From Litorimonas cladophorae (GTDB lineage Bacteria > Pseudomonadota > Alphaproteobacteria > Caulobacterales > Maricaulaceae): DNA of 64,000 nucleotides. Each line of letters opens with the position of its first letter. Within the stretch, counting starts at the first letter, position 1. The stretch spans positions 558,001 through 622,000 of the forward strand of contig NZ_BMYV01000001.1 in assembly GCF_014652455.1 (NCBI RefSeq), written 5' to 3'. The notes beneath the pieces are model-generated. The model did no database searches and was not told where the DNA came from. It worked only from the letters and a program-made list of their open reading frames with translations. The translations under genes and the position numbers were made by a program. This document shows positions 1 to 64,000 of this stretch, in pieces.

Positions 1-833
1 TCCATATCATATCCGCCGCGCCACAGGTCGCCAGCATCTTTGAACCCTAGTTCATTTGAACCCTCGTTGATAATTTTGACCATTTTGGCATAATCATCTT
101 GCATCTGAGGTGCGACTGTCCGCCAACCTTCCCAAACTTCTTGCAGCAAGTCTGGATCATCTGACTTCGCAATGATGTCAGAGGCTTGACCGAGATGGAT
201 AGTGCCCTCTGGCACCTCATCGTTCAGGTTGCCGTCGTTATTTTGATCAAGGATCGAGATGAAACGTTCGTCTTTGACATCAATTGGGAATTTACCTGTC
301 CCATAAGCGCTATCCAGACGTGTCATAATTTCGGCAAGTTCTTTTGCCGCTGAAGCGCTATCGGGAGCTGGAAAATTGGATCCGCGCAACAGGCCGTCCA
401 TCTTCCGACGCATATCCGTAGGTAGGGAAAGTCCATTGAACCGCTTGGCTTGATTGGAAAGACGCGTGGACATTTTAGCGCCAGCTTCCGCCATTCTCGC
501 TTCTAAGGCATTCGTATCTTGGGTAATGAAGTTGGCTTTGACCCATGCTGTTTGCGCCGCGTATTTGCTAAACTCTTCAATCTCGGTTTCAGCGGCTTCG
601 AGAAACTCCTTGGCACTTTGAACTGTAACGGCCGTGTTGGATGGGCTTTGTTGGGAGGCGGCCATCAATTCTGAACCTGGACGTGTCGCAGCTTCGGTAA
701 CCAGTGTTTCCACTTCAGATTGGGTGGTTTCGACAGGTGTTTCGACGGGAGCCTTTTCGGCACCTGAACAGGCAGACAAAAACAACATTGCCGCCGTGAG
801 CGCTGTTGCCCCTAAGAGTTTCGACTTTGTCAT
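1..833 (-). CDS. M2-family peptidyl-dipeptidase (ACE-like) lipoprotein, 5' part only
   Basis: The gene runs off the left edge, so only the first 277 codons are present, with no in-frame stop. Residues 1-22 form a lipoprotein signal: basic start, hydrophobic core and lipobox LSAC with the acceptor Cys at 22. The following segment (helical, with AAQTAWVKANFITQDT and later NELGFKDAGDLWR) resembles the N-terminal helical part of M2 zinc peptidases related to angiotensin-converting enzyme. The HExxH zinc site would lie beyond the window edge and cannot be checked. Expected role: removal of C-terminal dipeptides from peptides, outside the cytoplasm. It is divergent from hemH. Family assignment rests on recalled sequence character, so it is moderately sure. 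Confidence 0.72.
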   Translation of the reverse strand, partial: MTKSKLLGATALTAAMLFLSACSGAEKAPVETPVETTQSEVETLVTEAATRPGSELMAASQQSPSNTAVTVQSAKEFLEAAETEIEEFSKYAAQTAWVKANFITQDTNALEARMAEAGAKMSTRLSNQAKRFNGLSLPTDMRRKMDGLLRGSNFPAPDSASAAKELAEIMTRLDSAYGTGKFPIDVKDERFISILDQNNDGNLNDEVPEGTIHLGQASDIIAKSDDPDLLQEVWEGWRTVAPQMQDDYAKMVKIINEGSNELGFKDAGDLWRGGYDM

Positions 834-1029
834 GATGTGTCCTCGCCGTGGCTAATTTGAAATGATAGCAAATTGGTCAAATAAACCGTGTTGCAGCAAT
901 CCTATTGTGTTGGCTTAGTCGTAGACACAGGGCAGGAGCGGTTCAACACTTCGTCTGAATTACTACACCACTCATGGCCTGTTTTCGTTATTTTATTTGC
1001 GAAGTGAGACCGAAAGGACACAACTACCT

Positions 1030-2025
1030 ATGTCGACCCCTGGTTTGTTACTTGTCAATCTTGGCTCACCCGATTCGCCAACAGCCAAAGACACTCGCCG
1101 CTATCTGGCGGAATTTCTTCATGACTACCGCGTAATTGATACGTCACGCTGGATATGGTGTCCGATTTTGCATGGGATTATTCTGCGCACCCGCCCGCGC
1201 AAATCGGCAGCTTTATATGAATCGATTTGGCATGAGCCAGTAGCGTTTCCGGGTGATGAGGCGCCTTTGATCAGGATAACGCGAGCGCAGGCCGCTGGCG
1301 TTCAGGCACGTTTGGGTAACGGCGTTCACGTAGAGATCGCAATGCGATACGGTAATCCGTCGATCGGAGCAGGCCTTGATGCGTTGAAAGCGAAGGGCTG
1401 TACCAACATTGCCGTGCTGCCGCTCTATCCACAATTTGCGGGCGCGACGACGGCCTCGGTTTATGATGGTGTTGCTATGGCACTTGAAAAACGAATGGAT
1501 GTTCCAGAGCTCCGCTTTTTACGTCATTACTACGACGATCCGCGCTATATCGCGGCATTGGCTGGAAGCGTCGATCAACACCTGTCTACTTTAGACTGGA
1601 CGCCGGATGTTATTATGACGTCTTATCATGGCCTCCCGCAAAGTTATGTTGATAAGGGCGACCCTTATCAGGGTGAGTGTTTGGAAACGACGGAGCTTTT
1701 GCGCCAACATATGGGCAAGACTGAGTCGGAACTTTACGCGACATTCCAATCTCGGTTCGGACCGAAGGCATGGCTACAGCCATACACGGATAAAACGTTA
1801 GAGGCGCTACCACAAAACGGCGTGAAAAAAGTGGCGGTGATGATGCCAGGGTTTTCAGCTGACTGCTTGGAAACGCTGGAGGAAATTGCGGAAGAAGCGA
1901 AAGAAAGCTTTATGGAGCATGGGGGTACGCATTTTACGGCCATACCGTGCCTAAATGCCGATCCCGCACATCTCGATCTTTTAGCCGATTTGGCCAAAGA
2001 GCGATTGCTAAACGGTTGGCTTTAA
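1030..2025 (+). CDS. hemH: Ferrochelatase HemH
   Basis: 331 residues, the usual length for the family. It inserts Fe2+ into protoporphyrin IX, the last step of protoheme synthesis, in the cytoplasm or at the inner membrane. The N-terminus GLLLVNLGSPDSP is typical, the catalytic His lies in SYHGLPQSYVDKGDPY, and the C-terminal PGFSADCLETLEEI motif carries the conserved acidic residues. I chose ATG 1030 because AAGGA at 1014-1018 precedes it by 11 bases and it gives the canonical N-terminus; a TTG at 997 would add 11 residues without family support. Its 3' end overlaps the convergent P-loop gene by 18 bases. Confidence 0.95.
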   Translation: MSTPGLLLVNLGSPDSPTAKDTRRYLAEFLHDYRVIDTSRWIWCPILHGIILRTRPRKSAALYESIWHEPVAFPGDEAPLIRITRAQAAGVQARLGNGVHVEIAMRYGNPSIGAGLDALKAKGCTNIAVLPLYPQFAGATTASVYDGVAMALEKRMDVPELRFLRHYYDDPRYIAALAGSVDQHLSTLDWTPDVIMTSYHGLPQSYVDKGDPYQGECLETTELLRQHMGKTESELYATFQSRFGPKAWLQPYTDKTLEALPQNGVKKVAVMMPGFSADCLETLEEIAEEAKESFMEHGGTHFTAIPCLNADPAHLDLLADLAKERLLNGWL

Positions 2026-2652
2026 CCTTTGGAAGATGTCTTCAATCGTCAATTTTGTATCAAGGATGACGTCCGATCCAATCGTTAGATCGGCTAGCGC
2101 GGCATAGGCCTTTGCGCGGGCGGCCAAAAGTTTAGGGTAACTTTCTAAAATCGCTTCGTCCTGAGATTGGTTTATTTTACGTTGATAAAAGTTATTCCAA
2201 ATCAAAGGTTTCGGTTGTTTGAAGTACTGCACTTTCAAGCGTTCAATCGCGTCACCAGACGCGGAAATATAAACAACAAACCAATCCTTTGTGAGGGATT
2301 CCCTGACGTCATCATCGGTGTAAATGACGCTACCAGTCGTGTCTAAGACGGCATTACCGCCTTGATGGTTCAGAGCTTGCTTCGTTGCCTTACTCTCCAG
2401 CGCTATCGATTGTTTTTCACGTTCGCTATACCCTTCGGAATAAGGTTGACCTTGCCAAGCTGCAAAATCTTCCATGCTACCTTGGCCGAGCTGTTCACGG
2501 ATTAGCGTGTCGACCTCAATCAAGTCAAAATCAAATCCCGTTGCTAGGCGCATTCCCGTATAGCTTTTGCCGATATTTGACATACCAACGAGCGCAATTT
2601 TAAGCCGGTTTTCGGCGTATCTTTGTTCAAATTCGGCTCGGCTCAGTTTCAT
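2008..2652 (-). CDS. Shikimate-kinase-like P-loop protein coupled to threonine synthase
   Basis: 214 residues. A Walker A motif GMSNIGKS lies at residues 23-30, followed by FDLIEVDTL, the region equivalent to the substrate-side FD..D segment of shikimate kinases. The rest is helical and differs from canonical AroK. Its ATG overlaps the thrC stop codon (TAATG), so the two are probably translated together. Vertebrate THNSL1 proteins carry a shikimate-kinase-like domain fused to a threonine-synthase-like domain, the same pairing seen here as separate genes. A role in threonine metabolism, for example phosphorylating homoserine or a related alcohol, is inference; a nucleotide-binding accessory role is equally possible. 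It is unlikely to be the housekeeping shikimate kinase. Confidence 0.75.
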   Translation of the reverse strand: MKLSRAEFEQRYAENRLKIALVGMSNIGKSYTGMRLATGFDFDLIEVDTLIREQLGQGSMEDFAAWQGQPYSEGYSEREKQSIALESKATKQALNHQGGNAVLDTTGSVIYTDDDVRESLTKDWFVVYISASGDAIERLKVQYFKQPKPLIWNNFYQRKINQSQDEAILESYPKLLAARAKAYAALADLTIGSDVILDTKLTIEDIFQRLKPTV

Positions 2653-4004
2653 TATGCGTGTTTGGCGAGATATTCAGACAAGGCATCTAATGTCGGGGAC
2701 ATGACATGCATCCGCTTCTTTTTCCGCATAGCCTTCGCAAGGGGCTCGGGCAGGGGAATGTCGGTGTGGAGAATGCGTTCAACACTATCGGCGAATTTAG
2801 CAGGATGGGCAGTGCCAACAGTGATGCGGGTGAAGGGGTCACTCACGTCCTCCGCAAATTTTTCCATCGCCAAGTGCCCAACGGCCGTGTGGGGGCACAT
2901 CACATAGCCTGTTTCTGTGTGGACGCGGCGAATGTGGCGCTCGGTCTCTTCATCGCTGAAGGATGCACCCCAACACACTTTAGTGACTTCAGTGTAGTCT
3001 TCGCCATGTAGCGCCAAAATTCGTGGGAAGTTATTTGGGCGACCGATATCCATAGCATTTGACAGCGTTGGAACGCTTGGCCGTGGTGTGTATTCGCCCG
3101 TGCTAAGATAATCCACAAAGGGGTCGTTTGCATTATTGCCAATGACGAACCGGTTGATCGGTGCGCCCATCTGTTTGGCGATAAGGCCGCCAGTCAAATT
3201 GCCGAGGTTCCCTGAAGGAATGGCATAAACCAGCGGGCGGCTAGGATAGGCCGCTTTTGCCTGTAGAGATGTCCAAAAATAGTAGAAGCTTTGCGGTATA
3301 ACTCGGCCGACATTGATTGAGTTTGCACTCATGAGGTCATGTTCTTCGCATAACGCGTTGTTGCCAAAGGCTTGTTTCACAAGTTGTTGGCAGTCGTCAA
3401 ACGATCCATCAACCGCGATGGCTTTTACGTTTGACCGCGTATTGCCCATGGTCGTTAGCTGTTGTTCTTGAACTTTACTAACGCCGCCTTTGGGGAAGAG
3501 GATGAAGACCTTGATCCCTTCCTGATCTAAGAAGGCATCACCAATCGCGCCGCCAGTATCACCCGATGTTGCAACTAAAATTGTGCGGCGCTGCTTCGTC
3601 TTGCCCATGATGTGACTAGCTGCACGCCCCATGAAACGGGCGGCAAAGTCTTTAAACGCTAATGTCGGACCGTGGAAAAGTTCCAGAACGAAGTCCTCTG
3701 CATCGGGGGCTAGCGCTGGGTCCAATGTTTCACCAGCAAGCGTCACCATCGGAACCGGGAAGTTATAGGCATCTCGGCAAATATTCTTCAGATCTGCGGC
3801 AGTGAATTTCTCGTCGACGAAATTTGCAGCTAATTCTGCGGCGCAATCGGCAAAAGACATGGCACCAAGTCGCGCCGTTTCATTCGGAGAATATTTTGGC
3901 AGGGCATCCGGCATCCACAAGCCACCGCCGGGTGCGAGACTGGCAAGGAGAGCATCGCTAAAACTAGCTTTGACCGAAGAATCTTGATGAGAGTGATAAT
4001 TCAT
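2652..4004 (-). CDS. thrC: Threonine synthase
   Basis: 450 residues. A PLP enzyme that converts O-phospho-L-homoserine to L-threonine. The PLP lysine lies in HGPTLAFKDFAARFMG, and the phosphate-binding segment in ATSGDTGGAIGDAF and PSGNLGNLTGG. The length and the N-terminal segment (MNYHSHQDSSVKASFSDALLA then GGGLWMPD) match the long bacterial/fungal ThrC class. It lies 39 bases downstream of the end of the XRE-cupin gene and overlaps the shikimate-kinase-like gene by one base. No homoserine kinase or homoserine dehydrogenase gene is recognisable in this window. Confidence 0.95.
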   Translation of the reverse strand: MNYHSHQDSSVKASFSDALLASLAPGGGLWMPDALPKYSPNETARLGAMSFADCAAELAANFVDEKFTAADLKNICRDAYNFPVPMVTLAGETLDPALAPDAEDFVLELFHGPTLAFKDFAARFMGRAASHIMGKTKQRRTILVATSGDTGGAIGDAFLDQEGIKVFILFPKGGVSKVQEQQLTTMGNTRSNVKAIAVDGSFDDCQQLVKQAFGNNALCEEHDLMSANSINVGRVIPQSFYYFWTSLQAKAAYPSRPLVYAIPSGNLGNLTGGLIAKQMGAPINRFVIGNNANDPFVDYLSTGEYTPRPSVPTLSNAMDIGRPNNFPRILALHGEDYTEVTKVCWGASFSDEETERHIRRVHTETGYVMCPHTAVGHLAMEKFAEDVSDPFTRITVGTAHPAKFADSVERILHTDIPLPEPLAKAMRKKKRMHVMSPTLDALSEYLAKHA

Positions 4005-4043
4005 GCGCGCTCACATAGCCTAGATTGCGCCACGCGCAAGTTT

Positions 4044-4655
4044 TTACCGCGAACGTACAGCATGCGCGAGAATATTCACCATAGTCGCATGGGCCTCAGT
4101 CTCGCCTATGTTTCGAATACTGTGCGGCCGATCGGCTCTATAGCGAAGTGTCTCGCCGGCAGGGGCCGACCAAGTTTCACCTTCAACCGTGACCTCCAAC
4201 TTACCCGTTAGAACGCTCAAGTTTTCAATTGACCCAGCGGGATGAGGGGAGCTCTCCAATATCCCACCGGGTTTGGCTGTAAAGTCATACCATTGCACAA
4301 ACTGAATAGTATCGAGTGATCCGATTATACGTAATTCACAAAGACCGTCTTGCGAGAGAAGTCGCGGCGTATCTTGAGGCTTGGCGTGCTGGACGAGCGC
4401 CGATTCAGTCGGCGCGTCCGAAACCATGGCCTCAACGCTTGTGCCCAAAGCTTGAGATAGACGAGAAAGTGTGGCGAGCGTGGGGTTAGTTTCATTCTTT
4501 TCGATCTGCGAAATCATTGATTTCGCCACGCCAGATAACTCAGATAAGTCACCAAGTGACATCTTATCAACTGTCCGAAGACGGAGGATCGTCTGCCCAA
4601 GCTTTTCGGAAAGCGCTTCAGTTTCAGGGCAAGGTAAACGTTTCTGGCGGGCCAT
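4044..4655 (-). CDS. XRE-family regulator with C-terminal cupin domain
   Basis: 203 residues from ATG 4655. An N-terminal helix-turn-helix (LGDLSELSGVAKSMISQIEK) is followed by a C-terminal beta-barrel cupin (SPHPAGSIENLSVLTGKLEV, then PAGETLRYRADRPHSI). This architecture belongs to the HipB/PuuR-type one-component regulators that sense a small ligand in the cupin pocket. A longer frame begins at 4718, but that start would put the 5' end inside the two palindromes at 4691-4730, so the shorter start, which gives the usual basic N-terminus MARQKR, is preferred. It is divergent from the sulfite reduction operon, which suggests control of sulfur genes and itself; the ligand is unknown. Confidence 0.85.
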   Translation of the reverse strand: MARQKRLPCPETEALSEKLGQTILRLRTVDKMSLGDLSELSGVAKSMISQIEKNETNPTLATLSRLSQALGTSVEAMVSDAPTESALVQHAKPQDTPRLLSQDGLCELRIIGSLDTIQFVQWYDFTAKPGGILESSPHPAGSIENLSVLTGKLEVTVEGETWSAPAGETLRYRADRPHSIRNIGETEAHATMVNILAHAVRSR

Positions 4656-4690
4656 AAATTTTTCGTGTGATGGTAGATTTCTATTCTTGC

Positions 4691-4706
4691 GTTCTATATA
4701 TAGAAC
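4691..4706. promoter_or_regulatory. Perfect 16-bp palindrome, probable operator of the XRE-cupin regulator
   Basis: GTTCTATATATAGAAC is a perfect inverted repeat in the divergent intergenic region, 36 bases upstream of the regulator start and 53 bases upstream of cysG. Dimeric XRE proteins usually bind palindromes of about this size. The site shares GTTC...GAAC half-sites with the next inverted repeat. Operator function is inferred from position and symmetry. Confidence 0.6.
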
Positions 4707-4710
4707 AGAC

Positions 4711-4730
4711 GCGTTCAATCAAGTGAACGC
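4711..4730. promoter_or_regulatory. Second inverted repeat in the regulator-cysG intergenic region
   Basis: The arms GCGTTCA and TGAACGC are perfect and separated by six bases. It starts four bases after the end of the first palindrome, and both contain GTTC/GAAC. The centres of the two sites are about 22 bases apart, close to two helical turns, as expected for cooperative binding on one face of DNA. Function is inferred. Confidence 0.55.
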
Positions 4731-4758
4731 TTAGAGATTCAAAAAAACCGAGACGCGC

Positions 4759-6135
4759 ATGCAGTATTTGCCCATACACTTTGATACCCGCGGGGCCAAT
4801 ATATTGGTCGTCGGCGGCGGTCCTGCTGCAGAAGCTAAGCTTCGGACTTTACTTAAGACTGAGGCCAACTTGATTGTCGTGGACACGTCAGTTGGTCCAG
4901 AGGTCTCGCGTTGGGCGTCCCAAGGAAAACTTAATTGGGAAAAGCGTGACTATAGAGAATCGGATCTCGATGGTGCTTCGTTAGTTTACGCGGCTACAGA
5001 GGACGATGCATTAAACGCGACTATCGCCGCGTCCGCAACTGCACGACAAATTCCGGTAAATGCAGCGGATCAAAAAGCAGCCTGTCGATTTATCACCCCC
5101 GCTTTGGTCGATCGGGCTCCCGTACTCGTGTCCATCGGAACAGAGGGTACGAGCCCCGCTCTCGCCCGTGCGTTAAAAGCTGAATTGGAAACGATCCTGC
5201 CGCCCGAAACGGGCGCATTTGCGTTGAAGACCAAAGTGTTGAGAGAAAAAGTTAAGGCGCTATTGCCAGATCTCGCTGATCGTCAAAGATTCTGGGCTCG
5301 AATTTTGGGAGGCAAAGACCTGAGCGCGCAGCTCCGCGTTTCGCCAGAAGGTCTAGAGTCCCAGGTTGAAATGGAGCTTGCAGGCCAAGATGACATCGCG
5401 GGCAAGGTGCTCCTAGTGGGAGCAGGGCCTGGGGACCCGGATATGCTGACCACGGCTGCGAGACGGGCGCTACATGCGGCCGACGTCATTGTCTATGACC
5501 GCCTTGTGAGTGACGGCGTGCTTGAGCTTGGGCGTCGGGAAGCCGAATATATTTATGTCGGCAAAACACCCGGTGAGCCGTCCATTGGCCAGACGGCAAT
5601 CAATCAAATTTTGATCGACAAGGCCACGGAAGGACTGTCTGTTGTTCGTTTGAAGTCTGGCGATCCCTTGATTTTTGGTCGTGCCGATGAGGAAATTGAC
5701 GCGCTGTCTGCGCTGGATATTCCTGTGCAAATCATCCCGGGTATCACATCTGCCGCCGCGGCCGCCGCTGCTATAAACGCTTCGCTGACAACCCGCGGGA
5801 CAAACAGAGCTGTTTCTTTATTGACGGGTCATGATGCGAAAGGCTTCGCTGAACAGGACTGGGCATCCTTGGCTAGACCCGGCGGACGGGCTGCCGTCTA
5901 TATGGGTGTCGGTGCATCTAGATTTATTCAAGGGCGACTGATGTTGCACGGTGCGGAAGGTGATCGACCCGTAACAGTCGTCGAAAATGCCTCTCGGCCT
6001 AATCAAATCATTACATATACGACGTTGCGTAAGTTACCTGACGACATAGCAGCAGCGGGCATTAAAGGCCCTGCCATATTGTTGATCGGCTACGCTGAGC
6101 GTGAAACGATTTCTTCAGAAAGACTGGCCGTATGA
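4759..6135 (+). CDS. cysG: Siroheme synthase CysG (bifunctional)
   Basis: 458 residues, full length for the fused enzyme. Residues 1 to about 210 are the precorrin-2 dehydrogenase/sirohydrochlorin ferrochelatase part (dinucleotide site ILVVGGGPAAEAKLRTLL). Residues from about 215 are the SAM-dependent uroporphyrinogen III methyltransferase (VLLVGAGPGDPDMLTTAARRAL, then LKSGDPLIFGR and PGITSAAAAAA). It makes siroheme, the cofactor of the sulfite reductase encoded two genes downstream. It is the first gene of the sulfite operon and overlaps the DUF2849 gene by four bases. Confidence 0.95.
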   Translation: MQYLPIHFDTRGANILVVGGGPAAEAKLRTLLKTEANLIVVDTSVGPEVSRWASQGKLNWEKRDYRESDLDGASLVYAATEDDALNATIAASATARQIPVNAADQKAACRFITPALVDRAPVLVSIGTEGTSPALARALKAELETILPPETGAFALKTKVLREKVKALLPDLADRQRFWARILGGKDLSAQLRVSPEGLESQVEMELAGQDDIAGKVLLVGAGPGDPDMLTTAARRALHAADVIVYDRLVSDGVLELGRREAEYIYVGKTPGEPSIGQTAINQILIDKATEGLSVVRLKSGDPLIFGRADEEIDALSALDIPVQIIPGITSAAAAAAAINASLTTRGTNRAVSLLTGHDAKGFAEQDWASLARPGGRAAVYMGVGASRFIQGRLMLHGAEGDRPVTVVENASRPNQIITYTTLRKLPDDIAAAGIKGPAILLIGYAERETISSERLAV

Positions 6136-6443
6136 GCACGTTGAAACATAAGGGCAAAGGCCCCCAATCAATGACCGCGAATGAGCTGCGAGATGGTTTC
6201 AGTGTCTGGCTGGATGAAAATTTGGATTGGACACGCGACTTCTCAAAAGCGCTGCGCACAGAAGACCAAGACTTGATCGATCGCATGCACCTCCGTGCAG
6301 AAACCGATGAGAAGTCCAATTTGGTCGTCGGCATTTATTTCATCGACATCGAGCCAGACACAGGCCTGCCTGCCCGTTATCGCGAGAAATTTCGCGTGAA
6401 CGGCCCATCTTATGACACAGCAGATTTGCTGGAGACCAACTAA
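6132..6443 (+). CDS. DUF2849 protein of the sulfite reductase operon
   Basis: 103 residues, small and soluble. It starts at an ATG overlapping the cysG stop and ends one base into the start of cysI. Small DUF2849 proteins are repeatedly found just upstream of the cysI-type reductase in alphaproteobacteria, and this position matches. The sequence has a helical middle (LRDGFSVWLDENLDWTRDFSKAL) and a beta-rich end, with no cysteines or known catalytic motif. The biochemical role is unknown; an accessory function for siroheme delivery or reductase assembly is only a guess. Confidence 0.8.
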   Translation: MSTLKHKGKGPQSMTANELRDGFSVWLDENLDWTRDFSKALRTEDQDLIDRMHLRAETDEKSNLVVGIYFIDIEPDTGLPARYREKFRVNGPSYDTADLLETN

Positions 6444-8092
6444 TGTATCGCTATGATGAATTTGATGCTCAGCTCGTTGCCGAGCGTACCCGCCAATTCA
6501 GGGGGCAAGTTGAGCGCCGGCTGGCCGGCCGTTTAAGTGAGGCGGAGTTCCGGCCACTACGCTTGATGAACGGTCTTTACCTTCAATTACACGCCTACAT
6601 GCTGCGGGTCGCTGTTCCTTACGGCACTTTGAATAGCGAACAGTTTCGTATGTTGGCCCATTTGGCGGAAAAATATGATCGCGGATACGGCCATATCACG
6701 ACCCGTCAAAACATGCAGTTTAACTGGCCTAAACTGCCTGATGTGCCTGATATGCTAGATAATCTGGCGAGTGTCCAAATGCACGCGATCCAGACGTCTG
6801 GAAACTGCATTCGCAATGTAACGTGTGATCCCTATGCAGGGGCAACGGCTGAAGAGGTCGAAGATCCGCGTCCTATGGCAGAGCTCATTCGGCAATGGTC
6901 AACCCTGCATCCTGAGTTCAGCTTCTTACCGCGCAAGTTTAAAATCGCGGTGACTGCGGCAGAGAAAGATCGCGCGCTGATCAAAGCGCATGACATTGGC
7001 ATTCAAATTATTCTGAATGAAGATGGCGATGTTGGATATAAAATCTATGTCGGCGGGGGGTTAGGCCGCACGCCTATCATTGGACAAGTCCTGCGCGAAT
7101 TCCTCTCCAAGGGTGAACTACTGGCCTACCTCACGGCCGCGCTTCGCGTGTATAATCGTTATGGACGTCGGGATAACAAGTACAAAGCTCGGATTAAAAT
7201 CCTGGTGCAAGAGACTGGGATCGAGTCGTTTCGTGAACAAGTTGAGGCGGAATATGCGACGATTGATGTCAGCGATATTTCTGTTTCTGACGCAGAACGC
7301 GACCGGATCTCTTCTTATTTCGCTCCGCCCGAATTCGAGGCACTGGCAAATGAGCCAAAGGCACTGACCGATGCGTTAGACGCAAACCGTGCTTTCTCCC
7401 TTTGGGCAAAGAATAACGTCGCTGCTCATAAAGCGCCGGGATATGCCATTGTAAATATCTCGCTTAAGCCGAAAGATTTGGCCCCGGGAGATATTACGGC
7501 GACGCAAATGCGCGCAGTTTCTGATATGGCTGACAAATTCTCATTCGGCGAACTACGCTCGACACATCAGCAAAACCTTGTTTTACCGCATGTGAAACAG
7601 GCTGATCTACCTGTGCTATTTGAAGAGCTTGAAGCCGCAGGGTTAGCCGCTGATAACATCAATCTGATCACCGACATTATCTGCTGCCCCGGCATGGATT
7701 TTTGCGCACTTGCGACGGCTCGATCGATCCCAATCAGCCAAGCCATTGCAGAGCGTTTTGCGGATCCAGAACGCCAACGCACCATTGGTGAAATGCAGAT
7801 CAAGATTTCTGGATGTATCAATGCGTGTGGGCACCATCATGTTGGACATATTGGTATCCTTGGCTTGGAAAAAGCGGGTGTGGAGTTTTACCAAGTTAAA
7901 TTGGGCGGTGATGCTTCCGAACATGCTGAAATTGGTAAGGTGACAGGGCCTGGTTTTTCACAGGAAGAGTTAATCGACGGAATTGAAAACATGGTCGATC
8001 TCTACCTCAAACAACGCGAGGCGGGCGAACGCTTCCTCGACACATACCGACGTATCGGCATCGCGCCGTTCAAAGAGGTGCTTTATGCCTAG
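6443..8092 (+). CDS. cysI: Siroheme- and [4Fe-4S]-dependent nitrite/sulfite reductase
   Basis: 549 residues. The cluster ligands are visible as C-x5-C (CPGMDFC) and C-x3-C (CINAC) followed by GHHHVGHIG, with two ferredoxin-like halves preceding them (RQNMQFNWPKL and the GNCIRNVT segment). It reduces sulfite to sulfide with six electrons. The length and lack of a flavin partner gene suggest electrons come from ferredoxin or another small donor. Operon context with cysG and cysH makes sulfite the likely substrate rather than nitrite. The ATG overlaps the DUF2849 stop. Confidence 0.93.
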   Translation: MYRYDEFDAQLVAERTRQFRGQVERRLAGRLSEAEFRPLRLMNGLYLQLHAYMLRVAVPYGTLNSEQFRMLAHLAEKYDRGYGHITTRQNMQFNWPKLPDVPDMLDNLASVQMHAIQTSGNCIRNVTCDPYAGATAEEVEDPRPMAELIRQWSTLHPEFSFLPRKFKIAVTAAEKDRALIKAHDIGIQIILNEDGDVGYKIYVGGGLGRTPIIGQVLREFLSKGELLAYLTAALRVYNRYGRRDNKYKARIKILVQETGIESFREQVEAEYATIDVSDISVSDAERDRISSYFAPPEFEALANEPKALTDALDANRAFSLWAKNNVAAHKAPGYAIVNISLKPKDLAPGDITATQMRAVSDMADKFSFGELRSTHQQNLVLPHVKQADLPVLFEELEAAGLAADNINLITDIICCPGMDFCALATARSIPISQAIAERFADPERQRTIGEMQIKISGCINACGHHHVGHIGILGLEKAGVEFYQVKLGGDASEHAEIGKVTGPGFSQEELIDGIENMVDLYLKQREAGERFLDTYRRIGIAPFKEVLYA

Positions 8093-9269
8093 TCACACTC
8101 TCATTCAGGACGGCCGCGCGCGTGATGCGTCGCGGTTTGCTGATCCTACAAATTTAGAAAATCTCGACGGAAATGAAACTATTGAAGTTTTGCATATCCC
8201 AAATGATGCGGATTTGGCAGCGCTCGCGCCTGCGCTCGGACGCGTTGAAACGATCCTCATAGACTTCCCAGCTTATACGGATGGCAGAGGCTTTTCGCTC
8301 GCGCGTCAACTCCGTCGGAAATACGCTTACGAAGGTCTTCTCATCGCCGATGGTCCACTCATCCCAGATCAGCATGCCTTCGCCTTACAGTGTGGTTTTG
8401 ATGCCGTACGTTTGGATGATGAGACCCTCAAACGGCATACGGTTGAAGATTGGCATGGCGCATTGGATGAATTCGATCTCACCTATCAACGCGGCTATGC
8501 AGTAAAAGCAGGGCCCGCCACGTCGGTGTTCGATGCCCGTATGACGGCTCTTGATGCGCGAAAGGCAGGTGACCCTTTTTTCGCGCACTCGGCGGAGTTG
8601 ACGCTACGTAAGGCCATCGCAAAATATAAAGGCGATATCGTGCTGGCCACCTCCATGGGTGTGGATTCGGCTGTACTCCTACACATGGTTTCGCGGATTG
8701 ATCCAAATTTGCCTGTGATCTTCTTGGACACAGGCAAGCATTTTCGGGAAACTTTGGCGTACCGCGATGATCTGGTGAGCCGTTTCGGCCTCACAAATTT
8801 TCAGAATATTACGCCTGACAAGTCCGAGCTTCTAAATGAAGATCCAGAAGGCACTTTGAACCAAAGCGATCCTGACGCCTGTTGCGATCTTCGCAAAGTA
8901 AGGCCGCTTGACGGTGTCATAAACGTTTATGGCGCGCGCATCACAGGGCGAAAACGGTACCAAACTCCAGAGCGCGCGGACATGGCGATATTAGAGGAGG
9001 GTGGTCCGCAAGCTAAAGTGAACCCGCTTGCATATTGGACCGCTAAAGACGTTAGTGCCTATATGCGCCAACATGATTTACCACCACATCCACTGCTCGC
9101 GATTGGGTATCTTTCAATCGGATGCCAGCCTTGCACCACACGTGTTTCAGCCGGCGAGGACCCCCGCGCGGGCCGTTGGAGAAATAGCGACAAAACAGAA
9201 TGCGGCATTCACATGGTCGATGGAAAATGGGTTTCCATTGAGACCAAGGCTACGTTTGAGGCTTTCTAG
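8085..9269 (+). CDS. cysH: DUF934-CysH fusion, adenylylsulfate reductase
   Basis: 394 residues. ATG 8085 overlaps the end of cysI by eight bases; upstream in-frame codons belong to the cysI shadow. Residues 1 to about 150 are a DUF934 domain (VETILIDFPAYTDGRGFSLARQLRR). Residues from about 155 are CysH: the P-loop-like site LATSMGVDSAVLLHM, FLDTGKHFRET, then cysteine pairs CC (DACCDLRKVRPL) and CxxC (GCQPCTTR), and the C-terminal ECGIH with the catalytic Cys. The CC/CxxC set marks the [4Fe-4S] enzyme class that usually prefers adenylylsulfate (APS) over PAPS. In many alphaproteobacteria the two domains are encoded by adjacent genes; here they are one polypeptide. Confidence 0.9.
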   Translation: MPSHTLIQDGRARDASRFADPTNLENLDGNETIEVLHIPNDADLAALAPALGRVETILIDFPAYTDGRGFSLARQLRRKYAYEGLLIADGPLIPDQHAFALQCGFDAVRLDDETLKRHTVEDWHGALDEFDLTYQRGYAVKAGPATSVFDARMTALDARKAGDPFFAHSAELTLRKAIAKYKGDIVLATSMGVDSAVLLHMVSRIDPNLPVIFLDTGKHFRETLAYRDDLVSRFGLTNFQNITPDKSELLNEDPEGTLNQSDPDACCDLRKVRPLDGVINVYGARITGRKRYQTPERADMAILEEGGPQAKVNPLAYWTAKDVSAYMRQHDLPPHPLLAIGYLSIGCQPCTTRVSAGEDPRAGRWRNSDKTECGIHMVDGKWVSIETKATFEAF

Positions 9270-9532
9270 TGGAAGAAGATAAGCACCCATACGACCTGAA
9301 TAAACCAAGCCACATGAGCAGGATTGAAACCCGTATTGCGGGTTTCATTGGCGGCGGGGTTGCTGGGGTCGCGATTGGTGTTGTGAGTTTAATAATCGCG
9401 ACTAATTTTGGTTTCGTGCCTCTGAGTTTGGGGTTTTATGGCTTTGTAGGATGTGTCGTCTTATTCACCATTATCGGCGCAATTTGGCCGAAATGGTTTG
9501 CATGGATAATCGACCTGCTTTCGTTCTGGTAG
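9269..9532 (+). CDS. Small two-helix membrane protein at the end of the cys operon
   Basis: 87 residues from a GTG that overlaps the cysH stop codon. A hydrophilic N-terminus is followed by two hydrophobic segments at about residues 25-50 (IAGFIGGGVAGVAIGVVSLIIA) and 56-82. A later ATG at 9314 would leave both helices intact and is an alternative start. There is no recognised family. The coupled start suggests co-expression with cysH; a role in sulfur metabolism is not shown by the sequence. Confidence 0.6.
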   Translation: MEEDKHPYDLNKPSHMSRIETRIAGFIGGGVAGVAIGVVSLIIATNFGFVPLSLGFYGFVGCVVLFTIIGAIWPKWFAWIIDLLSFW

Positions 9533-9549
9533 CAAGTTTTAAGTAAGAT

Positions 9550-10140
9550 TCAGTGACGACGTTTTAGCTCTGCGACGACGGCATCTAGTTTTAGGTCTTT
9601 CGCCGCCAATAAAACCAACGTGTGATAAATCAAATCTGCGGCTTCGCTCACCAACTTATCATCGGTTTCGGCAACAGCGGCGAGGGCGGTTTCTACGCCC
9701 TCTTCCCCGACCTTCTGCGCGGCGCGGCGGAGAGGGCCATGGAGGAGTTGCGCCGTATAGGAGCTTTCAGGATCGGCTGTTTTTCGGCCTTCGATCAAGG
9801 TCTCCAGATAGGATAAAAACCCGACTCCTTCTGCCCCCTCACTACCGAAACAGGAGACTGTGCCTTCATGGCAAGTTGGACCCGTGGGTTTCGCTTTGAC
9901 GAGAAGTGTATCGCGATCGCAATCGACAATCATACTGACTAGGGCGAGAGTGTTTCCACTCGTTTCGCCTTTTGTCCAAAGTGTTTTCCGAGACCGGCTG
10001 TAGAATGTGACCAAACCTGTCGCATTTGTTTTAGAAACAGATTCAGCGTTCATATAGCCCAGCATTAAAACCTGAAGCGTGTCCGCGTCTTGAACAATGG
10101 CAGGCGCCAAGCCGCCGCCTTTTTCAAAATCAATTTTCAC
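9550..10140 (-). CDS. hisIE: Bifunctional PRA-CH/PRA-PH, HisIE
   Basis: 196 residues, last gene of the his operon. Residues 1 to about 105 are phosphoribosyl-AMP cyclohydrolase ([23 protein letters not shown], metal site [20 protein letters not shown]). Residues from about 108 are phosphoribosyl-ATP pyrophosphohydrolase ([16 protein letters not shown] and [14 protein letters not shown]). Together they carry out steps 2 and 3 of histidine synthesis. Many alphaproteobacteria keep hisI and hisE separate, so the fused form here is worth noting. It overlaps hisF by four bases. Confidence 0.93.
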
Positions 10141-10904
10141 AATCGCACCTCTATGCCCGCGCGTCGCAAGTCCGCCTTTAGATCAGGAATGGCGATCACG
10201 GATTTATGAAAGACCGACGCCGCTAATGCGCCGTCGACATTCGCTCGTTTGAAGACGTCCTCAAAATGTTCTGTGGCACCCGCACCGCCAGAGGCAATAA
10301 GCGGGACTTCGCAAACTGCGCGAACGGCCTTGAGCTGCTCAAGGTCATAGCCTTTTCGCACACCATCTCGGTTCATGCAGTTTAAAACGATTTCGCCTGC
10401 ACCGCGCTGCACAACATCTTGAACCCAATCTAAGGTGAGGCGTCCTGTCTCGCGGGTTTTATCGGGATCACCCGTATGGGATTTGACGCGGTAGATTTCC
10501 CCATCCGCGAAGGTGTCAATGCCGACCACAATGCATTGTACGCCATAGGCGTCACTTAATTCATTGATAAGATCGGGACGCATGAGAGCAGGAGAATTTA
10601 CGCTGATTTTATCCGCGCCTGCGGCGAGTCGTGCACCTGCTGCCTCGACGGTTTTAATGCCGCCAGCAACACAAAAGGGAATGTCGAGTGCGCGGCTGAC
10701 TTTGCCGACCCATTCAGGGCTAACCGTGCGATCATCAACCGATGCTGTGATGTCGTAAAATACGAGCTCATCGGCACCCTCATCACGATAACGCAATGCT
10801 AGATCAATAATATCGCCAACATCTTCATGGTTTCGAAATTGAACGCCTTTGACCACTCGCCCATCGCGAACATCTAAACAGGGAATGATGCGACGTGTTA
10901 GCAT
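10137..10904 (-). CDS. hisF: Imidazole glycerol phosphate synthase, cyclase subunit
   Basis: 255 residues, a (beta-alpha)8 barrel. The catalytic acids are D11 ([15 protein letters not shown]) and D130 ([10 protein letters not shown]). It pairs with HisH to make imidazole glycerol phosphate and AICAR from PRFAR and glutamine-derived ammonia. It overlaps hisA by seven bases and hisIE by four, so translation along the operon is probably coupled. Confidence 0.96.
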
Positions 10905-11623
10905 TGGATGGCTTCGGGCAGAGTAAATGCGCCTTCATAAAGCGCTTTTCCGATGATGATCCCATAGGGGTCTATCGCTTTTAAATCGCGAACGTGATCA
11001 AGGGTTCCAACGCCGCCCGAGGAGATCAAATCAAGTGAGGGGAACTCGGACTGGATCCGCTTATAGAGGTCAATGTTCCCGCCGGTCTGCATTCCGTCGC
11101 GACCAATGTCGGTGACCAAGATCGTTTTAAGCCCTGACCCCAAATAGTCACCAATTACGTCCCAAATCGTTTTATTCGAGGCTTCGGTCCAGCCTTTTGT
11201 TGCGGGCCGAAATTCGCCGTCTTCGCCTTGATTGACATCCAAGGCGAGACAGATTGCATCTGGCCCCACATCCCGCAGCCAATGCTTGACCATTTGAGGA
11301 TTCGTGACGGCTAGGGAGCCAATGACGACGCGATTAACGCCGCCTTCCAGCAGTCTTTTGATCTGAGCAAGATCGCGCAAGCCTCCACCCGTCTGGACCT
11401 TTATGTCGGCTGAATTGGCAATCTTCAGAATTAAATCAGATTGCTCGGCTTGGCCGTTCTTTGCGCCGTCAAGGTCTACAATATGCATCCATTCGGCGCC
11501 CGCTGAGGCGTAATTATTGGCGACTTCGATGGGGTCAGTCGCATAATTGGTTCGCGCAGCAAAATCACCTTTCAGTAATCTCACGCATCCGCCGTCCATC
11601 AAATCCATTGCTGGGAATATCAT
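10898..11623 (-). CDS. hisA: Phosphoribosylformimino-AICAR-phosphate isomerase HisA
   Basis: 241 residues from ATG 11623, whose ATGA overlaps the hisH stop. Upstream in-frame codons lie inside hisH and are not used. The barrel starts with [19 protein letters not shown] (catalytic Asp at residue 7), and the second catalytic Asp is in [14 protein letters not shown]. It performs the Amadori rearrangement of ProFAR to PRFAR, step 4 of histidine synthesis. Confidence 0.95.
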
Positions 11624-12219
11624 AGGTTTATGTCCAAAAAGTTCTTGAGGATCAGCGCGCCTGTTTTGGAACTTCGTTCCGGATGGAACTGACAGCCCCA
11701 TACATTCTTACTGCGCGTGATCGCCGTAAAAGCCGAACCATATTCAGCTGTCATAAGCGTGCTGTCCGAGACGAAGGCTGCATAGGAATGCACAAAATAA
11801 GCGTAATCACCGTCCGAGATACCGTTTAGTAGCGGATCTTGCTTCACAGTTTGCAAGGTATTCCATCCCATATGGGGCGCGGGAAGATCGCCAGTTTGCA
11901 GTTTTTCGATGGTGCCAGGAATGAGGCCTAACCCCTCAACGGTTTCACCGCCTTCTTCCAGAGTTTCATACAAAAGCTGCATACCGAGACATATACCTAT
12001 GACGGGTTGTTTTAGCGATTGAAGTACAGGCCCTAGGCCCTTGGCATGAATGCCCCGCATCGCAAAGGGTGCTGAGCCAACGCCTGGTAGAACCACTCGC
12101 TCGGCGGATAGAATGGTCACAGGATCATCACTGACGAGCGGCTCTATACCCAAACGTTCAAAAGCATACTGTACGGAGGCTAAATTTGCGCAGCCTGTAT
12201 CGACAATTACAAGGCTCAC
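11620..12219 (-). CDS. hisH: Imidazole glycerol phosphate synthase, glutaminase subunit
   Basis: 199 residues, class I glutamine amidotransferase. The nucleophile is Cys77 (VIGICLGMQLLYE) and the His/Glu of the triad are in the C-terminal CQFHPERSSKTG. It supplies ammonia to HisF. It overlaps hisA by four bases and the HisC-HisB fusion gene by four. Confidence 0.96.
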   Translation of the reverse strand: MSLVIVDTGCANLASVQYAFERLGIEPLVSDDPVTILSAERVVLPGVGSAPFAMRGIHAKGLGPVLQSLKQPVIGICLGMQLLYETLEEGGETVEGLGLIPGTIEKLQTGDLPAPHMGWNTLQTVKQDPLLNGISDGDYAYFVHSYAAFVSDSTLMTAEYGSAFTAITRSKNVWGCQFHPERSSKTGALILKNFLDINL

Positions 12220-13853
12220 AATGTACCTTTGGTCGATGGAATATCACTGCCCGATACCGCAAGGGCCGGCCGCAAAGCCCGACCTACACCTTTAAAACAG
12301 GCTTCGATCATGTGGTGTGAGTTATCGCCCTTAACATCAACATGAATTGCCGCGCCTAGCGTCTGCGCGAGGCTTTCAAAAAAGTGCGGGCACATTTCGA
12401 CAGGGAAGTCTCCAACATGATCTGTTGGAAACTTACCGTTGAAGACGGCAGCAGGGCGTCCTGACAAATCAATCGCAACTTGGGCTTGGGTTTCATCCAT
12501 CGGAATTACATAGCCATAACGCCCAATGCCCGCTTTATCACCCAAGGCTGATTTCAACGCTGAACCAAAGGCCAACGCTGTGTCCTCCACCGTGTGGTGA
12601 GCATCAATATGAAGGTCACCCTCGCAGGACATCGTTAGGCCAAAGCCGCCATGCTTCGAAATTTGCTCCAGCATGTGATCATAAAACCCGATGCCAGTTT
12701 CGATATGAGTTTGCAAAGGGTCATCCAGATTGACGCGAACGGAAATGTCCGTCTCATTCGTCTTGCGGAACATCTCACCGACACGGTCCGCATTCTTCGG
12801 TATGTCCACCACACCAAATGCCTGCAGGGCGACTGTGTTTTCTTTGGGGGAGCCAATAGAAATCCGCATACGCCCTGTTGTCGAACGATAGTCTCTAATT
12901 TTGACGTTGAACTGACGCAGCTGGGCAAGCAAAGCCGTTTCGTCTTTAACGTCAAGTAGGAGAAAGTTTGCATCTGAAGGGAATACTTTATTCACATAGG
13001 CAGAGCGTTTTAGGCCTTCAGCCATTCGAGCGCGTTCAGATATCGTTTCCGCTAGGCGCTGCGCGTGAACCGACATTGCCGACGGCGCAAGCGCGTTCAG
13101 AATGGTTGTCTCAACAGGGCGTGCAATCGGGTAGGGCGGGAGCACCTTCAGCAAGAGGTCTATGATCTTTGGGTCAGCTAGCAAAGCGCCGCCTCGGACG
13201 CCTGCGAGAGCAAAAGCTTTAGACAAGGTACGAAGTACGACGAGATTTGGCACAGTGCCGACTTGATCCGAAAGACTCTCTTGGTCGGAGAACTCAATAT
13301 AGGCCTCGTCCACGACAATCAGTGTTTCTGGCAGCTCCGAACAAACCTGAAGAATAGCGGCGCGGGTCAGACTATTGCCTGTTGGGTTATTGGGGGAACA
13401 GAGAAATACCATTTTGACCGAGGAATGACGCCCCGCCTCGATCACCGCAGGAATATCCCATTCATAGGTTTCGCTTAAAGAAACTTCGACAATTCCCGCG
13501 CCTTGGATATCTGCACAGGTCTTATAATATCCAAACGTAGGCGGGCATGTGAGAATATTGTCTACGCCTGTTTCGCAAAAGGCGCGTAGCAAGCATTCAA
13601 TACCTTCATCGGCGCCGCGACCAACCATGATTTGATCGGGCTGAACACCGTAGATATCTGAGAGACGTCGGACCAATTTTTCAGGCTGCTGAGACGGATA
13701 TCTGTTATATTCTGATGCGCCAACAACTGGCGGCGGAGCATATGGGTTTTCGTTAGCGTCCAAGTGAAGCGCATCCGTCGCGCCACCTCTCGCCGAATAA
13801 GGTGACATCGCAACGATCGCTTTACGAGCTATGCTTTCAGGCCAATTTGTCAT
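12216..13853 (-). CDS. HisC-HisB fusion: histidinol-phosphate aminotransferase and IGP dehydratase
   Basis: 545 residues in one open frame. Residues 1 to about 352 are a HisC class II aminotransferase: LDANENPYAPP, CSPNNPTG, VDEAYIEF, and the PLP-binding Lys212 in RTLSKAFALAGVRGG. A short linker (about 353-363) leads to HisB: ETGIGFYDHMLEQISKHG, the manganese-binding DAHHTVEDTALAFG, and the second HHxxE site GDNSHHMIEACFKG, ending at 545. Both halves keep their active-site residues. The enzymes are steps 6 (dehydratase) and 7 (transaminase), so consecutive reactions sit on one chain. This differs from the enterobacterial HisB, which fuses the dehydratase to a phosphatase. It overlaps hisD and hisH by four bases each. 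Confidence 0.93.
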   Translation of the reverse strand: MTNWPESIARKAIVAMSPYSARGGATDALHLDANENPYAPPPVVGASEYNRYPSQQPEKLVRRLSDIYGVQPDQIMVGRGADEGIECLLRAFCETGVDNILTCPPTFGYYKTCADIQGAGIVEVSLSETYEWDIPAVIEAGRHSSVKMVFLCSPNNPTGNSLTRAAILQVCSELPETLIVVDEAYIEFSDQESLSDQVGTVPNLVVLRTLSKAFALAGVRGGALLADPKIIDLLLKVLPPYPIARPVETTILNALAPSAMSVHAQRLAETISERARMAEGLKRSAYVNKVFPSDANFLLLDVKDETALLAQLRQFNVKIRDYRSTTGRMRISIGSPKENTVALQAFGVVDIPKNADRVGEMFRKTNETDISVRVNLDDPLQTHIETGIGFYDHMLEQISKHGGFGLTMSCEGDLHIDAHHTVEDTALAFGSALKSALGDKAGIGRYGYVIPMDETQAQVAIDLSGRPAAVFNGKFPTDHVGDFPVEMCPHFFESLAQTLGAAIHVDVKGDNSHHMIEACFKGVGRALRPALAVSGSDIPSTKGTL

Positions 13854-15148
13854 TTCAGCGCCTCCAAGCGCAGGGTGACCGCATTCTTATGCGCATCAAG
13901 CCCTTCCATTTCAGCCAGACGTTCAACAACGGGACCAAGACGTTTAAGGCCTTTTTTTGTGAGACGTTGAATTGAGATGAATTTCAAAAAACTATTCAGT
14001 GTCACGCCAGAATAAGCGCGTGCCGCACCATAGGTTGGCAGCGTGTGGTTTGTGCCACTGGCGTAATCACCCACGCTCTCTGGTGTCCAAGGGCCTACGA
14101 AAATTGAACCCGCGTGGCGAATGGCCCCGACATAGGTTTCAGGTCTGCGTAGCTGAACGATTAAATGCTCGGGAGCATATCGGTTCACAATGTCAATAAT
14201 GTCTGATCGGTCTTCCGCGATGAACATCCGCCCGTAGCCTAAAGACTCGCGCGCAATTTTTGCACGGGATAATGTCTCCAGCTGCTTTTCAATCTCAGCT
14301 TCGACGGCATCTGCAATGGCTTGGTTTTCCGCGACACATACAACTTGAGCCACAGTATCGTGTTCGGCTTGGCTAAGTAAATCTGAGGCCACAAAAGCTG
14401 GGTTGGCCGAACTGTCGGCTAAAACCATGGCTTCAGAAGGCCCCGCAGGCATATCGATCGCTGGACCGCCCGCCTCTTGGGCAACTAATGATTTAGCGGC
14501 GGCGACCCACGCATTACCTGGTCCGAAAATCTTGTCGCACTTTGGAATGGTTTCTGTGCCATAGGCCAATGCGCCGATCGCTTGGGCTCCACCCACAGCG
14601 AACAAACGCGTGACTTTACAACGAAAAGCGGCAGCCAAGATCATCGGGTTGACTTTGCCGTCTTTGCCAGGAGGCGTGACGACAATTCGGTTTTGAACGC
14701 CCGCGACTTTAGCCGGTACAGATAGCATGAGCAGGGTAGAGACTAGAGGCGCAGTTCCACCAGGTACATAAAGGCCCGCCGTTTCTATCGCGCGAGCTTC
14801 ACGTCGACAGATAACGCCTGGTTCAGTTTCAACTTCGATGGGCGAAGGGATTTGGGCTTTGTGAAATCGTTTTATATTTCTTCGAGCCCGCTCGATCACC
14901 GCTTGATCTGCAGCGGAGAGGGCGTCCCAAGCAGCCTTCATTGCAGATGCAGAGACTTCGAGCGCATCAAGCTCGACACCATCGAACTTCTGCGTAAAGC
15001 GCAAAAGCGCTTCGTTACCGTTGAGCTTAACGTCGGACAAAATGGTTTTTACGCCATCAATTAAAGTCGCATCGGAAATCGCCGCGGGACGAGCGAGGGC
15101 GGTAATCCGCTCCGAAGCTGTAAGGTTTATCCAATCAAAGCGCTGCAT
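13850..15148 (-). CDS. hisD: Histidinol dehydrogenase
   Basis: 432 residues. It oxidises histidinol to histidine in two NAD+-dependent steps. Visible features are GPGNAWVAAAK, the zinc-region AEHDTVAQVV, the catalytic segment YAPEHLIVQL and NHTLPTYGAARAYSGV near the C-terminus. One-base overlap with hisG and four-base overlap with the HisC-HisB gene. Confidence 0.96.
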   Translation of the reverse strand: MQRFDWINLTASERITALARPAAISDATLIDGVKTILSDVKLNGNEALLRFTQKFDGVELDALEVSASAMKAAWDALSAADQAVIERARRNIKRFHKAQIPSPIEVETEPGVICRREARAIETAGLYVPGGTAPLVSTLLMLSVPAKVAGVQNRIVVTPPGKDGKVNPMILAAAFRCKVTRLFAVGGAQAIGALAYGTETIPKCDKIFGPGNAWVAAAKSLVAQEAGGPAIDMPAGPSEAMVLADSSANPAFVASDLLSQAEHDTVAQVVCVAENQAIADAVEAEIEKQLETLSRAKIARESLGYGRMFIAEDRSDIIDIVNRYAPEHLIVQLRRPETYVGAIRHAGSIFVGPWTPESVGDYASGTNHTLPTYGAARAYSGVTLNSFLKFISIQRLTKKGLKRLGPVVERLAEMEGLDAHKNAVTLRLEALK

Positions 15149-16032
15149 TAGCTCATCATCTTCTCAATAGGTAGAACGAGGATGGCACGTGCGCCTAGTG
15201 CTTTCAGGCCTTCCAGCGTCTCCCAGAAGACCTTTTCCGTACAGACAGCCTGCATGGCCACGAGGTCGCCTTGGCCTGCGAGCGGCATAATCGTGGGTGC
15301 GTCGGATCCAGGTAGAAGGTCTGTGATTGCTTCAATCGCATCTTTTGGGGCGTTGAGCATGATGTATTTCGTTTCCGCCGATTTTAAAACGCCGTCAATT
15401 CGGTTCATCAACTTGGCAAGAATATCGGCTTTTGCGGGCGAGAGCTCTCGATCCGATTGGATCAGAACGGCTTCGCTTTCTAATATCGTTTCAAATGCAG
15501 CAAGGCCATTTGCCTCAAGGGTCGCACCAGAAGAAACAAGATCACAGATACTTTCGGCAATCCCGATAGATGGCGCAAGTTCGACAGCGCCCTTCATCTC
15601 AACCAGTTTTGCATCCAAACCTTGTTCAGCAAGATACCGTGCAGTGACACCCGGGTATGTAGTGGCGATTCGTGTTCCGTTCAGGTCCGCAGGCGACTGG
15701 ACTTTTCCAGTAGTGCTGGCGGCCAGACATAGTTTGCAACGCGAAAATCCAAGTCGCATCGTGATCTTAGCATTCAGCGGAGACTTCGAACTTAGCTGTT
15801 CTTCTACCAGCACATTCTCGCCGACGATCCCAATATCGGATGCGTTATTCGCGACAAATGAAGGAATATCGTCGTCACGAACGAGCAGCAAATCAACAGG
15901 CATGTTCTTTACGCGCGCCAGCAGCCCGCCCCCACGGATCGAGAATCGTAGACCGCATTTTCGCAGTAGATCAAAGCTATCTTCGGCCAAGCGGCCCTTT
16001 TTTTGGAGAGATATCCGTAAGCGGTCGGTCAT
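15148..16032 (-). CDS. hisG: ATP phosphoribosyltransferase HisG, long form
   Basis: 294 residues. The first enzyme of the pathway, condensing ATP and PRPP. The PRPP-binding loop is in DLVSSGATLEANGL, with GTRIATTYPGVTARYL before it. The C-terminal part from about residue 215 (PTIMPLAGQGDLVAMQAV ... ILVLPIEKM) is the histidine-sensing domain of the long form, so a separate HisZ regulatory subunit should not be needed. It overlaps the TrpR-like gene by one base. Confidence 0.95.
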   Translation of the reverse strand: MTDRLRISLQKKGRLAEDSFDLLRKCGLRFSIRGGGLLARVKNMPVDLLLVRDDDIPSFVANNASDIGIVGENVLVEEQLSSKSPLNAKITMRLGFSRCKLCLAASTTGKVQSPADLNGTRIATTYPGVTARYLAEQGLDAKLVEMKGAVELAPSIGIAESICDLVSSGATLEANGLAAFETILESEAVLIQSDRELSPAKADILAKLMNRIDGVLKSAETKYIMLNAPKDAIEAITDLLPGSDAPTIMPLAGQGDLVAMQAVCTEKVFWETLEGLKALGARAILVLPIEKMMS

Positions 16033-16316
16033 TATGTGTCTTTCTTACCAAGCACCGCACGGTAGCCGCCATGTGGTTCATCGCGCAGGAATCGCGCGAC
16101 CCTGCCAATTGTTGTTGTGGAAACGCCGGTGTCAGCCTGTATCTCGCGATAAGACTTTTCACCTTCGTCTAATATCTGCGCGACATGCCAACGCTCTGAC
16201 AAGGCCCGAAGTTCCGCAGGTGTGCATAGGTCGACCAAAAAGTCGCGCACGTCTTCCTGCGAGTCTAGTTGGGCTAAAGCAGCTTCGAGCTTAACGTATT
16301 TCGTTGACTGTTCCAT
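16032..16316 (-). CDS. TrpR/YerC-like repressor, first gene of the his operon
   Basis: 94 residues, all alpha-helical and similar in length to TrpR. The family signature is clear: LCTPAELRALSERWHVAQIL followed by the helix-turn-helix YREIQADTGVSTTTIGRVARFL at about residues 56-77. TrpR-like proteins of the YerC/HisR group control histidine genes in Firmicutes, so a histidine-responsive autorepressor is the obvious inference here. No Shine-Dalgarno can be placed before the ATG because an 18-bp palindrome directly abuts it, which suggests a leaderless or nearly leaderless transcript. Its stop overlaps hisG by one base. Confidence 0.9.
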   Translation of the reverse strand: MEQSTKYVKLEAALAQLDSQEDVRDFLVDLCTPAELRALSERWHVAQILDEGEKSYREIQADTGVSTTTIGRVARFLRDEPHGGYRAVLGKKDT

Positions 16317-16334
16317 GTGTTAGCGCGCTAATAC
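16317..16334. promoter_or_regulatory. TrpR-type operator abutting the first his start codon
   Basis: GTGTTAGCGCGCTAATAC is an 18-bp inverted repeat with a perfect 12-bp core (TTAGCGCGCTAA) and one mismatched pair further out. Its outline follows the Trp operator GTACTAGTTAACTAGTAC (GT, TAG, CTA, TAC in register). It lies between the presumed promoter and the start codon of the TrpR-like gene, where a bound dimer would block transcription. Confidence 0.7.
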
Positions 16335-16360
16335 ACTGGTACAGGCGAGCCACAAGTCAA
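16331..16360 (-). promoter_or_regulatory. Probable promoter of the his operon
   Basis: On the minus strand a TTGACT hexamer (16355-16360) is followed after 18 bases by GTGTAT (16331-16336), a weak -10 that overlaps the operator palindrome. Transcription would begin within a few bases of the ATG at 16316. The -35 is good and the -10 is poor, so this is a moderate call. Confidence 0.45.
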
Positions 16361-16393
16361 AAAATTATCAATTTGCAGTGAATGAGAGGAAAG

Positions 16394-16483
16394 TGGCGGG
16401 CGGGGAGGGATTCGAACCCCCGGTGGAGTTGCCCCCACGCCAGTTTTCAAGACTGGTGCATTCAACCGCTCTGCCACCCGCCC
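16394..16483 (-). tRNA. tRNA-Ser (UGA anticodon)
   Basis: 90 bases including an encoded CCA (complement of 16394-16396). The acceptor stem GGGCGGG (complement of 16477-16483) pairs with CCCGCCC (complement of 16398-16404), and the discriminator is G. The anticodon stem CCAGT/ACTGG encloses loop CTTGAAA, giving anticodon TGA at 16447-16449. A long variable arm (GGGGGCAACTCC region) and T-loop GGTTCGAATCC are present, as expected for serine. Confidence 0.95.
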
Positions 16484-16724
16484 ACGGGTACCTTGGTCAA
16501 TGAAGCGGCGACATATGACGTAATGCGCAGATGATCAAGTCACTTATTTCGTTAACTCCATGGTCACCTTGAATTTTGTTCTTCCGTTAGGCGTGTTTCC
16601 CAACCGGCATTTAAGGCTGCCCGTTTAGGTTACCAAACATAGAACGAAACTATGTGGACTGTCCAAGACATGACGCAATGGTCATTCGGCCTGTTTTGCA
16701 GGTTCACTTAAAGAGGTGTTTATA

Positions 16725-17648
16725 ATGGTAAGTGTAAAACGACTTTCGATGGGTATGATGACGGCAATGCTTGGTTTTGCCGTTACTGGATGTGCATCAA
16801 CTTCCGTAACAAAATCTGTAAAAGCCGCACCTATCGTTTACAAAGTAGGCGATGGTCCAACGAAATATGCTTCACTTACTACGCCGCGTTCGCCCCTTTC
16901 TCGGTCTGTGCCAGATAGTTACATTCCTGCACGACCAATGCCCGCGCCGCAGGCCGCACAACGCTTTGATCAAGCCAGCGTTGACCCTGATCTGTACAAG
17001 CACCAGCGCCTGGGCAACAAATATACGATCATGGGCAAGTCCTATACGCCTAAGCATAACCCAAGTTATGATGTGACCGGCGTTGCGTCATGGTATGGTG
17101 ACAAATTCCACGGAAAACCAACTGCGACTGGAGAGGTCTTTGACAAAAACGATCTTACAGCAGCCCACAAAACACTGCCACTGAACTCAATGCTGTTTGT
17201 AACGAATGTTGAAACCGGAAAAACGTTGATGGTTCGCTTAAACGATCGCGGCCCGTTCGTCGGTGATCGCATCATTGATCTATCGCAGGCGTCTGCAAAA
17301 GCTCTCGGCATCACAGGTCTCGGCCAGGTCCGTGTGCAATATGCGGGTCCTGCCGACCCGATGGCCGCCAGCCGCGCACCTGTTCGCCCACCCGTCGAAG
17401 TCGCCCGTCCAGTTGAGGAATTCGTTGAAGCACCCGCCGCATCGCCAGCCCCGCGTCCGATGGTGCCATTTACCGCACCTGCGCCAGCTCCATTTGTACC
17501 AGCGGCACCTACTGGGCCCCAACCGTTTAAGGACAGTGACCAAACACCTGAGGGCCAGGTGACGCTCACAATCAAGGGGCCAATCCATGTGGCTAGCCAC
17601 ACTGGACCACAGCCAGTGTTAATCCGCGAGCGCCTCAGGACAAAATAG
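16725..17648 (+). CDS. rlpA: RlpA-like septal lytic transglycosylase lipoprotein
   Basis: 307 residues from ATG 16725, which is preceded by AAGAGG at 16711-16716 at good spacing; a GTG at 16716 overlaps that site and is less likely. The N-terminus is a lipoprotein signal (lipobox AVTGC). A double-psi beta-barrel domain at about residues 118-208 has the hallmark ASWYGDKFHGKPTATGE and RLNDRGPFVGDRIIDLS, the RlpA signature with its catalytic Asp. The C-terminal third is rich in Pro and Ala and ends without a SPOR domain, unlike E. coli RlpA. It probably cleaves denuded glycan strands in the cell wall. It is followed by a terminator. Confidence 0.9.
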   Translation: MVSVKRLSMGMMTAMLGFAVTGCASTSVTKSVKAAPIVYKVGDGPTKYASLTTPRSPLSRSVPDSYIPARPMPAPQAAQRFDQASVDPDLYKHQRLGNKYTIMGKSYTPKHNPSYDVTGVASWYGDKFHGKPTATGEVFDKNDLTAAHKTLPLNSMLFVTNVETGKTLMVRLNDRGPFVGDRIIDLSQASAKALGITGLGQVRVQYAGPADPMAASRAPVRPPVEVARPVEEFVEAPAASPAPRPMVPFTAPAPAPFVPAAPTGPQPFKDSDQTPEGQVTLTIKGPIHVASHTGPQPVLIRERLRTK

Positions 17649-17702
17649 GACGATAATCGCAGCGCGCCGCCTTGCGATTGCCATATCACCATGCGACGAA
17701 AT

Positions 17703-17731
17703 GGGGTGTCCTGATTGGGGCACCCCTTTTT
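17703..17731 (+). terminator. Rho-independent terminator after rlpA
   Basis: A stem of GGGGTG with CACCCC, extended by a T-G wobble and CC/GG, encloses a six-base loop and is followed by TTTTT. It separates rlpA from the DD-carboxypeptidase gene that starts at 17761. Confidence 0.75.
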
Positions 17732-17760
17732 GATTCGTATCTCGATAGGTCCCGCTCGCT

Positions 17761-18897
17761 GTGTTCCGTTCCATTTCTATTTTTAGTGCCTGTCTATTTC
17801 TGTCGACTTCGGCCTTCGCGCAATCAAGTTTTCAAACCGCCGCCCCGCATGCTGTCATCGTTGATGCCGCGACGGGTGAAGTGATGTTTGAGAAAGATGC
17901 CCGTGAGCCGATGTCGCCTGCCTCTATGACTAAAATCATGACCGTCGATCTGGTCTTTGCTGCGCTCAAGGAAGGTGCACTTTCCCCGTCGACCGAGTTC
18001 ACTGTGAGCGAAGATGCCTGGCGTCGTGGCGGTGTGAAATCTGGGTCCTCCACGATGTTTCTAGATGTAAATTCTAAGGCAAGCGTCGCGGATTTGCTAA
18101 AAGGCGTAATCATTCAGTCGGGCAATGACGCATGTATTGTTTTGGCTGAAGGCATGGCTGGATCGGAAACTGCATTTGCAGATCAAATGACCAGGCGCGC
18201 ACAAGAGTTGGGGCTAACCAGTGCAACATTTCGCAATGCGACAGGATGGCCGCATCCCGAGCATGAAATTAGCGCTCTAGATTTGGCTAAACTCGCGCAA
18301 CAGCAGATCGTCACTTATCCTGAGTATTATCCGCTTTATGCGGAACGCAATTTCACTTGGAACGGGATTAAACAAAGCAATCGAAACCCCCTTCTCGGGC
18401 GGGTGAATGGCGCTGATGGACTTAAAACGGGACACACAGAAGCGTCTGGCTACGGTCTTGTTGGGTCCTCACTCAGAGGCGACGATCGCCGCATTATCGT
18501 TATCAATGGCCTATCCAGCCAAACAGAGCGACGTGACGCCGCAACCCAATTAATGGAGGCGGCTTTTTCTCAATTTCGAATTTATGACCTTCATAAAGGC
18601 GGGACTGAAATTGCCGAAGTGGATGTTTATATGGGCAAAGAAAGTTCAGTTTCTGTTTCTTTAACGCAAGACATTAAAAAGGGACTGGCTGTTCTAGATC
18701 GAAAGAATGTGAGTTCGTCAGTACGGTTTACCACTGCGAAAGCCCCTATTTCAAAAGGCGATAAGGTTGCTGAATTAGAGGTCAGTATTCCAGGTCGACC
18801 AAAAGAGACTTATGATTTGGTTGCCATGGAAGATGTTGCCCGAAAAGGCTTGTTCTCAAGAGCTTGGACTGGGTTATTGACGAAAATCAGAGGCTAA
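17761..18897 (+). CDS. D-alanyl-D-alanine carboxypeptidase (DacC/DacF type)
   Basis: 378 residues from a GTG start. Residues 1-20 form a cleavable signal peptide (ends AFAQ). The penicillin-binding motifs are SMTK (SxxK, in PMSPASMTKIM), SGN (in IIQSGNDACIVLAEG) and KTG (in DGLKTGHTEASGYG). The C-terminal beta-rich domain from about residue 270 is the PBP5/6 stalk, ending in an amphipathic helix likely to touch the membrane. It trims the terminal D-Ala from peptidoglycan pentapeptides in the periplasm. tmk starts three bases after its stop. Confidence 0.92.
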   Translation: MFRSISIFSACLFLSTSAFAQSSFQTAAPHAVIVDAATGEVMFEKDAREPMSPASMTKIMTVDLVFAALKEGALSPSTEFTVSEDAWRRGGVKSGSSTMFLDVNSKASVADLLKGVIIQSGNDACIVLAEGMAGSETAFADQMTRRAQELGLTSATFRNATGWPHPEHEISALDLAKLAQQQIVTYPEYYPLYAERNFTWNGIKQSNRNPLLGRVNGADGLKTGHTEASGYGLVGSSLRGDDRRIIVINGLSSQTERRDAATQLMEAAFSQFRIYDLHKGGTEIAEVDVYMGKESSVSVSLTQDIKKGLAVLDRKNVSSSVRFTTAKAPISKGDKVAELEVSIPGRPKETYDLVAMEDVARKGLFSRAWTGLLTKIRG

Positions 18898-18899
18898 TC

Positions 18900-19550
18900 A
18901 TGGAACTTGGTAAATTCATTACGTTTGAAGGTGGCGAGGGCGCAGGTAAAACGACTCAAGCTAAACTCTTGGCTGAGGCGTTGGAAAAAGCGGGTGTTGA
19001 AACTTTGCTCACACGCGAACCTGGCGGAACATTTGGCGCTGAAGCTATAAGAGATTTGGTCCTTGAGGGGACGTCTGATCGCTGGTCCGGTATGACCGAA
19101 TTATTATTGATGTATGCCGCGCGATTGGATCACGTTGAAAAACTGATCAAGCCCGCCTTACATCGCGGTGTTTGGGTGATTTCGGATCGCTTCGCTGACT
19201 CAAGCTTAGCTTATCAAGGTTATGCGCGTGGTTTAGGTGCTGATCGCGTCAAAGCCGTCCATGAGGCCGTAATGGGTGGGTTTGAACCTGATCTCACAAT
19301 CTTGTTTGATATGGATCCGGTGCTCGCCCAAAAACGAGTCGAGACGCGCGGTGAAGATCTGACGCGGTTTGATGCTGAGGGTCTGGAGTTTCACAAAACC
19401 TTGCGATCGGCTTTTCTCGCAATTGCGGATGAAAATCCGAACCGCGTTCACACGGTTGACGCAGATGGCGCGCGAGGAAATGTTCAGAATCGCATTCTTT
19501 TCGCCCTCACAAAACAGTTTCCAGACCTCGCAGGAAAAGTGGGGGCTTAA
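18900..19550 (+). CDS. tmk: Thymidylate kinase
   Basis: 216 residues from ATG 18900. It phosphorylates dTMP to dTDP. Walker A FEGGEGAGKTTQAK, the DR-containing base and phosphate site LLTREPGGT, and ISDRFADSSLAYQG are all present. It directly abuts holB, a neighbour pair common across Proteobacteria. Confidence 0.96.
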   Translation: MELGKFITFEGGEGAGKTTQAKLLAEALEKAGVETLLTREPGGTFGAEAIRDLVLEGTSDRWSGMTELLLMYAARLDHVEKLIKPALHRGVWVISDRFADSSLAYQGYARGLGADRVKAVHEAVMGGFEPDLTILFDMDPVLAQKRVETRGEDLTRFDAEGLEFHKTLRSAFLAIADENPNRVHTVDADGARGNVQNRILFALTKQFPDLAGKVGA

Positions 19551-20615
19551 TTGCGCACCATTGAGAATGCTGAGGCTCTACCCGAAGCCGACCGCGCGGA
19601 TGGATGTCCCCATCCGCGAGAAGTATATTCTCTGCTGGGACATCAGACCGCTGAATCTCGCTTCTTAAAGGCAATGCGATCTGGGCGAATGCACCACGCA
19701 TGGTTGCTCTCTGGGCCCAAGGGGATCGGGAAAGCGACGCTGGCCTATCGCATGGCGCGCAAACTCTTGGGGGGTGAATCGCTCCTTTCGTCATCTCTTG
19801 ATATCCCAGAGTCCGATGCGATTGCACAACGCGTTGAGGCGCTGACACACGGAAATCTGTTCGTCCTACGTCGTCCTTACGACACTAAACTTAAGCGATT
19901 TAGACAAGATATCCCAGTGGACCGCGTGCGTGAGGTCTCGGGGTTCTTTCAAGAAACGGCGGCCGAAACTGGCACATGGCGTGTGTGTATCATTGACAGC
20001 GCGGACGAGCTGAACCGGAACTCTGAAAACGCTATTCTCAAACTTCTTGAAGAGCCGCCGTCCAATACGCTTTTCATTTTAATTTCATCGGCGCCCGGTC
20101 GATTGCTCCCAACCATTCGCTCGCGGTGTATGGCACTTGAACTGCGCGCTGTGCCAGATAACCAAATTCTAAGCTGGCTGTCAGATCAAGGCTCAGGATC
20201 ATCTGATCTCCTAAAGGCAGCCGTTAAACTTTCGCGCGGCGCACCAGGGAAAGCCCTGGCATTGGTCCAAAACGCAGACGTGGTTTTGCGATCCATCTCG
20301 GATTATTTGAACTCTTTGGGTGCCCCTGCGTTGGGCGTCGATATGACGATCGCAAAGCGCATGGCGGAGAAGCGGCATCAGATTTCACGCGGCTTGTTCT
20401 GGGATAGTTTGGATGACACAATCCATGCACACGCACTATTCGCAGCGACAGGACAATATGAAGGCCCATTTGCGCCGGCAAAAGTCAATCGGTCTGCGAA
20501 AGCATGGCAAGAGAACCATGCCCGATTACGAGATGTTCGTCGCGCAGAAGAGGCAATCAACTTGGACAAAACCGCAACGATGTTTGAACTCTTGTCTTCG
20601 ATTAGGGCTGCGTGA
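19551..20615 (+). CDS. holB: DNA polymerase III delta-prime subunit
   Basis: 354 residues, with a TTG start directly after the tmk stop. Clamp-loader subunit of the AAA+ fold: Walker A-like GPKGIGKATLAYRMA, the sensor segment LNRNSENAILKLLEEPPSNTLFIL and the SRC motif (TIRSRCMALEL). The usual zinc-module cysteines are largely absent, as in other alphaproteobacterial homologues. The next possible start codon is well inside the conserved HHAWLLSGP region, so the TTG is preferred. Confidence 0.92.
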   Translation: MRTIENAEALPEADRADGCPHPREVYSLLGHQTAESRFLKAMRSGRMHHAWLLSGPKGIGKATLAYRMARKLLGGESLLSSSLDIPESDAIAQRVEALTHGNLFVLRRPYDTKLKRFRQDIPVDRVREVSGFFQETAAETGTWRVCIIDSADELNRNSENAILKLLEEPPSNTLFILISSAPGRLLPTIRSRCMALELRAVPDNQILSWLSDQGSGSSDLLKAAVKLSRGAPGKALALVQNADVVLRSISDYLNSLGAPALGVDMTIAKRMAEKRHQISRGLFWDSLDDTIHAHALFAATGQYEGPFAPAKVNRSAKAWQENHARLRDVRRAEEAINLDKTATMFELLSSIRAA

Positions 20616-21412
20616 TGATCGTCGATAGCCACGTGAATCTCCATGACGAGAAGTTTGCAGACGATCTTGCGGAGACGATCTTACGCGCCCGGGCTGCTGG
20701 GGTGGGACCGATGCTCAATATTTGTTGCCATTTGAAGGACGCCAAAGCTGTCTTGGATGTGGCGCAAATGGACGCCGATATCTGGGCCACTGTCGGAACG
20801 CATCCGCATGATGCCAAAGATAACCCTGATGTGACAGCCGAAGAGATTTCGGCGCTCACGCGACATCCAAAAGTGGTTGCGATTGGCGAAACGGGTTTGG
20901 ATTACCATTATGACTGGTCGCCGCGTGATGTGCAGAAAGCTAACTTTCAAGCACACATCGAAGCTGTGCAAGAGACAGGGCTCCCACTGGTTGTTCACAC
21001 ACGCGAAGCGGATGACGACATGCTGGAAATGCTCCAGACCGCCTATGCCAAAAAGCCGTTTTCAGCGATCATGCATTGTTACACCTCTGGCCAGCGTTTG
21101 GCAGATGCTGCGACTGAGATGGGATTTTACTTTTCCGTGTCAGGTATCATGACTTTCAAAAGCGCACATGAAGTACGTGAACGCATTCTGACGATGCCAA
21201 AGGACCGCATCATGCTGGAAACCGATTGCCCTTATCTTGCGCCTGTACCTTATCGGGGACGACGGAATGAACCCGCCTATGTTGTTGAAGTCTGTAAATC
21301 TCTCGCGGCGTTATTCGATTGGACCATCGAGGAAACCGCGCAGAAAACAACGGATGCCTTTTTCAATTTGTTCAACAAAGCCCAGAGGCCCAATGAGATG
21401 ACGTCAGAATAA
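20615..21412 (+). CDS. TatD-family metal-dependent DNase/hydrolase
   Basis: 265 residues; ATG 20615 overlaps the holB stop as TGATG. A TIM-barrel amidohydrolase-like fold: VDSHVNLHDEKF, GETGLDYHYDWSP, LVVHTREADDDM, IMHCYTSG and LETDCPYLAPVPYRGRRNEP. The canonical first metal motif HxH reads HVN here, an HxN variant. It probably acts in DNA repair or RNA/DNA end processing in the cytoplasm. Confidence 0.92.
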   Translation: MIVDSHVNLHDEKFADDLAETILRARAAGVGPMLNICCHLKDAKAVLDVAQMDADIWATVGTHPHDAKDNPDVTAEEISALTRHPKVVAIGETGLDYHYDWSPRDVQKANFQAHIEAVQETGLPLVVHTREADDDMLEMLQTAYAKKPFSAIMHCYTSGQRLADAATEMGFYFSVSGIMTFKSAHEVRERILTMPKDRIMLETDCPYLAPVPYRGRRNEPAYVVEVCKSLAALFDWTIEETAQKTTDAFFNLFNKAQRPNEMTSE

Positions 21413-22230
21413 TGGGAATGCGGGCAATTATATTGGGATGCGGTTCCTCTGGCGGTGTCCCGAGGATTGGTGGAGATTGGGGGATTTGCGATCCTAACGA
21501 ACCCAAAAATGAGCGGACGCGAAGTTCAATTTTGGTTCAAAAGTGGCATGGCAACGGTAACCCTGATTCGAAAGACTGCACCAATATTTTGGTCGACACG
21601 TCGCCTGACTTGCGTGTTCAGTTACTTCGCGAAGATATTCGTCACTTAGACGCGGTTTTTTATACCCATGATCACGCAGATCAATCTCACGGGATTGATG
21701 ACCTTCGGGCCATTGCCTATCGGATGCGCGGGCAAATCCCGACCTATATGGATGAACATACGAAGACCCATGTTTTTGAGCGTTTCAATTATTGTTTTGA
21801 GATGCCTGAAGGACGTGTCCACCCGCCCATTCTCGCGCTGCAAGATTTGATCTCTGATCACAGCGTTACCGAGATTGAGGGGCCTGGCGGCGTTGTTAAA
21901 GTCGAGACAATGGAAGTTAGTCATGGACCGACACCGTCGCTAGGTTTCATTTTCGACAACAAAATAGCCTATATGCCTGACGTTTGGGGGATTGAAGAAG
22001 AGACGCTTGAACGCATGAGCGAGCTCGAATGTTGGATCGTCGATTCGCTCAGGTACAGCCAGCATCCCACCCATGCGCATGCGGATAAAACGATGTCGTG
22101 GTTGGCGCAGTCGCGGGTAAAATCTGCTGTTCTGACGAACCTTCATATCGATATGGATTACGCTACATTGAAGGCTGAATTGCCGCCAATCGCGGTGCCC
22201 GCTTATGATCGCATGGAAGTTAGGGTCTGA
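21412..22230 (+). CDS. MBL-fold metal-dependent hydrolase (PhnP-like)
   Basis: 272 residues from an ATG overlapping the tatD stop; ATG 21418 is an alternative. The metallo-beta-lactamase signature THDHADQSHGIDDLR supplies the two metal sites, with EVSHGPTPSLGF and THAHADKTMSW later. The N-terminal LGCGSSGGVPR and the metal motif fit the PhnP-like phosphodiesterase group. There are no phosphonate genes nearby, so substrate is unknown; cyclic phosphate or nucleic acid fragments are plausible. Its 3' end overlaps the convergent phosphatase gene by 11 bases. Confidence 0.88.
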   Translation: MGMRAIILGCGSSGGVPRIGGDWGICDPNEPKNERTRSSILVQKWHGNGNPDSKDCTNILVDTSPDLRVQLLREDIRHLDAVFYTHDHADQSHGIDDLRAIAYRMRGQIPTYMDEHTKTHVFERFNYCFEMPEGRVHPPILALQDLISDHSVTEIEGPGGVVKVETMEVSHGPTPSLGFIFDNKIAYMPDVWGIEEETLERMSELECWIVDSLRYSQHPTHAHADKTMSWLAQSRVKSAVLTNLHIDMDYATLKAELPPIAVPAYDRMEVRV

Positions 22231-22813
22231 CGTCCCAGGACGTTAAAACTGGCCCTTTTGGTGTTAAGTCGATCGTGCCGTATGCGCCCGTTCGTAACTT
22301 ACGCGGCACGTCTTGATTAACTTCAACGACGTCTAGTAGGAACCGCGCCACACCATTAGAAGTGACGACCAGAGTGTTGGTGCCAGGGGAACAGTTCGCT
22401 AAAAACGCTTGCCAAGCTGTCCGCAACGCGTCGGGGTCGACATGCCAATCTTTGGGCGGCACGGCGTGCTGATCCCATTCGTCTAGAGCCGACTGTCCGA
22501 GGCGGGCAATCACCTTGTCTTCGGGCTGGCCCTCATCAGGACCATAATCAATCTCTGTAAGGAAATGGGCGAGTTCAAATGCTTGTCCATCCAGAATGGC
22601 CTCTGCCGTTTGACGTGTGCGGTTCAAATCCGAGGAATAGGCTTGCTGAAAGCTCACGCCCGCAAAGTGAGTCGCCAAAGCCTTCGCTTGTTCCCGCCCT
22701 GATATGGACAACGGTAAATCCGTCTTGCCGCCGACGCGCAATAAAGTCTCGCCCTTGTCGAAAGTGTTTCCGTGACGCACGATATAGACGCGACCAGTCT
22801 TCATAAGTATCAT
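22220..22813 (-). CDS. Histidine phosphatase (phosphoglycerate-mutase-like)
   Basis: 197 residues. The catalytic motif VRHGNTFDKGE supplies the phosphorylated His, and a second conserved set (TSNGVARFLLDVV) takes the place of the usual C-terminal GH. The SSDLNRTRQTAEAIL segment is typical. It overlaps the kdsB stop by four bases and is probably the last gene of a kdsD-kdsB-phosphatase unit. Substrate unknown. An internal ATG at 22804 is possible. Confidence 0.85.
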   Translation of the reverse strand: MILMKTGRVYIVRHGNTFDKGETLLRVGGKTDLPLSISGREQAKALATHFAGVSFQQAYSSDLNRTRQTAEAILDGQAFELAHFLTEIDYGPDEGQPEDKVIARLGQSALDEWDQHAVPPKDWHVDPDALRTAWQAFLANCSPGTNTLVVTSNGVARFLLDVVEVNQDVPRKLRTGAYGTIDLTPKGPVLTSWDVRP

Positions 22814-23607
22814 GATAAAAATGGGTCGCCAAGTTTCTGGATCAATGCTTCGGCTCGCGCCAAGTCTTCTGGCGTATCAATTCCCGGGGAAGAAATTTGC
22901 GGCGTCGAAACCCGCACAATCGCGACGTGCATGCCGGCTTCTATTGCGCGCAACTGTTCAAGCCCCTCCAAGGTTTCATAGTGACTTTCGGGTAGCGCAT
23001 TAAACCGTTCGAGGGCGGCGCGTTTAAAACCATATAGCCCGACGTGCCGAAGAATGGGCGAGACAGAGGTCGCCCCCCGCAGCTCAGCTTCCTTACGCAT
23101 TGCGGGAATAATTGTCTTTGAAAACCAAAATGCGCGTCCATCTTTTTCAACGACGGTTGTGCCTGAAAACGGCGTGGACACCTTGGTCGCGCGCAGCACG
23201 TCTAATTCGGCCCACGACAACTCGATCGCAGGTGTTGCAATGTCCAATGCATCGTCTTTCAAGCGGTCAATAACTGCGGCAATATGGGCGGGGTCAGAAA
23301 AGGGCGCGTCGCCTTGCAGATTGATGATGATGTCAGCCTCTGGACGAAAAGCTTGCGATGCGGCCAAAGCCCTGTCGCTTCCCGATGGCAAGTCAGGGGC
23401 TGTCATGACGACAGGCAGACTGTGCTCGTCGCAATGTTGGGCGATCTCTGCGTGATCAGTGGCGACCACAAATTCCGATCCGGCCACATTGGCGGCAACA
23501 TTCGCCGTACGGCGCAGCATGCTGATGCCCGCAATCTCTGCCAAGGGTTTACCCGGAAAGCGTTTGGACGCCATTCGCGCGGGTATGACGATAAGTGGCT
23601 TAGACAT
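22810..23607 (-). CDS. kdsB: CMP-KDO synthetase (3-deoxy-manno-octulosonate cytidylyltransferase)
   Basis: 265 residues. The N-terminal nucleotide site IPARMASKRFPGKPLAEI and QGDAPFSDPAHI are diagnostic, and the family GLYGFKR motif is present. It activates KDO for lipopolysaccharide core assembly in the cytoplasm. It overlaps the upstream arabinose-5-phosphate isomerase gene by eight bases, two steps of the same pathway. Confidence 0.95.
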   Translation of the reverse strand: MSKPLIVIPARMASKRFPGKPLAEIAGISMLRRTANVAANVAGSEFVVATDHAEIAQHCDEHSLPVVMTAPDLPSGSDRALAASQAFRPEADIIINLQGDAPFSDPAHIAAVIDRLKDDALDIATPAIELSWAELDVLRATKVSTPFSGTTVVEKDGRAFWFSKTIIPAMRKEAELRGATSVSPILRHVGLYGFKRAALERFNALPESHYETLEGLEQLRAIEAGMHVAIVRVSTPQISSPGIDTPEDLARAEALIQKLGDPFLS

Positions 23608-24562
23608 AACCCGTCGCCAACAATGTTTTTAGATCAATGAGGCCGAGAATCTCTTGGCCTTCAAGCACGAAAGCATTTCCGATTTTACGTTCCGTAAAAG
23701 CGGTGACTGCATCTTTTATGCGCATCTCGGGAGAGAGCGTGAAGGGATCTTTTGTCATAATCATTTGGGCCGTTTGGGACATGATGTCAGGGCCCATCGC
23801 GCGACGAAGATCACCATCTGTGACGATGCCAATGAGGTGTTGGTTTTCCACGACGGCGACACAGCCTTTACCGCCGCCCGTGATCGCGAGAATCACATCA
23901 GCCATCTCTGCGTTAGGAGAAATGAACGGCACGGCGTCGGACTGGCCCGCCAAATATTCCGCGACTCGTTTCAAACCAAAGCCTAGTTTTCCAGCAGGGT
24001 GACGTCGGCCAAAATCTTCTGCCGTAAACCCGCGCGCCTCCATCACCGCAACGCCCAGAGCATCTCCCAAGGCGAGGGTCAAAGTTGTTGATGTTGTCGG
24101 GGCCAAACGGTTCGGACACGCCTCTGGCACGTCAGGTAAAAGGAGGGCGATGTCGACGCACTTTGCGAGGGTGGATTGGGCGCCTGCCGTTATGGCCAAA
24201 GTTTCATTTCCAAGGGATTTCGCATATTCGATCACACCATTGACCTCGGCGCTTTCACCGCTGTTGGACAGCCCTAAAACAACTGCGCCTTTTGTAATCA
24301 TGCCGAGATCGCCATGTGCGGCTTCGGACGGGTGCACAAAAAAAGCGGGTGTTCCCATGGAGGCGAAGCTGGCGGCTATCTTTCGTCCAATATGTCCTGA
24401 CTTACCAATGCCAACGACGATAAGATGTTGGTCAGAGGCGAGGATTAAGTCCACGGCCTTGATGAAACTTTGGTCCAAGGACTTCTCCAAGGCGAGCAAG
24501 CCATCCGCTTCCACGCGAATGACGTTTCGACCAATACCAAGACTGTCTTTATTAGAACTCAT
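23600..24562 (-). CDS. kdsD: Arabinose-5-phosphate isomerase (KdsD/KpsF family)
   Basis: 320 residues. An N-terminal SIS sugar-isomerase domain (IVVGIGKSGHIGRKIAASFASMG, VHPSEAAHGDLGMI, LSNSGESAE) is followed by two CBS domains at about residues 205-320 (GCVAVVENQHLIGIVTDGDLRRA). It converts ribulose 5-phosphate to arabinose 5-phosphate, the first step toward KDO. Adjacency to kdsB supports the LPS role over a capsule role. Confidence 0.94.
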   Translation of the reverse strand: MSSNKDSLGIGRNVIRVEADGLLALEKSLDQSFIKAVDLILASDQHLIVVGIGKSGHIGRKIAASFASMGTPAFFVHPSEAAHGDLGMITKGAVVLGLSNSGESAEVNGVIEYAKSLGNETLAITAGAQSTLAKCVDIALLLPDVPEACPNRLAPTTSTTLTLALGDALGVAVMEARGFTAEDFGRRHPAGKLGFGLKRVAEYLAGQSDAVPFISPNAEMADVILAITGGGKGCVAVVENQHLIGIVTDGDLRRAMGPDIMSQTAQMIMTKDPFTLSPEMRIKDAVTAFTERKIGNAFVLEGQEILGLIDLKTLLATGYV

Positions 24563-24594
24563 AGTGGCCTGTTAGCGTGAAGTGAGGGGGCATG

Positions 24595-26226
24595 TCACGA
24601 GATCACCGAGGGCGCATCCCGATTTAATGTCTGTTTCAGATCGGTAAGAGTGTCTGCAATCATTGCGAGGCCGGCGGTGGCTTCAGCCAAATCAATATCG
24701 TGATCGCCCTCGGGTCCGACATAACGCTCCAGATAAATCCGTAAAGTTGCGCCTTTTGTGCCCGTCCCAGAAAGACGCATGACGAGTCGGGAGCCGCTTT
24801 CGAAAAAGACACGAAGCCCCTGATTTTTAGTGACAGTTCCGTCAACTGGGTCGGTGTAAGTGAAACTATCTGCGACCTCTATCGTCTCGCCCTGCAAGCT
24901 CCGACCGGTGAGGGTCTCAAGCTGACCGTGTAGGGTCGCGATGATCGACTCAGCGGACGCTTTGTCGACCTCTTCATAATCATGGCGCGTGTAATAATGG
25001 CGGCCAAACTGTCGCCAATGTGCGCGGACGATCGCCTCAACACTTTCGCCTTTCGCCGCGATAATGTTTAGCCACATAAGGACGCCCCATAGGCCATCTT
25101 TTTCACGAATATGATCCGATGATGTGCTGGCGCTTTCCTCGCCACAAATCGTAATGCGGCCCGCATCCATGAGATTTCCAAAATATTTCCAGCCGGTTGG
25201 GGTCTCATAAATTGGGATATTGAGATGTGCAGCGACATTATCGGCCGCGCGCCCCGTAGGCATAGAGCGCGCGATCCCTTTGATGCCATCCTTGTAGCCG
25301 GGCGCGAGATGCGCATTGGCCGCGATGACAGCGAGGCAATCGGAAGGGCTGACGTAGAAATGCGGCCCAAGCGCAATGTATCGATCGCCATCCCCATCAG
25401 AGGCTGCGCCGAAATCTGGCGGATTGGGGCCAAACATACGGTCGAATAAGGCGTTGGCGTGAACAGGATTAGGGTCTGGGTGAGCCCCACCAAAATCGGG
25501 AAGGGGGCGCGTATTGTAAAGCTGATCGTGTGAAACGCCGAGGCGATTGCCGAAAATTTCAGTCGCGTAAGGCCCCGTGACAGCGCTCATAGCGTCAAAG
25601 GCTATAGAAAATCCACTTTCAATGAGAGCTTTTATAGCACTGAAATCAAACAATTCTTCCATAAACTCTGCGAAATCTTCGACAGGATCGACGACAGTGA
25701 CACGCATATCGCCCAAATTTTGTGTGCCGATCCGCGAAGTATCGATGTTTCCATCTGCGATCCTGTAATGGCTGAGCGTTTGGCTCCGCGCGAAAATGGC
25801 ATCCGTGACTGACGTCGGTGCTGGACCGCCAGTTTCGAGATTAAGCTTGACACCGAAATCACCGTTTTGGCCCGCGGGGTTATGGCTGGCGGAGAGTACC
25901 AAGCCACCATTTAGGTGATATTTTCGAATTAAGTGAGACGCGGCAGGCGTTGATAAAATTGCATTTTTCCCAAGAATGACCTCTGAGACGCCATTGGCTG
26001 ACGACATCCGAAGAATGATTTGAACCGCTTCGTCGTTAAAATATCGCCCATCACCGCCCAGCAGAATTTTCCCGCCGCGGAAGTCGCGCACGGTATCAAA
26101 TATCGATTGTACAAAATTCTCGAGATAATGTGGTTGCTTGAAGTCCGTAACGCGCTTGCGTAGCCCAGACGTGCCAGGCTTCTGATCTTCATAGGGCGTC
26201 GTTGGGATTGTGTGGAATGCGTCCAT
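24595..26226 (-). CDS. pgm: Phosphoglucomutase, alpha-D-glucose-specific
   Basis: 543 residues. The active-site serine loop is LSASHNPAGQNGDFGVK, the metal loop DGDGDRYIAL, the sugar-binding loop CGEESAST and the C-terminal phosphate loop RLSGTGTKGATLR. It interconverts glucose 1- and 6-phosphate and feeds UDP-glucose and surface polysaccharides. It is separated from kdsD by 32 bases and probably has its own promoter in the gap upstream. Confidence 0.95.
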   Translation of the reverse strand: MDAFHTIPTTPYEDQKPGTSGLRKRVTDFKQPHYLENFVQSIFDTVRDFRGGKILLGGDGRYFNDEAVQIILRMSSANGVSEVILGKNAILSTPAASHLIRKYHLNGGLVLSASHNPAGQNGDFGVKLNLETGGPAPTSVTDAIFARSQTLSHYRIADGNIDTSRIGTQNLGDMRVTVVDPVEDFAEFMEELFDFSAIKALIESGFSIAFDAMSAVTGPYATEIFGNRLGVSHDQLYNTRPLPDFGGAHPDPNPVHANALFDRMFGPNPPDFGAASDGDGDRYIALGPHFYVSPSDCLAVIAANAHLAPGYKDGIKGIARSMPTGRAADNVAAHLNIPIYETPTGWKYFGNLMDAGRITICGEESASTSSDHIREKDGLWGVLMWLNIIAAKGESVEAIVRAHWRQFGRHYYTRHDYEEVDKASAESIIATLHGQLETLTGRSLQGETIEVADSFTYTDPVDGTVTKNQGLRVFFESGSRLVMRLSGTGTKGATLRIYLERYVGPEGDHDIDLAEATAGLAMIADTLTDLKQTLNRDAPSVIS

Positions 26227-26903
26227 ATGCGTGAGAGCCTGATTTCCTATATATATTATTTCTCATAATCTTCATTATGCGATTTATAGACGAGGCTTCT
26301 TACCACCTTGATCACCACACTTCGTATCACTCGAACAACAACGTAGCAAAGGTGGAAGTCCTCAGGTTTGAGCGTGATCCATGTAAGGATTCGTTGTTTC
26401 TGGTTTTGAGCCGCGCGCATTCAAGAGATGGCGTTGTACGTCACGCGAGCGCCCTGGTCTGCAGCCCATCGAGGAGTCTGCCAATTGCGTGTCCGAAGAA
26501 ATGGGACTGTCCGCGTGGTCGATATTCGCGATGGAATACCAGAATAGAAATGTTGTTTTACGCGAAAATCAGGAGTTGGGTTGTCATGCCAACTCGCCAC
26601 GCAGCGGCGGTTTTTGAAGAAGCGGCCAGTCATAAACCCCCGAGTTCAGACACTTGGACTGACGGGTCGCCTCTCACTCCAAAAGCCCCGGCACAGTCGA
26701 ATGTCTCACCATTCAATGCTCAGGCCCACCGTCTCTCGAACCGGCAAGCGAGGCCCCGCCTGTCCCATGTCCGAAAGAACCTGTGTAGTATGCCATAGGT
26801 TTTGAGACGGAGGATCAATCTCCCGAATTGATTAGTAAGTCACTGAAATGACTTGCTTTATATTTTCAAACTACGAGGAACGTCCTGTTGAATCGCTGTC
26901 GGT
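26227..26903. other. 677-base gap without a credible protein gene; possible structured RNA
   Basis: A 173-codon open frame crosses it on the plus strand, but its composition (many Ser, Arg, His and no recognisable motif) does not look like a conserved protein, and the other strand is no better. The right half shows ordered base pairing on the plus strand: CCGTCTC (26729-26735) with GAGACGG (26804-26810), ATCAAT/ATTGAT at 26814-26832, then a stem-loop with a T-rich tail. I could not match it to RNase P RNA, SRP RNA, 6S RNA or tmRNA. The left end should also hold the pgm promoter. Confidence 0.4.
26835..26866 (+). terminator. Terminator-like hairpin ending the possible structured RNA
   Basis: GTAAGTCA and TGACTTGC form an eight-pair stem (one G-T pair) around a six-base loop, followed by TTTATATTTT. 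It would end a plus-strand transcript from the gap; the neighbouring protein genes on both sides are on the minus strand. Confidence 0.45.
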
Positions 26904-27752
26904 CTAAGACTTCAGTCTATCTGCGTGCCAAGCCAAATGGTCAGCCATAAACGATGAGATGAAGTAATAGCTGTGATCATAGCCGTCCTGCATGCGCAAA
27001 GTCAGAGATTGTCCCGCATCGTCACAAACTTTCTGAAAAAGATGCGGTTTCAGCTGTTCGGCGAGGAAGTTGTCGGCTGTGCCTTGGTCAATGAGAATAT
27101 CGGGCAGTCGCGCTCCGCCTCTGACAAGCGCACAGGCGTCATATTCAGACCAAGCCGATTGATCTTCACCTAGATAACCCGAGAGTGCTTTTTGACCCCA
27201 GGGAACATCCGTTGGCGCAACAATAGGTGCAAAGGCCGACACGGCGCGATAACGCTCAGGATTGCGTAGGCCAATCGTCAAGGCCCCATGACCACCCATG
27301 GAATGCCCCATGATGGATTGACGCGACATATCCGCGGATGGAAAATTCTTCGCGATGACGTGAGGCAATTCCGTTTCGATGTAATCCCGCATTTGGTAAT
27401 GCTGCGCGAAAGGCGTTTTGGTTGCGTTGACGTAAAATCCTGCACCCAGACCAAAATCATAGGCCCCATCCGAATCATCTGCGACGCCCTCACCCCGTGG
27501 TGATGTGTCGGGCGCAATGAAAATCAGACCGCGTTTAGCGCACATTTCACGGAACTCGCCCTTCTCTGTGACATTCGCATGCGTGCAGGTCAGGCCCGAT
27601 AAATACCAAACGACAGGCAGTTTCTCGCCAGCCGCGTGTGGTGGGACAAAAACCGAAAACTCCATAGGCGTTTTCGTCGCTGTGGAATCGTGTCGATAGA
27701 CGCCTTGTACGCCGTCATGCGCGCGAACCTCTGACAGTGTTTCCAATGCCAT
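26904..27752 (-). CDS. fghA: S-formylglutathione hydrolase
   Basis: 282 residues, an esterase D-type alpha/beta hydrolase. The nucleophile elbow is GHSMGGHGAL, and LSGLTCTHANVTEKGEF and DGYDHSYYFI are family signatures, the latter with the catalytic His. It hydrolyses S-formylglutathione to formate and glutathione, the second step of formaldehyde detoxification. Its ATG overlaps the stop of the dehydrogenase gene. Confidence 0.95.
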   Translation of the reverse strand: MALETLSEVRAHDGVQGVYRHDSTATKTPMEFSVFVPPHAAGEKLPVVWYLSGLTCTHANVTEKGEFREMCAKRGLIFIAPDTSPRGEGVADDSDGAYDFGLGAGFYVNATKTPFAQHYQMRDYIETELPHVIAKNFPSADMSRQSIMGHSMGGHGALTIGLRNPERYRAVSAFAPIVAPTDVPWGQKALSGYLGEDQSAWSEYDACALVRGGARLPDILIDQGTADNFLAEQLKPHLFQKVCDDAGQSLTLRMQDGYDHSYYFISSFMADHLAWHADRLKS

Positions 27753-28897
27753 TAGAACGTGACCACAGCGCGAATGCTTTCACCCTTATGCATCAGGTCA
27801 AAAGCGTCATTGATGTCATCGAGCGGCATTGTGTGGGTGATCATGGAATCAATCTCGATTTTCTTATCCATGTACCAGTCGACGAACTTCGGCACATCTG
27901 TACGGCCTTTAGCACCGCCGAAAGCTGTGCCTTTCCAAACACGTCCCGTGACCAGTTGGAAAGGACGAGTTGAAATTTCAGCGCCCGCTGGCGCCACGCC
28001 GATGATTACGGAAACGCCCCAACCGCGATGGGAACATTCTAACGCGTCACGCATGACTTGGACATTGCCCGTCGCGTCAAAGGAATAGTCTACGCCGCCA
28101 AATTCGTCTTTCTCAGTCTTCGTAATCTCAATGATCGCTTCAACCACGGTTTGACCTGCTTTGAGGTCTTTCGGATTGACGAAATGGGTCATGCCGAATT
28201 TTTCAGCCATTTCGCGCTTATTTTCGTTCAGATCGACACCGATGATGATGTCAGCCCCTGCCATGCGCAGACCTTGAATAACGTTTAGTCCGATGCCGCC
28301 CAAACCGAATACAGCCGCAGTGGAGCCGATTTCCACGCCTGCCGTGTTGATGACCGCGCCGATACCTGTCGTGACACCGCATCCGATGTAACAAATGCTT
28401 TCGAACGGTGCGTCTTCCCGAACTTTCGCGAGGGCGATTTCAGGCATGACCGTATGATTGGCAAAAGTTGAGCAGCCCATGTAATGGAAAATCGGTGTAC
28501 CATCGAGCATGGAGAAACGGCTCGTACCATCCGGCATCAAGCCTTTCCCTTGGGTGCCGCGGATAGCGGTACACAAGTTCGTTTTGCCAGACGTACACGC
28601 GTAACACTCGCGACATTCAGGGGTGTAGAGCGGGATCACATGATCGCCAGGTTTTAGGGTGGTCACGCCCTCACCCACTTGCAGAACAATGCCTGCGCCT
28701 TCGTGACCCAAAATGGAGGGGAAAACACCTTCGGAGTCCGCACCAGATCGCGTGTACTCATCGGTATGGCAAACGCCTGTCGCTTTGATCTCGACGAGGA
28801 CTTCACCCGCTTTCGGCAATTCCAAGTTCACGTCCATAACAGTAAGCGGTTTACCAGCTTCGAGGGCAACGGCGGCTCTGGTGCGCATCGTTTTCAT
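27752..28897 (-). CDS. frmA: S-(hydroxymethyl)glutathione dehydrogenase (class III alcohol dehydrogenase)
   Basis: 381 residues, about 370-375 being usual. Zinc alcohol dehydrogenase: catalytic zinc [10 protein letters not shown] and GHEGAGIV, structural zinc cysteines in [18 protein letters not shown] site [14 protein letters not shown], and the class III mark [13 protein letters not shown]. It oxidises the formaldehyde-glutathione adduct. It forms a two-gene unit with the hydrolase; no FrmR-type regulator is adjacent. Confidence 0.95.
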
Positions 28898-28994
28898 ATC
28901 ATATCCGATCTATCGTTTGTGTTCTTATTCGCGGCTGAGTTTTTCCTACCGACTAACATTATTCAAGGGGTCTTTTTAAGGCTAATATCAGCTA

Positions 28995-29565
28995 TTAATT
29001 TTGGTGTTTCTCTGGGGCAAGACAGGCCAGCCACTTATCCAAAGCTTCACTGTCGGGCCATCCTGCCCAATAGGTTACAGGCCCCGACTTAACACGCGCG
29101 GGTTTGCCCTCCATCGTTTCATCAATCACCGTCCAGCTTGTTTCGATGTCTTCGCGCCAGATTTGCAAATGGCCACCAGACTTTAAGGCAATCGGCGTAT
29201 CGCTCCGTAGCGTATCGACGGCCGTAACCTTTAGCCCCTCCAAAACCGCGAGGTCGTCCGTCCGCGTCCCAGGCCAACATATCAGGATATTTATCGACCA
29301 TCCAGCGTGGCGGGGTTGCTGTAGGCGTGCACATAACAATTTTGAGCCCTGCGGCGGCCAAAGTATTGATTGCGCGATCTAACCAGTCGAAGGTCAGTAA
29401 ATCGGGTTCCGCCTCTAAACGGCTCCATGCGAACTCTCCGATGCGCACCCAAGACAGTCCCATTTCGACCATGCGGCGCGCGTCATCGGCCCAAATCTCA
29501 TCAGGCCAATGTTCGGGGTAATAGCACACCCCAAGTTCGGGGGGGCGGTTAGACTTAGCTACCAT
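28995..29565 (-). pseudogene. GH42 beta-galactosidase remnant with internal deletion
   Basis: The 5' part from ATG 29565 reads a GH42 N-terminus: [19 protein letters not shown], then [13 protein letters not shown] and [18 protein letters not shown], up to GRPRGFG near 29240. From about 29250 to the stop at 28995 a different frame reads a plausible GH42 C-terminal end ([17 protein letters not shown] ... YWAGWPDSEALDKWLA). Full GH42 enzymes are about 640-700 residues; only about 190 codons remain, so roughly 1.4 kb containing both catalytic glutamates is missing and the ends are out of frame. The start overlaps the end of the threonine dehydratase gene by 11 bases. Confidence 0.8.
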
Positions 29566-30535
29566 TAATGGCGCGCTCCCATAGCTGGGGATCGACGTTT
29601 CCGCCGGACAACACCACAGCAATCGTTGTGACTTCGTCTGGAAAATTGCCTCCAAGTGTCGCGGCTATTGCGGCTGCCCCGCCCGGCTCTAAAACGACGC
29701 CAAGGTGTTCATGCGCCAAACGCATGGCGTTTAGGCACTCTTCATCGGAGACGGTAAATACGTCACTGAGGGATTGGCCATTTATGGCCCAAGTGATTTC
29801 GCCCGGCATAGGTGTCATGATCGCATCGCAGAGTGTCGGTGGCGTCTCGGACAGCTTTGCCCGCTGTCCCGAGCGTAGGCTCTGCTGGTGATCATTATAG
29901 GCGGTCGGTTCTGCGCCAAATATTTTGGTCTGCGGCGAAAGCGCCTTTAGCGCCAAAGAAATTCCAGCACACATTCCGCCCCCGCCCAGACATGTGATCA
30001 TCGCGTCAAAACGAGGTTCCGCTTCGGCAAGTTCGACGCCAATTGTGCCTTGTCCCGCAATCACGAACGCATCATCATAGCTAGGCACAATAATTCGTCC
30101 ATCTCGCGCCGCAATGTCTGCCGCTATATCTTCTCGGCTTTCGCTAAGGCGGTCATAAGTTATGATTGTCGCGCCGTCGGCAAGAACGCCCGCAACTTTT
30201 ACCTTTGGCGCGTCAGTGGGCATAACAATGATGGCATCAATGCCAAGTTCCTTGGCAGCGCAAGAGACACCCTGAGCATGGTTTCCAGACGAAAAGGCCA
30301 CGACGCCTTTGGCGCGTTCCGTCTCGGTCAACGCCGATAAGCGATTAAATGCGCCGCGATATTTGAATGCATTTTTCTTCTGCAGGCATTCAGCTTTGAA
30401 CCAAAGTTTTTTGCCCGTCATCTTATCGAGTGTATCAGACCGTAAAAGCGGGGTTTTTACGGCGTGACCGTCCAAACGGACGACAGCGTCGACAACATCC
30501 TGAAACGTCGGCACCTCTGACATATTCGCGATCAT
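29555..30535 (-). CDS. Threonine dehydratase / serine racemase-like PLP enzyme
   Basis: 326 residues from ATG 30535, with AAGGAG just upstream; upstream in-frame codons lack support. Fold type II PLP enzyme: the PLP Lys in [29 protein letters not shown] and the phosphate loop [10 protein letters not shown]. There is no C-terminal ACT-like regulatory domain, so it resembles the catabolic TdcB or serine racemase group rather than biosynthetic IlvA. It deaminates threonine or serine to the 2-oxo acid, which would fit the tdh-kbl threonine degradation genes about 5 kb away. Confidence 0.88.
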
Positions 30536-30616
30536 CCTCGCTCCTTTGTTGACCCTGTCGGGGAATAATGAAAATACTCCCCGCAACAAGACTAAATCTA
30601 ACTCCGGGGAGATGCC

Positions 30617-32245
30617 ATGTTAGGCCTCATGATGAAACACGAGCTCATGATCAGTGATCTGATCGAGCACGCGGCTACGGTCCACAAGGACCGCGAAATC
30701 TACACGCTGACCACCGATATGAAAGAGCATCGCTATACATGGGCCGAATGTGCTGTGCGCGTGCGTAAGCTGGCAAATGCGCTTCTGGCGGCTGGCGTTA
30801 AAAAAGGCGACCGCGTTGCGACGATCGCTTGGAATAATTACCGCCACATCGAAATCTACTATGCCGTGAGTTCCATTGGCGCGGTCGTGCATACAATCAA
30901 CCCGCGTTTGAAACCTGCCCAAATCGCTTGGATGGTCAATCACGCCGAAGACAAGTTCGTTATGTTCGACACGACCTTTGGCCCTATTATCGAAGGTGTC
31001 GGGGCCATGTGCCCAACAGTCGAAAAATGGATTTGTCTCACGGATGCGGAGGGTAAGCCCGATTATAAAACCGACGTTGAAGACTATGAGAGCTTCATCG
31101 CCGATCAGTCCGACCAAATCACGTGGGAACGTTTTGACGAGAACACCGCGTGTACGCTCTGTTACACCTCCGGCACAACTGGCGATCCTAAAGGCGTCCT
31201 ATATTCTCATCGCTCCACAATTCTGCACGCGATGGCGGGTAGCTTCCAAGACGTCATCGGCGGGGGATCAAACGACACGATTTTGGCCGTAGTACCCATG
31301 TTCCATGTCTCGGCTTGGGGCTTGGTCTATTCGGCTGCGATGGTCGGCGCGAAATTGGTTATGCCAGGCCCAGGCCTTGATGGTCCAAACTTGACCAAAA
31401 TGATCAACCAAGAAAAAGTTACGCTAATGGCGGGTGTCCCGACGGTGTGGCTTGGCATTTACAACCATGTCAAAGCCAATGGCTTGAGCTTACCAACGGT
31501 GAAGAAGGCGCTTGTCGGCGGCTCGGCTCTGCCAGAAAGCCTGCTTCGCGCTTATGAGTTGGAACTTGATATTCCGATGCAGCAAGGTTGGGGCATGACT
31601 GAGACCTCCCCGCTGGGCACAACCTACTCGCCCTACCCTGGTGATGATTTGTCCGACTATGACGCGACGGTCAAAGACAAGCTATATGCGGGTCGTCGCA
31701 TCTTTGGCGTAGACATGCGCATCGTCGATGATGAAGGCAATGTTCTGCCACAAGACGGTGAAGCCACAGGACATTTGCATGTACGTGGCCCATGGATTGC
31801 GTCTGGGTATTTCAAAGGCGTCGGCTCCGACAGCTTCACAGATGATGGATGGTTCGCGACAGGCGATGTCGCGGCGATCCATCCGCGTGGTTACATGGAA
31901 ATCACGGATCGGTCGAAAGATGTGATCAAATCGGGCGGCGAATGGGTCAGCTCAATTGAAGTTGAAAATGCGGCCTGTGACCATCCTGATGTTCAGATGG
32001 CGGCCTGTATCGGTGTGCGTCACGAGAAATGGCAAGAGCGTCCAATGTTGATCGTGCAATCCGTGCCAGGCAAAGAGCCCAACATTGATGAGATTAAATC
32101 CTGCATCGAAGCAAAATGCGCAAAATGGTGGATGCCTGATGCGATTGTCTTCGTTGAAGAACTCCCTCTTGGCGCGACAGGTAAAATCCTCAAGCGGGAA
32201 CTTAAGATTCAGTACAAAGACTTTGACCTCGAAGCGGCGTCCTAG
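30617..32245 (+). CDS. Fatty acyl-CoA / 3-(methylthio)propionyl-CoA ligase family enzyme
   Basis: 542 residues, from an ATG preceded by GGGGA at good spacing. ANL superfamily: AMP motif [29 protein letters not shown], the hinge region [21 protein letters not shown] and the catalytic Lys in [11 protein letters not shown]. The N-terminus [20 protein letters not shown] resembles the DmdB-like subgroup of marine alphaproteobacteria, which activates methylthiopropionate or medium-chain acids. No other DMSP genes are in the window, so the substrate is open. Confidence 0.88.
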
Positions 32246-32942
32246 CGCCGGGATTGGCTTCGCTCTCCTTGTGGGGGCGGCTTGCCAATCAACCTCGATA
32301 AATTCTCAGCAGACGCACATGTTGCGTTTGCGATGCGCCTATCAAGTCAATATCTCGCTACAATCCCGTATTGCCGTTTTGGATATTGCCGACCCAAAAT
32401 ATGATTATGCTTTGGCGGCGGGTCACGCTGTGCCCGAAGACCGTCCATGTGATGCACAGGACTTTAATGGTGTTAGTGAACGCGTTGACATCATTCGCTT
32501 TCCACCAAACTATCGCGCGGGTGAAAAATCCGACTGGGCGGTTATTCGTTTTCCGCGGATAGATAACCCAAACCTCGTCAGATATCGTCTAGAGCCGCTC
32601 GCCGATCTTGAAAATTTGGAAGGTGTCGAAGTCAGGTTTGCGAAGGCTTTAGGGCTGTCAGAAAACAGTCAAAAATGCAGGCTAACACTCTTACGGTTTA
32701 GCGAGACGGATCAAAAAGTCGCGCATGACTGTCGCGGTGTTCCTGGCCAATCTGGCTCTCCTGTGACCCGCATCGTTGGGGGTGAACATCGATTAGTTGG
32801 AATAAATGTCGGGCGGATTTGGATGTTTGAGTCACCGCAGACAGGACGGCCCGACAGAAAGGGCTATATCAATCTGTTCGATCAACGGATCATTGAGGAC
32901 ATCGGAGATTTGATTGCGGAAATACAGGGCTCTGAAACCTGA
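32223..32942 (+). CDS. Trypsin-like serine protease lipoprotein
   Basis: 239 residues from a TTG at 32223, chosen because it gives a short lipoprotein signal (basic residues, GFALLVGAAC, acceptor Cys21); longer in-frame starts run through the acyl-CoA ligase gene. A chymotrypsin-fold triad can be proposed: His in LAAGHAVPED, Asp in KSDWAVIRF and Ser in GVPGQSGSPV. The N-terminal strand order is compatible but the sequence is divergent. It is likely anchored to the membrane on the periplasmic side. The start overlaps the ligase gene by 23 bases. Assignment is moderate. Confidence 0.7.
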   Translation: MTSKRRPSAGIGFALLVGAACQSTSINSQQTHMLRLRCAYQVNISLQSRIAVLDIADPKYDYALAAGHAVPEDRPCDAQDFNGVSERVDIIRFPPNYRAGEKSDWAVIRFPRIDNPNLVRYRLEPLADLENLEGVEVRFAKALGLSENSQKCRLTLLRFSETDQKVAHDCRGVPGQSGSPVTRIVGGEHRLVGINVGRIWMFESPQTGRPDRKGYINLFDQRIIEDIGDLIAEIQGSET

Positions 32943-34205
32943 CTATTCCTTGCCCTGCCCGACGCCGAATAGCTTTCCCTTTTCCGTGATCAAGATGACG
33001 ATCAAGCTACTGACGCCCAATAATACATAGGCGATCAAAAGGGGTCGGATGGTCCCGTCAAAACTACGGGCCACCAAGAACCCAAGGAAGCTCGAAAGTG
33101 TCATTGTGACGAAGCCATAAATCGCATTGGCCGTGCCCGCGATATCGCCCATATATTCCAGTGCCAGACTTGAGAAGTTCGCGCCCATCATCCCGAAGCA
33201 CCCAAATGTCAGCACGAATAGGATGTAAAACACCCAGAAATTCTGCCCGAAGAATTGCATATAAGCCAAATTGATCAGGGAGAGAAAAATGAAAGTGAAG
33301 ACAACGACGTGGCTGATACGCCTCATCCCAAATCGCCCGACAAAACGACTATTCGAGTAGTTCATCACCGCCAATAGGCCCGCGATGCCGGCGAAATAGA
33401 GGTAGAACTTTTCACCCCGTCCAAAGACTTCATCAAAGACTTGCTCACTGGCACCGATGAAGGCGAACAAGCACCCAAAGATCAGACCGCTGGCCAACAT
33501 ATAGCCGATCGTGATGCGGTGGGTGAGAACCTGTTTGAACCCACCTATGATTTTCTCGGCAGAAAAGGGGCGACGATCTTCGACCCGCAAAGTTGATGGC
33601 AAACGAAACTGTGTCCAGATGAACACCAACCCCGAGAAAACTCCCAACATCCCAAATACCCAACGCCAGTCTGCGACCGCCATAATTGCGGTTCCAATCG
33701 CGGGTGCGATAATGGGAACGATCATGAAAACCGTATAAACAAGTGACAAGATGCTTGCCATGGATCGTCCTTTTGAGAGATCCCGAATGATCGCACCGGC
33801 GGAGACACGAGTCCCGGCACAGCAAATCCCCTGCAGCAAGCGCAAAGCTAATAGGCTGCCGAAACTTGGCGCAACCATACAGGCGAAACCTGTGATGAAA
33901 TATCCGACCAAGCTAAGTTGAAGTAAAATTTTGCGCCCAAACCGATCTGATATCGGGCCAAAGACAAGCTGGGGAAAACCGAAACCCAGAATAAATGCGA
34001 AAATTATAAGTTGTTGGTCGTTCTCGTTTTGGAGATTGTAATGATCGCCAATGATCTCGAGGGCCGGCAACATCACGTCGATGCCCATAGCTTGAAGGCC
34101 AAAAATCGCCGCCATCATTGCAACAAATTCCCATCGGGGAATGGGCATCGGCGGACTAGACTTACTGAATGATTGTTCGACGCTCACTGCGATCTCCTTG
34201 GGCAC
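32943..34205 (-). CDS. MFS drug-resistance transporter (Bcr/CflA type)
   Basis: 420 residues with twelve hydrophobic segments. The Bcr/CflA-type N-terminus has ALEIIGDHYNLQN and the motif A region FGPISDRFGRKILLQ after helix 2; RLLQGICCAGTRVSAGAIIRDL is the typical helix 4/5 loop. It is likely a proton-coupled exporter of drugs or metabolites in the inner membrane. Its 3' end abuts the convergent protease gene. Substrate unknown. Confidence 0.88.
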   Translation of the reverse strand: MPKEIAVSVEQSFSKSSPPMPIPRWEFVAMMAAIFGLQAMGIDVMLPALEIIGDHYNLQNENDQQLIIFAFILGFGFPQLVFGPISDRFGRKILLQLSLVGYFITGFACMVAPSFGSLLALRLLQGICCAGTRVSAGAIIRDLSKGRSMASILSLVYTVFMIVPIIAPAIGTAIMAVADWRWVFGMLGVFSGLVFIWTQFRLPSTLRVEDRRPFSAEKIIGGFKQVLTHRITIGYMLASGLIFGCLFAFIGASEQVFDEVFGRGEKFYLYFAGIAGLLAVMNYSNSRFVGRFGMRRISHVVVFTFIFLSLINLAYMQFFGQNFWVFYILFVLTFGCFGMMGANFSSLALEYMGDIAGTANAIYGFVTMTLSSFLGFLVARSFDGTIRPLLIAYVLLGVSSLIVILITEKGKLFGVGQGKE

Positions 34206-34282
34206 GCGCTATGCGCCCGCCTGCAGAGTCAGGCAACCCAAGAAACTCCACAAAGACTGATCTGCCGCAGACGTCTAAAATT

Positions 34283-34945
34283 TTAATCCCAGACCTTGGC
34301 GATTTGATCAAAGGTCTTCTTATCTAACGCATGTGCTGGGACAGTGGCACCGTCGGCTGGGTGTCCGACAACTAACAAAACCAAAGGTTTTTCATTGGCG
34401 GGACGCCCACAAATCTCACGCAGGAAATTCATTGGCGCAGGTGTATGCGTTAGCGTCGCCAGACCCGCATTGTGCAAGGTGGTGATCAACATCCCGATGG
34501 CAATACCGACGCTTTCGGTGACATAATAATGCTTCTCGCCCTTCGGTCCTTTTTTCTCCGCAAAAATCGCGATCAACCAGGGCGCGGTCTCCAGAAATGG
34601 CTTAGATGCATCCGTACCCAGAGGTGCGAGCGCGTCCAGCCATTCGTCCGAGGCGCGGCCGCCATAAAATGCCCGCTCTTCCTCTTCGGCGGCTTCGCGA
34701 ATGCGGCGCTTCATCTCGGGATTTGAAATTGCGGCAAAATGCCAAGGTTGCTGATTTGCCCCATTGGGCGCCGTAGCGGCGGCTTTAATTGCCGTTTCGA
34801 TAACCTGCCTCGGGACGGCTCGATAAGAGAAGTCTCGAACCGTACGGCGCGTGCTCAGCACCTTCAACATGGCGTCCGCGCGGCGACGCATGTCGCCATC
34901 GTCCACGGGTGGGTAGCCAGTAAGCGGGACGTGCGGTTCGCTCAC
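34283..34945 (-). CDS. Iodotyrosine deiodinase-like nitroreductase-fold flavoprotein
   Basis: 220 residues from a GTG that overlaps the tdh stop (GTGA). FMN-binding nitroreductase fold: [21 protein letters not shown] and the C-terminal [17 protein letters not shown]. It follows the IYD subfamily rather than general nitroreductases. The residues that clamp the iodotyrosine zwitterion in human IYD (Glu157, Tyr161, Lys182) have counterparts here at exactly the same spacing: Glu90, Tyr94, Lys115. Bacterial IYD proteins reductively dehalogenate mono-halotyrosines. Coupling to threonine catabolism is unexplained. Confidence 0.8.
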
Positions 34946-35988
34946 AATTGGGTCCAGTCCAACACAACTTTCCCAGCTTTTCGGGTTTCCATCAGGTCAA
35001 ATGCCTTCTGCCAATCTCGCGCCGCAAAACGGTGGGTGATCATTTCCGACATATCTAATCCGCTATCGAGAAGCGCCAACATCTTATACCATGTTTCATA
35101 CATTTGGCGGCCGTAAATGCCTTTCACGGTCAGAGCCTTACCCACTATTTTGGAGAGATCGACGGGGTATGGCACGGCAGGGATTCCAAGCATGGCGATG
35201 TTCCCGCCCATCAACATCGTGTCCAGCATTTGCTCGAATGCGGGTTTAGCTCCGCTCATCTCAAGGCCGACATCGAATCCTTCATTCATGCCAATTTCCG
35301 ACATCACGTCGCGCAAGTTTTCATTCATGGTATTGACCATGCGCGTGCGGGTCGTGATTTTCTTAGCGAAATCCAGACGCCAATCTTCAATATCGGTCAG
35401 AACAACCCGTCTTGCGCCTGCGCGCTCTGCAACCGCCGCTGCCATAATTCCAATCGGACCTGCGCCCGTGATCAACACGTCTTCGCCGACCAAATCGAAA
35501 GCCAAGGCTGTGTGTACGGCATTCCCTAAAGGGTCCATGATTGCCGCAATATCCAATGAAAGCGTCTCGGGCAAAGGGATGACATTGAATTCAGGCAGGG
35601 GCAGATATTCCGCAAAGGCACCGGGCAGGTTCACGCCAATTCCTTTTGTGTCAGGATCAAGATGAAATTTTCCTGCGCGCGCGTTACGAGAGCGTCGTCC
35701 CACAACGTGGCCCTCGCCAGTGACGCGGTCGCCAACGCTAACGCGTTTGACTGTAGACCCGACCGCCGCAACGGTGCCGCCATATTCGTGACCAACGACC
35801 ATCGGAACAGGTACGTTTTTCTGGGCCCATTCATCCCACCCGTAAATATGCATATCCGTTCCGCAAATTGCCGTGCGTTCGATGCGGATGAGAACTTCGT
35901 CGGGCGCTATGGTGGGAACGGGAACATCCTGCATCCAGAGCCCTTTTTCTGCTTTGGCTTTGACCAGTGCTTTCATCATCTGTGTCAT
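34942..35988 (-). CDS. tdh: L-threonine 3-dehydrogenase
   Basis: 348 residues. Zinc-dependent medium-chain dehydrogenase: [15 protein letters not shown] with the catalytic Cys, GHEYGGTV, structural cysteines largely replaced ([12 protein letters not shown]), NAD site [16 protein letters not shown]. It oxidises L-threonine to 2-amino-3-oxobutyrate, which the next enzyme (encoded by the preceding gene kbl) cleaves. The start overlaps the kbl stop by four bases. The missing structural zinc cysteines are an oddity compared with E. coli Tdh. Confidence 0.93.
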
Positions 35989-37178
35989 GAAATCACTCCC
36001 AACTCGCGACCGACTTTGGTGAAGGCGGCAATGGCGGTTTTAATATGTTCAGATGTATGGGCGGCGCTCATTTGAGTCCGAATCCGCGCTTGGCCTTTGG
36101 GGACGACGGGGAAAAAGAACCCGATGACATAAATGCCCTCGTCCATAAGTTTCGTGGCCATCTCCTGCGCCAACTTTGCATCGCCCAGCATGACAGGAAT
36201 AATAGAGTGATCCCCAGGTTTTAGCGTGAAACCAGCGGCTTCCATCCCAGTTCGGAATTGTTTGGCATTGGCTTGGATTTGGCGACGCAGGTCATCGCCA
36301 GCCTTGGCAAGTTCAATCGCCTTTAAGCTCGCGCCCACGATGGGCGGAGCGAGACTGTTTGAAAATAGATACGGCCGCGAACGTTGACGCAATAGGTCCA
36401 CAACGGGTTTCCGAGCGCAGGTGAAGCCACCCATCGCGCCGCCAAGGGCTTTCCCCAAAGTCCCTGTTAGAATATCGACCCGCCCTTCAACACCGCAATG
36501 TTCGGGCGAACCGCGACCGCCCGCGCCTACAAACCCCGTCGCGTGACAGTCATCGACCATCAGCAGGGCGTCATATTTGTCTTTAAGGTCACAAATACCC
36601 GCCAGGTTCGCGATCGTGCCATCCATGGAAAATACGCCATCTGTGGCAATCATAATGCGCCGCGCCCCCGCAGTTTTCGCGTCTTTCAGCTTCGCTTCAA
36701 GGTCAGCCATATCGTTATTGGCATAACGAAAACGCTTGGCTTTGCACAGACGGATTCCGTCAATGATGGAAGCATGGTTCAACGCGTCGGAAATGATTGC
36801 GTCCTCAGGCCCCAATAAGGGTTCAAACACGCCGCCATTGGCATCAAAGCAAGCCGCGTAGAGAATGCTGTCTTCAAAACCGAGCCAATTTGCGAGCGCC
36901 ATTTCTAACTCACGATGTTGGCCCTGCGTCCCGCAAATGAACCGAACCGAAGCCATGCCGAACCCATATTTATCTAGGGCTGTTTTGGCCGCCGACACAA
37001 GTTCTGGACTATCAGCTAAGCCGAGGTAATTGTTTGCACAGAAATTCAAAACAATTTGCCCATCGACATCGATAGTTGCGTCTTGTTCGCCGGAGATCAG
37101 GCGTTCAGTCTTATACAGTCCCTCATTTCGAATTTCGTCGAGGGTATCTGCAATCTCATTGTAAAAGTCATTGGACAT
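35985..37178 (-). CDS. kbl: Glycine C-acetyltransferase (2-amino-3-ketobutyrate CoA ligase)
   Basis: 397 residues, matching E. coli Kbl. ATG 37178 is preceded by GGAG; upstream codons to 37298 lack support. Alpha-oxoamine synthase: [29 protein letters not shown] Lys in [15 protein letters not shown]. It splits 2-amino-3-oxobutyrate with CoA into glycine and acetyl-CoA. With tdh it forms a threonine-to-glycine route. Confidence 0.95.
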
Positions 37179-37277
37179 TGTGTTCTCCGTGCGTCTTCTT
37201 ACGTCATGCAGGTTCGCTTGCGAAACGTCTTTCGCTATAAATTCATCAACGCGCATTGAAAACCCGAAGTCTTCCCC

Positions 37278-37880
37278 ATGTCCGATATAAATTGCCAATT
37301 AAAGCCCCTCTTATCGAACATTCGTGGCTGTCAGGTTTGCGCAAGCGCCACGCCGCCCTTACCCGTAAACCCAAATCCCATTCTCCAAGCCAGCGCACAG
37401 TCGAAAATAAGGATCATCGGGCAAGCCCCCGGCACCCTAGCGCACGCCAGTTCCCAACCCTTTACCGATCCTTCAGGCGTGCGATTGCGTGAGTGGTTGG
37501 GCGTGGATGAGCCAACATTTTATGATGCCGATAAATTCGCCATAACACCGATGGGGTTTTGTTTCCCTGGGCAGGATAACAAAGGTGGCGATTTGCCACC
37601 AAGACCGGAATGCGCTCCGCTTTGGCAGGAACAATTGGATCAGGCGCTTCCGAATGTTCAATTGACCTTGGTCGTGGGAATGTATGCGGTCAAATGGCAT
37701 TTAGGTCATCACGGTTACCGTAACCTGACTGACACAGTTCGACATTGGAGGGATTTGGGGCCGTCTATCATGCCGCTTCCGCACCCGAGTTGGCGGAATA
37801 ATGGATGGATCAAACGGCATGACTGGTTCGCCGAAGAATTGATCGCGTTAAAGGCCCGGGTGGCGAGTATCTTGCAATGA
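37278..37880 (+). CDS. Uracil-DNA glycosylase family protein
   Basis: 200 residues. The first motif GQAPG (in [13 protein letters not shown]), MGFCFPGQD and the later [12 protein letters not shown] motif fit the uracil-DNA glycosylase superfamily. An N-terminal CxxC (GCQVCASA) is present but there is no full four-Cys iron-sulfur set as in families 4 and 5. Base-excision activity is possible but not shown. Its 3' end overlaps the convergent pbpC gene by 33 bases. Confidence 0.8.
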
Positions 37881-39893
37881 AACGACACGGAACCTGCCCT
37901 CAGATTTTCGTCCAACCTCGTCAATAACAGTAAGGTCGTAAAAACCCGGAGACGTTGGTTTAAACCGATATCCGTTTCGCCCTTTTCTTATGGGCTCCGC
38001 GTCGACATAGAGCCGCACGTCGCTGCCCTCGGCTTGAACCAAAAGGTCAATGCCTTCAGAGGCTTCGCCAAAGGCGTTCATCGCAATTTCGGTATCGTTC
38101 ATTGGAAACAGGATGACGGGCGCGATTTCCTCTGGGGACTTCAACCGCTCGGCCGTTTTTTGGGAGCGGTGCAGTGCAGGCGCTCTGTCATCACGGGCCA
38201 GACTATCGGCAATTTGAAACAAGAGCGGCGCTGCGGCTTCTCGACCTGTCACACCGGGTCGCGGGCCGCCATCGGGGCGCCCCATCCAAACGACAATGAC
38301 ATAGTCGCCACTGATCCCTGCGGCCCAGCTGTCTCGGAACCCGTAAGAGGTCCCGGTTTTATAGGCGACGTCAGGTGCATGCTTATTCAAATGCGCAGGC
38401 ATCACGCCAGTGGGTCTGGGCGCCGCTGACATGACGCGGCGTAGTGACCGTGCTGTATCAGCTTGAAGCAATTCAAATCCGTGATCTTCGGGAGTATCAG
38501 TTTGCGTCCATTTCAAAGGCGCCGCAATGCCGTCATTGGCGATAGCCGTGTAAAGCATGGCAAGATCAGTGGCACGCAAACCTGTGCCACCCAATGCTAG
38601 CGACAACCCAGCCTCATTCCCGTCCTCATTCGGCCCAGATTGAGACGGCGACGCCCCCGCCGCCCGCAAGGCCGAATCTAACCGTCTTCCCCCAACATGG
38701 TCCAATACGCCTACCGCAGGAATGTTTAGACTGTGCTGAAGCGCCTGCGCCATGGTGACATCCCCATAGTAACGGCGATCAAAATTTTCGGGGCGATAGC
38801 TACCAAAGCGGCTGGGCGCGTCGCGTAAACGCGTTTGCGTCCCGATCAAACCGTCATCCATGCCCAGACCATAGACGAAGGGCTTTAAAGTCGAACCAGG
38901 CGAGCGGATGGCGGCTGTCATATCCAGCCACCCCCCGTCATGATCGCGTCGCCCGATCGCGGCATGAGCCCTGACTTCGCGAGTCGGCGCGTGAACAAGG
39001 ATCGCGGACGCATTCACTGCGTAGGGCAAACGATCCACCGCAAGCGAAAGCTGATTCTGAAGTCGTCGCTGCAATCGTGGGTCCAACCAAGATTTGGTCA
39101 GATCGCCGGACCTTGCCAGTTTCTGGGCGGTCAGCCACGCTTGATCAGGTTGGCGACTCTTTTCAAGCGGAACAGGGGCCGTATTTGCATTGGAAAACTC
39201 GCGAAGTGTAATGAGGTCAGCTGCCAATAATCGTTTGAGAATACGTTCTCGCCCGACCTTTGCCGCTTGTGCGTTTCGGTCTGGGCGACGGGCTTCAGGC
39301 GCTTGGGGCAAAGCGATCAGCAAAGCGATCTCATCCGTGGACAGATAGCGCGGAGATTTACCGAAATAAATCTGGCTGGCCGCATCAATGCCTTCAATAT
39401 TCCCGCCGTAACTCACACGGGTCAGATATTGCTCTAAAATTTCTCGTTTCGAAAAATGGAGTTCAAACCGAAGCGCTTCAAAGCTTTCAATAACCTTAGA
39501 CCGCAATGTGCGGGGTCTAGGTTTATATTGTCGAACCAACTGCATGGTCAGGGTAGATGCGCCTGACGACGCTACACCGCTTTTCTGCCATGTCCGCAAT
39601 GCACGTAGGATCGCCGCCCCGTCGACACCCGCGTGGCTGTAATATCGGCGATCTTCTATTTCTATCAAAGCCTCAACGAAAGCAGGATCAATATTGTCCA
39701 GATCAGCCTGAACCCGCCATGTGCCATTTTCAACCGTGCGGACATTTAACCGCGCCCCATGCCGATCGGTCAAAATGGGTGAGGTCGCACGCAACTGAGC
39801 TTGTGACACAGGCGCTTGCGCAAACCAGAGCCCGAAAGCAGCTGTGGCAGCGAGAGTGGCAAACCCCAATCGACGACGAACGGTGGAACGCAT
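37848..39893 (-). CDS. pbpC: Penicillin-binding protein 1C
   Basis: 681 residues. One N-terminal membrane helix, then a glycosyltransferase 51 domain (catalytic Glu in EIEDRRYYSHAGVD; GASTLTMQLVRQYKPR), then a transpeptidase domain with SxxK (SPGSTLKPFVYG), SLN (QHSLNIPAVG) and KTG (YKTGTSYGFRDSWAAG). The C-terminal 90 residues are the beta-rich BiPBP_C domain specific to PBP1C. It sits directly downstream of the alpha-2-macroglobulin gene, five bases from its stop, as in many Gram-negative bacteria. Confidence 0.95.
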   Translation of the reverse strand: MRSTVRRRLGFATLAATAAFGLWFAQAPVSQAQLRATSPILTDRHGARLNVRTVENGTWRVQADLDNIDPAFVEALIEIEDRRYYSHAGVDGAAILRALRTWQKSGVASSGASTLTMQLVRQYKPRPRTLRSKVIESFEALRFELHFSKREILEQYLTRVSYGGNIEGIDAASQIYFGKSPRYLSTDEIALLIALPQAPEARRPDRNAQAAKVGRERILKRLLAADLITLREFSNANTAPVPLEKSRQPDQAWLTAQKLARSGDLTKSWLDPRLQRRLQNQLSLAVDRLPYAVNASAILVHAPTREVRAHAAIGRRDHDGGWLDMTAAIRSPGSTLKPFVYGLGMDDGLIGTQTRLRDAPSRFGSYRPENFDRRYYGDVTMAQALQHSLNIPAVGVLDHVGGRRLDSALRAAGASPSQSGPNEDGNEAGLSLALGGTGLRATDLAMLYTAIANDGIAAPLKWTQTDTPEDHGFELLQADTARSLRRVMSAAPRPTGVMPAHLNKHAPDVAYKTGTSYGFRDSWAAGISGDYVIVVWMGRPDGGPRPGVTGREAAAPLLFQIADSLARDDRAPALHRSQKTAERLKSPEEIAPVILFPMNDTEIAMNAFGEASEGIDLLVQAEGSDVRLYVDAEPIRKGRNGYRFKPTSPGFYDLTVIDEVGRKSEGRFRVVSLQDTRHPGL

Positions 39894-39898
39894 CGCCT

Positions 39899-42800
39899 TT
39901 ACAGGGCCCCGCTATCCGTAATGTCTAGCTGACCATACTCCGAGGTACCGACGCGTGCGGGACGATACATGTCTTCAACCACAGCACCAGGGAAAGCAAA
40001 GGATCCCGTTGTCACGGCTCGCACCACATAGGCCGCACGGAATGTGCTGCCTTCGCGATCATAGCGTGTGCGTCGGTCAGATGCGATGAACCTGTCATCA
40101 CGAGCTTCTTGCATGTCAAAATCCGATAACTCACCGAGGAAGGCAAAGGCGCCTTCCTTGCCTGCATCTGATGGGCTCAGCAGGGTTTCGATTTCCAGTC
40201 CCGCAGGTAAAAGGTCGGCAATGACGACCATGCTGTCGGCGGTGAACTTTGACTTGGCCGTCACAAGAACGATCGCGCGATCTCCCTTCTTCAAGCCTGA
40301 CGGACTAATCTCCGTGCCCTTTGGCGTATAGAGTGTTTTCGTGACGGCAAACCCAGCCGAGACAGTTTCCGTGGCCGTTTCAGGGGTTGAGGTTATATCA
40401 AGCGTCACGAAAGCTTTCGCGTCACCTGTATTTTTAACAGAGGGCGACCGAACAAGATCGGTTCCCAAAAAGCTTGTGGCTTTGTTTTCTAGCGTCAGAT
40501 TTTTAGTTTCCACCTTAACTTCGCCGGAGTTCGCATTGAGCTTCGACATCGCACGCACAATGTAGCTTTTCTCTTGTGTGGAAGTTTTGGTCGGATCTAA
40601 ATCAATCAATCCAAGCAGGACCTTTTCGGTAATTTCGTCATCTAAGCTCGAACCGCCAATCGCCAATAGTGCGGCGGCGTCGCGTTCTGCCGAACTGTAG
40701 TAATTATAGCTGTCCTGCTCGCCCAGTGCCGCATAGGCGCGCGCAAACATTTTATCCGCACGGGCTTCATCTCCAATTCGCTCCAAGGCCGCGCCCAGAT
40801 ACGACATTGCCAGCGGGTCTGTCAGCTTATCTCCAAAGGCCTTGTCCAAATATCGGATGCCTGACGCATCGGCTTCGCCAGCAAGTGCCATGACATAATG
40901 CGCATAGGCGGCGCGTTCTGCACGTTGTCGCTCCCCGTCCTTGCGGGATTCTGTATTCGGAAAGTCCAGATTTAGAGAGGAATAATCTTCCATGCGAGAC
41001 AACATCTTAGCCGCGTTAATCGCAGATGTCAGACTGCTAGACGCGACGTCATATCCCTCGCGATCCGCTTCAACCAAAAACTCCGAAACATAAAGCTGAA
41101 GCCAAGGTGATAAATTCCCGTCGCCTTGCCGCCACAAGCCAAATTCACCGGTGACGTCTTGTCGCGAGGCCACTTTCGCAATAGCAGCTTGGATGCGGTC
41201 GCGTAGTTCACGTTCTGATGTGTCCTTAAAGCCGCCAAGAGATTTTACGAAGAGTAAGGGCATCGCCTTGCTCACAGTTTGCTCGGTACAACCATAAGGA
41301 TACCGATTTAGAGCGGCGAGATAAGGTTTCACAGATAGGCCCGGTAGCCGAGACACGCTAAGCTCTAGATCAGCACCTGCGACGCTATAGCCATCTAAAA
41401 TATCAGATGTCAGCGTATAGGTTTCACCCGGATCAATCCCCCTAATGAGACGCCGCGTGATCGGACGGTAAGGAGACCGAACCTCAATTGGGTAGGTTGA
41501 CTGAATGCTGTAATTCTTTGGCCCTGAAATGTCTGACGTCAGGCTATAGATTCCGACATCTTCCGCGCTCAAGTTAATGCCGGTTTGATCCCGCGTTCCG
41601 GGTGTTAAATCAAACACGGTCTGCTTTGGACTTAATAGCCCCTCACCAGACACTATGGTCCGATATGCGCCACCCTCACCGTCAATATTATCCAAAGACA
41701 ATGTCGCGACCGCCTTATCTCCCGGTGCGAGAAAGCGGGGTAAAGCTAGATTGGCTGGAACAGCATCTCGAACTTTGATCGGCGTAGACGCGCTCCCGAT
41801 CGCGGACTTTGTCCAAGCTGTCGCCATTATCCGCAACTCGCCATTGAAGTCGGGTAGATCAAGCGAGATCACAGCCTTGCCGTCTTTCACCAAAACAGGT
41901 CCCTCATAGAGCGCAACAGTCTTGGTCGGCACGACGGATAGGCCTGCGCCTCCAATACTGTCGCCACCACTGCGCGTCGGACCATTGGCGAGGAATGGAT
42001 TGAGAATACGGCTATAGTCGTCACGAATGTCCAGCGTGAATGCCTTCTTTGCGAAGAAGGCCGCGGGTGCATCGGGTGACTGGAATTTGGTTAGGGCCAA
42101 AATCCCTTCGTCGACAGCCGCCAAACTGATCCAGGCCGTTTCTTGGGCGGACGCGCCCGAGAGCTCAATTGGGATTTGCAAATTCGTGCGAGGCGATACG
42201 CGATCTGGGGTATTGATTGCCAGTTCCAGTGTTTGTGGGCCGCGGTCCAGCGCGATGTGGGTCAACCCGACTGCGCGTTTCACGCCATCTCGCTTTGCCG
42301 AATCCAACGGCGTATATAGCGTCACCATCGCATAAACATCGTGGCCCCATGACGGATCATAGGGAATGCGCACTGAGGAGGCACCTTGGGGGACATCAAT
42401 GGTCCGAATGGAGCGCACAGTATAATCTGCAATTACGATGTCACCGCGACCTGCATAAGGCGCATTCAGGTTAAGCGTGACCGCGCCACCCGGTTTTGTC
42501 GGAAGGTCCGTTGCGCCGACCAAAATGCGGTCAGGGGCGTCTGAATCACTGTCACCCCAATTGGACCAGCCGACGCCAAATCTATAGGAAGCGGTGTCTC
42601 CCGCTTCCGTTTTCACATCGAGACGATAGCGACCCCAGTTCAGGGATTTCGACCAAACGGCGGGTGCAGCGGCCGTGATGTCAATCTCACCCTGATCAAT
42701 GAAGATATCCGTAGTCCGGACACGATATTGCCAGCGATTGCGATAGCGATACCAATTATAGTCACGATCTTCCTCATTAAGCGTCCATGACACCTTTGCG

Positions 42801-44815
42801 CCTCGGCGCTCACCGCTGGCGGCCAATGCGACCAGATCGATTTTCGCGGGCTTGTTGCGTTCTGCACGCTCACCAAATTGGGACTTGAACCCGATGTAGG
42901 TTTCTTGCCCTCTGACGGGAATGAATAGGTTCTCCCGTACATAACGACCACCTGGTTCCGAAACGCCAGCAATGAAGGATGCCCGCAGCGGGTGAGAGGA
43001 CTTCGCCTCCTCTTCACTCAACCTCAATTGGACGAGAGCCGTACCGTCTTCGCCTGTTGCGGGGACTTTGACATCAATCATACGCTCGCGAAAATCTTCA
43101 CTCACGTCGCCAAAACTATAAGCTTTAAATTGACCAAACGGATTTGGGTCTCTTTGTAAACGGACCTCGGCTTCGGTTTCTAAATTAGACCCAGGCGCGC
43201 CATAGTAGAATTGTGCATCAAGGGTGATATCACGTGTTTCTTCCGCACGAAGAACGGGCTGCTTTTCGGGTTTCAAGGTGAGCTTCAAACGTTGGGGAAC
43301 AAAGTCTTCCACTGAAACCGTTTTGAAAATACGCGCATCTGTGCCTTCTACTGCCAATTCGATGGTCCACATTCCCCGGGCCGCTTGAGCTGGGATTGTT
43401 AGATCGGTGACATAACCGCCCGCATCTTCATCTTTCAACACGCGGGATAATTCTGCTGACCCATCAGGACGGGTGAGCGTGAGAGCCAAGACACGGTCTT
43501 CGATAGCGCGCGCATCGCCGTCCCGTAGGAGCGTTGTCAGACGAATGGTTTGTCCAGGGCGGTAAATGCCGCGATCTGTGAAGGCGTAGAGATCGAAAGG
43601 TCCCGTGATTTCTCGGCCCTGCACGTCCATAGCAGAAAGATCGAGGGGCGCGCGAGAGAGGTCCAATACCGCGTAATCGCCATCATCCCCATATGCCATA
43701 ATCATGCGAGGTTTCAGCGGACCAGTTCCCGACAGGATTGCATTGTCGAAAACGGCACGGCCTTGGCTGTCTGTAATGACTTCTGCGAGTTGCTCATTAT
43801 TACTCGCAACTAGGTCAAGCCGCACGCCAGCTTTTAGTCGGGCTGCTTTAATAGACCGAACAGCGACGTGCAGAGCATCCGACCCGCGGTAACTGGACAG
43901 TGCGAGATCTGTCGAGATGAGCCAGCGTATGGCTTTGGCCCTTCGGTATTCAGGCTCACCCTCAACAATATGCTCAGCAATCAGAATATAGGCGCCCGGC
44001 CCTTTTCCCGAAATTTTGTCTTGCAAGTCGAAAGGCGTTTCAACAATCGCGTTTTTGTTTTCCGTCACATCGATCTCGTCGGACCAGACTTCGACACGAC
44101 GGGAGCTGGCTTCATAAGTGCTGACATAGTCCTCGGCGGTTCCACTCTCACCCGCATCTGGCGAATGTTGTGATAAAATCCGATCATTGACCCGGAATAG
44201 CGTCAAAGCTAGGCGATCTACATTGACGGTTTTAAGTACAACTCGCGCGCCTTTTGTTTCTGGCAAGATGATCCCCTCACCCGCGAACCCAACAAATGAT
44301 GGCTTGTCTTCAAAGGTGAAGCTAAGTTTTCGGGTCGTCTTGAGTATTGTCTCTTCGTCAGACGTGAGGCCTTTCAAGACATCAATGGAATAACTTTGCC
44401 CATAGTCTAGGCCCAGAATACAAATGCGGGAATCTTGTCCATCCAGAGAGAACTGCACATCAGGGTAAACTCTGAAAAAGGGTTTCAACTCGGATTCGTT
44501 TACCCGCGAGAAATTCGCGTCGAAAGACAAGCACGCACGCATGTCCCCATTCTGTTCTTGAGAGTCGATAGATAAAAAGCGAAGCGCCTTTGGCAACGGG
44601 TCTCGCACCGCATCTGTCGCGTCTGCAACATCTGCAGGTTCTACATCACCTGTCTGTGCCTTTGCGGAAATGGCGTCGTCAATGACAGCTTCGAGCGTTG
44701 CAGGTGACTGCGGCTCAACTTGATTGTCACCTTCAGGAAAGAAATGAAATCCCGCCACGCCCGCTGCAAGAAACAAAACGACGCCTACAAAGGCCTTGAT
44801 GACTGAATGTTGCAT
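39899..44815 (-). CDS. Bacterial alpha-2-macroglobulin (YfhM-like)
   Basis: 1638 residues. The N-terminus has one hydrophobic anchor (FVGVVLFLAAGVAGFHFF) and no lipobox, unlike the lipoprotein form in E. coli. It is followed by many macroglobulin domains (YRPGQTIRLTTLLRDGD in the MG3-like region). The thioester motif GCTEQT lies with its Cys at about residue 1176, within the helical thioester domain, and a beta-rich receptor-like domain ends the protein. It is thought to trap invading proteases in the periplasm; the pbpC neighbour suggests joint repair of wall damage. Confidence 0.93.
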   Translation of the reverse strand: MQHSVIKAFVGVVLFLAAGVAGFHFFPEGDNQVEPQSPATLEAVIDDAISAKAQTGDVEPADVADATDAVRDPLPKALRFLSIDSQEQNGDMRACLSFDANFSRVNESELKPFFRVYPDVQFSLDGQDSRICILGLDYGQSYSIDVLKGLTSDEETILKTTRKLSFTFEDKPSFVGFAGEGIILPETKGARVVLKTVNVDRLALTLFRVNDRILSQHSPDAGESGTAEDYVSTYEASSRRVEVWSDEIDVTENKNAIVETPFDLQDKISGKGPGAYILIAEHIVEGEPEYRRAKAIRWLISTDLALSSYRGSDALHVAVRSIKAARLKAGVRLDLVASNNEQLAEVITDSQGRAVFDNAILSGTGPLKPRMIMAYGDDGDYAVLDLSRAPLDLSAMDVQGREITGPFDLYAFTDRGIYRPGQTIRLTTLLRDGDARAIEDRVLALTLTRPDGSAELSRVLKDEDAGGYVTDLTIPAQAARGMWTIELAVEGTDARIFKTVSVEDFVPQRLKLTLKPEKQPVLRAEETRDITLDAQFYYGAPGSNLETEAEVRLQRDPNPFGQFKAYSFGDVSEDFRERMIDVKVPATGEDGTALVQLRLSEEEAKSSHPLRASFIAGVSEPGGRYVRENLFIPVRGQETYIGFKSQFGERAERNKPAKIDLVALAASGERRGAKVSWTLNEEDRDYNWYRYRNRWQYRVRTTDIFIDQGEIDITAAAPAVWSKSLNWGRYRLDVKTEAGDTASYRFGVGWSNWGDSDSDAPDRILVGATDLPTKPGGAVTLNLNAPYAGRGDIVIADYTVRSIRTIDVPQGASSVRIPYDPSWGHDVYAMVTLYTPLDSAKRDGVKRAVGLTHIALDRGPQTLELAINTPDRVSPRTNLQIPIELSGASAQETAWISLAAVDEGILALTKFQSPDAPAAFFAKKAFTLDIRDDYSRILNPFLANGPTRSGGDSIGGAGLSVVPTKTVALYEGPVLVKDGKAVISLDLPDFNGELRIMATAWTKSAIGSASTPIKVRDAVPANLALPRFLAPGDKAVATLSLDNIDGEGGAYRTIVSGEGLLSPKQTVFDLTPGTRDQTGINLSAEDVGIYSLTSDISGPKNYSIQSTYPIEVRSPYRPITRRLIRGIDPGETYTLTSDILDGYSVAGADLELSVSRLPGLSVKPYLAALNRYPYGCTEQTVSKAMPLLFVKSLGGFKDTSERELRDRIQAAIAKVASRQDVTGEFGLWRQGDGNLSPWLQLYVSEFLVEADREGYDVASSSLTSAINAAKMLSRMEDYSSLNLDFPNTESRKDGERQRAERAAYAHYVMALAGEADASGIRYLDKAFGDKLTDPLAMSYLGAALERIGDEARADKMFARAYAALGEQDSYNYYSSAERDAAALLAIGGSSLDDEITEKVLLGLIDLDPTKTSTQEKSYIVRAMSKLNANSGEVKVETKNLTLENKATSFLGTDLVRSPSVKNTGDAKAFVTLDITSTPETATETVSAGFAVTKTLYTPKGTEISPSGLKKGDRAIVLVTAKSKFTADSMVVIADLLPAGLEIETLLSPSDAGKEGAFAFLGELSDFDMQEARDDRFIASDRRTRYDREGSTFRAAYVVRAVTTGSFAFPGAVVEDMYRPARVGTSEYGQLDITDSGAL

Positions 44816-45064
44816 TACGAACCCCGAACCGCTGTCTTGATAGCTTCTGGGGTATATATGATTCGTGTCGAGATTGGGGCTTATCTTGGACCTTCTGACG
44901 CTTGTTCTGCGGCCAAGCTGAGTCCATTGGCCGGTTATAAGTTCTTTTTTAACCGTGAATTTTCAAATTTGGTTGACCGTGTTCCCTTACTTGATCGAAA
45001 GATAGGTCGTTTATTCCAATGTCAACCGGGAGGATGATCCGGCTCAACTTTGGGAACTATTTAA

Positions 45065-45940
45065 ATGTCTATCAAAAAAATTGCTCTTGCGGGCGGTGTC
45101 GCCGCTTCGCTGATGGCTGGAACGGCTTATGCGTCCGTTATCGACCGTCCTTTCTTTCAAGTCCTCGGCGTCGTCGTCGTATGGGGCGCAGATGATGCGG
45201 CAACTGCTGCACCTGTCGTCTCCGACTTTGTGTTGCTCACCCCTGCTTCAGGCAGTGCGGGTGCTGACCTTATCGGTGGTCAAAACGTAAATACTGTTAT
45301 CACAGGGTCCTTGACACCTGTTGATGGCACAGGCCCAGCCGCTTCCGGTACGGCAACGAACCCTGTAACTGGCGCGACTAGCGGTGGCGCATTGACTGAC
45401 GCAGCTGGCGTTGGCGCAGGTATTCTGGACGCCTCTGATTCCTTGTCAGCTTTCGGCATCGACGGAAGCACTGACGTTTCAGGTCTCACGTCTTCACACA
45501 CAAGCAGCTTCTTTGTGGCTTCAAACGCGGCCTTCGACATTAATGCTGTTGCTGGTGGTCTTGCTAAAACTGGTGACTTTGCCGCAGATACTGACATTGG
45601 CCTTGAAGACATTTCTTTGAAAATGAGCTTTGACACAACAGGTGTTGCAAACACTGTTGGTGGCCTTACTTATGGCGCAAATTCACAAGATCCAGGCGCA
45701 TTTGTCGGTGGTGTTGAAACTGCAACAGGTACTGATCTTTCCGTTGTTGCCGCTGCAGGTGCAACTGGTCTGAAAGTCTTTGACGGAACGCAGCGCACTG
45801 CCGCGACACCAGGTTCATTGGCTGATCAGTCTGTTCGTTTCGACAACGTTTATGACTTCGGTGGAGCCAGCGGCTACGATCTCTCCATGGGTTCGGGTAC
45901 AATTTCCGCTCAGGTCACCTACACGATCTTCGTCCCATAG
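45065..45940 (+). CDS. Secreted beta-rich protein, paralogue of the gene at 53705
   Basis: 291 residues with a Sec signal peptide (basic start, cleavage near AYAS, residue 23). The mature part is rich in Gly, Ala, Ser, Thr and Asp, with no cysteine, and looks all-beta. Landmarks shared with the second protein sit at nearly the same positions: LDASDS (121-126), SFF (148-150), GDF (170-172) and a C-terminal YDLSMGSGT followed by an alternating hydrophobic strand. No named family recognised. It stands alone and is followed by a strong terminator. A surface or fibre subunit is a guess. Confidence 0.7.
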   Translation: MSIKKIALAGGVAASLMAGTAYASVIDRPFFQVLGVVVVWGADDAATAAPVVSDFVLLTPASGSAGADLIGGQNVNTVITGSLTPVDGTGPAASGTATNPVTGATSGGALTDAAGVGAGILDASDSLSAFGIDGSTDVSGLTSSHTSSFFVASNAAFDINAVAGGLAKTGDFAADTDIGLEDISLKMSFDTTGVANTVGGLTYGANSQDPGAFVGGVETATGTDLSVVAAAGATGLKVFDGTQRTAATPGSLADQSVRFDNVYDFGGASGYDLSMGSGTISAQVTYTIFVP

Positions 45941-45986
45941 GCGAAAACTAAACGAGCGTATTCACGCACGCTTTGTTTCCAGGATT

Positions 45987-46014
45987 GGCCGCTCCCTCGG
46001 GAGTGGCCTTTTCT
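45987..46014 (+). terminator. Rho-independent terminator after the secreted protein gene
   Basis: GGCCGCTCC pairs with GGAGTGGCC (one G-T pair) around a CTCG tetraloop and is followed by TTTTCTCT. The stem is nine pairs. It also lies just before the convergent Hpt gene. Confidence 0.8.
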
Positions 46015-46035
46015 CTGCGCGTTACTCGAATGCGA

Positions 46036-46404
46036 TTATTGGGATTTCAATCGACGCATGTCGTCCTTATATTCCCATCGCGCGATCTCGTCCAAAACTT
46101 GCGAGATCCGATGTTCTAGCTTCTCGACGGCGACTTCGCGTGCGCCCGGGCGTCGGTCATCGCCAATAAGAGTTTCTGCGCCCTCACACAAATTCGCGAG
46201 TTCCATCGCACCGACAGCACGAGCTGAGCCTTTCAGGGAATGTGCGACGCTGGACCAAACCTCGTCATCAGAATCGGCGCGCAAGCCTCGACCCCACATT
46301 TCAACTTGATTTCGGAATAGTCCAAAAACTTCGCGTGTCAGATCGGCATCGCCGCCGACATAACGATTGAGGTGATCAAAATCTATTTCAGGTGAATCAG
46401 TCAT
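46036..46404 (-). CDS. Histidine phosphotransfer (Hpt) domain protein
   Basis: 122 residues from ATG 46404. A single Hpt four-helix bundle with phospho-acceptor His55 in VAHSLKGSARAVGA. There is no kinase or receiver in the same gene or next to it, so it is an orphan phosphorelay carrier. The partner kinase is unknown. Confidence 0.88.
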   Translation of the reverse strand: MTDSPEIDFDHLNRYVGGDADLTREVFGLFRNQVEMWGRGLRADSDDEVWSSVAHSLKGSARAVGAMELANLCEGAETLIGDDRRPGAREVAVEKLEHRISQVLDEIARWEYKDDMRRLKSQ

Positions 46405-46447
46405 GGTTTGCGATACTAGACATCCCACGCGCATATGTTAGCGCTTT

Positions 46448-47614
46448 ATGATGGATTATTTTGAGCAAACAAAACACGGACAATCCCATTGGTGGTCATG
46501 GATCGCGGTTTCGTGGTTAGCTTTTGTCGGATGGCTTGTCTTGCAAACCATCTTACTTATGCCGCTACCGATCATCGCAAATTTTACAACGCCACCCTTA
46601 TTTGACAGTTTTATGGCAGCAGTCGCCAGCAATCCATCCTCTGAAGCGTCGTCACAACTTGGCACAATTTCAGTCTTGAGCGGCCTCGGTGCGACCGGCG
46701 GAATAATACTCTCTCTTATGGTGGCGGGATCGGCAAAGACGACGGCGCGCAATCTTTCGATTATTGGCATGTTGATTTGCGTCGTGACGTCTGTTCTTAG
46801 TTCTCAAGGGTCAGACAGCTCCGCGATCATGGATGTCGTCGGGCAAATCATGGGGGCATCACCTCTTGCCTTCGCCCTCTTCCTTTTAACCTTTCCAGCT
46901 GGCCTTATCGTGCTCTTTGTCTGTCAGAGAAAAGTACACAAACGGACCATCACGTCACTCCACACGGCGGCGAAGAAATTTAGAATTCCGCGCGTTGTCG
47001 AAGGATTTTTTCTGACTTGGGTTGTATTGGGCGCATTCTCTATCGCAGCGAACGCATTGGGTATTATTGAGGTGAAATACATCTTCGCGGGTGGAAAATT
47101 TTGGATATACGCGCTGGTCTCGCTTTTATTCATACCTTTTCAGGCCGCGGCCGAAGAAATCGTCTTTCGTGGATATTTCAATCAGGGTCTAACTCATGTG
47201 TTGAAAAACAAGTGGTTCGCGTTTTTTGTGACATCGGCCGCGTTTATGGCGCTACATCTCTCTAACCCCGAAGCTCTTGAGGGAGCAGCTTTGGGCACGC
47301 TGCCCATAGTGATGAGTGGGTATTTCTTTTTTGGTTTCGCGATGTGTTTAATCGTTTGGCTGGATGACGGTCTAGAGACAGCCATCGGCATCCATGCAGG
47401 CAACAACTGTTTCGCAGCCGTTATTATGAACTACGAAAATTCAGTTCTCCCGACACCCTCGGTGTTCCTGACCGGAACGGACCCGATCAAGGATTCATTA
47501 TCGACAATATTGGTTCTGGCGACACTTGTCGCGACTATCTGGTGGCGTCGTGGCGGCCCAAAGCAGCGCGCCCGCGAGCGGTTAACCGACACACCATCCA
47601 TTCTGGACGCATAG
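46448..47614 (+). CDS. CPBP-family intramembrane metalloprotease
   Basis: 388 residues with about eight hydrophobic segments. The ABI/CPBP motifs are AAAEEIVFRGYFNQGL (EExxxR), FMALHLSN (His) and GIHAGNNCFAAVI (HxxxN). Such proteins cleave membrane substrates or prenylated chains inside the bilayer. The ATG is divergent from the Hpt gene. Its 3' end runs 80 bases into an oppositely oriented small gene. Confidence 0.88.
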   Translation: MMDYFEQTKHGQSHWWSWIAVSWLAFVGWLVLQTILLMPLPIIANFTTPPLFDSFMAAVASNPSSEASSQLGTISVLSGLGATGGIILSLMVAGSAKTTARNLSIIGMLICVVTSVLSSQGSDSSAIMDVVGQIMGASPLAFALFLLTFPAGLIVLFVCQRKVHKRTITSLHTAAKKFRIPRVVEGFFLTWVVLGAFSIAANALGIIEVKYIFAGGKFWIYALVSLLFIPFQAAAEEIVFRGYFNQGLTHVLKNKWFAFFVTSAAFMALHLSNPEALEGAALGTLPIVMSGYFFFGFAMCLIVWLDDGLETAIGIHAGNNCFAAVIMNYENSVLPTPSVFLTGTDPIKDSLSTILVLATLVATIWWRRGGPKQRARERLTDTPSILDA

Positions 47615-47801
47615 GGTTAGCAAACCAAGGTTCCGCATACCCAAGCCTGATGGCTTCGCGAACCAATGCCCGATCAATCGGTTCCCCAAATTGATCAAAA
47701 AGTGCCAATCGGCTTTCAGGTCTTATCAGTCCACCAGACAGCCACTGCCGCATTTCACGTTCAGAGACACGCCCAGCCGAGCGCGATTGTTGAGTTTTCA
47801 T
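47535..47801 (-). CDS. Small conserved-looking helical protein
   Basis: 88 residues from ATG 47801. A basic, probably winged-helix-like composition (VSEREMRQWLSGGLIRPE, then PMRPEWMVCRLTARGRAALG). It is antisense to the last 80 bases of the CPBP protease gene, yet the frame reads like a real small protein and I recall similar sequences in alphaproteobacteria, without a name. Function unknown. A longer frame to 47912 has no support. Confidence 0.55.
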   Translation of the reverse strand: MKTQQSRSAGRVSEREMRQWLSGGLIRPESRLALFDQFGEPIDRALVREAIRLGYAEPWFANPMRPEWMVCRLTARGRAALGRHDATR

Positions 47802-47942
47802 GTCTATTCCCAGCCCATTCACAACGCAGGGGTGGATGCGGTCTTCGCCACTTTCCCCTTGCGTAAGGCTCTGATAGTGCAAAGGATAAAATATCCTGTT
47901 AAGCGACCCCACTTTTTCGGCGACGTTGGAAACAGGGAGGGA

Positions 47943-50018
47943 ATGAGCGTGTCAGATATTACCAAAAAGATTTTCTCGATTGAACCAGAAGGGGTTACGT
48001 CAAACCAAGAACCCAACGCGTCGGATATTATCCGTCCTATCAGCGTCTCCCCCAAGGGTGAGAAAGCCGTAGATCAGAAATCAGATATTCGTTCCGAAAA
48101 GGAGGCCGTCAAAACCGAGAAAGTTCCAGACTTCGTCACCCGCCAAGCGGTACACCCCTTGCAAACTCCTCCCTCTTCCTCGGCATACCCGCAAGTATCC
48201 GCTTCAGGAACCGGTTGGATCACCTGGACCTTAGTTGGGTTTTCGCTTCTATATGTGATTGGGGTCAACCTATTGCTTGTCCCGCCTTTGCTAAAGGAAA
48301 GCGGAACATTGTTTCAATATTCTGGCTTGGCAGTGTTGATCATGTTGCCCGTGATCCTTCTGCTTCTTTTGGGCACAGCGCTCAAGCGCCTCGTAAAGTT
48401 AAACGACGAAAGTCAAAACCTCGCGCGAGCGGCAGACCTGCTCGTCTCACCAGAGACCGAAGCGCTCGGCCGCACTCAAACTTTGGCTCGCGGTATTCAG
48501 GCGGAAATCTCAAAATTTAACGGACAGCTCAAAGATACGGTGACGGCTTTGCAAGGCGTACAAACTGCGGTTTCCCTAGAAAGGCAGGCACTAGATACGG
48601 CGGGACTGAAGCTGTCAGAACGTTCGGAAGACGTCGGACGGAGCCTCACCTTGCAACGCCAAGCCCTTGAAAGTATTTCGGGAACTTTCGATGCACACAT
48701 GGGAACACTATCAGCCAAAATTGCCGAAACGAGTTCAGAGCTTCAGAACGTCTGTGTCGACGCAGAGTCCCGTTTAACCCAAGCGGGCGCGCGTTTATCC
48801 GAAGCCACCACCAATACTGAAACCCAAATCTCAAAGGGCACAGACCAAATTCAGGGCAAAATTTTAGAACTTGGAGATGTCAGTCGTAAGCTTGATGACT
48901 CCGGTGAAGCCCTCACCTCCGACCTGGGTTCATCGGCCCAACAACTTATCGCGCTCGAAGCGAAATTAGCCGAACGCATTACCGAACTCGACACCCTCAA
49001 TTCAGGCACACAAACCAAAATAGGTGACCTGCAAGCGACGGTTCAGGAGGGCAATAAGTTGCTCAACGATCTGCAAGAGGCAGCCAATACGCGCGAAACA
49101 GAGCTGAAATCTCTATATGATCGGTTGTCAGCCCAGTTGAAGAAATCCGAGAATGACACGCTTTCCACCCAAGGCAACACAGCGCGAGTGGTAGAGGCGA
49201 ACCTTGCGCAAATGCGGCGAGACTTTGGAAGCATGGAAACCGAACTGAAGTCGCTACAGATTAAAATCAACAGGCTTCGAGACTCTGCGGATGCGACGCT
49301 CCAATTCACCCAAGAACCCAGTTTTCTGCCCTCGCGCCTCAATCTGAAACCTTTAGATACCGATTTCCCACCTGTCGAACCGCCTCACATAAATACGGAA
49401 CTTGCGCAGAAACCTGAAGAGATTGGCGAGACGCCTTTTAATCTTGGTATGGATTTAGAGATCGAGTCCCCCTTATCCGAAATCAGCAACTTCGAACCCG
49501 ATGTCGTGACGCGGCCTGGTCAACCTTCTGCACCGAAAAAAGGGTTTGGCCGAAAATCTGAGAAGGAGACGAACGGATGGCGTTGGCGCGATATGTTAGG
49601 TGGCTTGGAACGCCCCGACCTTGAGATAGAACGGGTTTCAAGCCAACCGCTCTCACCGAAAAACATAGCCGATGTCGATTTACCGAGCGTCGATATTGTC
49701 AGTCTGTTGAGCACTATAAAATTATCCCCCTCTGCCTTTGTGGATGAAGGCATGGTCGTTGATGCAACCCAGGCCAGGATTAATAGTGGTGAAGCGGGCA
49801 TTGCCGCAGCTGTTACGAAACAACTCCCCGATGCGGTCGCGCATCTCCGTCAGCATATTTTTTCTGATGAGCAGCTTGCAGAAGACGTGAAGCGTTTTCA
49901 CAGTGCTTTTTCCAAAACCATTGGAAATACGCCGCCGTCGGCGCCGGCGTTGCGCGCAGCCTTAGGCTCTCCCGATGGCCGCGCCTACTTGCTCTGTACT
50001 GCCGCCTTGCTGGGGTGA
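47943..50018 (+). CDS. Large two-helix membrane protein with long coiled coil
   Basis: 691 residues from ATG 47943, which follows AGGGAGG; upstream in-frame codons overlap a divergent gene and are not used. Residues 1-90 are polar and probably disordered; two membrane helices lie at about 92-113 and 125-146; heptad-rich coiled coil runs from about 155 to 460; a Pro-rich linker follows; and a helical C-terminal domain covers about 590-691. The layout (N-terminal paired helices, long coiled coil) resembles the Caulobacter polarity factor TipN, but homology is not shown. Function unknown. Confidence 0.7.
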   Translation: MSVSDITKKIFSIEPEGVTSNQEPNASDIIRPISVSPKGEKAVDQKSDIRSEKEAVKTEKVPDFVTRQAVHPLQTPPSSSAYPQVSASGTGWITWTLVGFSLLYVIGVNLLLVPPLLKESGTLFQYSGLAVLIMLPVILLLLLGTALKRLVKLNDESQNLARAADLLVSPETEALGRTQTLARGIQAEISKFNGQLKDTVTALQGVQTAVSLERQALDTAGLKLSERSEDVGRSLTLQRQALESISGTFDAHMGTLSAKIAETSSELQNVCVDAESRLTQAGARLSEATTNTETQISKGTDQIQGKILELGDVSRKLDDSGEALTSDLGSSAQQLIALEAKLAERITELDTLNSGTQTKIGDLQATVQEGNKLLNDLQEAANTRETELKSLYDRLSAQLKKSENDTLSTQGNTARVVEANLAQMRRDFGSMETELKSLQIKINRLRDSADATLQFTQEPSFLPSRLNLKPLDTDFPPVEPPHINTELAQKPEEIGETPFNLGMDLEIESPLSEISNFEPDVVTRPGQPSAPKKGFGRKSEKETNGWRWRDMLGGLERPDLEIERVSSQPLSPKNIADVDLPSVDIVSLLSTIKLSPSAFVDEGMVVDATQARINSGEAGIAAAVTKQLPDAVAHLRQHIFSDEQLAEDVKRFHSAFSKTIGNTPPSAPALRAALGSPDGRAYLLCTAALLG

Positions 50019-50078
50019 ACGCATCATCATCGGCCCAATGATGTTGCCCTGCCCTTCATCAATGCCTAAGGCCGCGCC

Positions 50079-51122
50079 ATGAGTGATGAAATTGGAAAAT
50101 GGGACGCGCGAACCGCTGAAATCGCCGATGGCGGTCAACGTTTGGACAAATGGCTTGCCACTTGGACGGGTCTATCTCGTTCTCGGATAAAAGACCTGGT
50201 CGAGACAGGGCACGTGCGCGCAGACGGTGACTTGCTTGGAAAAGTCACGGCCAAAGTCCGCGCTGATGTGGAATATGCGGTCCGTGTTCCACCGCCCGTG
50301 GACGACACACCATTACCCGAAAACATACCGCTGGATATCTTATTTGAAGATGACCATCTGATCGTGTTGAACAAACCAGCGGGCATGACGGTACACCCTG
50401 CCCCCGGTTCCAGAAGCGCGACATTGGTCAATGCCTTGCTTTTCCATTGCGCGGGAAGCCTGTCCGGCATTGGTGGGGTTATGCGTCCAGGTATCGTCCA
50501 TCGTTTAGACAAAGACACATCTGGTGTCATGGTCGCGGCGAAATCTGATAAGGCCCATCAAGGCCTGTCCAAACAATTTGCAAAACATTCGATCGACCGC
50601 ATTTATACTTGTCTTGTGCGCGGCATGCCAAAACCGCGTTCGGGCAGCATTGCCTCTCGCCTTGCGCGTTCACCTAATGATCGGAAAAAACAATCCGTTG
50701 TTCGCGGTACCTATGGCGATATTGATGCCTCGGAAGTTGGCCGACATGCGATCACGCATTATCGCTACGTCAAAGGGTTTGGCAGAGCGAAGCACACAAG
50801 CATTGGCACACCAAAGGTAAGCCAGTTGGATTGCCAGCTAGAGACGGGCCGGACGCATCAAATTCGTGTGCACCTTGCTCATATTGCCTGCCCCCTTTTG
50901 GGCGATCCCCTTTACGGCAAACAGCGCGCTTACGCTTTGTCTAATCATCCTGCAGAAGAAGCGGTGAGGATCGCCGTGGCGGCTTTTAAGCGTCAGGCTT
51001 TGCACGCGCGGCATCTTGGTTTCATACATCCCGTGACGAAAGAGCATATGAGTTTTGACGCTCCGCTTCCGCCGGACATGCAACATCTCTTAGATGTGCT
51101 GACTGACCTTCCCGTCACTTAG
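50079..51122 (+). CDS. rluD: Pseudouridine synthase RluD
   Basis: 347 residues. An N-terminal S4 RNA-binding domain (QRLDKWLATWTGLSRSRIKDLVETGHV) precedes the catalytic domain with the Asp in GIVHRLDKDTSGVMVAAK and LETGRTHQIRVHLAHIACPLLGD. It modifies 23S rRNA helix 69. rluD next to rpoH is a frequent alphaproteobacterial arrangement. Confidence 0.93.
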   Translation: MSDEIGKWDARTAEIADGGQRLDKWLATWTGLSRSRIKDLVETGHVRADGDLLGKVTAKVRADVEYAVRVPPPVDDTPLPENIPLDILFEDDHLIVLNKPAGMTVHPAPGSRSATLVNALLFHCAGSLSGIGGVMRPGIVHRLDKDTSGVMVAAKSDKAHQGLSKQFAKHSIDRIYTCLVRGMPKPRSGSIASRLARSPNDRKKQSVVRGTYGDIDASEVGRHAITHYRYVKGFGRAKHTSIGTPKVSQLDCQLETGRTHQIRVHLAHIACPLLGDPLYGKQRAYALSNHPAEEAVRIAVAAFKRQALHARHLGFIHPVTKEHMSFDAPLPPDMQHLLDVLTDLPVT

Positions 51123-51150
51123 GCATTAAAAAGAATTCAGGGTCAGCAAC

Positions 51151-51179
51151 CTTTTAAACCTGATATACGTACCCCATAT
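51151..51179 (+). promoter_or_regulatory. Sigma-32-like promoter of rpoH
   Basis: CTTTTAAA at 51151-51158, then 13 bases, then CCCCATAT at 51172-51179, close to the heat-shock consensus CTTGAAA, 13-15 bases, CCCCATnT. It places the start of transcription about 20 bases upstream of the rpoH ATG. The -10 match is strong and the -35 imperfect. Autoregulation of rpoH by its own product is known in Caulobacter. Confidence 0.6.
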
Positions 51180-51205
51180 GTACCCGCTTGGAGGAGCATT
51201 TACAC

Positions 51206-52156
51206 ATGGCTGAAACAAAAACACTAACAACGACCCCATCTGCGAGAGATGCGTCTTACTCAGGCAATATGAAATTGTCCCTGACGCTTTCGCCTGAGCA
51301 GGGTTTGAATGCCTATCTCCAAGAAATTCGAAAGTTCCCTATGCTCGAGAAAGACGAGGAGTTTCGTCTGGCCAAACGCTGGGTCGAAGATGGCGACACG
51401 GCAGCGGCAGAAAAGATGGTGACATCTCACCTGCGCCTCGTCGCAAAAATTGCCATGGGCTATCGTGGCTACGGCCTGCCAATTGGCGAAGTCATTTCAG
51501 AAGGCAATGTGGGTCTGATGCAGGCGGTTAAGAAATTTGATCCCGATAAGGGATTCCGCGTCTCGACCTATGCCATGTGGTGGATTCGCGCCGCTATTCA
51601 GGAATACGTCCTGCGTTCATGGTCCTTAGTAAAAATGGGCACGACTGCGGCTCAGAAAAAATTGTTTTTCAATCTTCGCCGCATGAAAGGCGAAATGAAG
51701 GCATTGGAAGACGGCGATCTGCGTCCAGAACACCTGACCAAGATTGCGACGGATCTTGGGGTAAAAGAATCCGAGGTCACGTCAATGAACCGGCGGATGT
51801 CAGGCGGTGGCGACAGCTCCCTGAACGTCACTATTGGCGGCGAAGATGGGTCCGCGCAATGGCAGGATTGGTTGACCGACGATTCTGAGTCACAGGAAGA
51901 ACTTCTGGGTCAAAGCCAAGAACACGAAGCCCGCATGGATTTGTTGAAGGACGCCATGTCTGATCTCAATGAACGTGAGCAGGATATTATTTCTAAACGT
52001 CGGCTGGCCGAAAAGCCCATGACGTTAGAAGAACTTGCGAAAATTTACGGTGTCTCTCGGGAACGTATTCGACAGATCGAGGCACGCGCGTTTGAGAAAC
52101 TTCAAGCGGCCATGATCGCCGCCGCTGCTAAAGGCCCGGGCCTAATCGAGGGCTAA
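51206..52156 (+). CDS. rpoH: RNA polymerase heat-shock sigma factor RpoH
   Basis: 316 residues from ATG 51206, preceded by GGAGGAG at 51190-51196. Sigma-70 family: region 2 (EVISEGNVGLMQAVKKFDPDKGFRVSTYAMWWIRAAIQEYV), the RpoH box QKKLFFNLRRMK that separates heat-shock factors from RpoD, and region 4 with the helix-turn-helix SRERIRQIEARAFEKL. It directs chaperone and protease genes on heat shock. The monocistronic unit has its own sigma-32-like promoter. Confidence 0.95.
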   Translation: MAETKTLTTTPSARDASYSGNMKLSLTLSPEQGLNAYLQEIRKFPMLEKDEEFRLAKRWVEDGDTAAAEKMVTSHLRLVAKIAMGYRGYGLPIGEVISEGNVGLMQAVKKFDPDKGFRVSTYAMWWIRAAIQEYVLRSWSLVKMGTTAAQKKLFFNLRRMKGEMKALEDGDLRPEHLTKIATDLGVKESEVTSMNRRMSGGGDSSLNVTIGGEDGSAQWQDWLTDDSESQEELLGQSQEHEARMDLLKDAMSDLNEREQDIISKRRLAEKPMTLEELAKIYGVSRERIRQIEARAFEKLQAAMIAAAAKGPGLIEG

Positions 52157-52214
52157 TCGGGAACTATATTTTCATAACGACGTTGTTCCTGAGACATTCA
52201 CAGGGACATAGAAA

Positions 52215-52667
52215 ATGGACATCTACACGCTTTTAGAAAAAGATCATGAGACTCAACGTCAGTTATGCGAGGATCTCAAACATACCCGGGGCGACTCCGA
52301 AAATCGCAACCGTCTTTGGAAAAAGCTCAGGATTGAGCTGGAAGCGCATGCGTCTGCAGAAGAACAATCGTTTTATTCCGAACTGATGAAGGACCCAGAC
52401 GGCACTGACGAAACACGTCACGCAGTTGAGGAACATCAGCTCATGACAGAGATGATTGAGGTGTTAGACAATCTCGACATGGACGCCGACGTTTGGGCAG
52501 ACAAATTTGACGAGCTAGCACATAAAGTAGTTCATCACGTCGATGAAGAAGAGGCAGAATTTTTCCCGAAAGCGAAAAAGCTGTTCTCGGAAGCGGAAGA
52601 AAAAGCGATGGGCGAAAAGTTCGCTGAGCGCAAACCAGCAGAAGTCAAAAAACAAAAAGCTAATTAA
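52215..52667 (+). CDS. Hemerythrin-like HHE domain protein
   Basis: 150 residues, helical. Iron-ligand candidates are spread as in HHE proteins: DHETQR, EAHASAEEQSFYSEL, VEEHQLMTEMIEVL and HHVDEEEAEFF. It could bind a di-iron centre and sense oxygen or nitric oxide. It lies 58 bases after rpoH and may be partly co-transcribed. A clear terminator follows. Confidence 0.88.
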   Translation: MDIYTLLEKDHETQRQLCEDLKHTRGDSENRNRLWKKLRIELEAHASAEEQSFYSELMKDPDGTDETRHAVEEHQLMTEMIEVLDNLDMDADVWADKFDELAHKVVHHVDEEEAEFFPKAKKLFSEAEEKAMGEKFAERKPAEVKKQKAN

Positions 52668-52701
52668 GGTCTGTCGAAACGACCTGATCTGAATGTCGTA
52701 T

Positions 52702-52730
52702 ATAATCCCGCTTTGGCGGGATTATTTGTT
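52702..52730 (+). terminator. Rho-independent terminator after the hemerythrin gene
   Basis: A perfect ten-pair stem ATAATCCCGC/GCGGGATTAT around TTTG, running into TTTGTT. Confidence 0.8.
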
Positions 52731-52881
52731 CTGAGCGAACACCTAATGATAAAAAGACCCTAATCCAAACTGAATATGAATGACGGAATCGTTATTCATA
52801 TGGCATCTCAAAATTAACTGACCCGAAAGCCTTTTTTGACACCATATGGTCAGAATACCTCGGTTATTTTGGGATGATCAT

Positions 52882-53718
52882 ATGCTCCGTTCTCGCACTT
52901 TACTGGCTTTAGCCTGCAGCTCCGCATTATTACTGTCGGTTGCCTATGCCCCAATGGCGAAGGCCTTTGGCGTCGGTGTGCAGCCGTCCACAGTGGAGAT
53001 GACAATCAAACCAGGCGATCAGCAACGCCAGATCGTTACAGTCGGCAATGTGCACAAGACTAAGACCATCAGCCTTACAATGGGTCTTGCAGATTGGACT
53101 TTGGACAAAGACGGCAAACTTATCCTCGATGCACCCGGTGACACCCGTCGTTCCGCGGCCGAATGGGTACGCTTTTCGCCTGCGGCCGTGACGCTGAAAC
53201 CTGAAACTTCTCAGGATATTACAGTTGAGATCTCCGCTCCCTACAAGATTGGGGAAAAGGGTGACCACCGTTTTGCACTCCTTGCCACAACCATGTTGCC
53301 AGAACTTGATGAAAGAGGCGAAGTTTCGGGCGTTTGGAATCGATATCAGCTGGCGTCCTTATTCTACCTCACGCTCACGCCCTCAAAAAGCCTACCCAAG
53401 GTCACCAGTGTCGCCCTCAACGCGGCACAACCTGGCACTGTGACCATGCAAATCAAGAATGAAGGCGATGCGCATGCGCGTCTGCAAGGCACTGCGTTTT
53501 TGAAAGACAAAGAAGGTGAAATTGTTTCTGAAACACCGCTAAATGCTGTTGTTCTAGACGGAGGCACTCGGACTTATAATGTCACGATGAGCGATATGAC
53601 AACGGTCGAAGCTGGCAATTACACCATTGATTTTGATCTCAGCAATACGTTCGTTCCGCAGAATAAATTCCGTGCGGCGGATGTCCCTGTCGACACATTG
53701 GATTATGTCGCGAACTAA
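52882..53718 (+). CDS. Periplasmic PapD-like (fimbrial-type) chaperone
   Basis: 278 residues from ATG 52882; a codon at 52846 is in frame but would displace the signal peptide. Signal peptide MLRSRTLLALACSSALLLS ends at AKA near residue 28. Two Ig-like beta domains follow: the first has VQPSTVEMTIKPGDQQRQIVTV and WVRFSPAAVTLKPETSQDITVEI, as in PapD-superfamily chaperones; the second (VTSVALNAAQPGTVTMQIKNEGDA) is typical CARDB-like. Its last 14 bases overlap the start of the secreted protein gene, its probable client. No usher gene is adjacent. Chaperone identity is an inference from fold pattern. Confidence 0.65.
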   Translation: MLRSRTLLALACSSALLLSVAYAPMAKAFGVGVQPSTVEMTIKPGDQQRQIVTVGNVHKTKTISLTMGLADWTLDKDGKLILDAPGDTRRSAAEWVRFSPAAVTLKPETSQDITVEISAPYKIGEKGDHRFALLATTMLPELDERGEVSGVWNRYQLASLFYLTLTPSKSLPKVTSVALNAAQPGTVTMQIKNEGDAHARLQGTAFLKDKEGEIVSETPLNAVVLDGGTRTYNVTMSDMTTVEAGNYTIDFDLSNTFVPQNKFRAADVPVDTLDYVAN

Positions 53719-54550
53719 GCACATATTTTTGGCGGGGGTCGCCCTCGCCTGCGTGGCATCCAACGCGCAAGCCAGTTTTTTGGATACTGATTTCTGGTGT
53801 CGGACCTATGGCTGTGCCGTCGTTCATGACGGTCAGAACTACGATATTTACGACAACTATCTATTCGCGAGCAATTCTTGCTGCGTGCCTGTTGGCGGGC
53901 AGATGATTGACTTCTACGTTCGTGCTGAAAACACGAATGTCACGGGACAAATTGGTGGTAATGGCGCCATCAACCCAAACGACGGTCAGGGCTTCATGTT
54001 CGGAATATCCCAAGATGGCGCCAATATTAGCCAATCGGCTTTCGATGATGGTGACGGATTTTTGGATGCGAGCGACAGCTTTGGCGCATTTTCGCTCAAC
54101 CCAAATACCGATATATTACTAGATGGACCGGGACGATCTTATTCCCATAGCTTCTTCATAAGCTCACGGGGTACGCGATTTAGCCTCCGTGCTTTAGCGT
54201 CAATCAATAACGCGACGGGAGATTTCGCCAATACGCTTCAACTCGGTGACATCAAACTCACGCCCAGCGTATCGGAATCTGGCAATGATGGCGGGTTTCA
54301 ATATGGATCTAGAGCCAACACGTCCAACATCCAAATCGTAAGCGGCGTTGACGATTTAGGTGATCTCACAGGTATCCCGACACAAATTATGAACTTTGGT
54401 CGTCGGCAAGGCATTCGTCAACGAAATGGCGATATTGATGAACAAACGATCCGCCTAGATTTCCTCTACGAAATGCCTGCTTATGATTTCAGTATGGGTA
54501 CGGGTAGTTTGAACGTCGATGTCGCGTTTGATTTCTACCGCGAGGACTAA
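53705..54550 (+). CDS. Secreted cysteine-containing beta protein, paralogue of the gene at 45065
   Basis: 281 residues; the ATG lies inside the last codons of the upstream chaperone-like gene, so translation is coupled. Sec signal peptide (cleavage near QAS, residue 23). Four cysteines in the N-terminal region (WCRTYGC and SNSCC) suggest disulfides, unlike the cysteine-free paralogue. LDASDS at 120-125, SFF at 149-151, GDF at 172-174 and a C-terminal YDFSMGTGS echo the other protein position by position. No named family recognised. The spacing suggests a shared fold, perhaps a fibre or surface subunit. Confidence 0.72.
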   Translation: MSRTKHIFLAGVALACVASNAQASFLDTDFWCRTYGCAVVHDGQNYDIYDNYLFASNSCCVPVGGQMIDFYVRAENTNVTGQIGGNGAINPNDGQGFMFGISQDGANISQSAFDDGDGFLDASDSFGAFSLNPNTDILLDGPGRSYSHSFFISSRGTRFSLRALASINNATGDFANTLQLGDIKLTPSVSESGNDGGFQYGSRANTSNIQIVSGVDDLGDLTGIPTQIMNFGRRQGIRQRNGDIDEQTIRLDFLYEMPAYDFSMGTGSLNVDVAFDFYRED

Positions 54551-54552
54551 GG

Positions 54553-54954
54553 TCAGTCGAATGTGTCTGGTACAACTTTCTGCAAGTATGGCAGTATCAT
54601 CTGATTTGTAAGAACTAGTCCCAAGTAGTTTAGCCCCAAAAATACGAGTAAACTCGCATCATAATCAATGCCCATTTGGTAAAAAGAGAATATCGCGAGC
54701 GCCACTGGGACTACTAATGAAACAGCGAAAAATTTCCAAACTAGCGCCGGATTCTTCCTGAAAACCTCCCGGCGTTGTTCCTTGTGCATTTGCAGTGTTG
54801 CCCCCTGACTAAGAATGAAGCGCGATCCAAATATGCTTACCCCAATCACCGTAAATAATGGCACCGTTCCAGTAATTCCTGAAAATACGAGCAGGAAGCA
54901 AACTCCCGCCATTACGCATTGAAAAACGCCAACTCTAAAATAGTCTTGTTTCAC
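54553..54954 (-). CDS. Small polytopic membrane protein at the end of the suf operon
   Basis: 133 residues from a GTG whose GTGA overlaps the sufA stop; the longer frame to 54996 runs through sufA and is not used. Four hydrophobic segments at about residues 8-28, 30-50, 72-92 and 100-120. No recognised family. Coupled translation argues for a real gene. It converges on the secreted protein gene, ending two bases from its stop. Confidence 0.65.
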   Translation of the reverse strand: MKQDYFRVGVFQCVMAGVCFLLVFSGITGTVPLFTVIGVSIFGSRFILSQGATLQMHKEQRREVFRKNPALVWKFFAVSLVVPVALAIFSFYQMGIDYDASLLVFLGLNYLGLVLTNQMILPYLQKVVPDTFD

Positions 54955-55340
54955 AGAACAGCTGGAACGATCGTCACGCTCTCGCCGCATCCGCACGCAT
55001 CGGTTTGGTTCGGATTGGTGAAGGTGAAACGGCTGTGCAGCAGGGTTGTTTCGTAATCCACCACGGAACCCAAAAGAAACAAAACAGCTTTTGAGTCCAC
55101 AACGATCTGCACGCCCTTATCCTCGACAACCTCGTCAAATTTTTCAGGCTCTGCCACATAATCCATGAGATATTCCATACCTGCGCAACCGCCATTGGTG
55201 ACGCCCACGCGCAAGTAACCCTCACCACGCTCGTCCAATATCTCCCGCACACGGGCAGCCGCATCATCTGTTAGGGTGACAAGCTTGGGTCGTGGACGAC
55301 GTGTTCGTGTGGTGGTTTTCGTTTCGGTGACTGGGGTCAT
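54951..55340 (-). CDS. sufA: A-type Fe-S carrier SufA
   Basis: 129 residues. HesB/IscA family: first ligand Cys in NGGCAGMEYLMDYV and the C-terminal pair in DACGCGES. The basic, Thr- and Arg-rich N-terminal 20 residues are longer than in E. coli. It carries nascent clusters or iron to targets. It overlaps sufT by four bases. Confidence 0.92.
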   Translation of the reverse strand: MTPVTETKTTTRTRRPRPKLVTLTDDAAARVREILDERGEGYLRVGVTNGGCAGMEYLMDYVAEPEKFDEVVEDKGVQIVVDSKAVLFLLGSVVDYETTLLHSRFTFTNPNQTDACGCGESVTIVPAVL

Positions 55341-55801
55341 AGCATGTTCAATTCAAGCCGAGCTTCGTCGCTCATGCGGTCAGGTGTCCATGGCGGATCG
55401 AATGTCATGTCGACTTTTACGCGACGGACGCCTGCCACAACTTCGCAGGCTTCTTGAACCCAAACAGGCATTTCGCCCGCAACAGGACAACCTGGCGCGG
55501 TGAGTGTCATCAGGACTTTTAACGTGCGATCGTCTTCCAATTCGACTTTATAAATCAGCCCTAACTCATAGATATCAGTCGGAATTTCTGGATCATAGAC
55601 AGATTTCAGCTGCCCAACGACGTCGGTCGTGATCCGTTCGATTTCTTCCTCTGTCGGCGCTTCAATGGGAGCGCCAGAGACGTCTACAATATCGCGCGTA
55701 GCCTCGGCGGCGACGGGCTCCTTATGGCTTTCTAAGCCCGGAATCTGTGCGTTCGCCAAAGCTTCGGCTTGTCTTGCTCGATCTGTCATCGTGTTATCCA
55801 T
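55337..55801 (-). CDS. sufT: SufT-like MIP18/DUF59 protein
   Basis: 154 residues. The MIP18 domain from about residue 45: LKSVYDPEIPTDIYELGLIY, TLTAPGCPVAGEMPVWV with the conserved Cys, DMTFDPPWTPDRM at the C-terminus. SufT proteins help mature Fe-S enzymes in SUF systems. A start at ATG 55789 is possible and would remove four residues. It is between sufS and sufA. Confidence 0.9.
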   Translation of the reverse strand: MDNTMTDRARQAEALANAQIPGLESHKEPVAAEATRDIVDVSGAPIEAPTEEEIERITTDVVGQLKSVYDPEIPTDIYELGLIYKVELEDDRTLKVLMTLTAPGCPVAGEMPVWVQEACEVVAGVRRVKVDMTFDPPWTPDRMSDEARLELNML

Positions 55802-55837
55802 GGCTCTTATATAGTCCTTTTGCCCCGAGATTTAAAG

Positions 55838-57055
55838 CTAGGCGAGGAAACGTGCGGCTTTGCGCACAGCTTCCACAAAACGCTCGGCTTCATCCAGTGT
55901 GTTATAAATTCCGAAACTGGCTCGAGCCGTCGAGTGAATACCAAAGCGCGCCATTAGGGGTTGCGTACAATGTTGCCCTGCCCGAACGGCCACACCATAT
56001 TTGTCCAGAATTTGCGCGAGGTCATGGGCGTGCGCGCCCTTTAGGTTAAACGACAATACAGGCCCTTTGTCGGCCGTTGTGCCGACGACTTGAATGGAGT
56101 TCATATCGGCCAGACCGTCTCTCGCGGCGTGATAGAGCGCCATTTCATGTTGACGAATATCTTCAGACGAAAACTGCCGCACCCAATCAATGGCTGCGCC
56201 TAGTCCAATCGCTTCCAAGATAGGCGGTGTGCCAGCTTCGAATTTATAGGGCGCGTCGTTATAGGTCACGCGGTCTTCGAACACATCTTCGATCATTTCG
56301 CCGCCGCCGTTGAAGGGCTGCATTTTATCGAGGGTTGCCGATGTCCCGTAGAGCGCGCCGATTGCGGTCGGCCCGTAGAGCTTATGCCCTGTCATACAAT
56401 AGAGGTCGACGCCCAAGTCCTGAACATCAATATCCATATGGACAGCAGCCTGAGTGCCGTCGGAAATGAAGATAGCACCAGCCGCATGGGCCCACGTCGC
56501 CATATCTTTGATCGGGTTCACGGTTCCGAGAACATTGGACATATGAACGATAGAAACGATTTTCGTTTTCTCGCCCAGCATGGCTTTATAGGCACCAAGG
56601 TCGAGTGCGCCCTCGTCTGTGACGGGCACAAATTTGATTACGGCGCCATGACGCTCGCGCAGGAAATGCCAAGGGACAATGTTGGAATGATGCTCCATCT
56701 GCGTGATAATGATTTCGTCACCCGGTTCGATCATATGGGCCAGACCATAGGCGCAAAGGTTCAACGCCTCTGTCGCGCCTCGAGTGAAGACGATGTTTTT
56801 ATCGGATGGCGCGCCGAGAAATGACGCGACTTTGCCGCGCGCCGCTTCAAACGCCTCTGTGGTCTCATTCGCCATTGTATGCAGGCCGCGATGTACATTG
56901 GCATAGGCCCGCTCTGTCTGGGACGTCATGGCATCCATGACCGCCGTCGGCTTCTGCGCCGAGGCTGCATTATCGAGATAAGTGAGCGGGTAGTCGTTGA
57001 TTTCACGTGCAAGCACGGGGAATTGGCTACGGATTTGTTGAACGTCGAAGGTCAT
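55838..57055 (-). CDS. sufS: Cysteine desulfurase SufS
   Basis: 405 residues, PLP aminotransferase fold V. PLP Lys in MTGHKLYGPTAIGALYG, reactive Cys in VRAGQHCTQPLM, and the group II N-terminus (YLDNAASAQKP). It mobilises sulfur from cysteine for cluster assembly. It is the second desulfurase of this operon. Its ATG overlaps the tiny membrane protein stop (ATGA). Confidence 0.95.
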   Translation of the reverse strand: MTFDVQQIRSQFPVLAREINDYPLTYLDNAASAQKPTAVMDAMTSQTERAYANVHRGLHTMANETTEAFEAARGKVASFLGAPSDKNIVFTRGATEALNLCAYGLAHMIEPGDEIIITQMEHHSNIVPWHFLRERHGAVIKFVPVTDEGALDLGAYKAMLGEKTKIVSIVHMSNVLGTVNPIKDMATWAHAAGAIFISDGTQAAVHMDIDVQDLGVDLYCMTGHKLYGPTAIGALYGTSATLDKMQPFNGGGEMIEDVFEDRVTYNDAPYKFEAGTPPILEAIGLGAAIDWVRQFSSEDIRQHEMALYHAARDGLADMNSIQVVGTTADKGPVLSFNLKGAHAHDLAQILDKYGVAVRAGQHCTQPLMARFGIHSTARASFGIYNTLDEAERFVEAVRKAARFLA

Positions 57056-57252
57056 AGATTCACTAATATATAAACGAAGATGCTGGTGAGGATTACGGCG
57101 CCAAAAAAAGCGATAAACTGACTTCTATCCTCAGACTTTTCACTGAAATTCTTTCTATGGGTCAATGTTCTCAACCCCCAATATGAAGCCGAAAAGAAGG
57201 TTATACTGATGACAATACCAGCAGCGATCAGGAATAATCCTTCAATATTCAC
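57052..57252 (-). CDS. Tiny two-helix membrane protein between sufD and sufS
   Basis: 66 residues from a GTG at 57252, two bases after the sufD stop. Two hydrophobic segments (LFLIAAGIVISITFF and FIAFFGAVILTSIFVYILV) flank a charged loop (HRKNFSEKSEDR). It has no known relative I can name. Its stop overlaps sufS by four bases, so it is almost surely translated as part of the operon. Confidence 0.65.
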   Translation of the reverse strand: MNIEGLFLIAAGIVISITFFSASYWGLRTLTHRKNFSEKSEDRSQFIAFFGAVILTSIFVYILVNL

Positions 57253-57254
57253 GA

Positions 57255-58289
57255 CTAAGCCAACCAACCGCGCAACTTGTCCAACAAACTCTCACGCATG
57301 ACTTCATCTTCCAATGTGTCAAATACGCTTCCGAGAAAGGCTTCTGTTAGTATAGCTCGCGCTTGCGCGAGAGGTATACCGCGCTGACGCATGTAGAACA
57401 GGGCGCTTTCATCGAGCGCGCCAATCGTGTTGCCATGCGCGCAGGCCACATCATCCGCGTAAATTTCAAGCTCGGGCTTGGACCGAATTTCTGATGTGTC
57501 AGACAGCATAATCGAGTCATGCCGCATTTCTGCATCTGTATGTTGCGCGGGGCGGCGGACGTGGAATTTGCCTTGGAACACACCTCGTGATTTACCGGCT
57601 GTGACGCCTTTGACCGATTGGCGGATATGTCCATTCGGGCAAGCCAAGTCGATATAGCTCGTCATGTCGCAATGACGTTTGCCGTCCAAAAGGTAAGCCC
57701 CGTTAATAGTGGCTTTTACCGCGTCGCCCATGCCCGCCATGCGCGTTTCGAGCCGCGAAAGTTTACCGCCAAAGGCCAAAGTGTGCTGACGTATTTCTGA
57801 ATTTGCCCACGCTGTCACATGTGTCGTCGCGATTCGCACACAATCCTCTGGATCGGTTTGTACGATGACGCGGTCCAAGACGGCAGTTTCACCCAGTTTG
57901 ATATTCATGTGAGAGTTCACAAACGCGCCAGCCTGCCCGTCATAATGCTCGACGAGTTGAATCTTCGCGCCCTTTCCGATGGTTAGGGAAATTTGCGCAT
58001 GACCGTGGGTGAGGCCTTCGATTTGGATCGGATTCTCAGATGCGAGTCCGTCGGGCACAACGATATTCCAAACTTGTCCTGCATACTCAGAAACAAGCTT
58101 CAGGAGTGTCGTATCATTCGCGGCGGTTTCGCCATCGGTGCGCGTGACGGTGACGCCTTCTGGAACGAAAATCTGCAACGGAGCGGCGGTTTCCGCACCC
58201 TTGGCGTCGTCAGAGACGACCCGACTGACGTCAGACCATTTCCAAGCTTCGTCTCGGCGATTGGGAAGTTTATGCAGCATATGCGTCAT
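57255..58289 (-). CDS. sufD: SufD subunit of the SufBCD scaffold
   Basis: 344 residues from ATG 58289; codons further up lie deep inside sufC. A start at 58280 is also possible. Right-handed beta-helix core with the SufB/D C-terminal motifs (ADDVACAHGNTIGALDESALFYMRQRGIP). It heterodimerises with SufB and binds SufC. The start overlaps the end of sufC by 20 bases. Confidence 0.92.
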   Translation of the reverse strand: MTHMLHKLPNRRDEAWKWSDVSRVVSDDAKGAETAAPLQIFVPEGVTVTRTDGETAANDTTLLKLVSEYAGQVWNIVVPDGLASENPIQIEGLTHGHAQISLTIGKGAKIQLVEHYDGQAGAFVNSHMNIKLGETAVLDRVIVQTDPEDCVRIATTHVTAWANSEIRQHTLAFGGKLSRLETRMAGMGDAVKATINGAYLLDGKRHCDMTSYIDLACPNGHIRQSVKGVTAGKSRGVFQGKFHVRRPAQHTDAEMRHDSIMLSDTSEIRSKPELEIYADDVACAHGNTIGALDESALFYMRQRGIPLAQARAILTEAFLGSVFDTLEDEVMRESLLDKLRGWLA

Positions 58290-59016
58290 AGCCTTCGCGT
58301 TCGAGTTTCTTCGCAAACTCGGCATCGCCACTGGCCGCAATCCCACCATTGGCAAGGACATGTACGCGGTCCGGCACGATATAATCGAGCAAGCGCTGGT
58401 AATGGGTGATGATGAGCATACCGCGATCTGGCGACCGCAGCTTGTTCACGCCATCGGCAACGATGCGTAGGGCATCAACGTCTAGGCCAGAATCTGTTTC
58501 GTCCATGACAATGAAACTAGGCTCCATCATCATCATCTGGAAAATCTCCATGCGCTTCTTCTCGCCGCCCGAAAAGCCGACATTGAGCGGACGCTTCAAC
58601 ATCTCAGGTTTCATCTTTAGCTCGGCGGCAAGCGCGCGGGCTGTTTTGAGAAACTCAGGTGCTTTCATTTCTTCTTCACCGCGCGCTTTGCGTTGCGCAT
58701 TCAGCGCGGTTTTGAGGAAGGTCATGGTCGGCACGCCGGGGATTTCCAGCGGATATTGGAACGACAAAAACACACCCGCCGCAGCGCGTTCCTCTGGCTC
58801 CATATCCAACAGGTCTTTACCGTCCAATGTGACGGTTCCGTCGGTGATTTCATACCCATCACGCCCTGTCAGCGCGTAGGACAAGGTCGATTTCCCCGCC
58901 CCATTCGGCCCCATAATCGCATGAACCTCCCCCTTGGGAACCTCAAGCGAAAGACCCGTCAGGATAGGTTTCTGTCCGTCATCAACGGAGACGTGTAGAT
59001 TGTTGATTTTAAGCAT
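58270..59016 (-). CDS. sufC: SufC ATPase
   Basis: 248 residues from ATG 59016. ABC-type ATPase without a membrane domain: Walker A GPNGAGKSTLSYALTG, signature FSGGEKKRMEIFQM, Walker B FIVMDETDSGLDVDAL, switch His in IITHYQRL. It drives conformational change in SufBCD. Its start overlaps the end of the preceding small membrane protein gene by eight bases. Confidence 0.95.
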   Translation of the reverse strand: MLKINNLHVSVDDGQKPILTGLSLEVPKGEVHAIMGPNGAGKSTLSYALTGRDGYEITDGTVTLDGKDLLDMEPEERAAAGVFLSFQYPLEIPGVPTMTFLKTALNAQRKARGEEEMKAPEFLKTARALAAELKMKPEMLKRPLNVGFSGGEKKRMEIFQMMMMEPSFIVMDETDSGLDVDALRIVADGVNKLRSPDRGMLIITHYQRLLDYIVPDRVHVLANGGIAASGDAEFAKKLEREGYDAYAA

Positions 59017-59359
59017 TTTTCTTCTTTCTTTTCGCGAGAATATCTTCGCGATCCTCATCCGAGGCATTCAACCAAACAAGTTGGTCTAATTTGTCTAATC
59101 CGATGGCCAGTAACCACAAAAACGCCAGCGCAAACAATGCATCAATGGCCAGGGTCGCGGTATCTTCCATAAGTGATCCCAGCAGGACCTCTCTAGACTC
59201 TTGCCACTCTTCAGATTCCCCATGGAGGGCGTCAGCTGAAGCGTAAAAGGACAAACTAGCGAGATAGGAAAGAATACCGATTGCTGCGACGGGTAAGCCA
59301 AGGAACTTAAATAAGCGAGGTAGCCACCACTTAGGTCTGTCGGAGAGCTTATACGCCAT
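59009..59359 (-). CDS. Small two-helix membrane protein inside the suf operon
   Basis: 116 residues from ATG 59359, overlapping the cupin gene stop as TGATG. Two hydrophobic segments at about 17-38 and 70-92, separated by a long acidic loop (HGESEEWQESREV), and a very basic C-terminus (AKRKKKNA). No family name. Embedded between the cupin gene and sufC. Confidence 0.65.
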   Translation of the reverse strand: MAYKLSDRPKWWLPRLFKFLGLPVAAIGILSYLASLSFYASADALHGESEEWQESREVLLGSLMEDTATLAIDALFALAFLWLLAIGLDKLDQLVWLNASDEDREDILAKRKKKNA

Positions 59360-59730
59360 CAAACCCACTCCCCCATGGGCGCATCGTAAACGGCATCGAC
59401 CACCGCATCGCCATTATTCTTCACGCCTTGCGGTTCAATTAGGAAGATATGGCATTCTTCGTCGGCGCGAGGACGATGGCGGATGCCCTTGGGAACGACG
59501 ATACATTCTCCGGCTTTGACAGGGACGCTTTCGCCCGCCTCAAAATCCAAAATAAACTCGCCTTTCCAACAGAAGAACATCTCGTCTTCACCCTGATGGG
59601 CATGAAACGGATATTCGCCTTTGATCTTGGCGAGTTTGAAGTCCTGTCCATTCAGCTGCGCGACGATCTTTGGTCGCCAGTGCTCGCTGAACTTCGAGAA
59701 CTTCTCATCTATGTTGATGGGGTGCGTCAT
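59359..59730 (-). CDS. Cupin domain protein inside the suf operon
   Basis: 123 residues, single cupin fold. First metal motif HAHQGEDEMFFCWKGEF and second GECIVVPKGIRHRPRADEE, with His and Glu ligands in place. A small cytosolic metal-binding dioxygenase-like or ligand-binding protein; the substrate is unknown. AAGG lies before the ATG. Position between the Rid protein and a membrane protein suggests a metabolite or metal link to cluster assembly. Confidence 0.82.
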   Translation of the reverse strand: MTHPINIDEKFSKFSEHWRPKIVAQLNGQDFKLAKIKGEYPFHAHQGEDEMFFCWKGEFILDFEAGESVPVKAGECIVVPKGIRHRPRADEECHIFLIEPQGVKNNGDAVVDAVYDAPMGEWV

Positions 59731-59745
59731 ATTTACCTTAGAGTC

Positions 59746-59799
59746 CCGAACCCATGTGGGTTCGGCGGTTCACTGAATTTGATCCACTGGATCAAATTC
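59746..59799. repeat. Two tandem near-perfect palindromes between the Rid and cupin genes
   Basis: 59746-59765: arms CCGAACCCA and TGGGTTCGG around TG. 59775-59799: 12-base arms GAATTTGATCCA and TGGATCAAATTC around a single base. A third, shorter hairpin (GGGCG/CGCCC) begins at 59800 and covers the Rid stop codon. No T-run follows on either strand, so a terminator is unlikely; an intercistronic mRNA-processing or stabilising element, or a REP-like repeat, is more likely. Confidence 0.7.
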
Positions 59800-59804
59800 G
59801 GGCG

Positions 59805-60200
59805 TTACGCGCCCTTAAAACACGTCACTTCGATTTCGATCTTGCCTTTTGGATCAACCATTTCAGCCAAGACCATTGTTGCCGCAGGTAAGATTTTATC
59901 GAAATGCGCTTTGATGATAGGTAGAACCTCTTTGACATATTTCCGATCGGAGACCGTGTATTGAACACGTACGGTATGACCCAGTTCGAACCCTGCCGCG
60001 TCGAGCGCTTGGCGAATATTTGTGAAGGTGTTCATTGCCTGCTGCGCTGCGCTTTCAGGTAATTCCTGTTTCTTATAATCATAGCCCATTGTGCCGGAGA
60101 CAAAGCACCAATCGCCTTGAACGACGGCACGAGACATAGCGTAGTTCAGCTCACCTTCGGAAAGCTGGATAAACTGACGTGTTGGTTTTTTAGTAGCCAT
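59805..60200 (-). CDS. Rid-family (YjgF/RidA-like) protein lacking the catalytic Arg
   Basis: 131 residues, a trimeric chorismate-mutase-like fold. LNYAMSRAVVQGDWCFVSG and KIEIEVTCFKG match the family ends. E. coli RidA uses Arg105 of a PARSCVEV segment for imine deamination; the aligned segment here reads PAATMVLA, with Ala at that place. It therefore belongs to a Rid subgroup without the Arg and is unlikely to be a standard imine deaminase. It lies 12 bases after a lipoprotein gene in the suf operon. Confidence 0.88.
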   Translation of the reverse strand: MATKKPTRQFIQLSEGELNYAMSRAVVQGDWCFVSGTMGYDYKKQELPESAAQQAMNTFTNIRQALDAAGFELGHTVRVQYTVSDRKYVKEVLPIIKAHFDKILPAATMVLAEMVDPKGKIEIEVTCFKGA

Positions 60201-60212
60201 TAGAAATTTCCC

Positions 60213-60722
60213 TTAAGGGCAGAGATCGGTCTGCCATTCCGTTGTGTTTGAACCGCGATAGCATTTGATACGCATGCCATATGCCGCGAGCGATTGATTG
60301 AATTTGTTGGCCCCACCGGGACCTGTGAAAACTGCGTAAACTTCCTGCGCCTTTACAGAATCGTCGGGCAAGCCTTTGACACTGAAAAGCATGACTGCAT
60401 TGTCGTCACCTTCAAAGGTCGCGGAAGCTGTGCTGAGGATTGTGCTGCCCGCCTCAGGCGCGAAGAAGAGCCGTATTTTGTCAACGGCCTCTAAACGGGT
60501 TTCGCCTTCCGTCAACCCAATGACGCCTGCGAGCGCGGGCGAGTATTGATCGAAGTCGATATCTGAAACATTAGACGCGCCTATCGTCGGGACGGCGGGC
60601 ATATTTCGCACTTTTGGCATGGGCGATTCAGCAGACACGGGCACAACTGGCGGCTCCGGCGGCTGAACCTCTGCAGAACACGCCGCTAGAGCAACGCAAG
60701 AAAGGAGGACGAGACGTTTCAT
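60213..60722 (-). CDS. Lipoprotein of unknown function inside the suf operon
   Basis: 169 residues. Lipoprotein signal with lipobox LAAC (acceptor Cys15), a Pro-rich linker (VQPPEPPVVPVS), then a compact domain from about residue 50 with two C-terminal cysteines that could form a disulfide (IKCYRG and DLCP). The ATG overlaps the sufB stop by one base. No family name. An envelope protein in an Fe-S operon is unexpected. Confidence 0.75.
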   Translation of the reverse strand: MKRLVLLSCVALAACSAEVQPPEPPVVPVSAESPMPKVRNMPAVPTIGASNVSDIDFDQYSPALAGVIGLTEGETRLEAVDKIRLFFAPEAGSTILSTASATFEGDDNAVMLFSVKGLPDDSVKAQEVYAVFTGPGGANKFNQSLAAYGMRIKCYRGSNTTEWQTDLCP

Positions 60723-62233
60723 TATCCGACGCTACCTTCTAGCGAAATCGCAACTAGCTTCTGCGCTTCAACCGCAAATTCCATGGGAAGTTCTTGCAAA
60801 ACGTCACGACAGAAACCGTTCACCAAGAGTGCAACAGCGTCTTCTTCGGACAGGCCGCGCTGACGACAATAAAAGAGTTGATCGTCAGAAAGCTTTGAGG
60901 TCGTCGCTTCGTGCTCAAATTGCGCACTTGGCGTATTGCTCTCAATATAAGGCACAGTATGCGCACCGCATTGGTCACCGATCAGCAAGGAGTCACATTG
61001 GGTGAAGTTTCGCGCACCCGTGGCCTTTTTATGGGCGCTCACCAAACCACGATAAGTTGAATTTGATTTGCCCGCGCTAATCCCTTTGGAAATCACCCGT
61101 GATTTCGTGTTTTTGCCCAAATGAATCATCTTTGTGCCGGTATCGGCTTGTTGATGGCCGTTAGTGATCGCGATGGAATAAAATTCGCCTTGGGAGTTAT
61201 CGCCGCGTAAAATACAGCTCGGATATTTCCATGTCACGGCAGATCCCGTTTCGACCTGCGTCCAACTGACTTTGGAATTCGTGCCACGGCAATCTGCGCG
61301 CTTCGTCACAAAATTATAGACGCCGCCATTGCCGTCCTTGTCACCCGGCCACCAGTTTTGGACTGTCGAATATTTCACTTCGGCATCGTCATGGACGATG
61401 ATCTCGACAATCGCCGCATGGAGCTGATTTTCATCCCGCATCGGCGCCGTACAGCCCTCTAGATAGGACACGTAGGAGCCTTTGTCGGCGATGATCAATG
61501 TCCGCTCAAATTGCCCTGTGCCTTGCGCGTTCATCCGGAAATAGGTCGAGAGCTCCATAGGGCACCGCACACCCGGCGGGATGTAGACGAAAGACCCATC
61601 GGAAAAGACCGCATTGTTAAGCGTCGCATAATAGTTGTCAGTAACTGGTACCACAGAGCCCATATATTTCCGCACAAGGTCAGGGTGGTTTTTGACGGCT
61701 TCGGAGAAGCTGCAGAAAATCACGCCATGCTTCGCCAGCTCATCTTTGAACGTGGTAATAACGGATACGGAATCAAAGACAGCATCCACGGCGACCTTAG
61801 GCGCACCTTTCACCCCCGCTAAAACCTCTTGTTCTTTCAGCGAGATACCGAGTTTTTTGTAGATTTCCAGAATCTCAGGGTCGACTTCGTCGAGGGAGTT
61901 CAATTCCTTCTTTTTCACCGGTGACGCGTAGTAATACATGTCCTGAAAATCGATTTTCGGATAATCCACCATAGCCCATTCTGGTTCTTCCAAAGTGAGC
62001 CAACGACGGTAAGCCTCAAGACGCCAGTCTAACAACCACTGCGGCTCATCCTTCTTTTCCGAAATATACCGAACAATGTCTTCGTTCAGGCCTTTGGGCG
62101 CGAACTCCTGTTCGATATCGGAATCAAACCCATATTTATATTTGTCAGCTTCGAGTGAACGCACACCTTCAACGGTGCTCTCATCAATACTGTCTTTTAC
62201 TTTTACATCTTCGTTCATAGCATCCTCGGTCAT
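60722..62233 (-). CDS. sufB: SufB scaffold protein
   Basis: 503 residues, typical for SufB. The beta-helix core contains [19 protein letters not shown], with the conserved functional Cys, and [29 protein letters not shown] near the C-terminus with the conserved cluster ligand region. It accepts sulfur and builds clusters with SufC and SufD. The ATG overlaps the preceding cysteine desulfurase stop (ATGA). Confidence 0.96.
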
Positions 62234-63366
62234 GCGGCTTCGCTCTTGGACTTGATACGTCTGATCTTCATCCAGGCGGTGAGGAAATCCTCAACTTCAT
62301 TTACATTTGCATTTTCGCCGAAACTGACACGGATCGCCCCTTTGGGCGCCTCCGCAGTTCGGCCCATTGCGCGAATGGCGCGGCTTTCGCCTGTCTTTCC
62401 AGATGAGCAAGCTGTACCCGTTGAAACGGATATTCCTTGCAAATCCAATCCCATCATCAACGTCATCGACGACGCATCGGGGACCGCAAAAAATGAGGTA
62501 TTGGGCAAGCGCGCTGCCTCTGCCCCAAAGAATACGATGTTGGGCTCGATAGCCGTTAGTTCAGCTTCCAGTCTGTCGCGGCACGATTGCGAATGACCCA
62601 AATCCATCAACTTTTCGCAGGCCTTCCCGAACCCGGCTATGCCCGCAACATTATGGGTGCCAGAGCGTCTGCGGCGTTCCTGCCCACCGCCGCTCAGCAA
62701 AGGTGCAAATGGCGCATCTGCGGACACATAGAGTGCGCCGACACCTTTAGGGCCGCCAACTTTATGTGCGGATACGGCAAGATAATCAGCCTGAAAGGTC
62801 ATCGGGATTTTACCGAAGGCCTGCGTTGCATCGACCAACAACAATCCGCCTGCGGCCTCCACCAAATCAGTGGCCGTTTCGATGTCTTGAATAACGCCAG
62901 TCTCGGAATTTGCGGCGACTATGGATACAAATGGACGGCCATCTGCCTGCTCCCAATTTGCGAGGCTATCTTTCAACCAAACCATATCTGTCCGACCTTG
63001 CGCATCGACAGGGATCATCTCCGTGCGCGCACCAAAAATCTCGCAGAAATTCTCAGCTGCATTGATGGTTGCCGGATGATCCATCGGCGAGATCAACAAG
63101 CGCCGGCATCCCGCCTTCAGTCCGGACCAAATCGCCGTGTTGCAGCCTTCCGTGCCGCCGCTCGTGAAAATCAAATCTTGCGAGCAAACGCCCATAGCTA
63201 GACTTACGGTCTCACGCGCGCGGGAAACAATCGCATTGGCTGCCCGACCGTCTGCATGTTGCGCCGACGGATTACCGTCTAAGGCCAACGCCGCCATCAT
63301 TGCCTCAACCACGTCAGGAGAGGTAATCGTTGTCGCATTGTGATCGAGATAAAGGCGCTTCGTCAT
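62230..63366 (-). CDS. Cysteine desulfurase (NifS/IscS-like, group I)
   Basis: 378 residues from ATG 63366, whose ATGA overlaps the iscR stop. [10 protein letters not shown]-terminus, PLP Lys in [17 protein letters not shown] and the mobile-loop Cys in [10 protein letters not shown], followed by [13 protein letters not shown]. Unlike SufS it is a group I enzyme, so the operon encodes two different desulfurases, a common alphaproteobacterial arrangement. It could also serve tRNA thiolation. Confidence 0.93.
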
Positions 63367-63797
63367 TCGGCTGCCTCCAAAATTGGCAAGCGACCATCGA
63401 CAACATCTTGCACCGAGATCGAAGACAGAAAACCTTCGATATGTGTTTCCAAAGCGCCCCAAAGATCATGGGTCAGACAGCGGTCCGTGCGACCCGTGCA
63501 GGCAATTTTGCTCTCTGGTGTGCAACCATGGGCTTTTGGCGCCGCATCAACGGCGCGGATGACACCATCTAGGGAAATCAAATGTGCTGATCTAGCAAGG
63601 GAATACCCGCCCTGCGCGCCCCGGACCGATTCCACGTAGCCCGCCTTCCGCAATTTGGCGAAAATTTGCTCTAAGAAAGTTACGGAAATGGCTTGCCGCG
63701 CGCCAATCGCAGAGAGCGACTCGCACGCGCCCTCGCCCTGTGCAGCCAAGTCAGCCACAGCCATAACCGCGTATCGTCCTTTAGCCGTTAGTTTCAC
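63363..63797 (-). CDS. iscR: Rrf2-family Fe-S regulator, IscR-like
   Basis: 144 residues from GTG 63797 (the alphaproteobacterial N-terminus KLTAKGRYAVMAVADLA). Winged helix with FLEQIFAKLRKAGYVESVRGAQGGYSL, then three cluster-ligand cysteines in a C-x7-C-x6-C pattern (positions about 92-107, in GCTPESKIACTGRTDRC). A [2Fe-2S]-sensing regulator of the suf operon, which it heads. Confidence 0.93.
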   Translation of the reverse strand: MKLTAKGRYAVMAVADLAAQGEGACESLSAIGARQAISVTFLEQIFAKLRKAGYVESVRGAQGGYSLARSAHLISLDGVIRAVDAAPKAHGCTPESKIACTGRTDRCLTHDLWGALETHIEGFLSSISVQDVVDGRLPILEAAE

Positions 63798-63985
63798 AGC
63801 GCGACTTTTACTCCCAATTCCCTACATAACGTGCAGGTTTCGTTGGATTTTTGCGCAGGCTCTTGATAGAGCGCGCACGAAATCCAAATCATCAGGCGGG
63901 AGGTAGTTATTCCGACTGATTTAGTCAAGATTGAAATGCCGCATAAATCTGCGGCAAACTCGACCCAAAGTAAAAGGCTGCAGTT
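63798..63985. promoter_or_regulatory. Divergent control region of the suf operon
   Basis: It carries an inverted repeat GACT-GATTT-AGTC at 63914-63926, overlapping on the minus strand a TTGACT hexamer (complement of 63923-63928), which could be a -35. The spacing to a -10 is unclear. Rrf2 regulators of this group bind short inverted repeats, so this is a candidate operator of moderate weight. No other structure is seen. Confidence 0.35.
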
Positions 63986-64000
63986 ATGCCAGAAGTGATT
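63986..64000 (+). CDS. First five codons of a divergent gene
   Basis: ATG 63986 reads MPEVI to the window edge. Alphaproteobacterial suf loci often have a divergent alpha/beta hydrolase gene next to iscR that begins with these residues. Only five codons are visible, so this is a weak call based on position. Confidence 0.4.

Follow-up and report, generated by a model that had tools for sequence, protein, structure and literature searches.

A TrpR-family HisR repressor at the head of the histidine operon of Litorimonas cladophorae, with a predicted operator abutting its start codon

The DNA analysed here, referred to as the window, is a 64-kb stretch (64,000 nucleotides) of the Litorimonas cladophorae genome. 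Its minus strand carries a histidine operon in the order hisR-hisG-hisD-hisCB-hisH-hisA-hisF-hisIE, the genes lying end to end with small overlaps (Table 1), and from this tight packing we infer that they would form one transcript. The true start of hisA is probably further in than that of the listed ORF, since the TIGR00007 match begins at residue 28. A gene for tRNA-Ser(TGA) precedes hisR. A scan of positions 16250-16500 gave no terminator-like site, and the tRNA-Ser and hisR are 77 bp apart; on both counts an attenuator-type his leader is unlikely there.

Table 1. Features of the hisR locus and the his operon; positions are those of the window.
Feature	Position	Strand	Remarks
tRNA-Ser(TGA)	16394..16483	minus	77 bp upstream of hisR, same strand
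Candidate -35 hexamer, TTGTGG	16350..16355	minus	TTG 20 bp upstream of operator; 3/6 to TTGACA
Extra upstream half-site L′, TGTACCAG	16336..16343	minus	8/8 to TGTRYYAR; 8-bp register with core
HisR operator core (predicted), TGTATTAGCGCGCTAACACA	16316..16335	minus	last base is the A of the hisR ATG
Candidate -10 hexamer, TATTAG	16328..16333	minus	placed by prediction inside the operator core; 16-bp spacing from TTG hexamer
hisR, TrpR-family (YerC/HisR branch) repressor	16032..16316	minus	94 aa, ATG at 16316
hisG, long form, HisG_C domain	15148..16032	minus	profile matches
hisD	13850..15148	minus	profile matches
hisC-hisB in-frame fusion, aminotransferase then IGP dehydratase	12216..13853	minus	545 aa
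hisH	11620..12219	minus	profile match
hisA (listed ORF)	10898..11701	minus	TIGR00007 above cut-off
hisF	10137..10904	minus	TIGR00735 above cut-off
hisIE	9550..10140	minus	NF002747 above cut-off

HisR matches the Pfam family Trp_repressor (PF01371) at 5.9e-21 and the NCBIfam model TIGR02531 (YerC/YecD) with 54.5 bits, above the cut-off of 42.2. The score against the TrpR equivalog TIGR01321, 35.6 bits, falls below the cut-off of 67.25. An AlphaFold2 model (pLDDT 91.9) has the TrpR fold with a helix-turn-helix, and the best matches to it in the PDB are the Firmicutes TrpR-like proteins 3frw (TM 0.81), 3kor and 3g1c, followed by E. coli TrpR. No second PF01371 protein was found in the genome. The initial annotation, which saw a YerC/HisR-type relative of TrpR heading a complete his operon, is upheld by the TIGR02531 match and the gene order, and first place in the his operon is also what marks a proteobacterial HisR.

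The residues of HisR aligned with Thr44, Arg54 and Arg84 of TrpR are invariant in 37 sequences selected from 117, and Val73 occupies the place of Gly85. Retention of the clamp residues together with valine in place of glycine would suit an amino-acid ligand other than tryptophan. The HisR of R. gnavus binds its operator in the presence of histidine and releases it in the absence of histidine (PMC9413887), and by analogy with this relative histidine may be the co-repressor here.

Within the family hisR was found in 123 of 137 genomes, and in 91 of the 95 good ones. The named relatives include uncultured Caulobacterales, Hellea, Robiginitomaculum, Oceanicaulis and similar. One locus was fetched per genome (n = 123) and hisG follows on the same strand in 122; the exception, L033, is on a contig that ends just behind hisR. 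At the level of the order hisR was found in 191 of 398 sampled genomes, a sample that takes in members of the family; 80 of the order-level matches listed were fetched, and at least six listed matches from family f3 are not among them. In a phylum sample of 398 genomes 33 match HisR, many of them weakly. Nine good matches in other classes (L252-L260) also show a match to hisG within the locus fetched, with a similar site ahead of hisR. Locus L251, from the same class but outside the order, shows no good operator or hisG match in the fetched stretch and was not used, nor were the weak phylum matches L261-L273, which appear to be TrpR relatives or chance matches. In this alphaproteobacterial order control by HisR is widespread and no oddity. 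The view that it was described mainly in Firmicutes, offered earlier as the novelty of the locus, is not supported: proteobacterial HisR was published in 2022 (PMC9413887), and hisR recurs widely in the family and order samples.

That study, by Ashniev et al., assigns HisR to 51 genomes of Gammaproteobacteria and to 11 of Alphaproteobacteria (Rhodobacterales and Caulobacterales). HisR is mostly the first gene of the his operon there, with a site immediately upstream that has the TrpR-like motif TGTAnTArnnnnyTnTTACA (PMC9413887). The system in the window shares the protein family, the position of the gene and a site directly before hisR, and it is the proteobacterial HisR already described in outline by these authors. 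Two details of layout appear to go beyond the account in PMC9413887: the predicted operator abuts the ATG in a clade of seven genomes, and the operator seems to belong to a series of half-sites spaced in an 8-bp register, as against the 20-bp palindrome reported. In the main text of PMC9413887 the word leaderless is absent, and tandem refers only to His codons and T-boxes. Neither detail is described in the titles and abstract openings of the papers found on tandem Trp-type operators and on HisR in Caulobacterales.

The Firmicutes HisR (YerC) has in common with the protein studied here the family, the fold (3frw, 3kor, 3g1c) and the histidine operon as target. Its motif, cacTTTAnnnnnnTAAAgtg, is different, and in many lineages hisR is a separate target beside the his operon (Table 2 of PMC9413887). 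With E. coli TrpR, HisR shares the fold, the helix-turn-helix, a 20-bp site and the 8-bp register. It differs in the ligand pocket, at Val73, and unlike TrpR it heads its target operon, with one good site genome-wide.

The predicted operator core pairs at nine of ten positions and is one of three 20-mers in the window that reach at least this level. The 18-bp inverted repeat within it (16317..16334) pairs at eight of nine and is one of eight 18-mers in the window with at least eight pairs. Palindromes this good are not rare in the window, and so the argument for an operator is conservation. A matrix search placed an operator-type site upstream of hisR in 121 of the 123 family loci. This count is partly circular, these same loci having served to train the matrix. 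Accepted sites score no lower than 16.8, whereas control stretches of equal length (240 nt), taken downstream inside genes of the same 123 loci, reach 3.1 at most. Two loci, L101 and L102 of genus g6, have no operator before hisR though hisG follows; four other fetched loci of that genus do have one. The inverted repeat, which had been picked out as resembling the Trp operator and directly abutting the start codon, is confirmed in place, and the scan of alphaproteobacterial his operons proposed at that stage recovered the same motif in the family loci just counted. Compared by eye with the published proteobacterial consensus, the left half of the operator fits fully, and the right half departs from the printed form at two places, or at one if the printed half mirrors the left.

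A genome search with the 20-bp pattern returned the his site as the sole match without mismatch. The next matches have three mismatches, a level at which there are seven against eight for the reversed control on both strands, and these sites were rejected as members of a regulon because they are no more numerous than the control. With an 18-bp pattern the next best match has two mismatches and lies inside an ORF, near its end (L002); it was also rejected, as were the remaining matches at three mismatches, where the reversed control is the commoner (48 against 11 on each strand). Since a single TrpR-family protein and a single good site were found in the genome, we interpret HisR as an autorepressor that acts locally on the his operon. 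The second-best matrix match in the window, at 6129..6148, has three mismatches and scores 15.1 against 33.0 at the his site. It spans the junction of the ORFs 4759..6135 and 6132..6443 and is probably due to chance.

Promoter anatomy was compared in 120 loci, the 121 with an operator (L101 and L102 being dropped) less L058, to which no start was assigned. Start codons were taken by rule as the first ATG behind the operator, which misplaces some of them. Type A (n = 50) is defined by TATA one base after the operator, and the other 70 loci are type B. A T precedes the operator in 46 of 50 type A loci and exact TATATC follows it in 27 of 50. The predicted type A promoter is TTGTGT-16 bp-TATATC, in which the operator serves as the spacer. 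Type A loci have a Shine-Dalgarno-like stretch in 38 of 50 cases overall, and in 36 of 40 where the gap between operator and ATG is at least 26.

In type B a TTG stands at -20 relative to the operator in 33 of 70 loci and at -21 in 11 of 70, together 44 of 70, whereas other positions average 1.7 each (highest 14, at -9). Anchored on the ATG instead, the best position reaches only 11. The promoter is thus tied to the operator rather than to the gene. Against this, 21 of 70 type B loci have no TTG at -19 to -22. A Shine-Dalgarno-like stretch occurs in none of the 16 type B loci with a gap of 3 or less, as against 24 of 54 with a larger gap. The gap itself is -1 or 0 in seven of the 120 loci, the window included, 2-3 in nine and at least 4 in 104, and the loci thus offer a natural series in which the operator slides from promoter spacer to start codon.

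The seven loci in which operator and ATG abut form one clade (support 96 in a quick FastTree tree, from which L033 was left out for want of HisG), set among relatives of the same genus with gaps of 11-18 nt. All seven have a TTG exactly 20 bp upstream of the operator. With a TTG there, the -10 element would fall within the operator, and at some 7 nt from -10 to start transcription would begin about 4-7 nt ahead of the ATG. The general promoter shape in Caulobacter is TTGAC and GCTANAWC. Against this promoter, a scan of 16250-16500 for E. coli-type promoters found none, where 0.2 were expected, and the candidate -35 and -10 hexamers of the window, TTGTGG and TATTAG, have only three and four of the six bases of the E. 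coli consensus. TTGACT at 16360-16355 was considered as the -35 element and set aside; it lies 21 bp from TATTAG, and a TTG is present there in two of the seven clade members as against seven of seven at -20.

An in-frame stop two or five codons upstream of the ATG in all seven abutting loci makes a start farther upstream impossible. A GTG start at codon 23 was dropped, as L10, which lies upstream of it, does not vary among the 37 aligned sequences. The seven abutting loci show no Shine-Dalgarno-like stretch, in agreement with the earlier remark that the palindrome leaves no room for a ribosome-binding site. The comparative promoter anatomy supports a very short hisR leader in this clade. A near-leaderless mRNA is likely on these grounds, and the mRNA may be strictly leaderless. 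In Caulobacter 375 leaderless mRNAs are reported, Shine-Dalgarno sequences stand at 24.6% of sites and initiation of the non-Shine-Dalgarno kind is common (PMC4117421); the 375 examples make leaderless translation plausible here. Nothing relevant was matched in the main text of PMC7200025, which deals with transcript data from a stalked budding relative.

Around the core a half-site matrix was scored at all offsets, the other offsets of the same loci serving as control. Upstream, the top-scoring half-site (L′) precedes the core by exactly 8 bp; downstream, the top score falls exactly at the mirror position (R′). For L′ and R′ the z-values are 9.3 and 8.6 in type B (n = 70) and 5.7 and 7.3 in type A (n = 50); they are descriptive and not probabilities because the loci are related, and for type A the information content at R′ and the R′ score are in part circular, as that type was defined by TATA at this place. 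Strict matches, of at least six of eight bases, number 27 of 70 (type B) and 16 of 50 (type A) for L′, and 27 of 70 and 1 of 50 for R′; offsets up to 2 bp to either side give counts of 0-7. L′ and R′ are again the top offsets, with z-values of 7.3 and 8.9, in the 40 loci (of 43 fetched) from families f4 and f5 whose site score is at least 14, and these loci had no part in building the matrix. Among the nine loci from other classes, L′ reaches at least six matches in six and so does R′. At a threshold of five or more matches L′ is present in all seven abutting loci, in four of the nine with a gap of 2-3 and in 53 of the remaining 104. L′ is common to both promoter types although they place the promoter differently, an argument for assigning L′ to the repressor rather than to the promoter. 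R′ is missing from the window (three of eight matches), since coding sequence occupies that place.

Half-sites in an 8-bp register are what a tandem operator of the TrpR type contains. In the E. coli trp operator halves are found at 0, +12 and +20 with 6, 7 and 7 of 8 matches, although left halves of six occur elsewhere in that stretch too, and a second 20-mer, shifted by 8 bp, matches at 16 of 20 as against 17 for the first. The title of PDB entry 1TRR refers to tandem binding in crystals of a trp repressor/operator half-site complex, and pairs of TrpR dimers bind in tandem on synthetic operators (PMC8745587). By comparison, HisR may bind its array in tandem as well. We propose, with somewhat less than even confidence, that proteobacterial HisR binds cooperatively as two or three dimers on an array of 28-36 bp in the 8-bp register, and that in the clade of the window this array, the core promoter and the start codon have merged into one. 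If so, some 50 bp would hold the -35 and -10 elements, the operator and the starts of transcription and translation, for a histidine operon on a leaderless mRNA. The predicted tandem binding could also decide the question of how repression by proteobacterial HisR is tuned from a single site.

Family f3 (L208-L244), perhaps Brevundimonas, is distinct in its operator. Of its 37 loci 33 fall below the threshold of the operator matrix, and nearly all of these have clearly different arms, GTTCCAC/GTGGAAC-like, beside the ATG. The commonest form is CGTTCCAC TGTTACAG CATA GTGGAACG. In the 33 loci L′ is the reverse complement of R in eight of eight bases in 17 and in at least six in 31. The ATG follows the operator by 2-6 nt in 32 of them and by 9 nt in L227, which resembles the f1 form more; none of the 33 has a Shine-Dalgarno-like stretch. 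The DNA specificity of HisR thus seems to have shifted along with the site, and if the merger proposed above is right the short gaps would make fusion of operator and start codon a repeated solution for HisR. A literature search found no papers on start sites in Brevundimonas.

Taken as a whole, the locus is best explained by HisR acting locally to repress the histidine operon that it heads, its own gene included, a reading we consider very probable. Besides the promoter evidence to the contrary given above, the two loci with hisR and no operator, the absence of R′ from the window and the nearby tRNA-Ser, which could feed read-through transcription, speak against it. When histidine is plentiful, as co-repressor by analogy with R. 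gnavus, dimers of HisR would bind the palindrome at 16316-16335 and probably also, next to one another, the extra half-site at 16336-16343. The site would cover the predicted -10 element and the start of transcription, such that RNA polymerase is kept off hisR and the his genes. As histidine falls HisR would leave and the promoter would fire from within the operator. In the clade of the window the operator appears to have slid onto the start codon, with the mRNA probably beginning about 4-7 nt before the ATG and hisR presumably translated without a Shine-Dalgarno sequence, in the manner of many Caulobacter mRNAs.

Other explanations deserve consideration. The leader might be an ordinary short one, with transcription starting inside or just before the operator and initiation of the non-Shine-Dalgarno kind, so that the abutting has no consequence for translation. 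The low share of Caulobacter sites with a Shine-Dalgarno sequence, 24.6% (PMC4117421), would suit this, as would genus g9, where the gap is 2 in six of nine loci and a TTG 35 bp upstream of the operator, again in six of nine, suggests a leader of about 20 nt. In the clade of the window, however, the TTG is at -20 in seven of seven, which predicts 4-7 nt, and we consider an ordinary leader there unlikely, if deserving of some weight. The his genes might instead be read mainly through from the tRNA-Ser promoter, with HisR acting as a roadblock and an mRNA that is processed after the tRNA and not leaderless. The tRNA gene is indeed close by, on the same strand and with no terminator-like site between, and a tRNA-Ser is upstream of hisR in 11 of 60 loci scanned out of the 123, the window among them. 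Yet the stretches fetched for the remaining 49, those of the abutting relatives L007 and L011 among them, do not contain it, and in L010 it is about 1.3 kb off, while the operator and TTG spacing stay fixed; L008, whose contig extends only about 280 nt upstream, is hard to judge. Read-through as the main source of the his mRNA is improbable.

HisR might also sense another amino acid, such as tryptophan, and co-regulate more than histidine synthesis. Membership of the TrpR family, the conserved clamp residues and a motif near the Trp operator are compatible with this. Against it, the operon contains only his genes behind hisR, every further genomic match to the 20-bp pattern has three mismatches, a level at which matches do not exceed the control (7 against 8), valine replaces the pocket glycine of TrpR, and histidine is the co-repressor of the R. 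gnavus HisR (PMC9413887). A different ligand is accordingly very hard to credit, and the local control of histidine synthesis by HisR is the reading that we retain.

A minor observation concerns the hisCB gene of the window (12216..13853, minus strand), a fusion without the HisN phosphatase half. The multifunctional his genes named in PMC8305728 include hisD, hisNB, hisHF, hisIE, HIS4 and HIS7, and its main text makes no mention of hisCB. Of 37 loci examined, both halves were found in 26, and hisC and hisB are fused in frame in every one of them.
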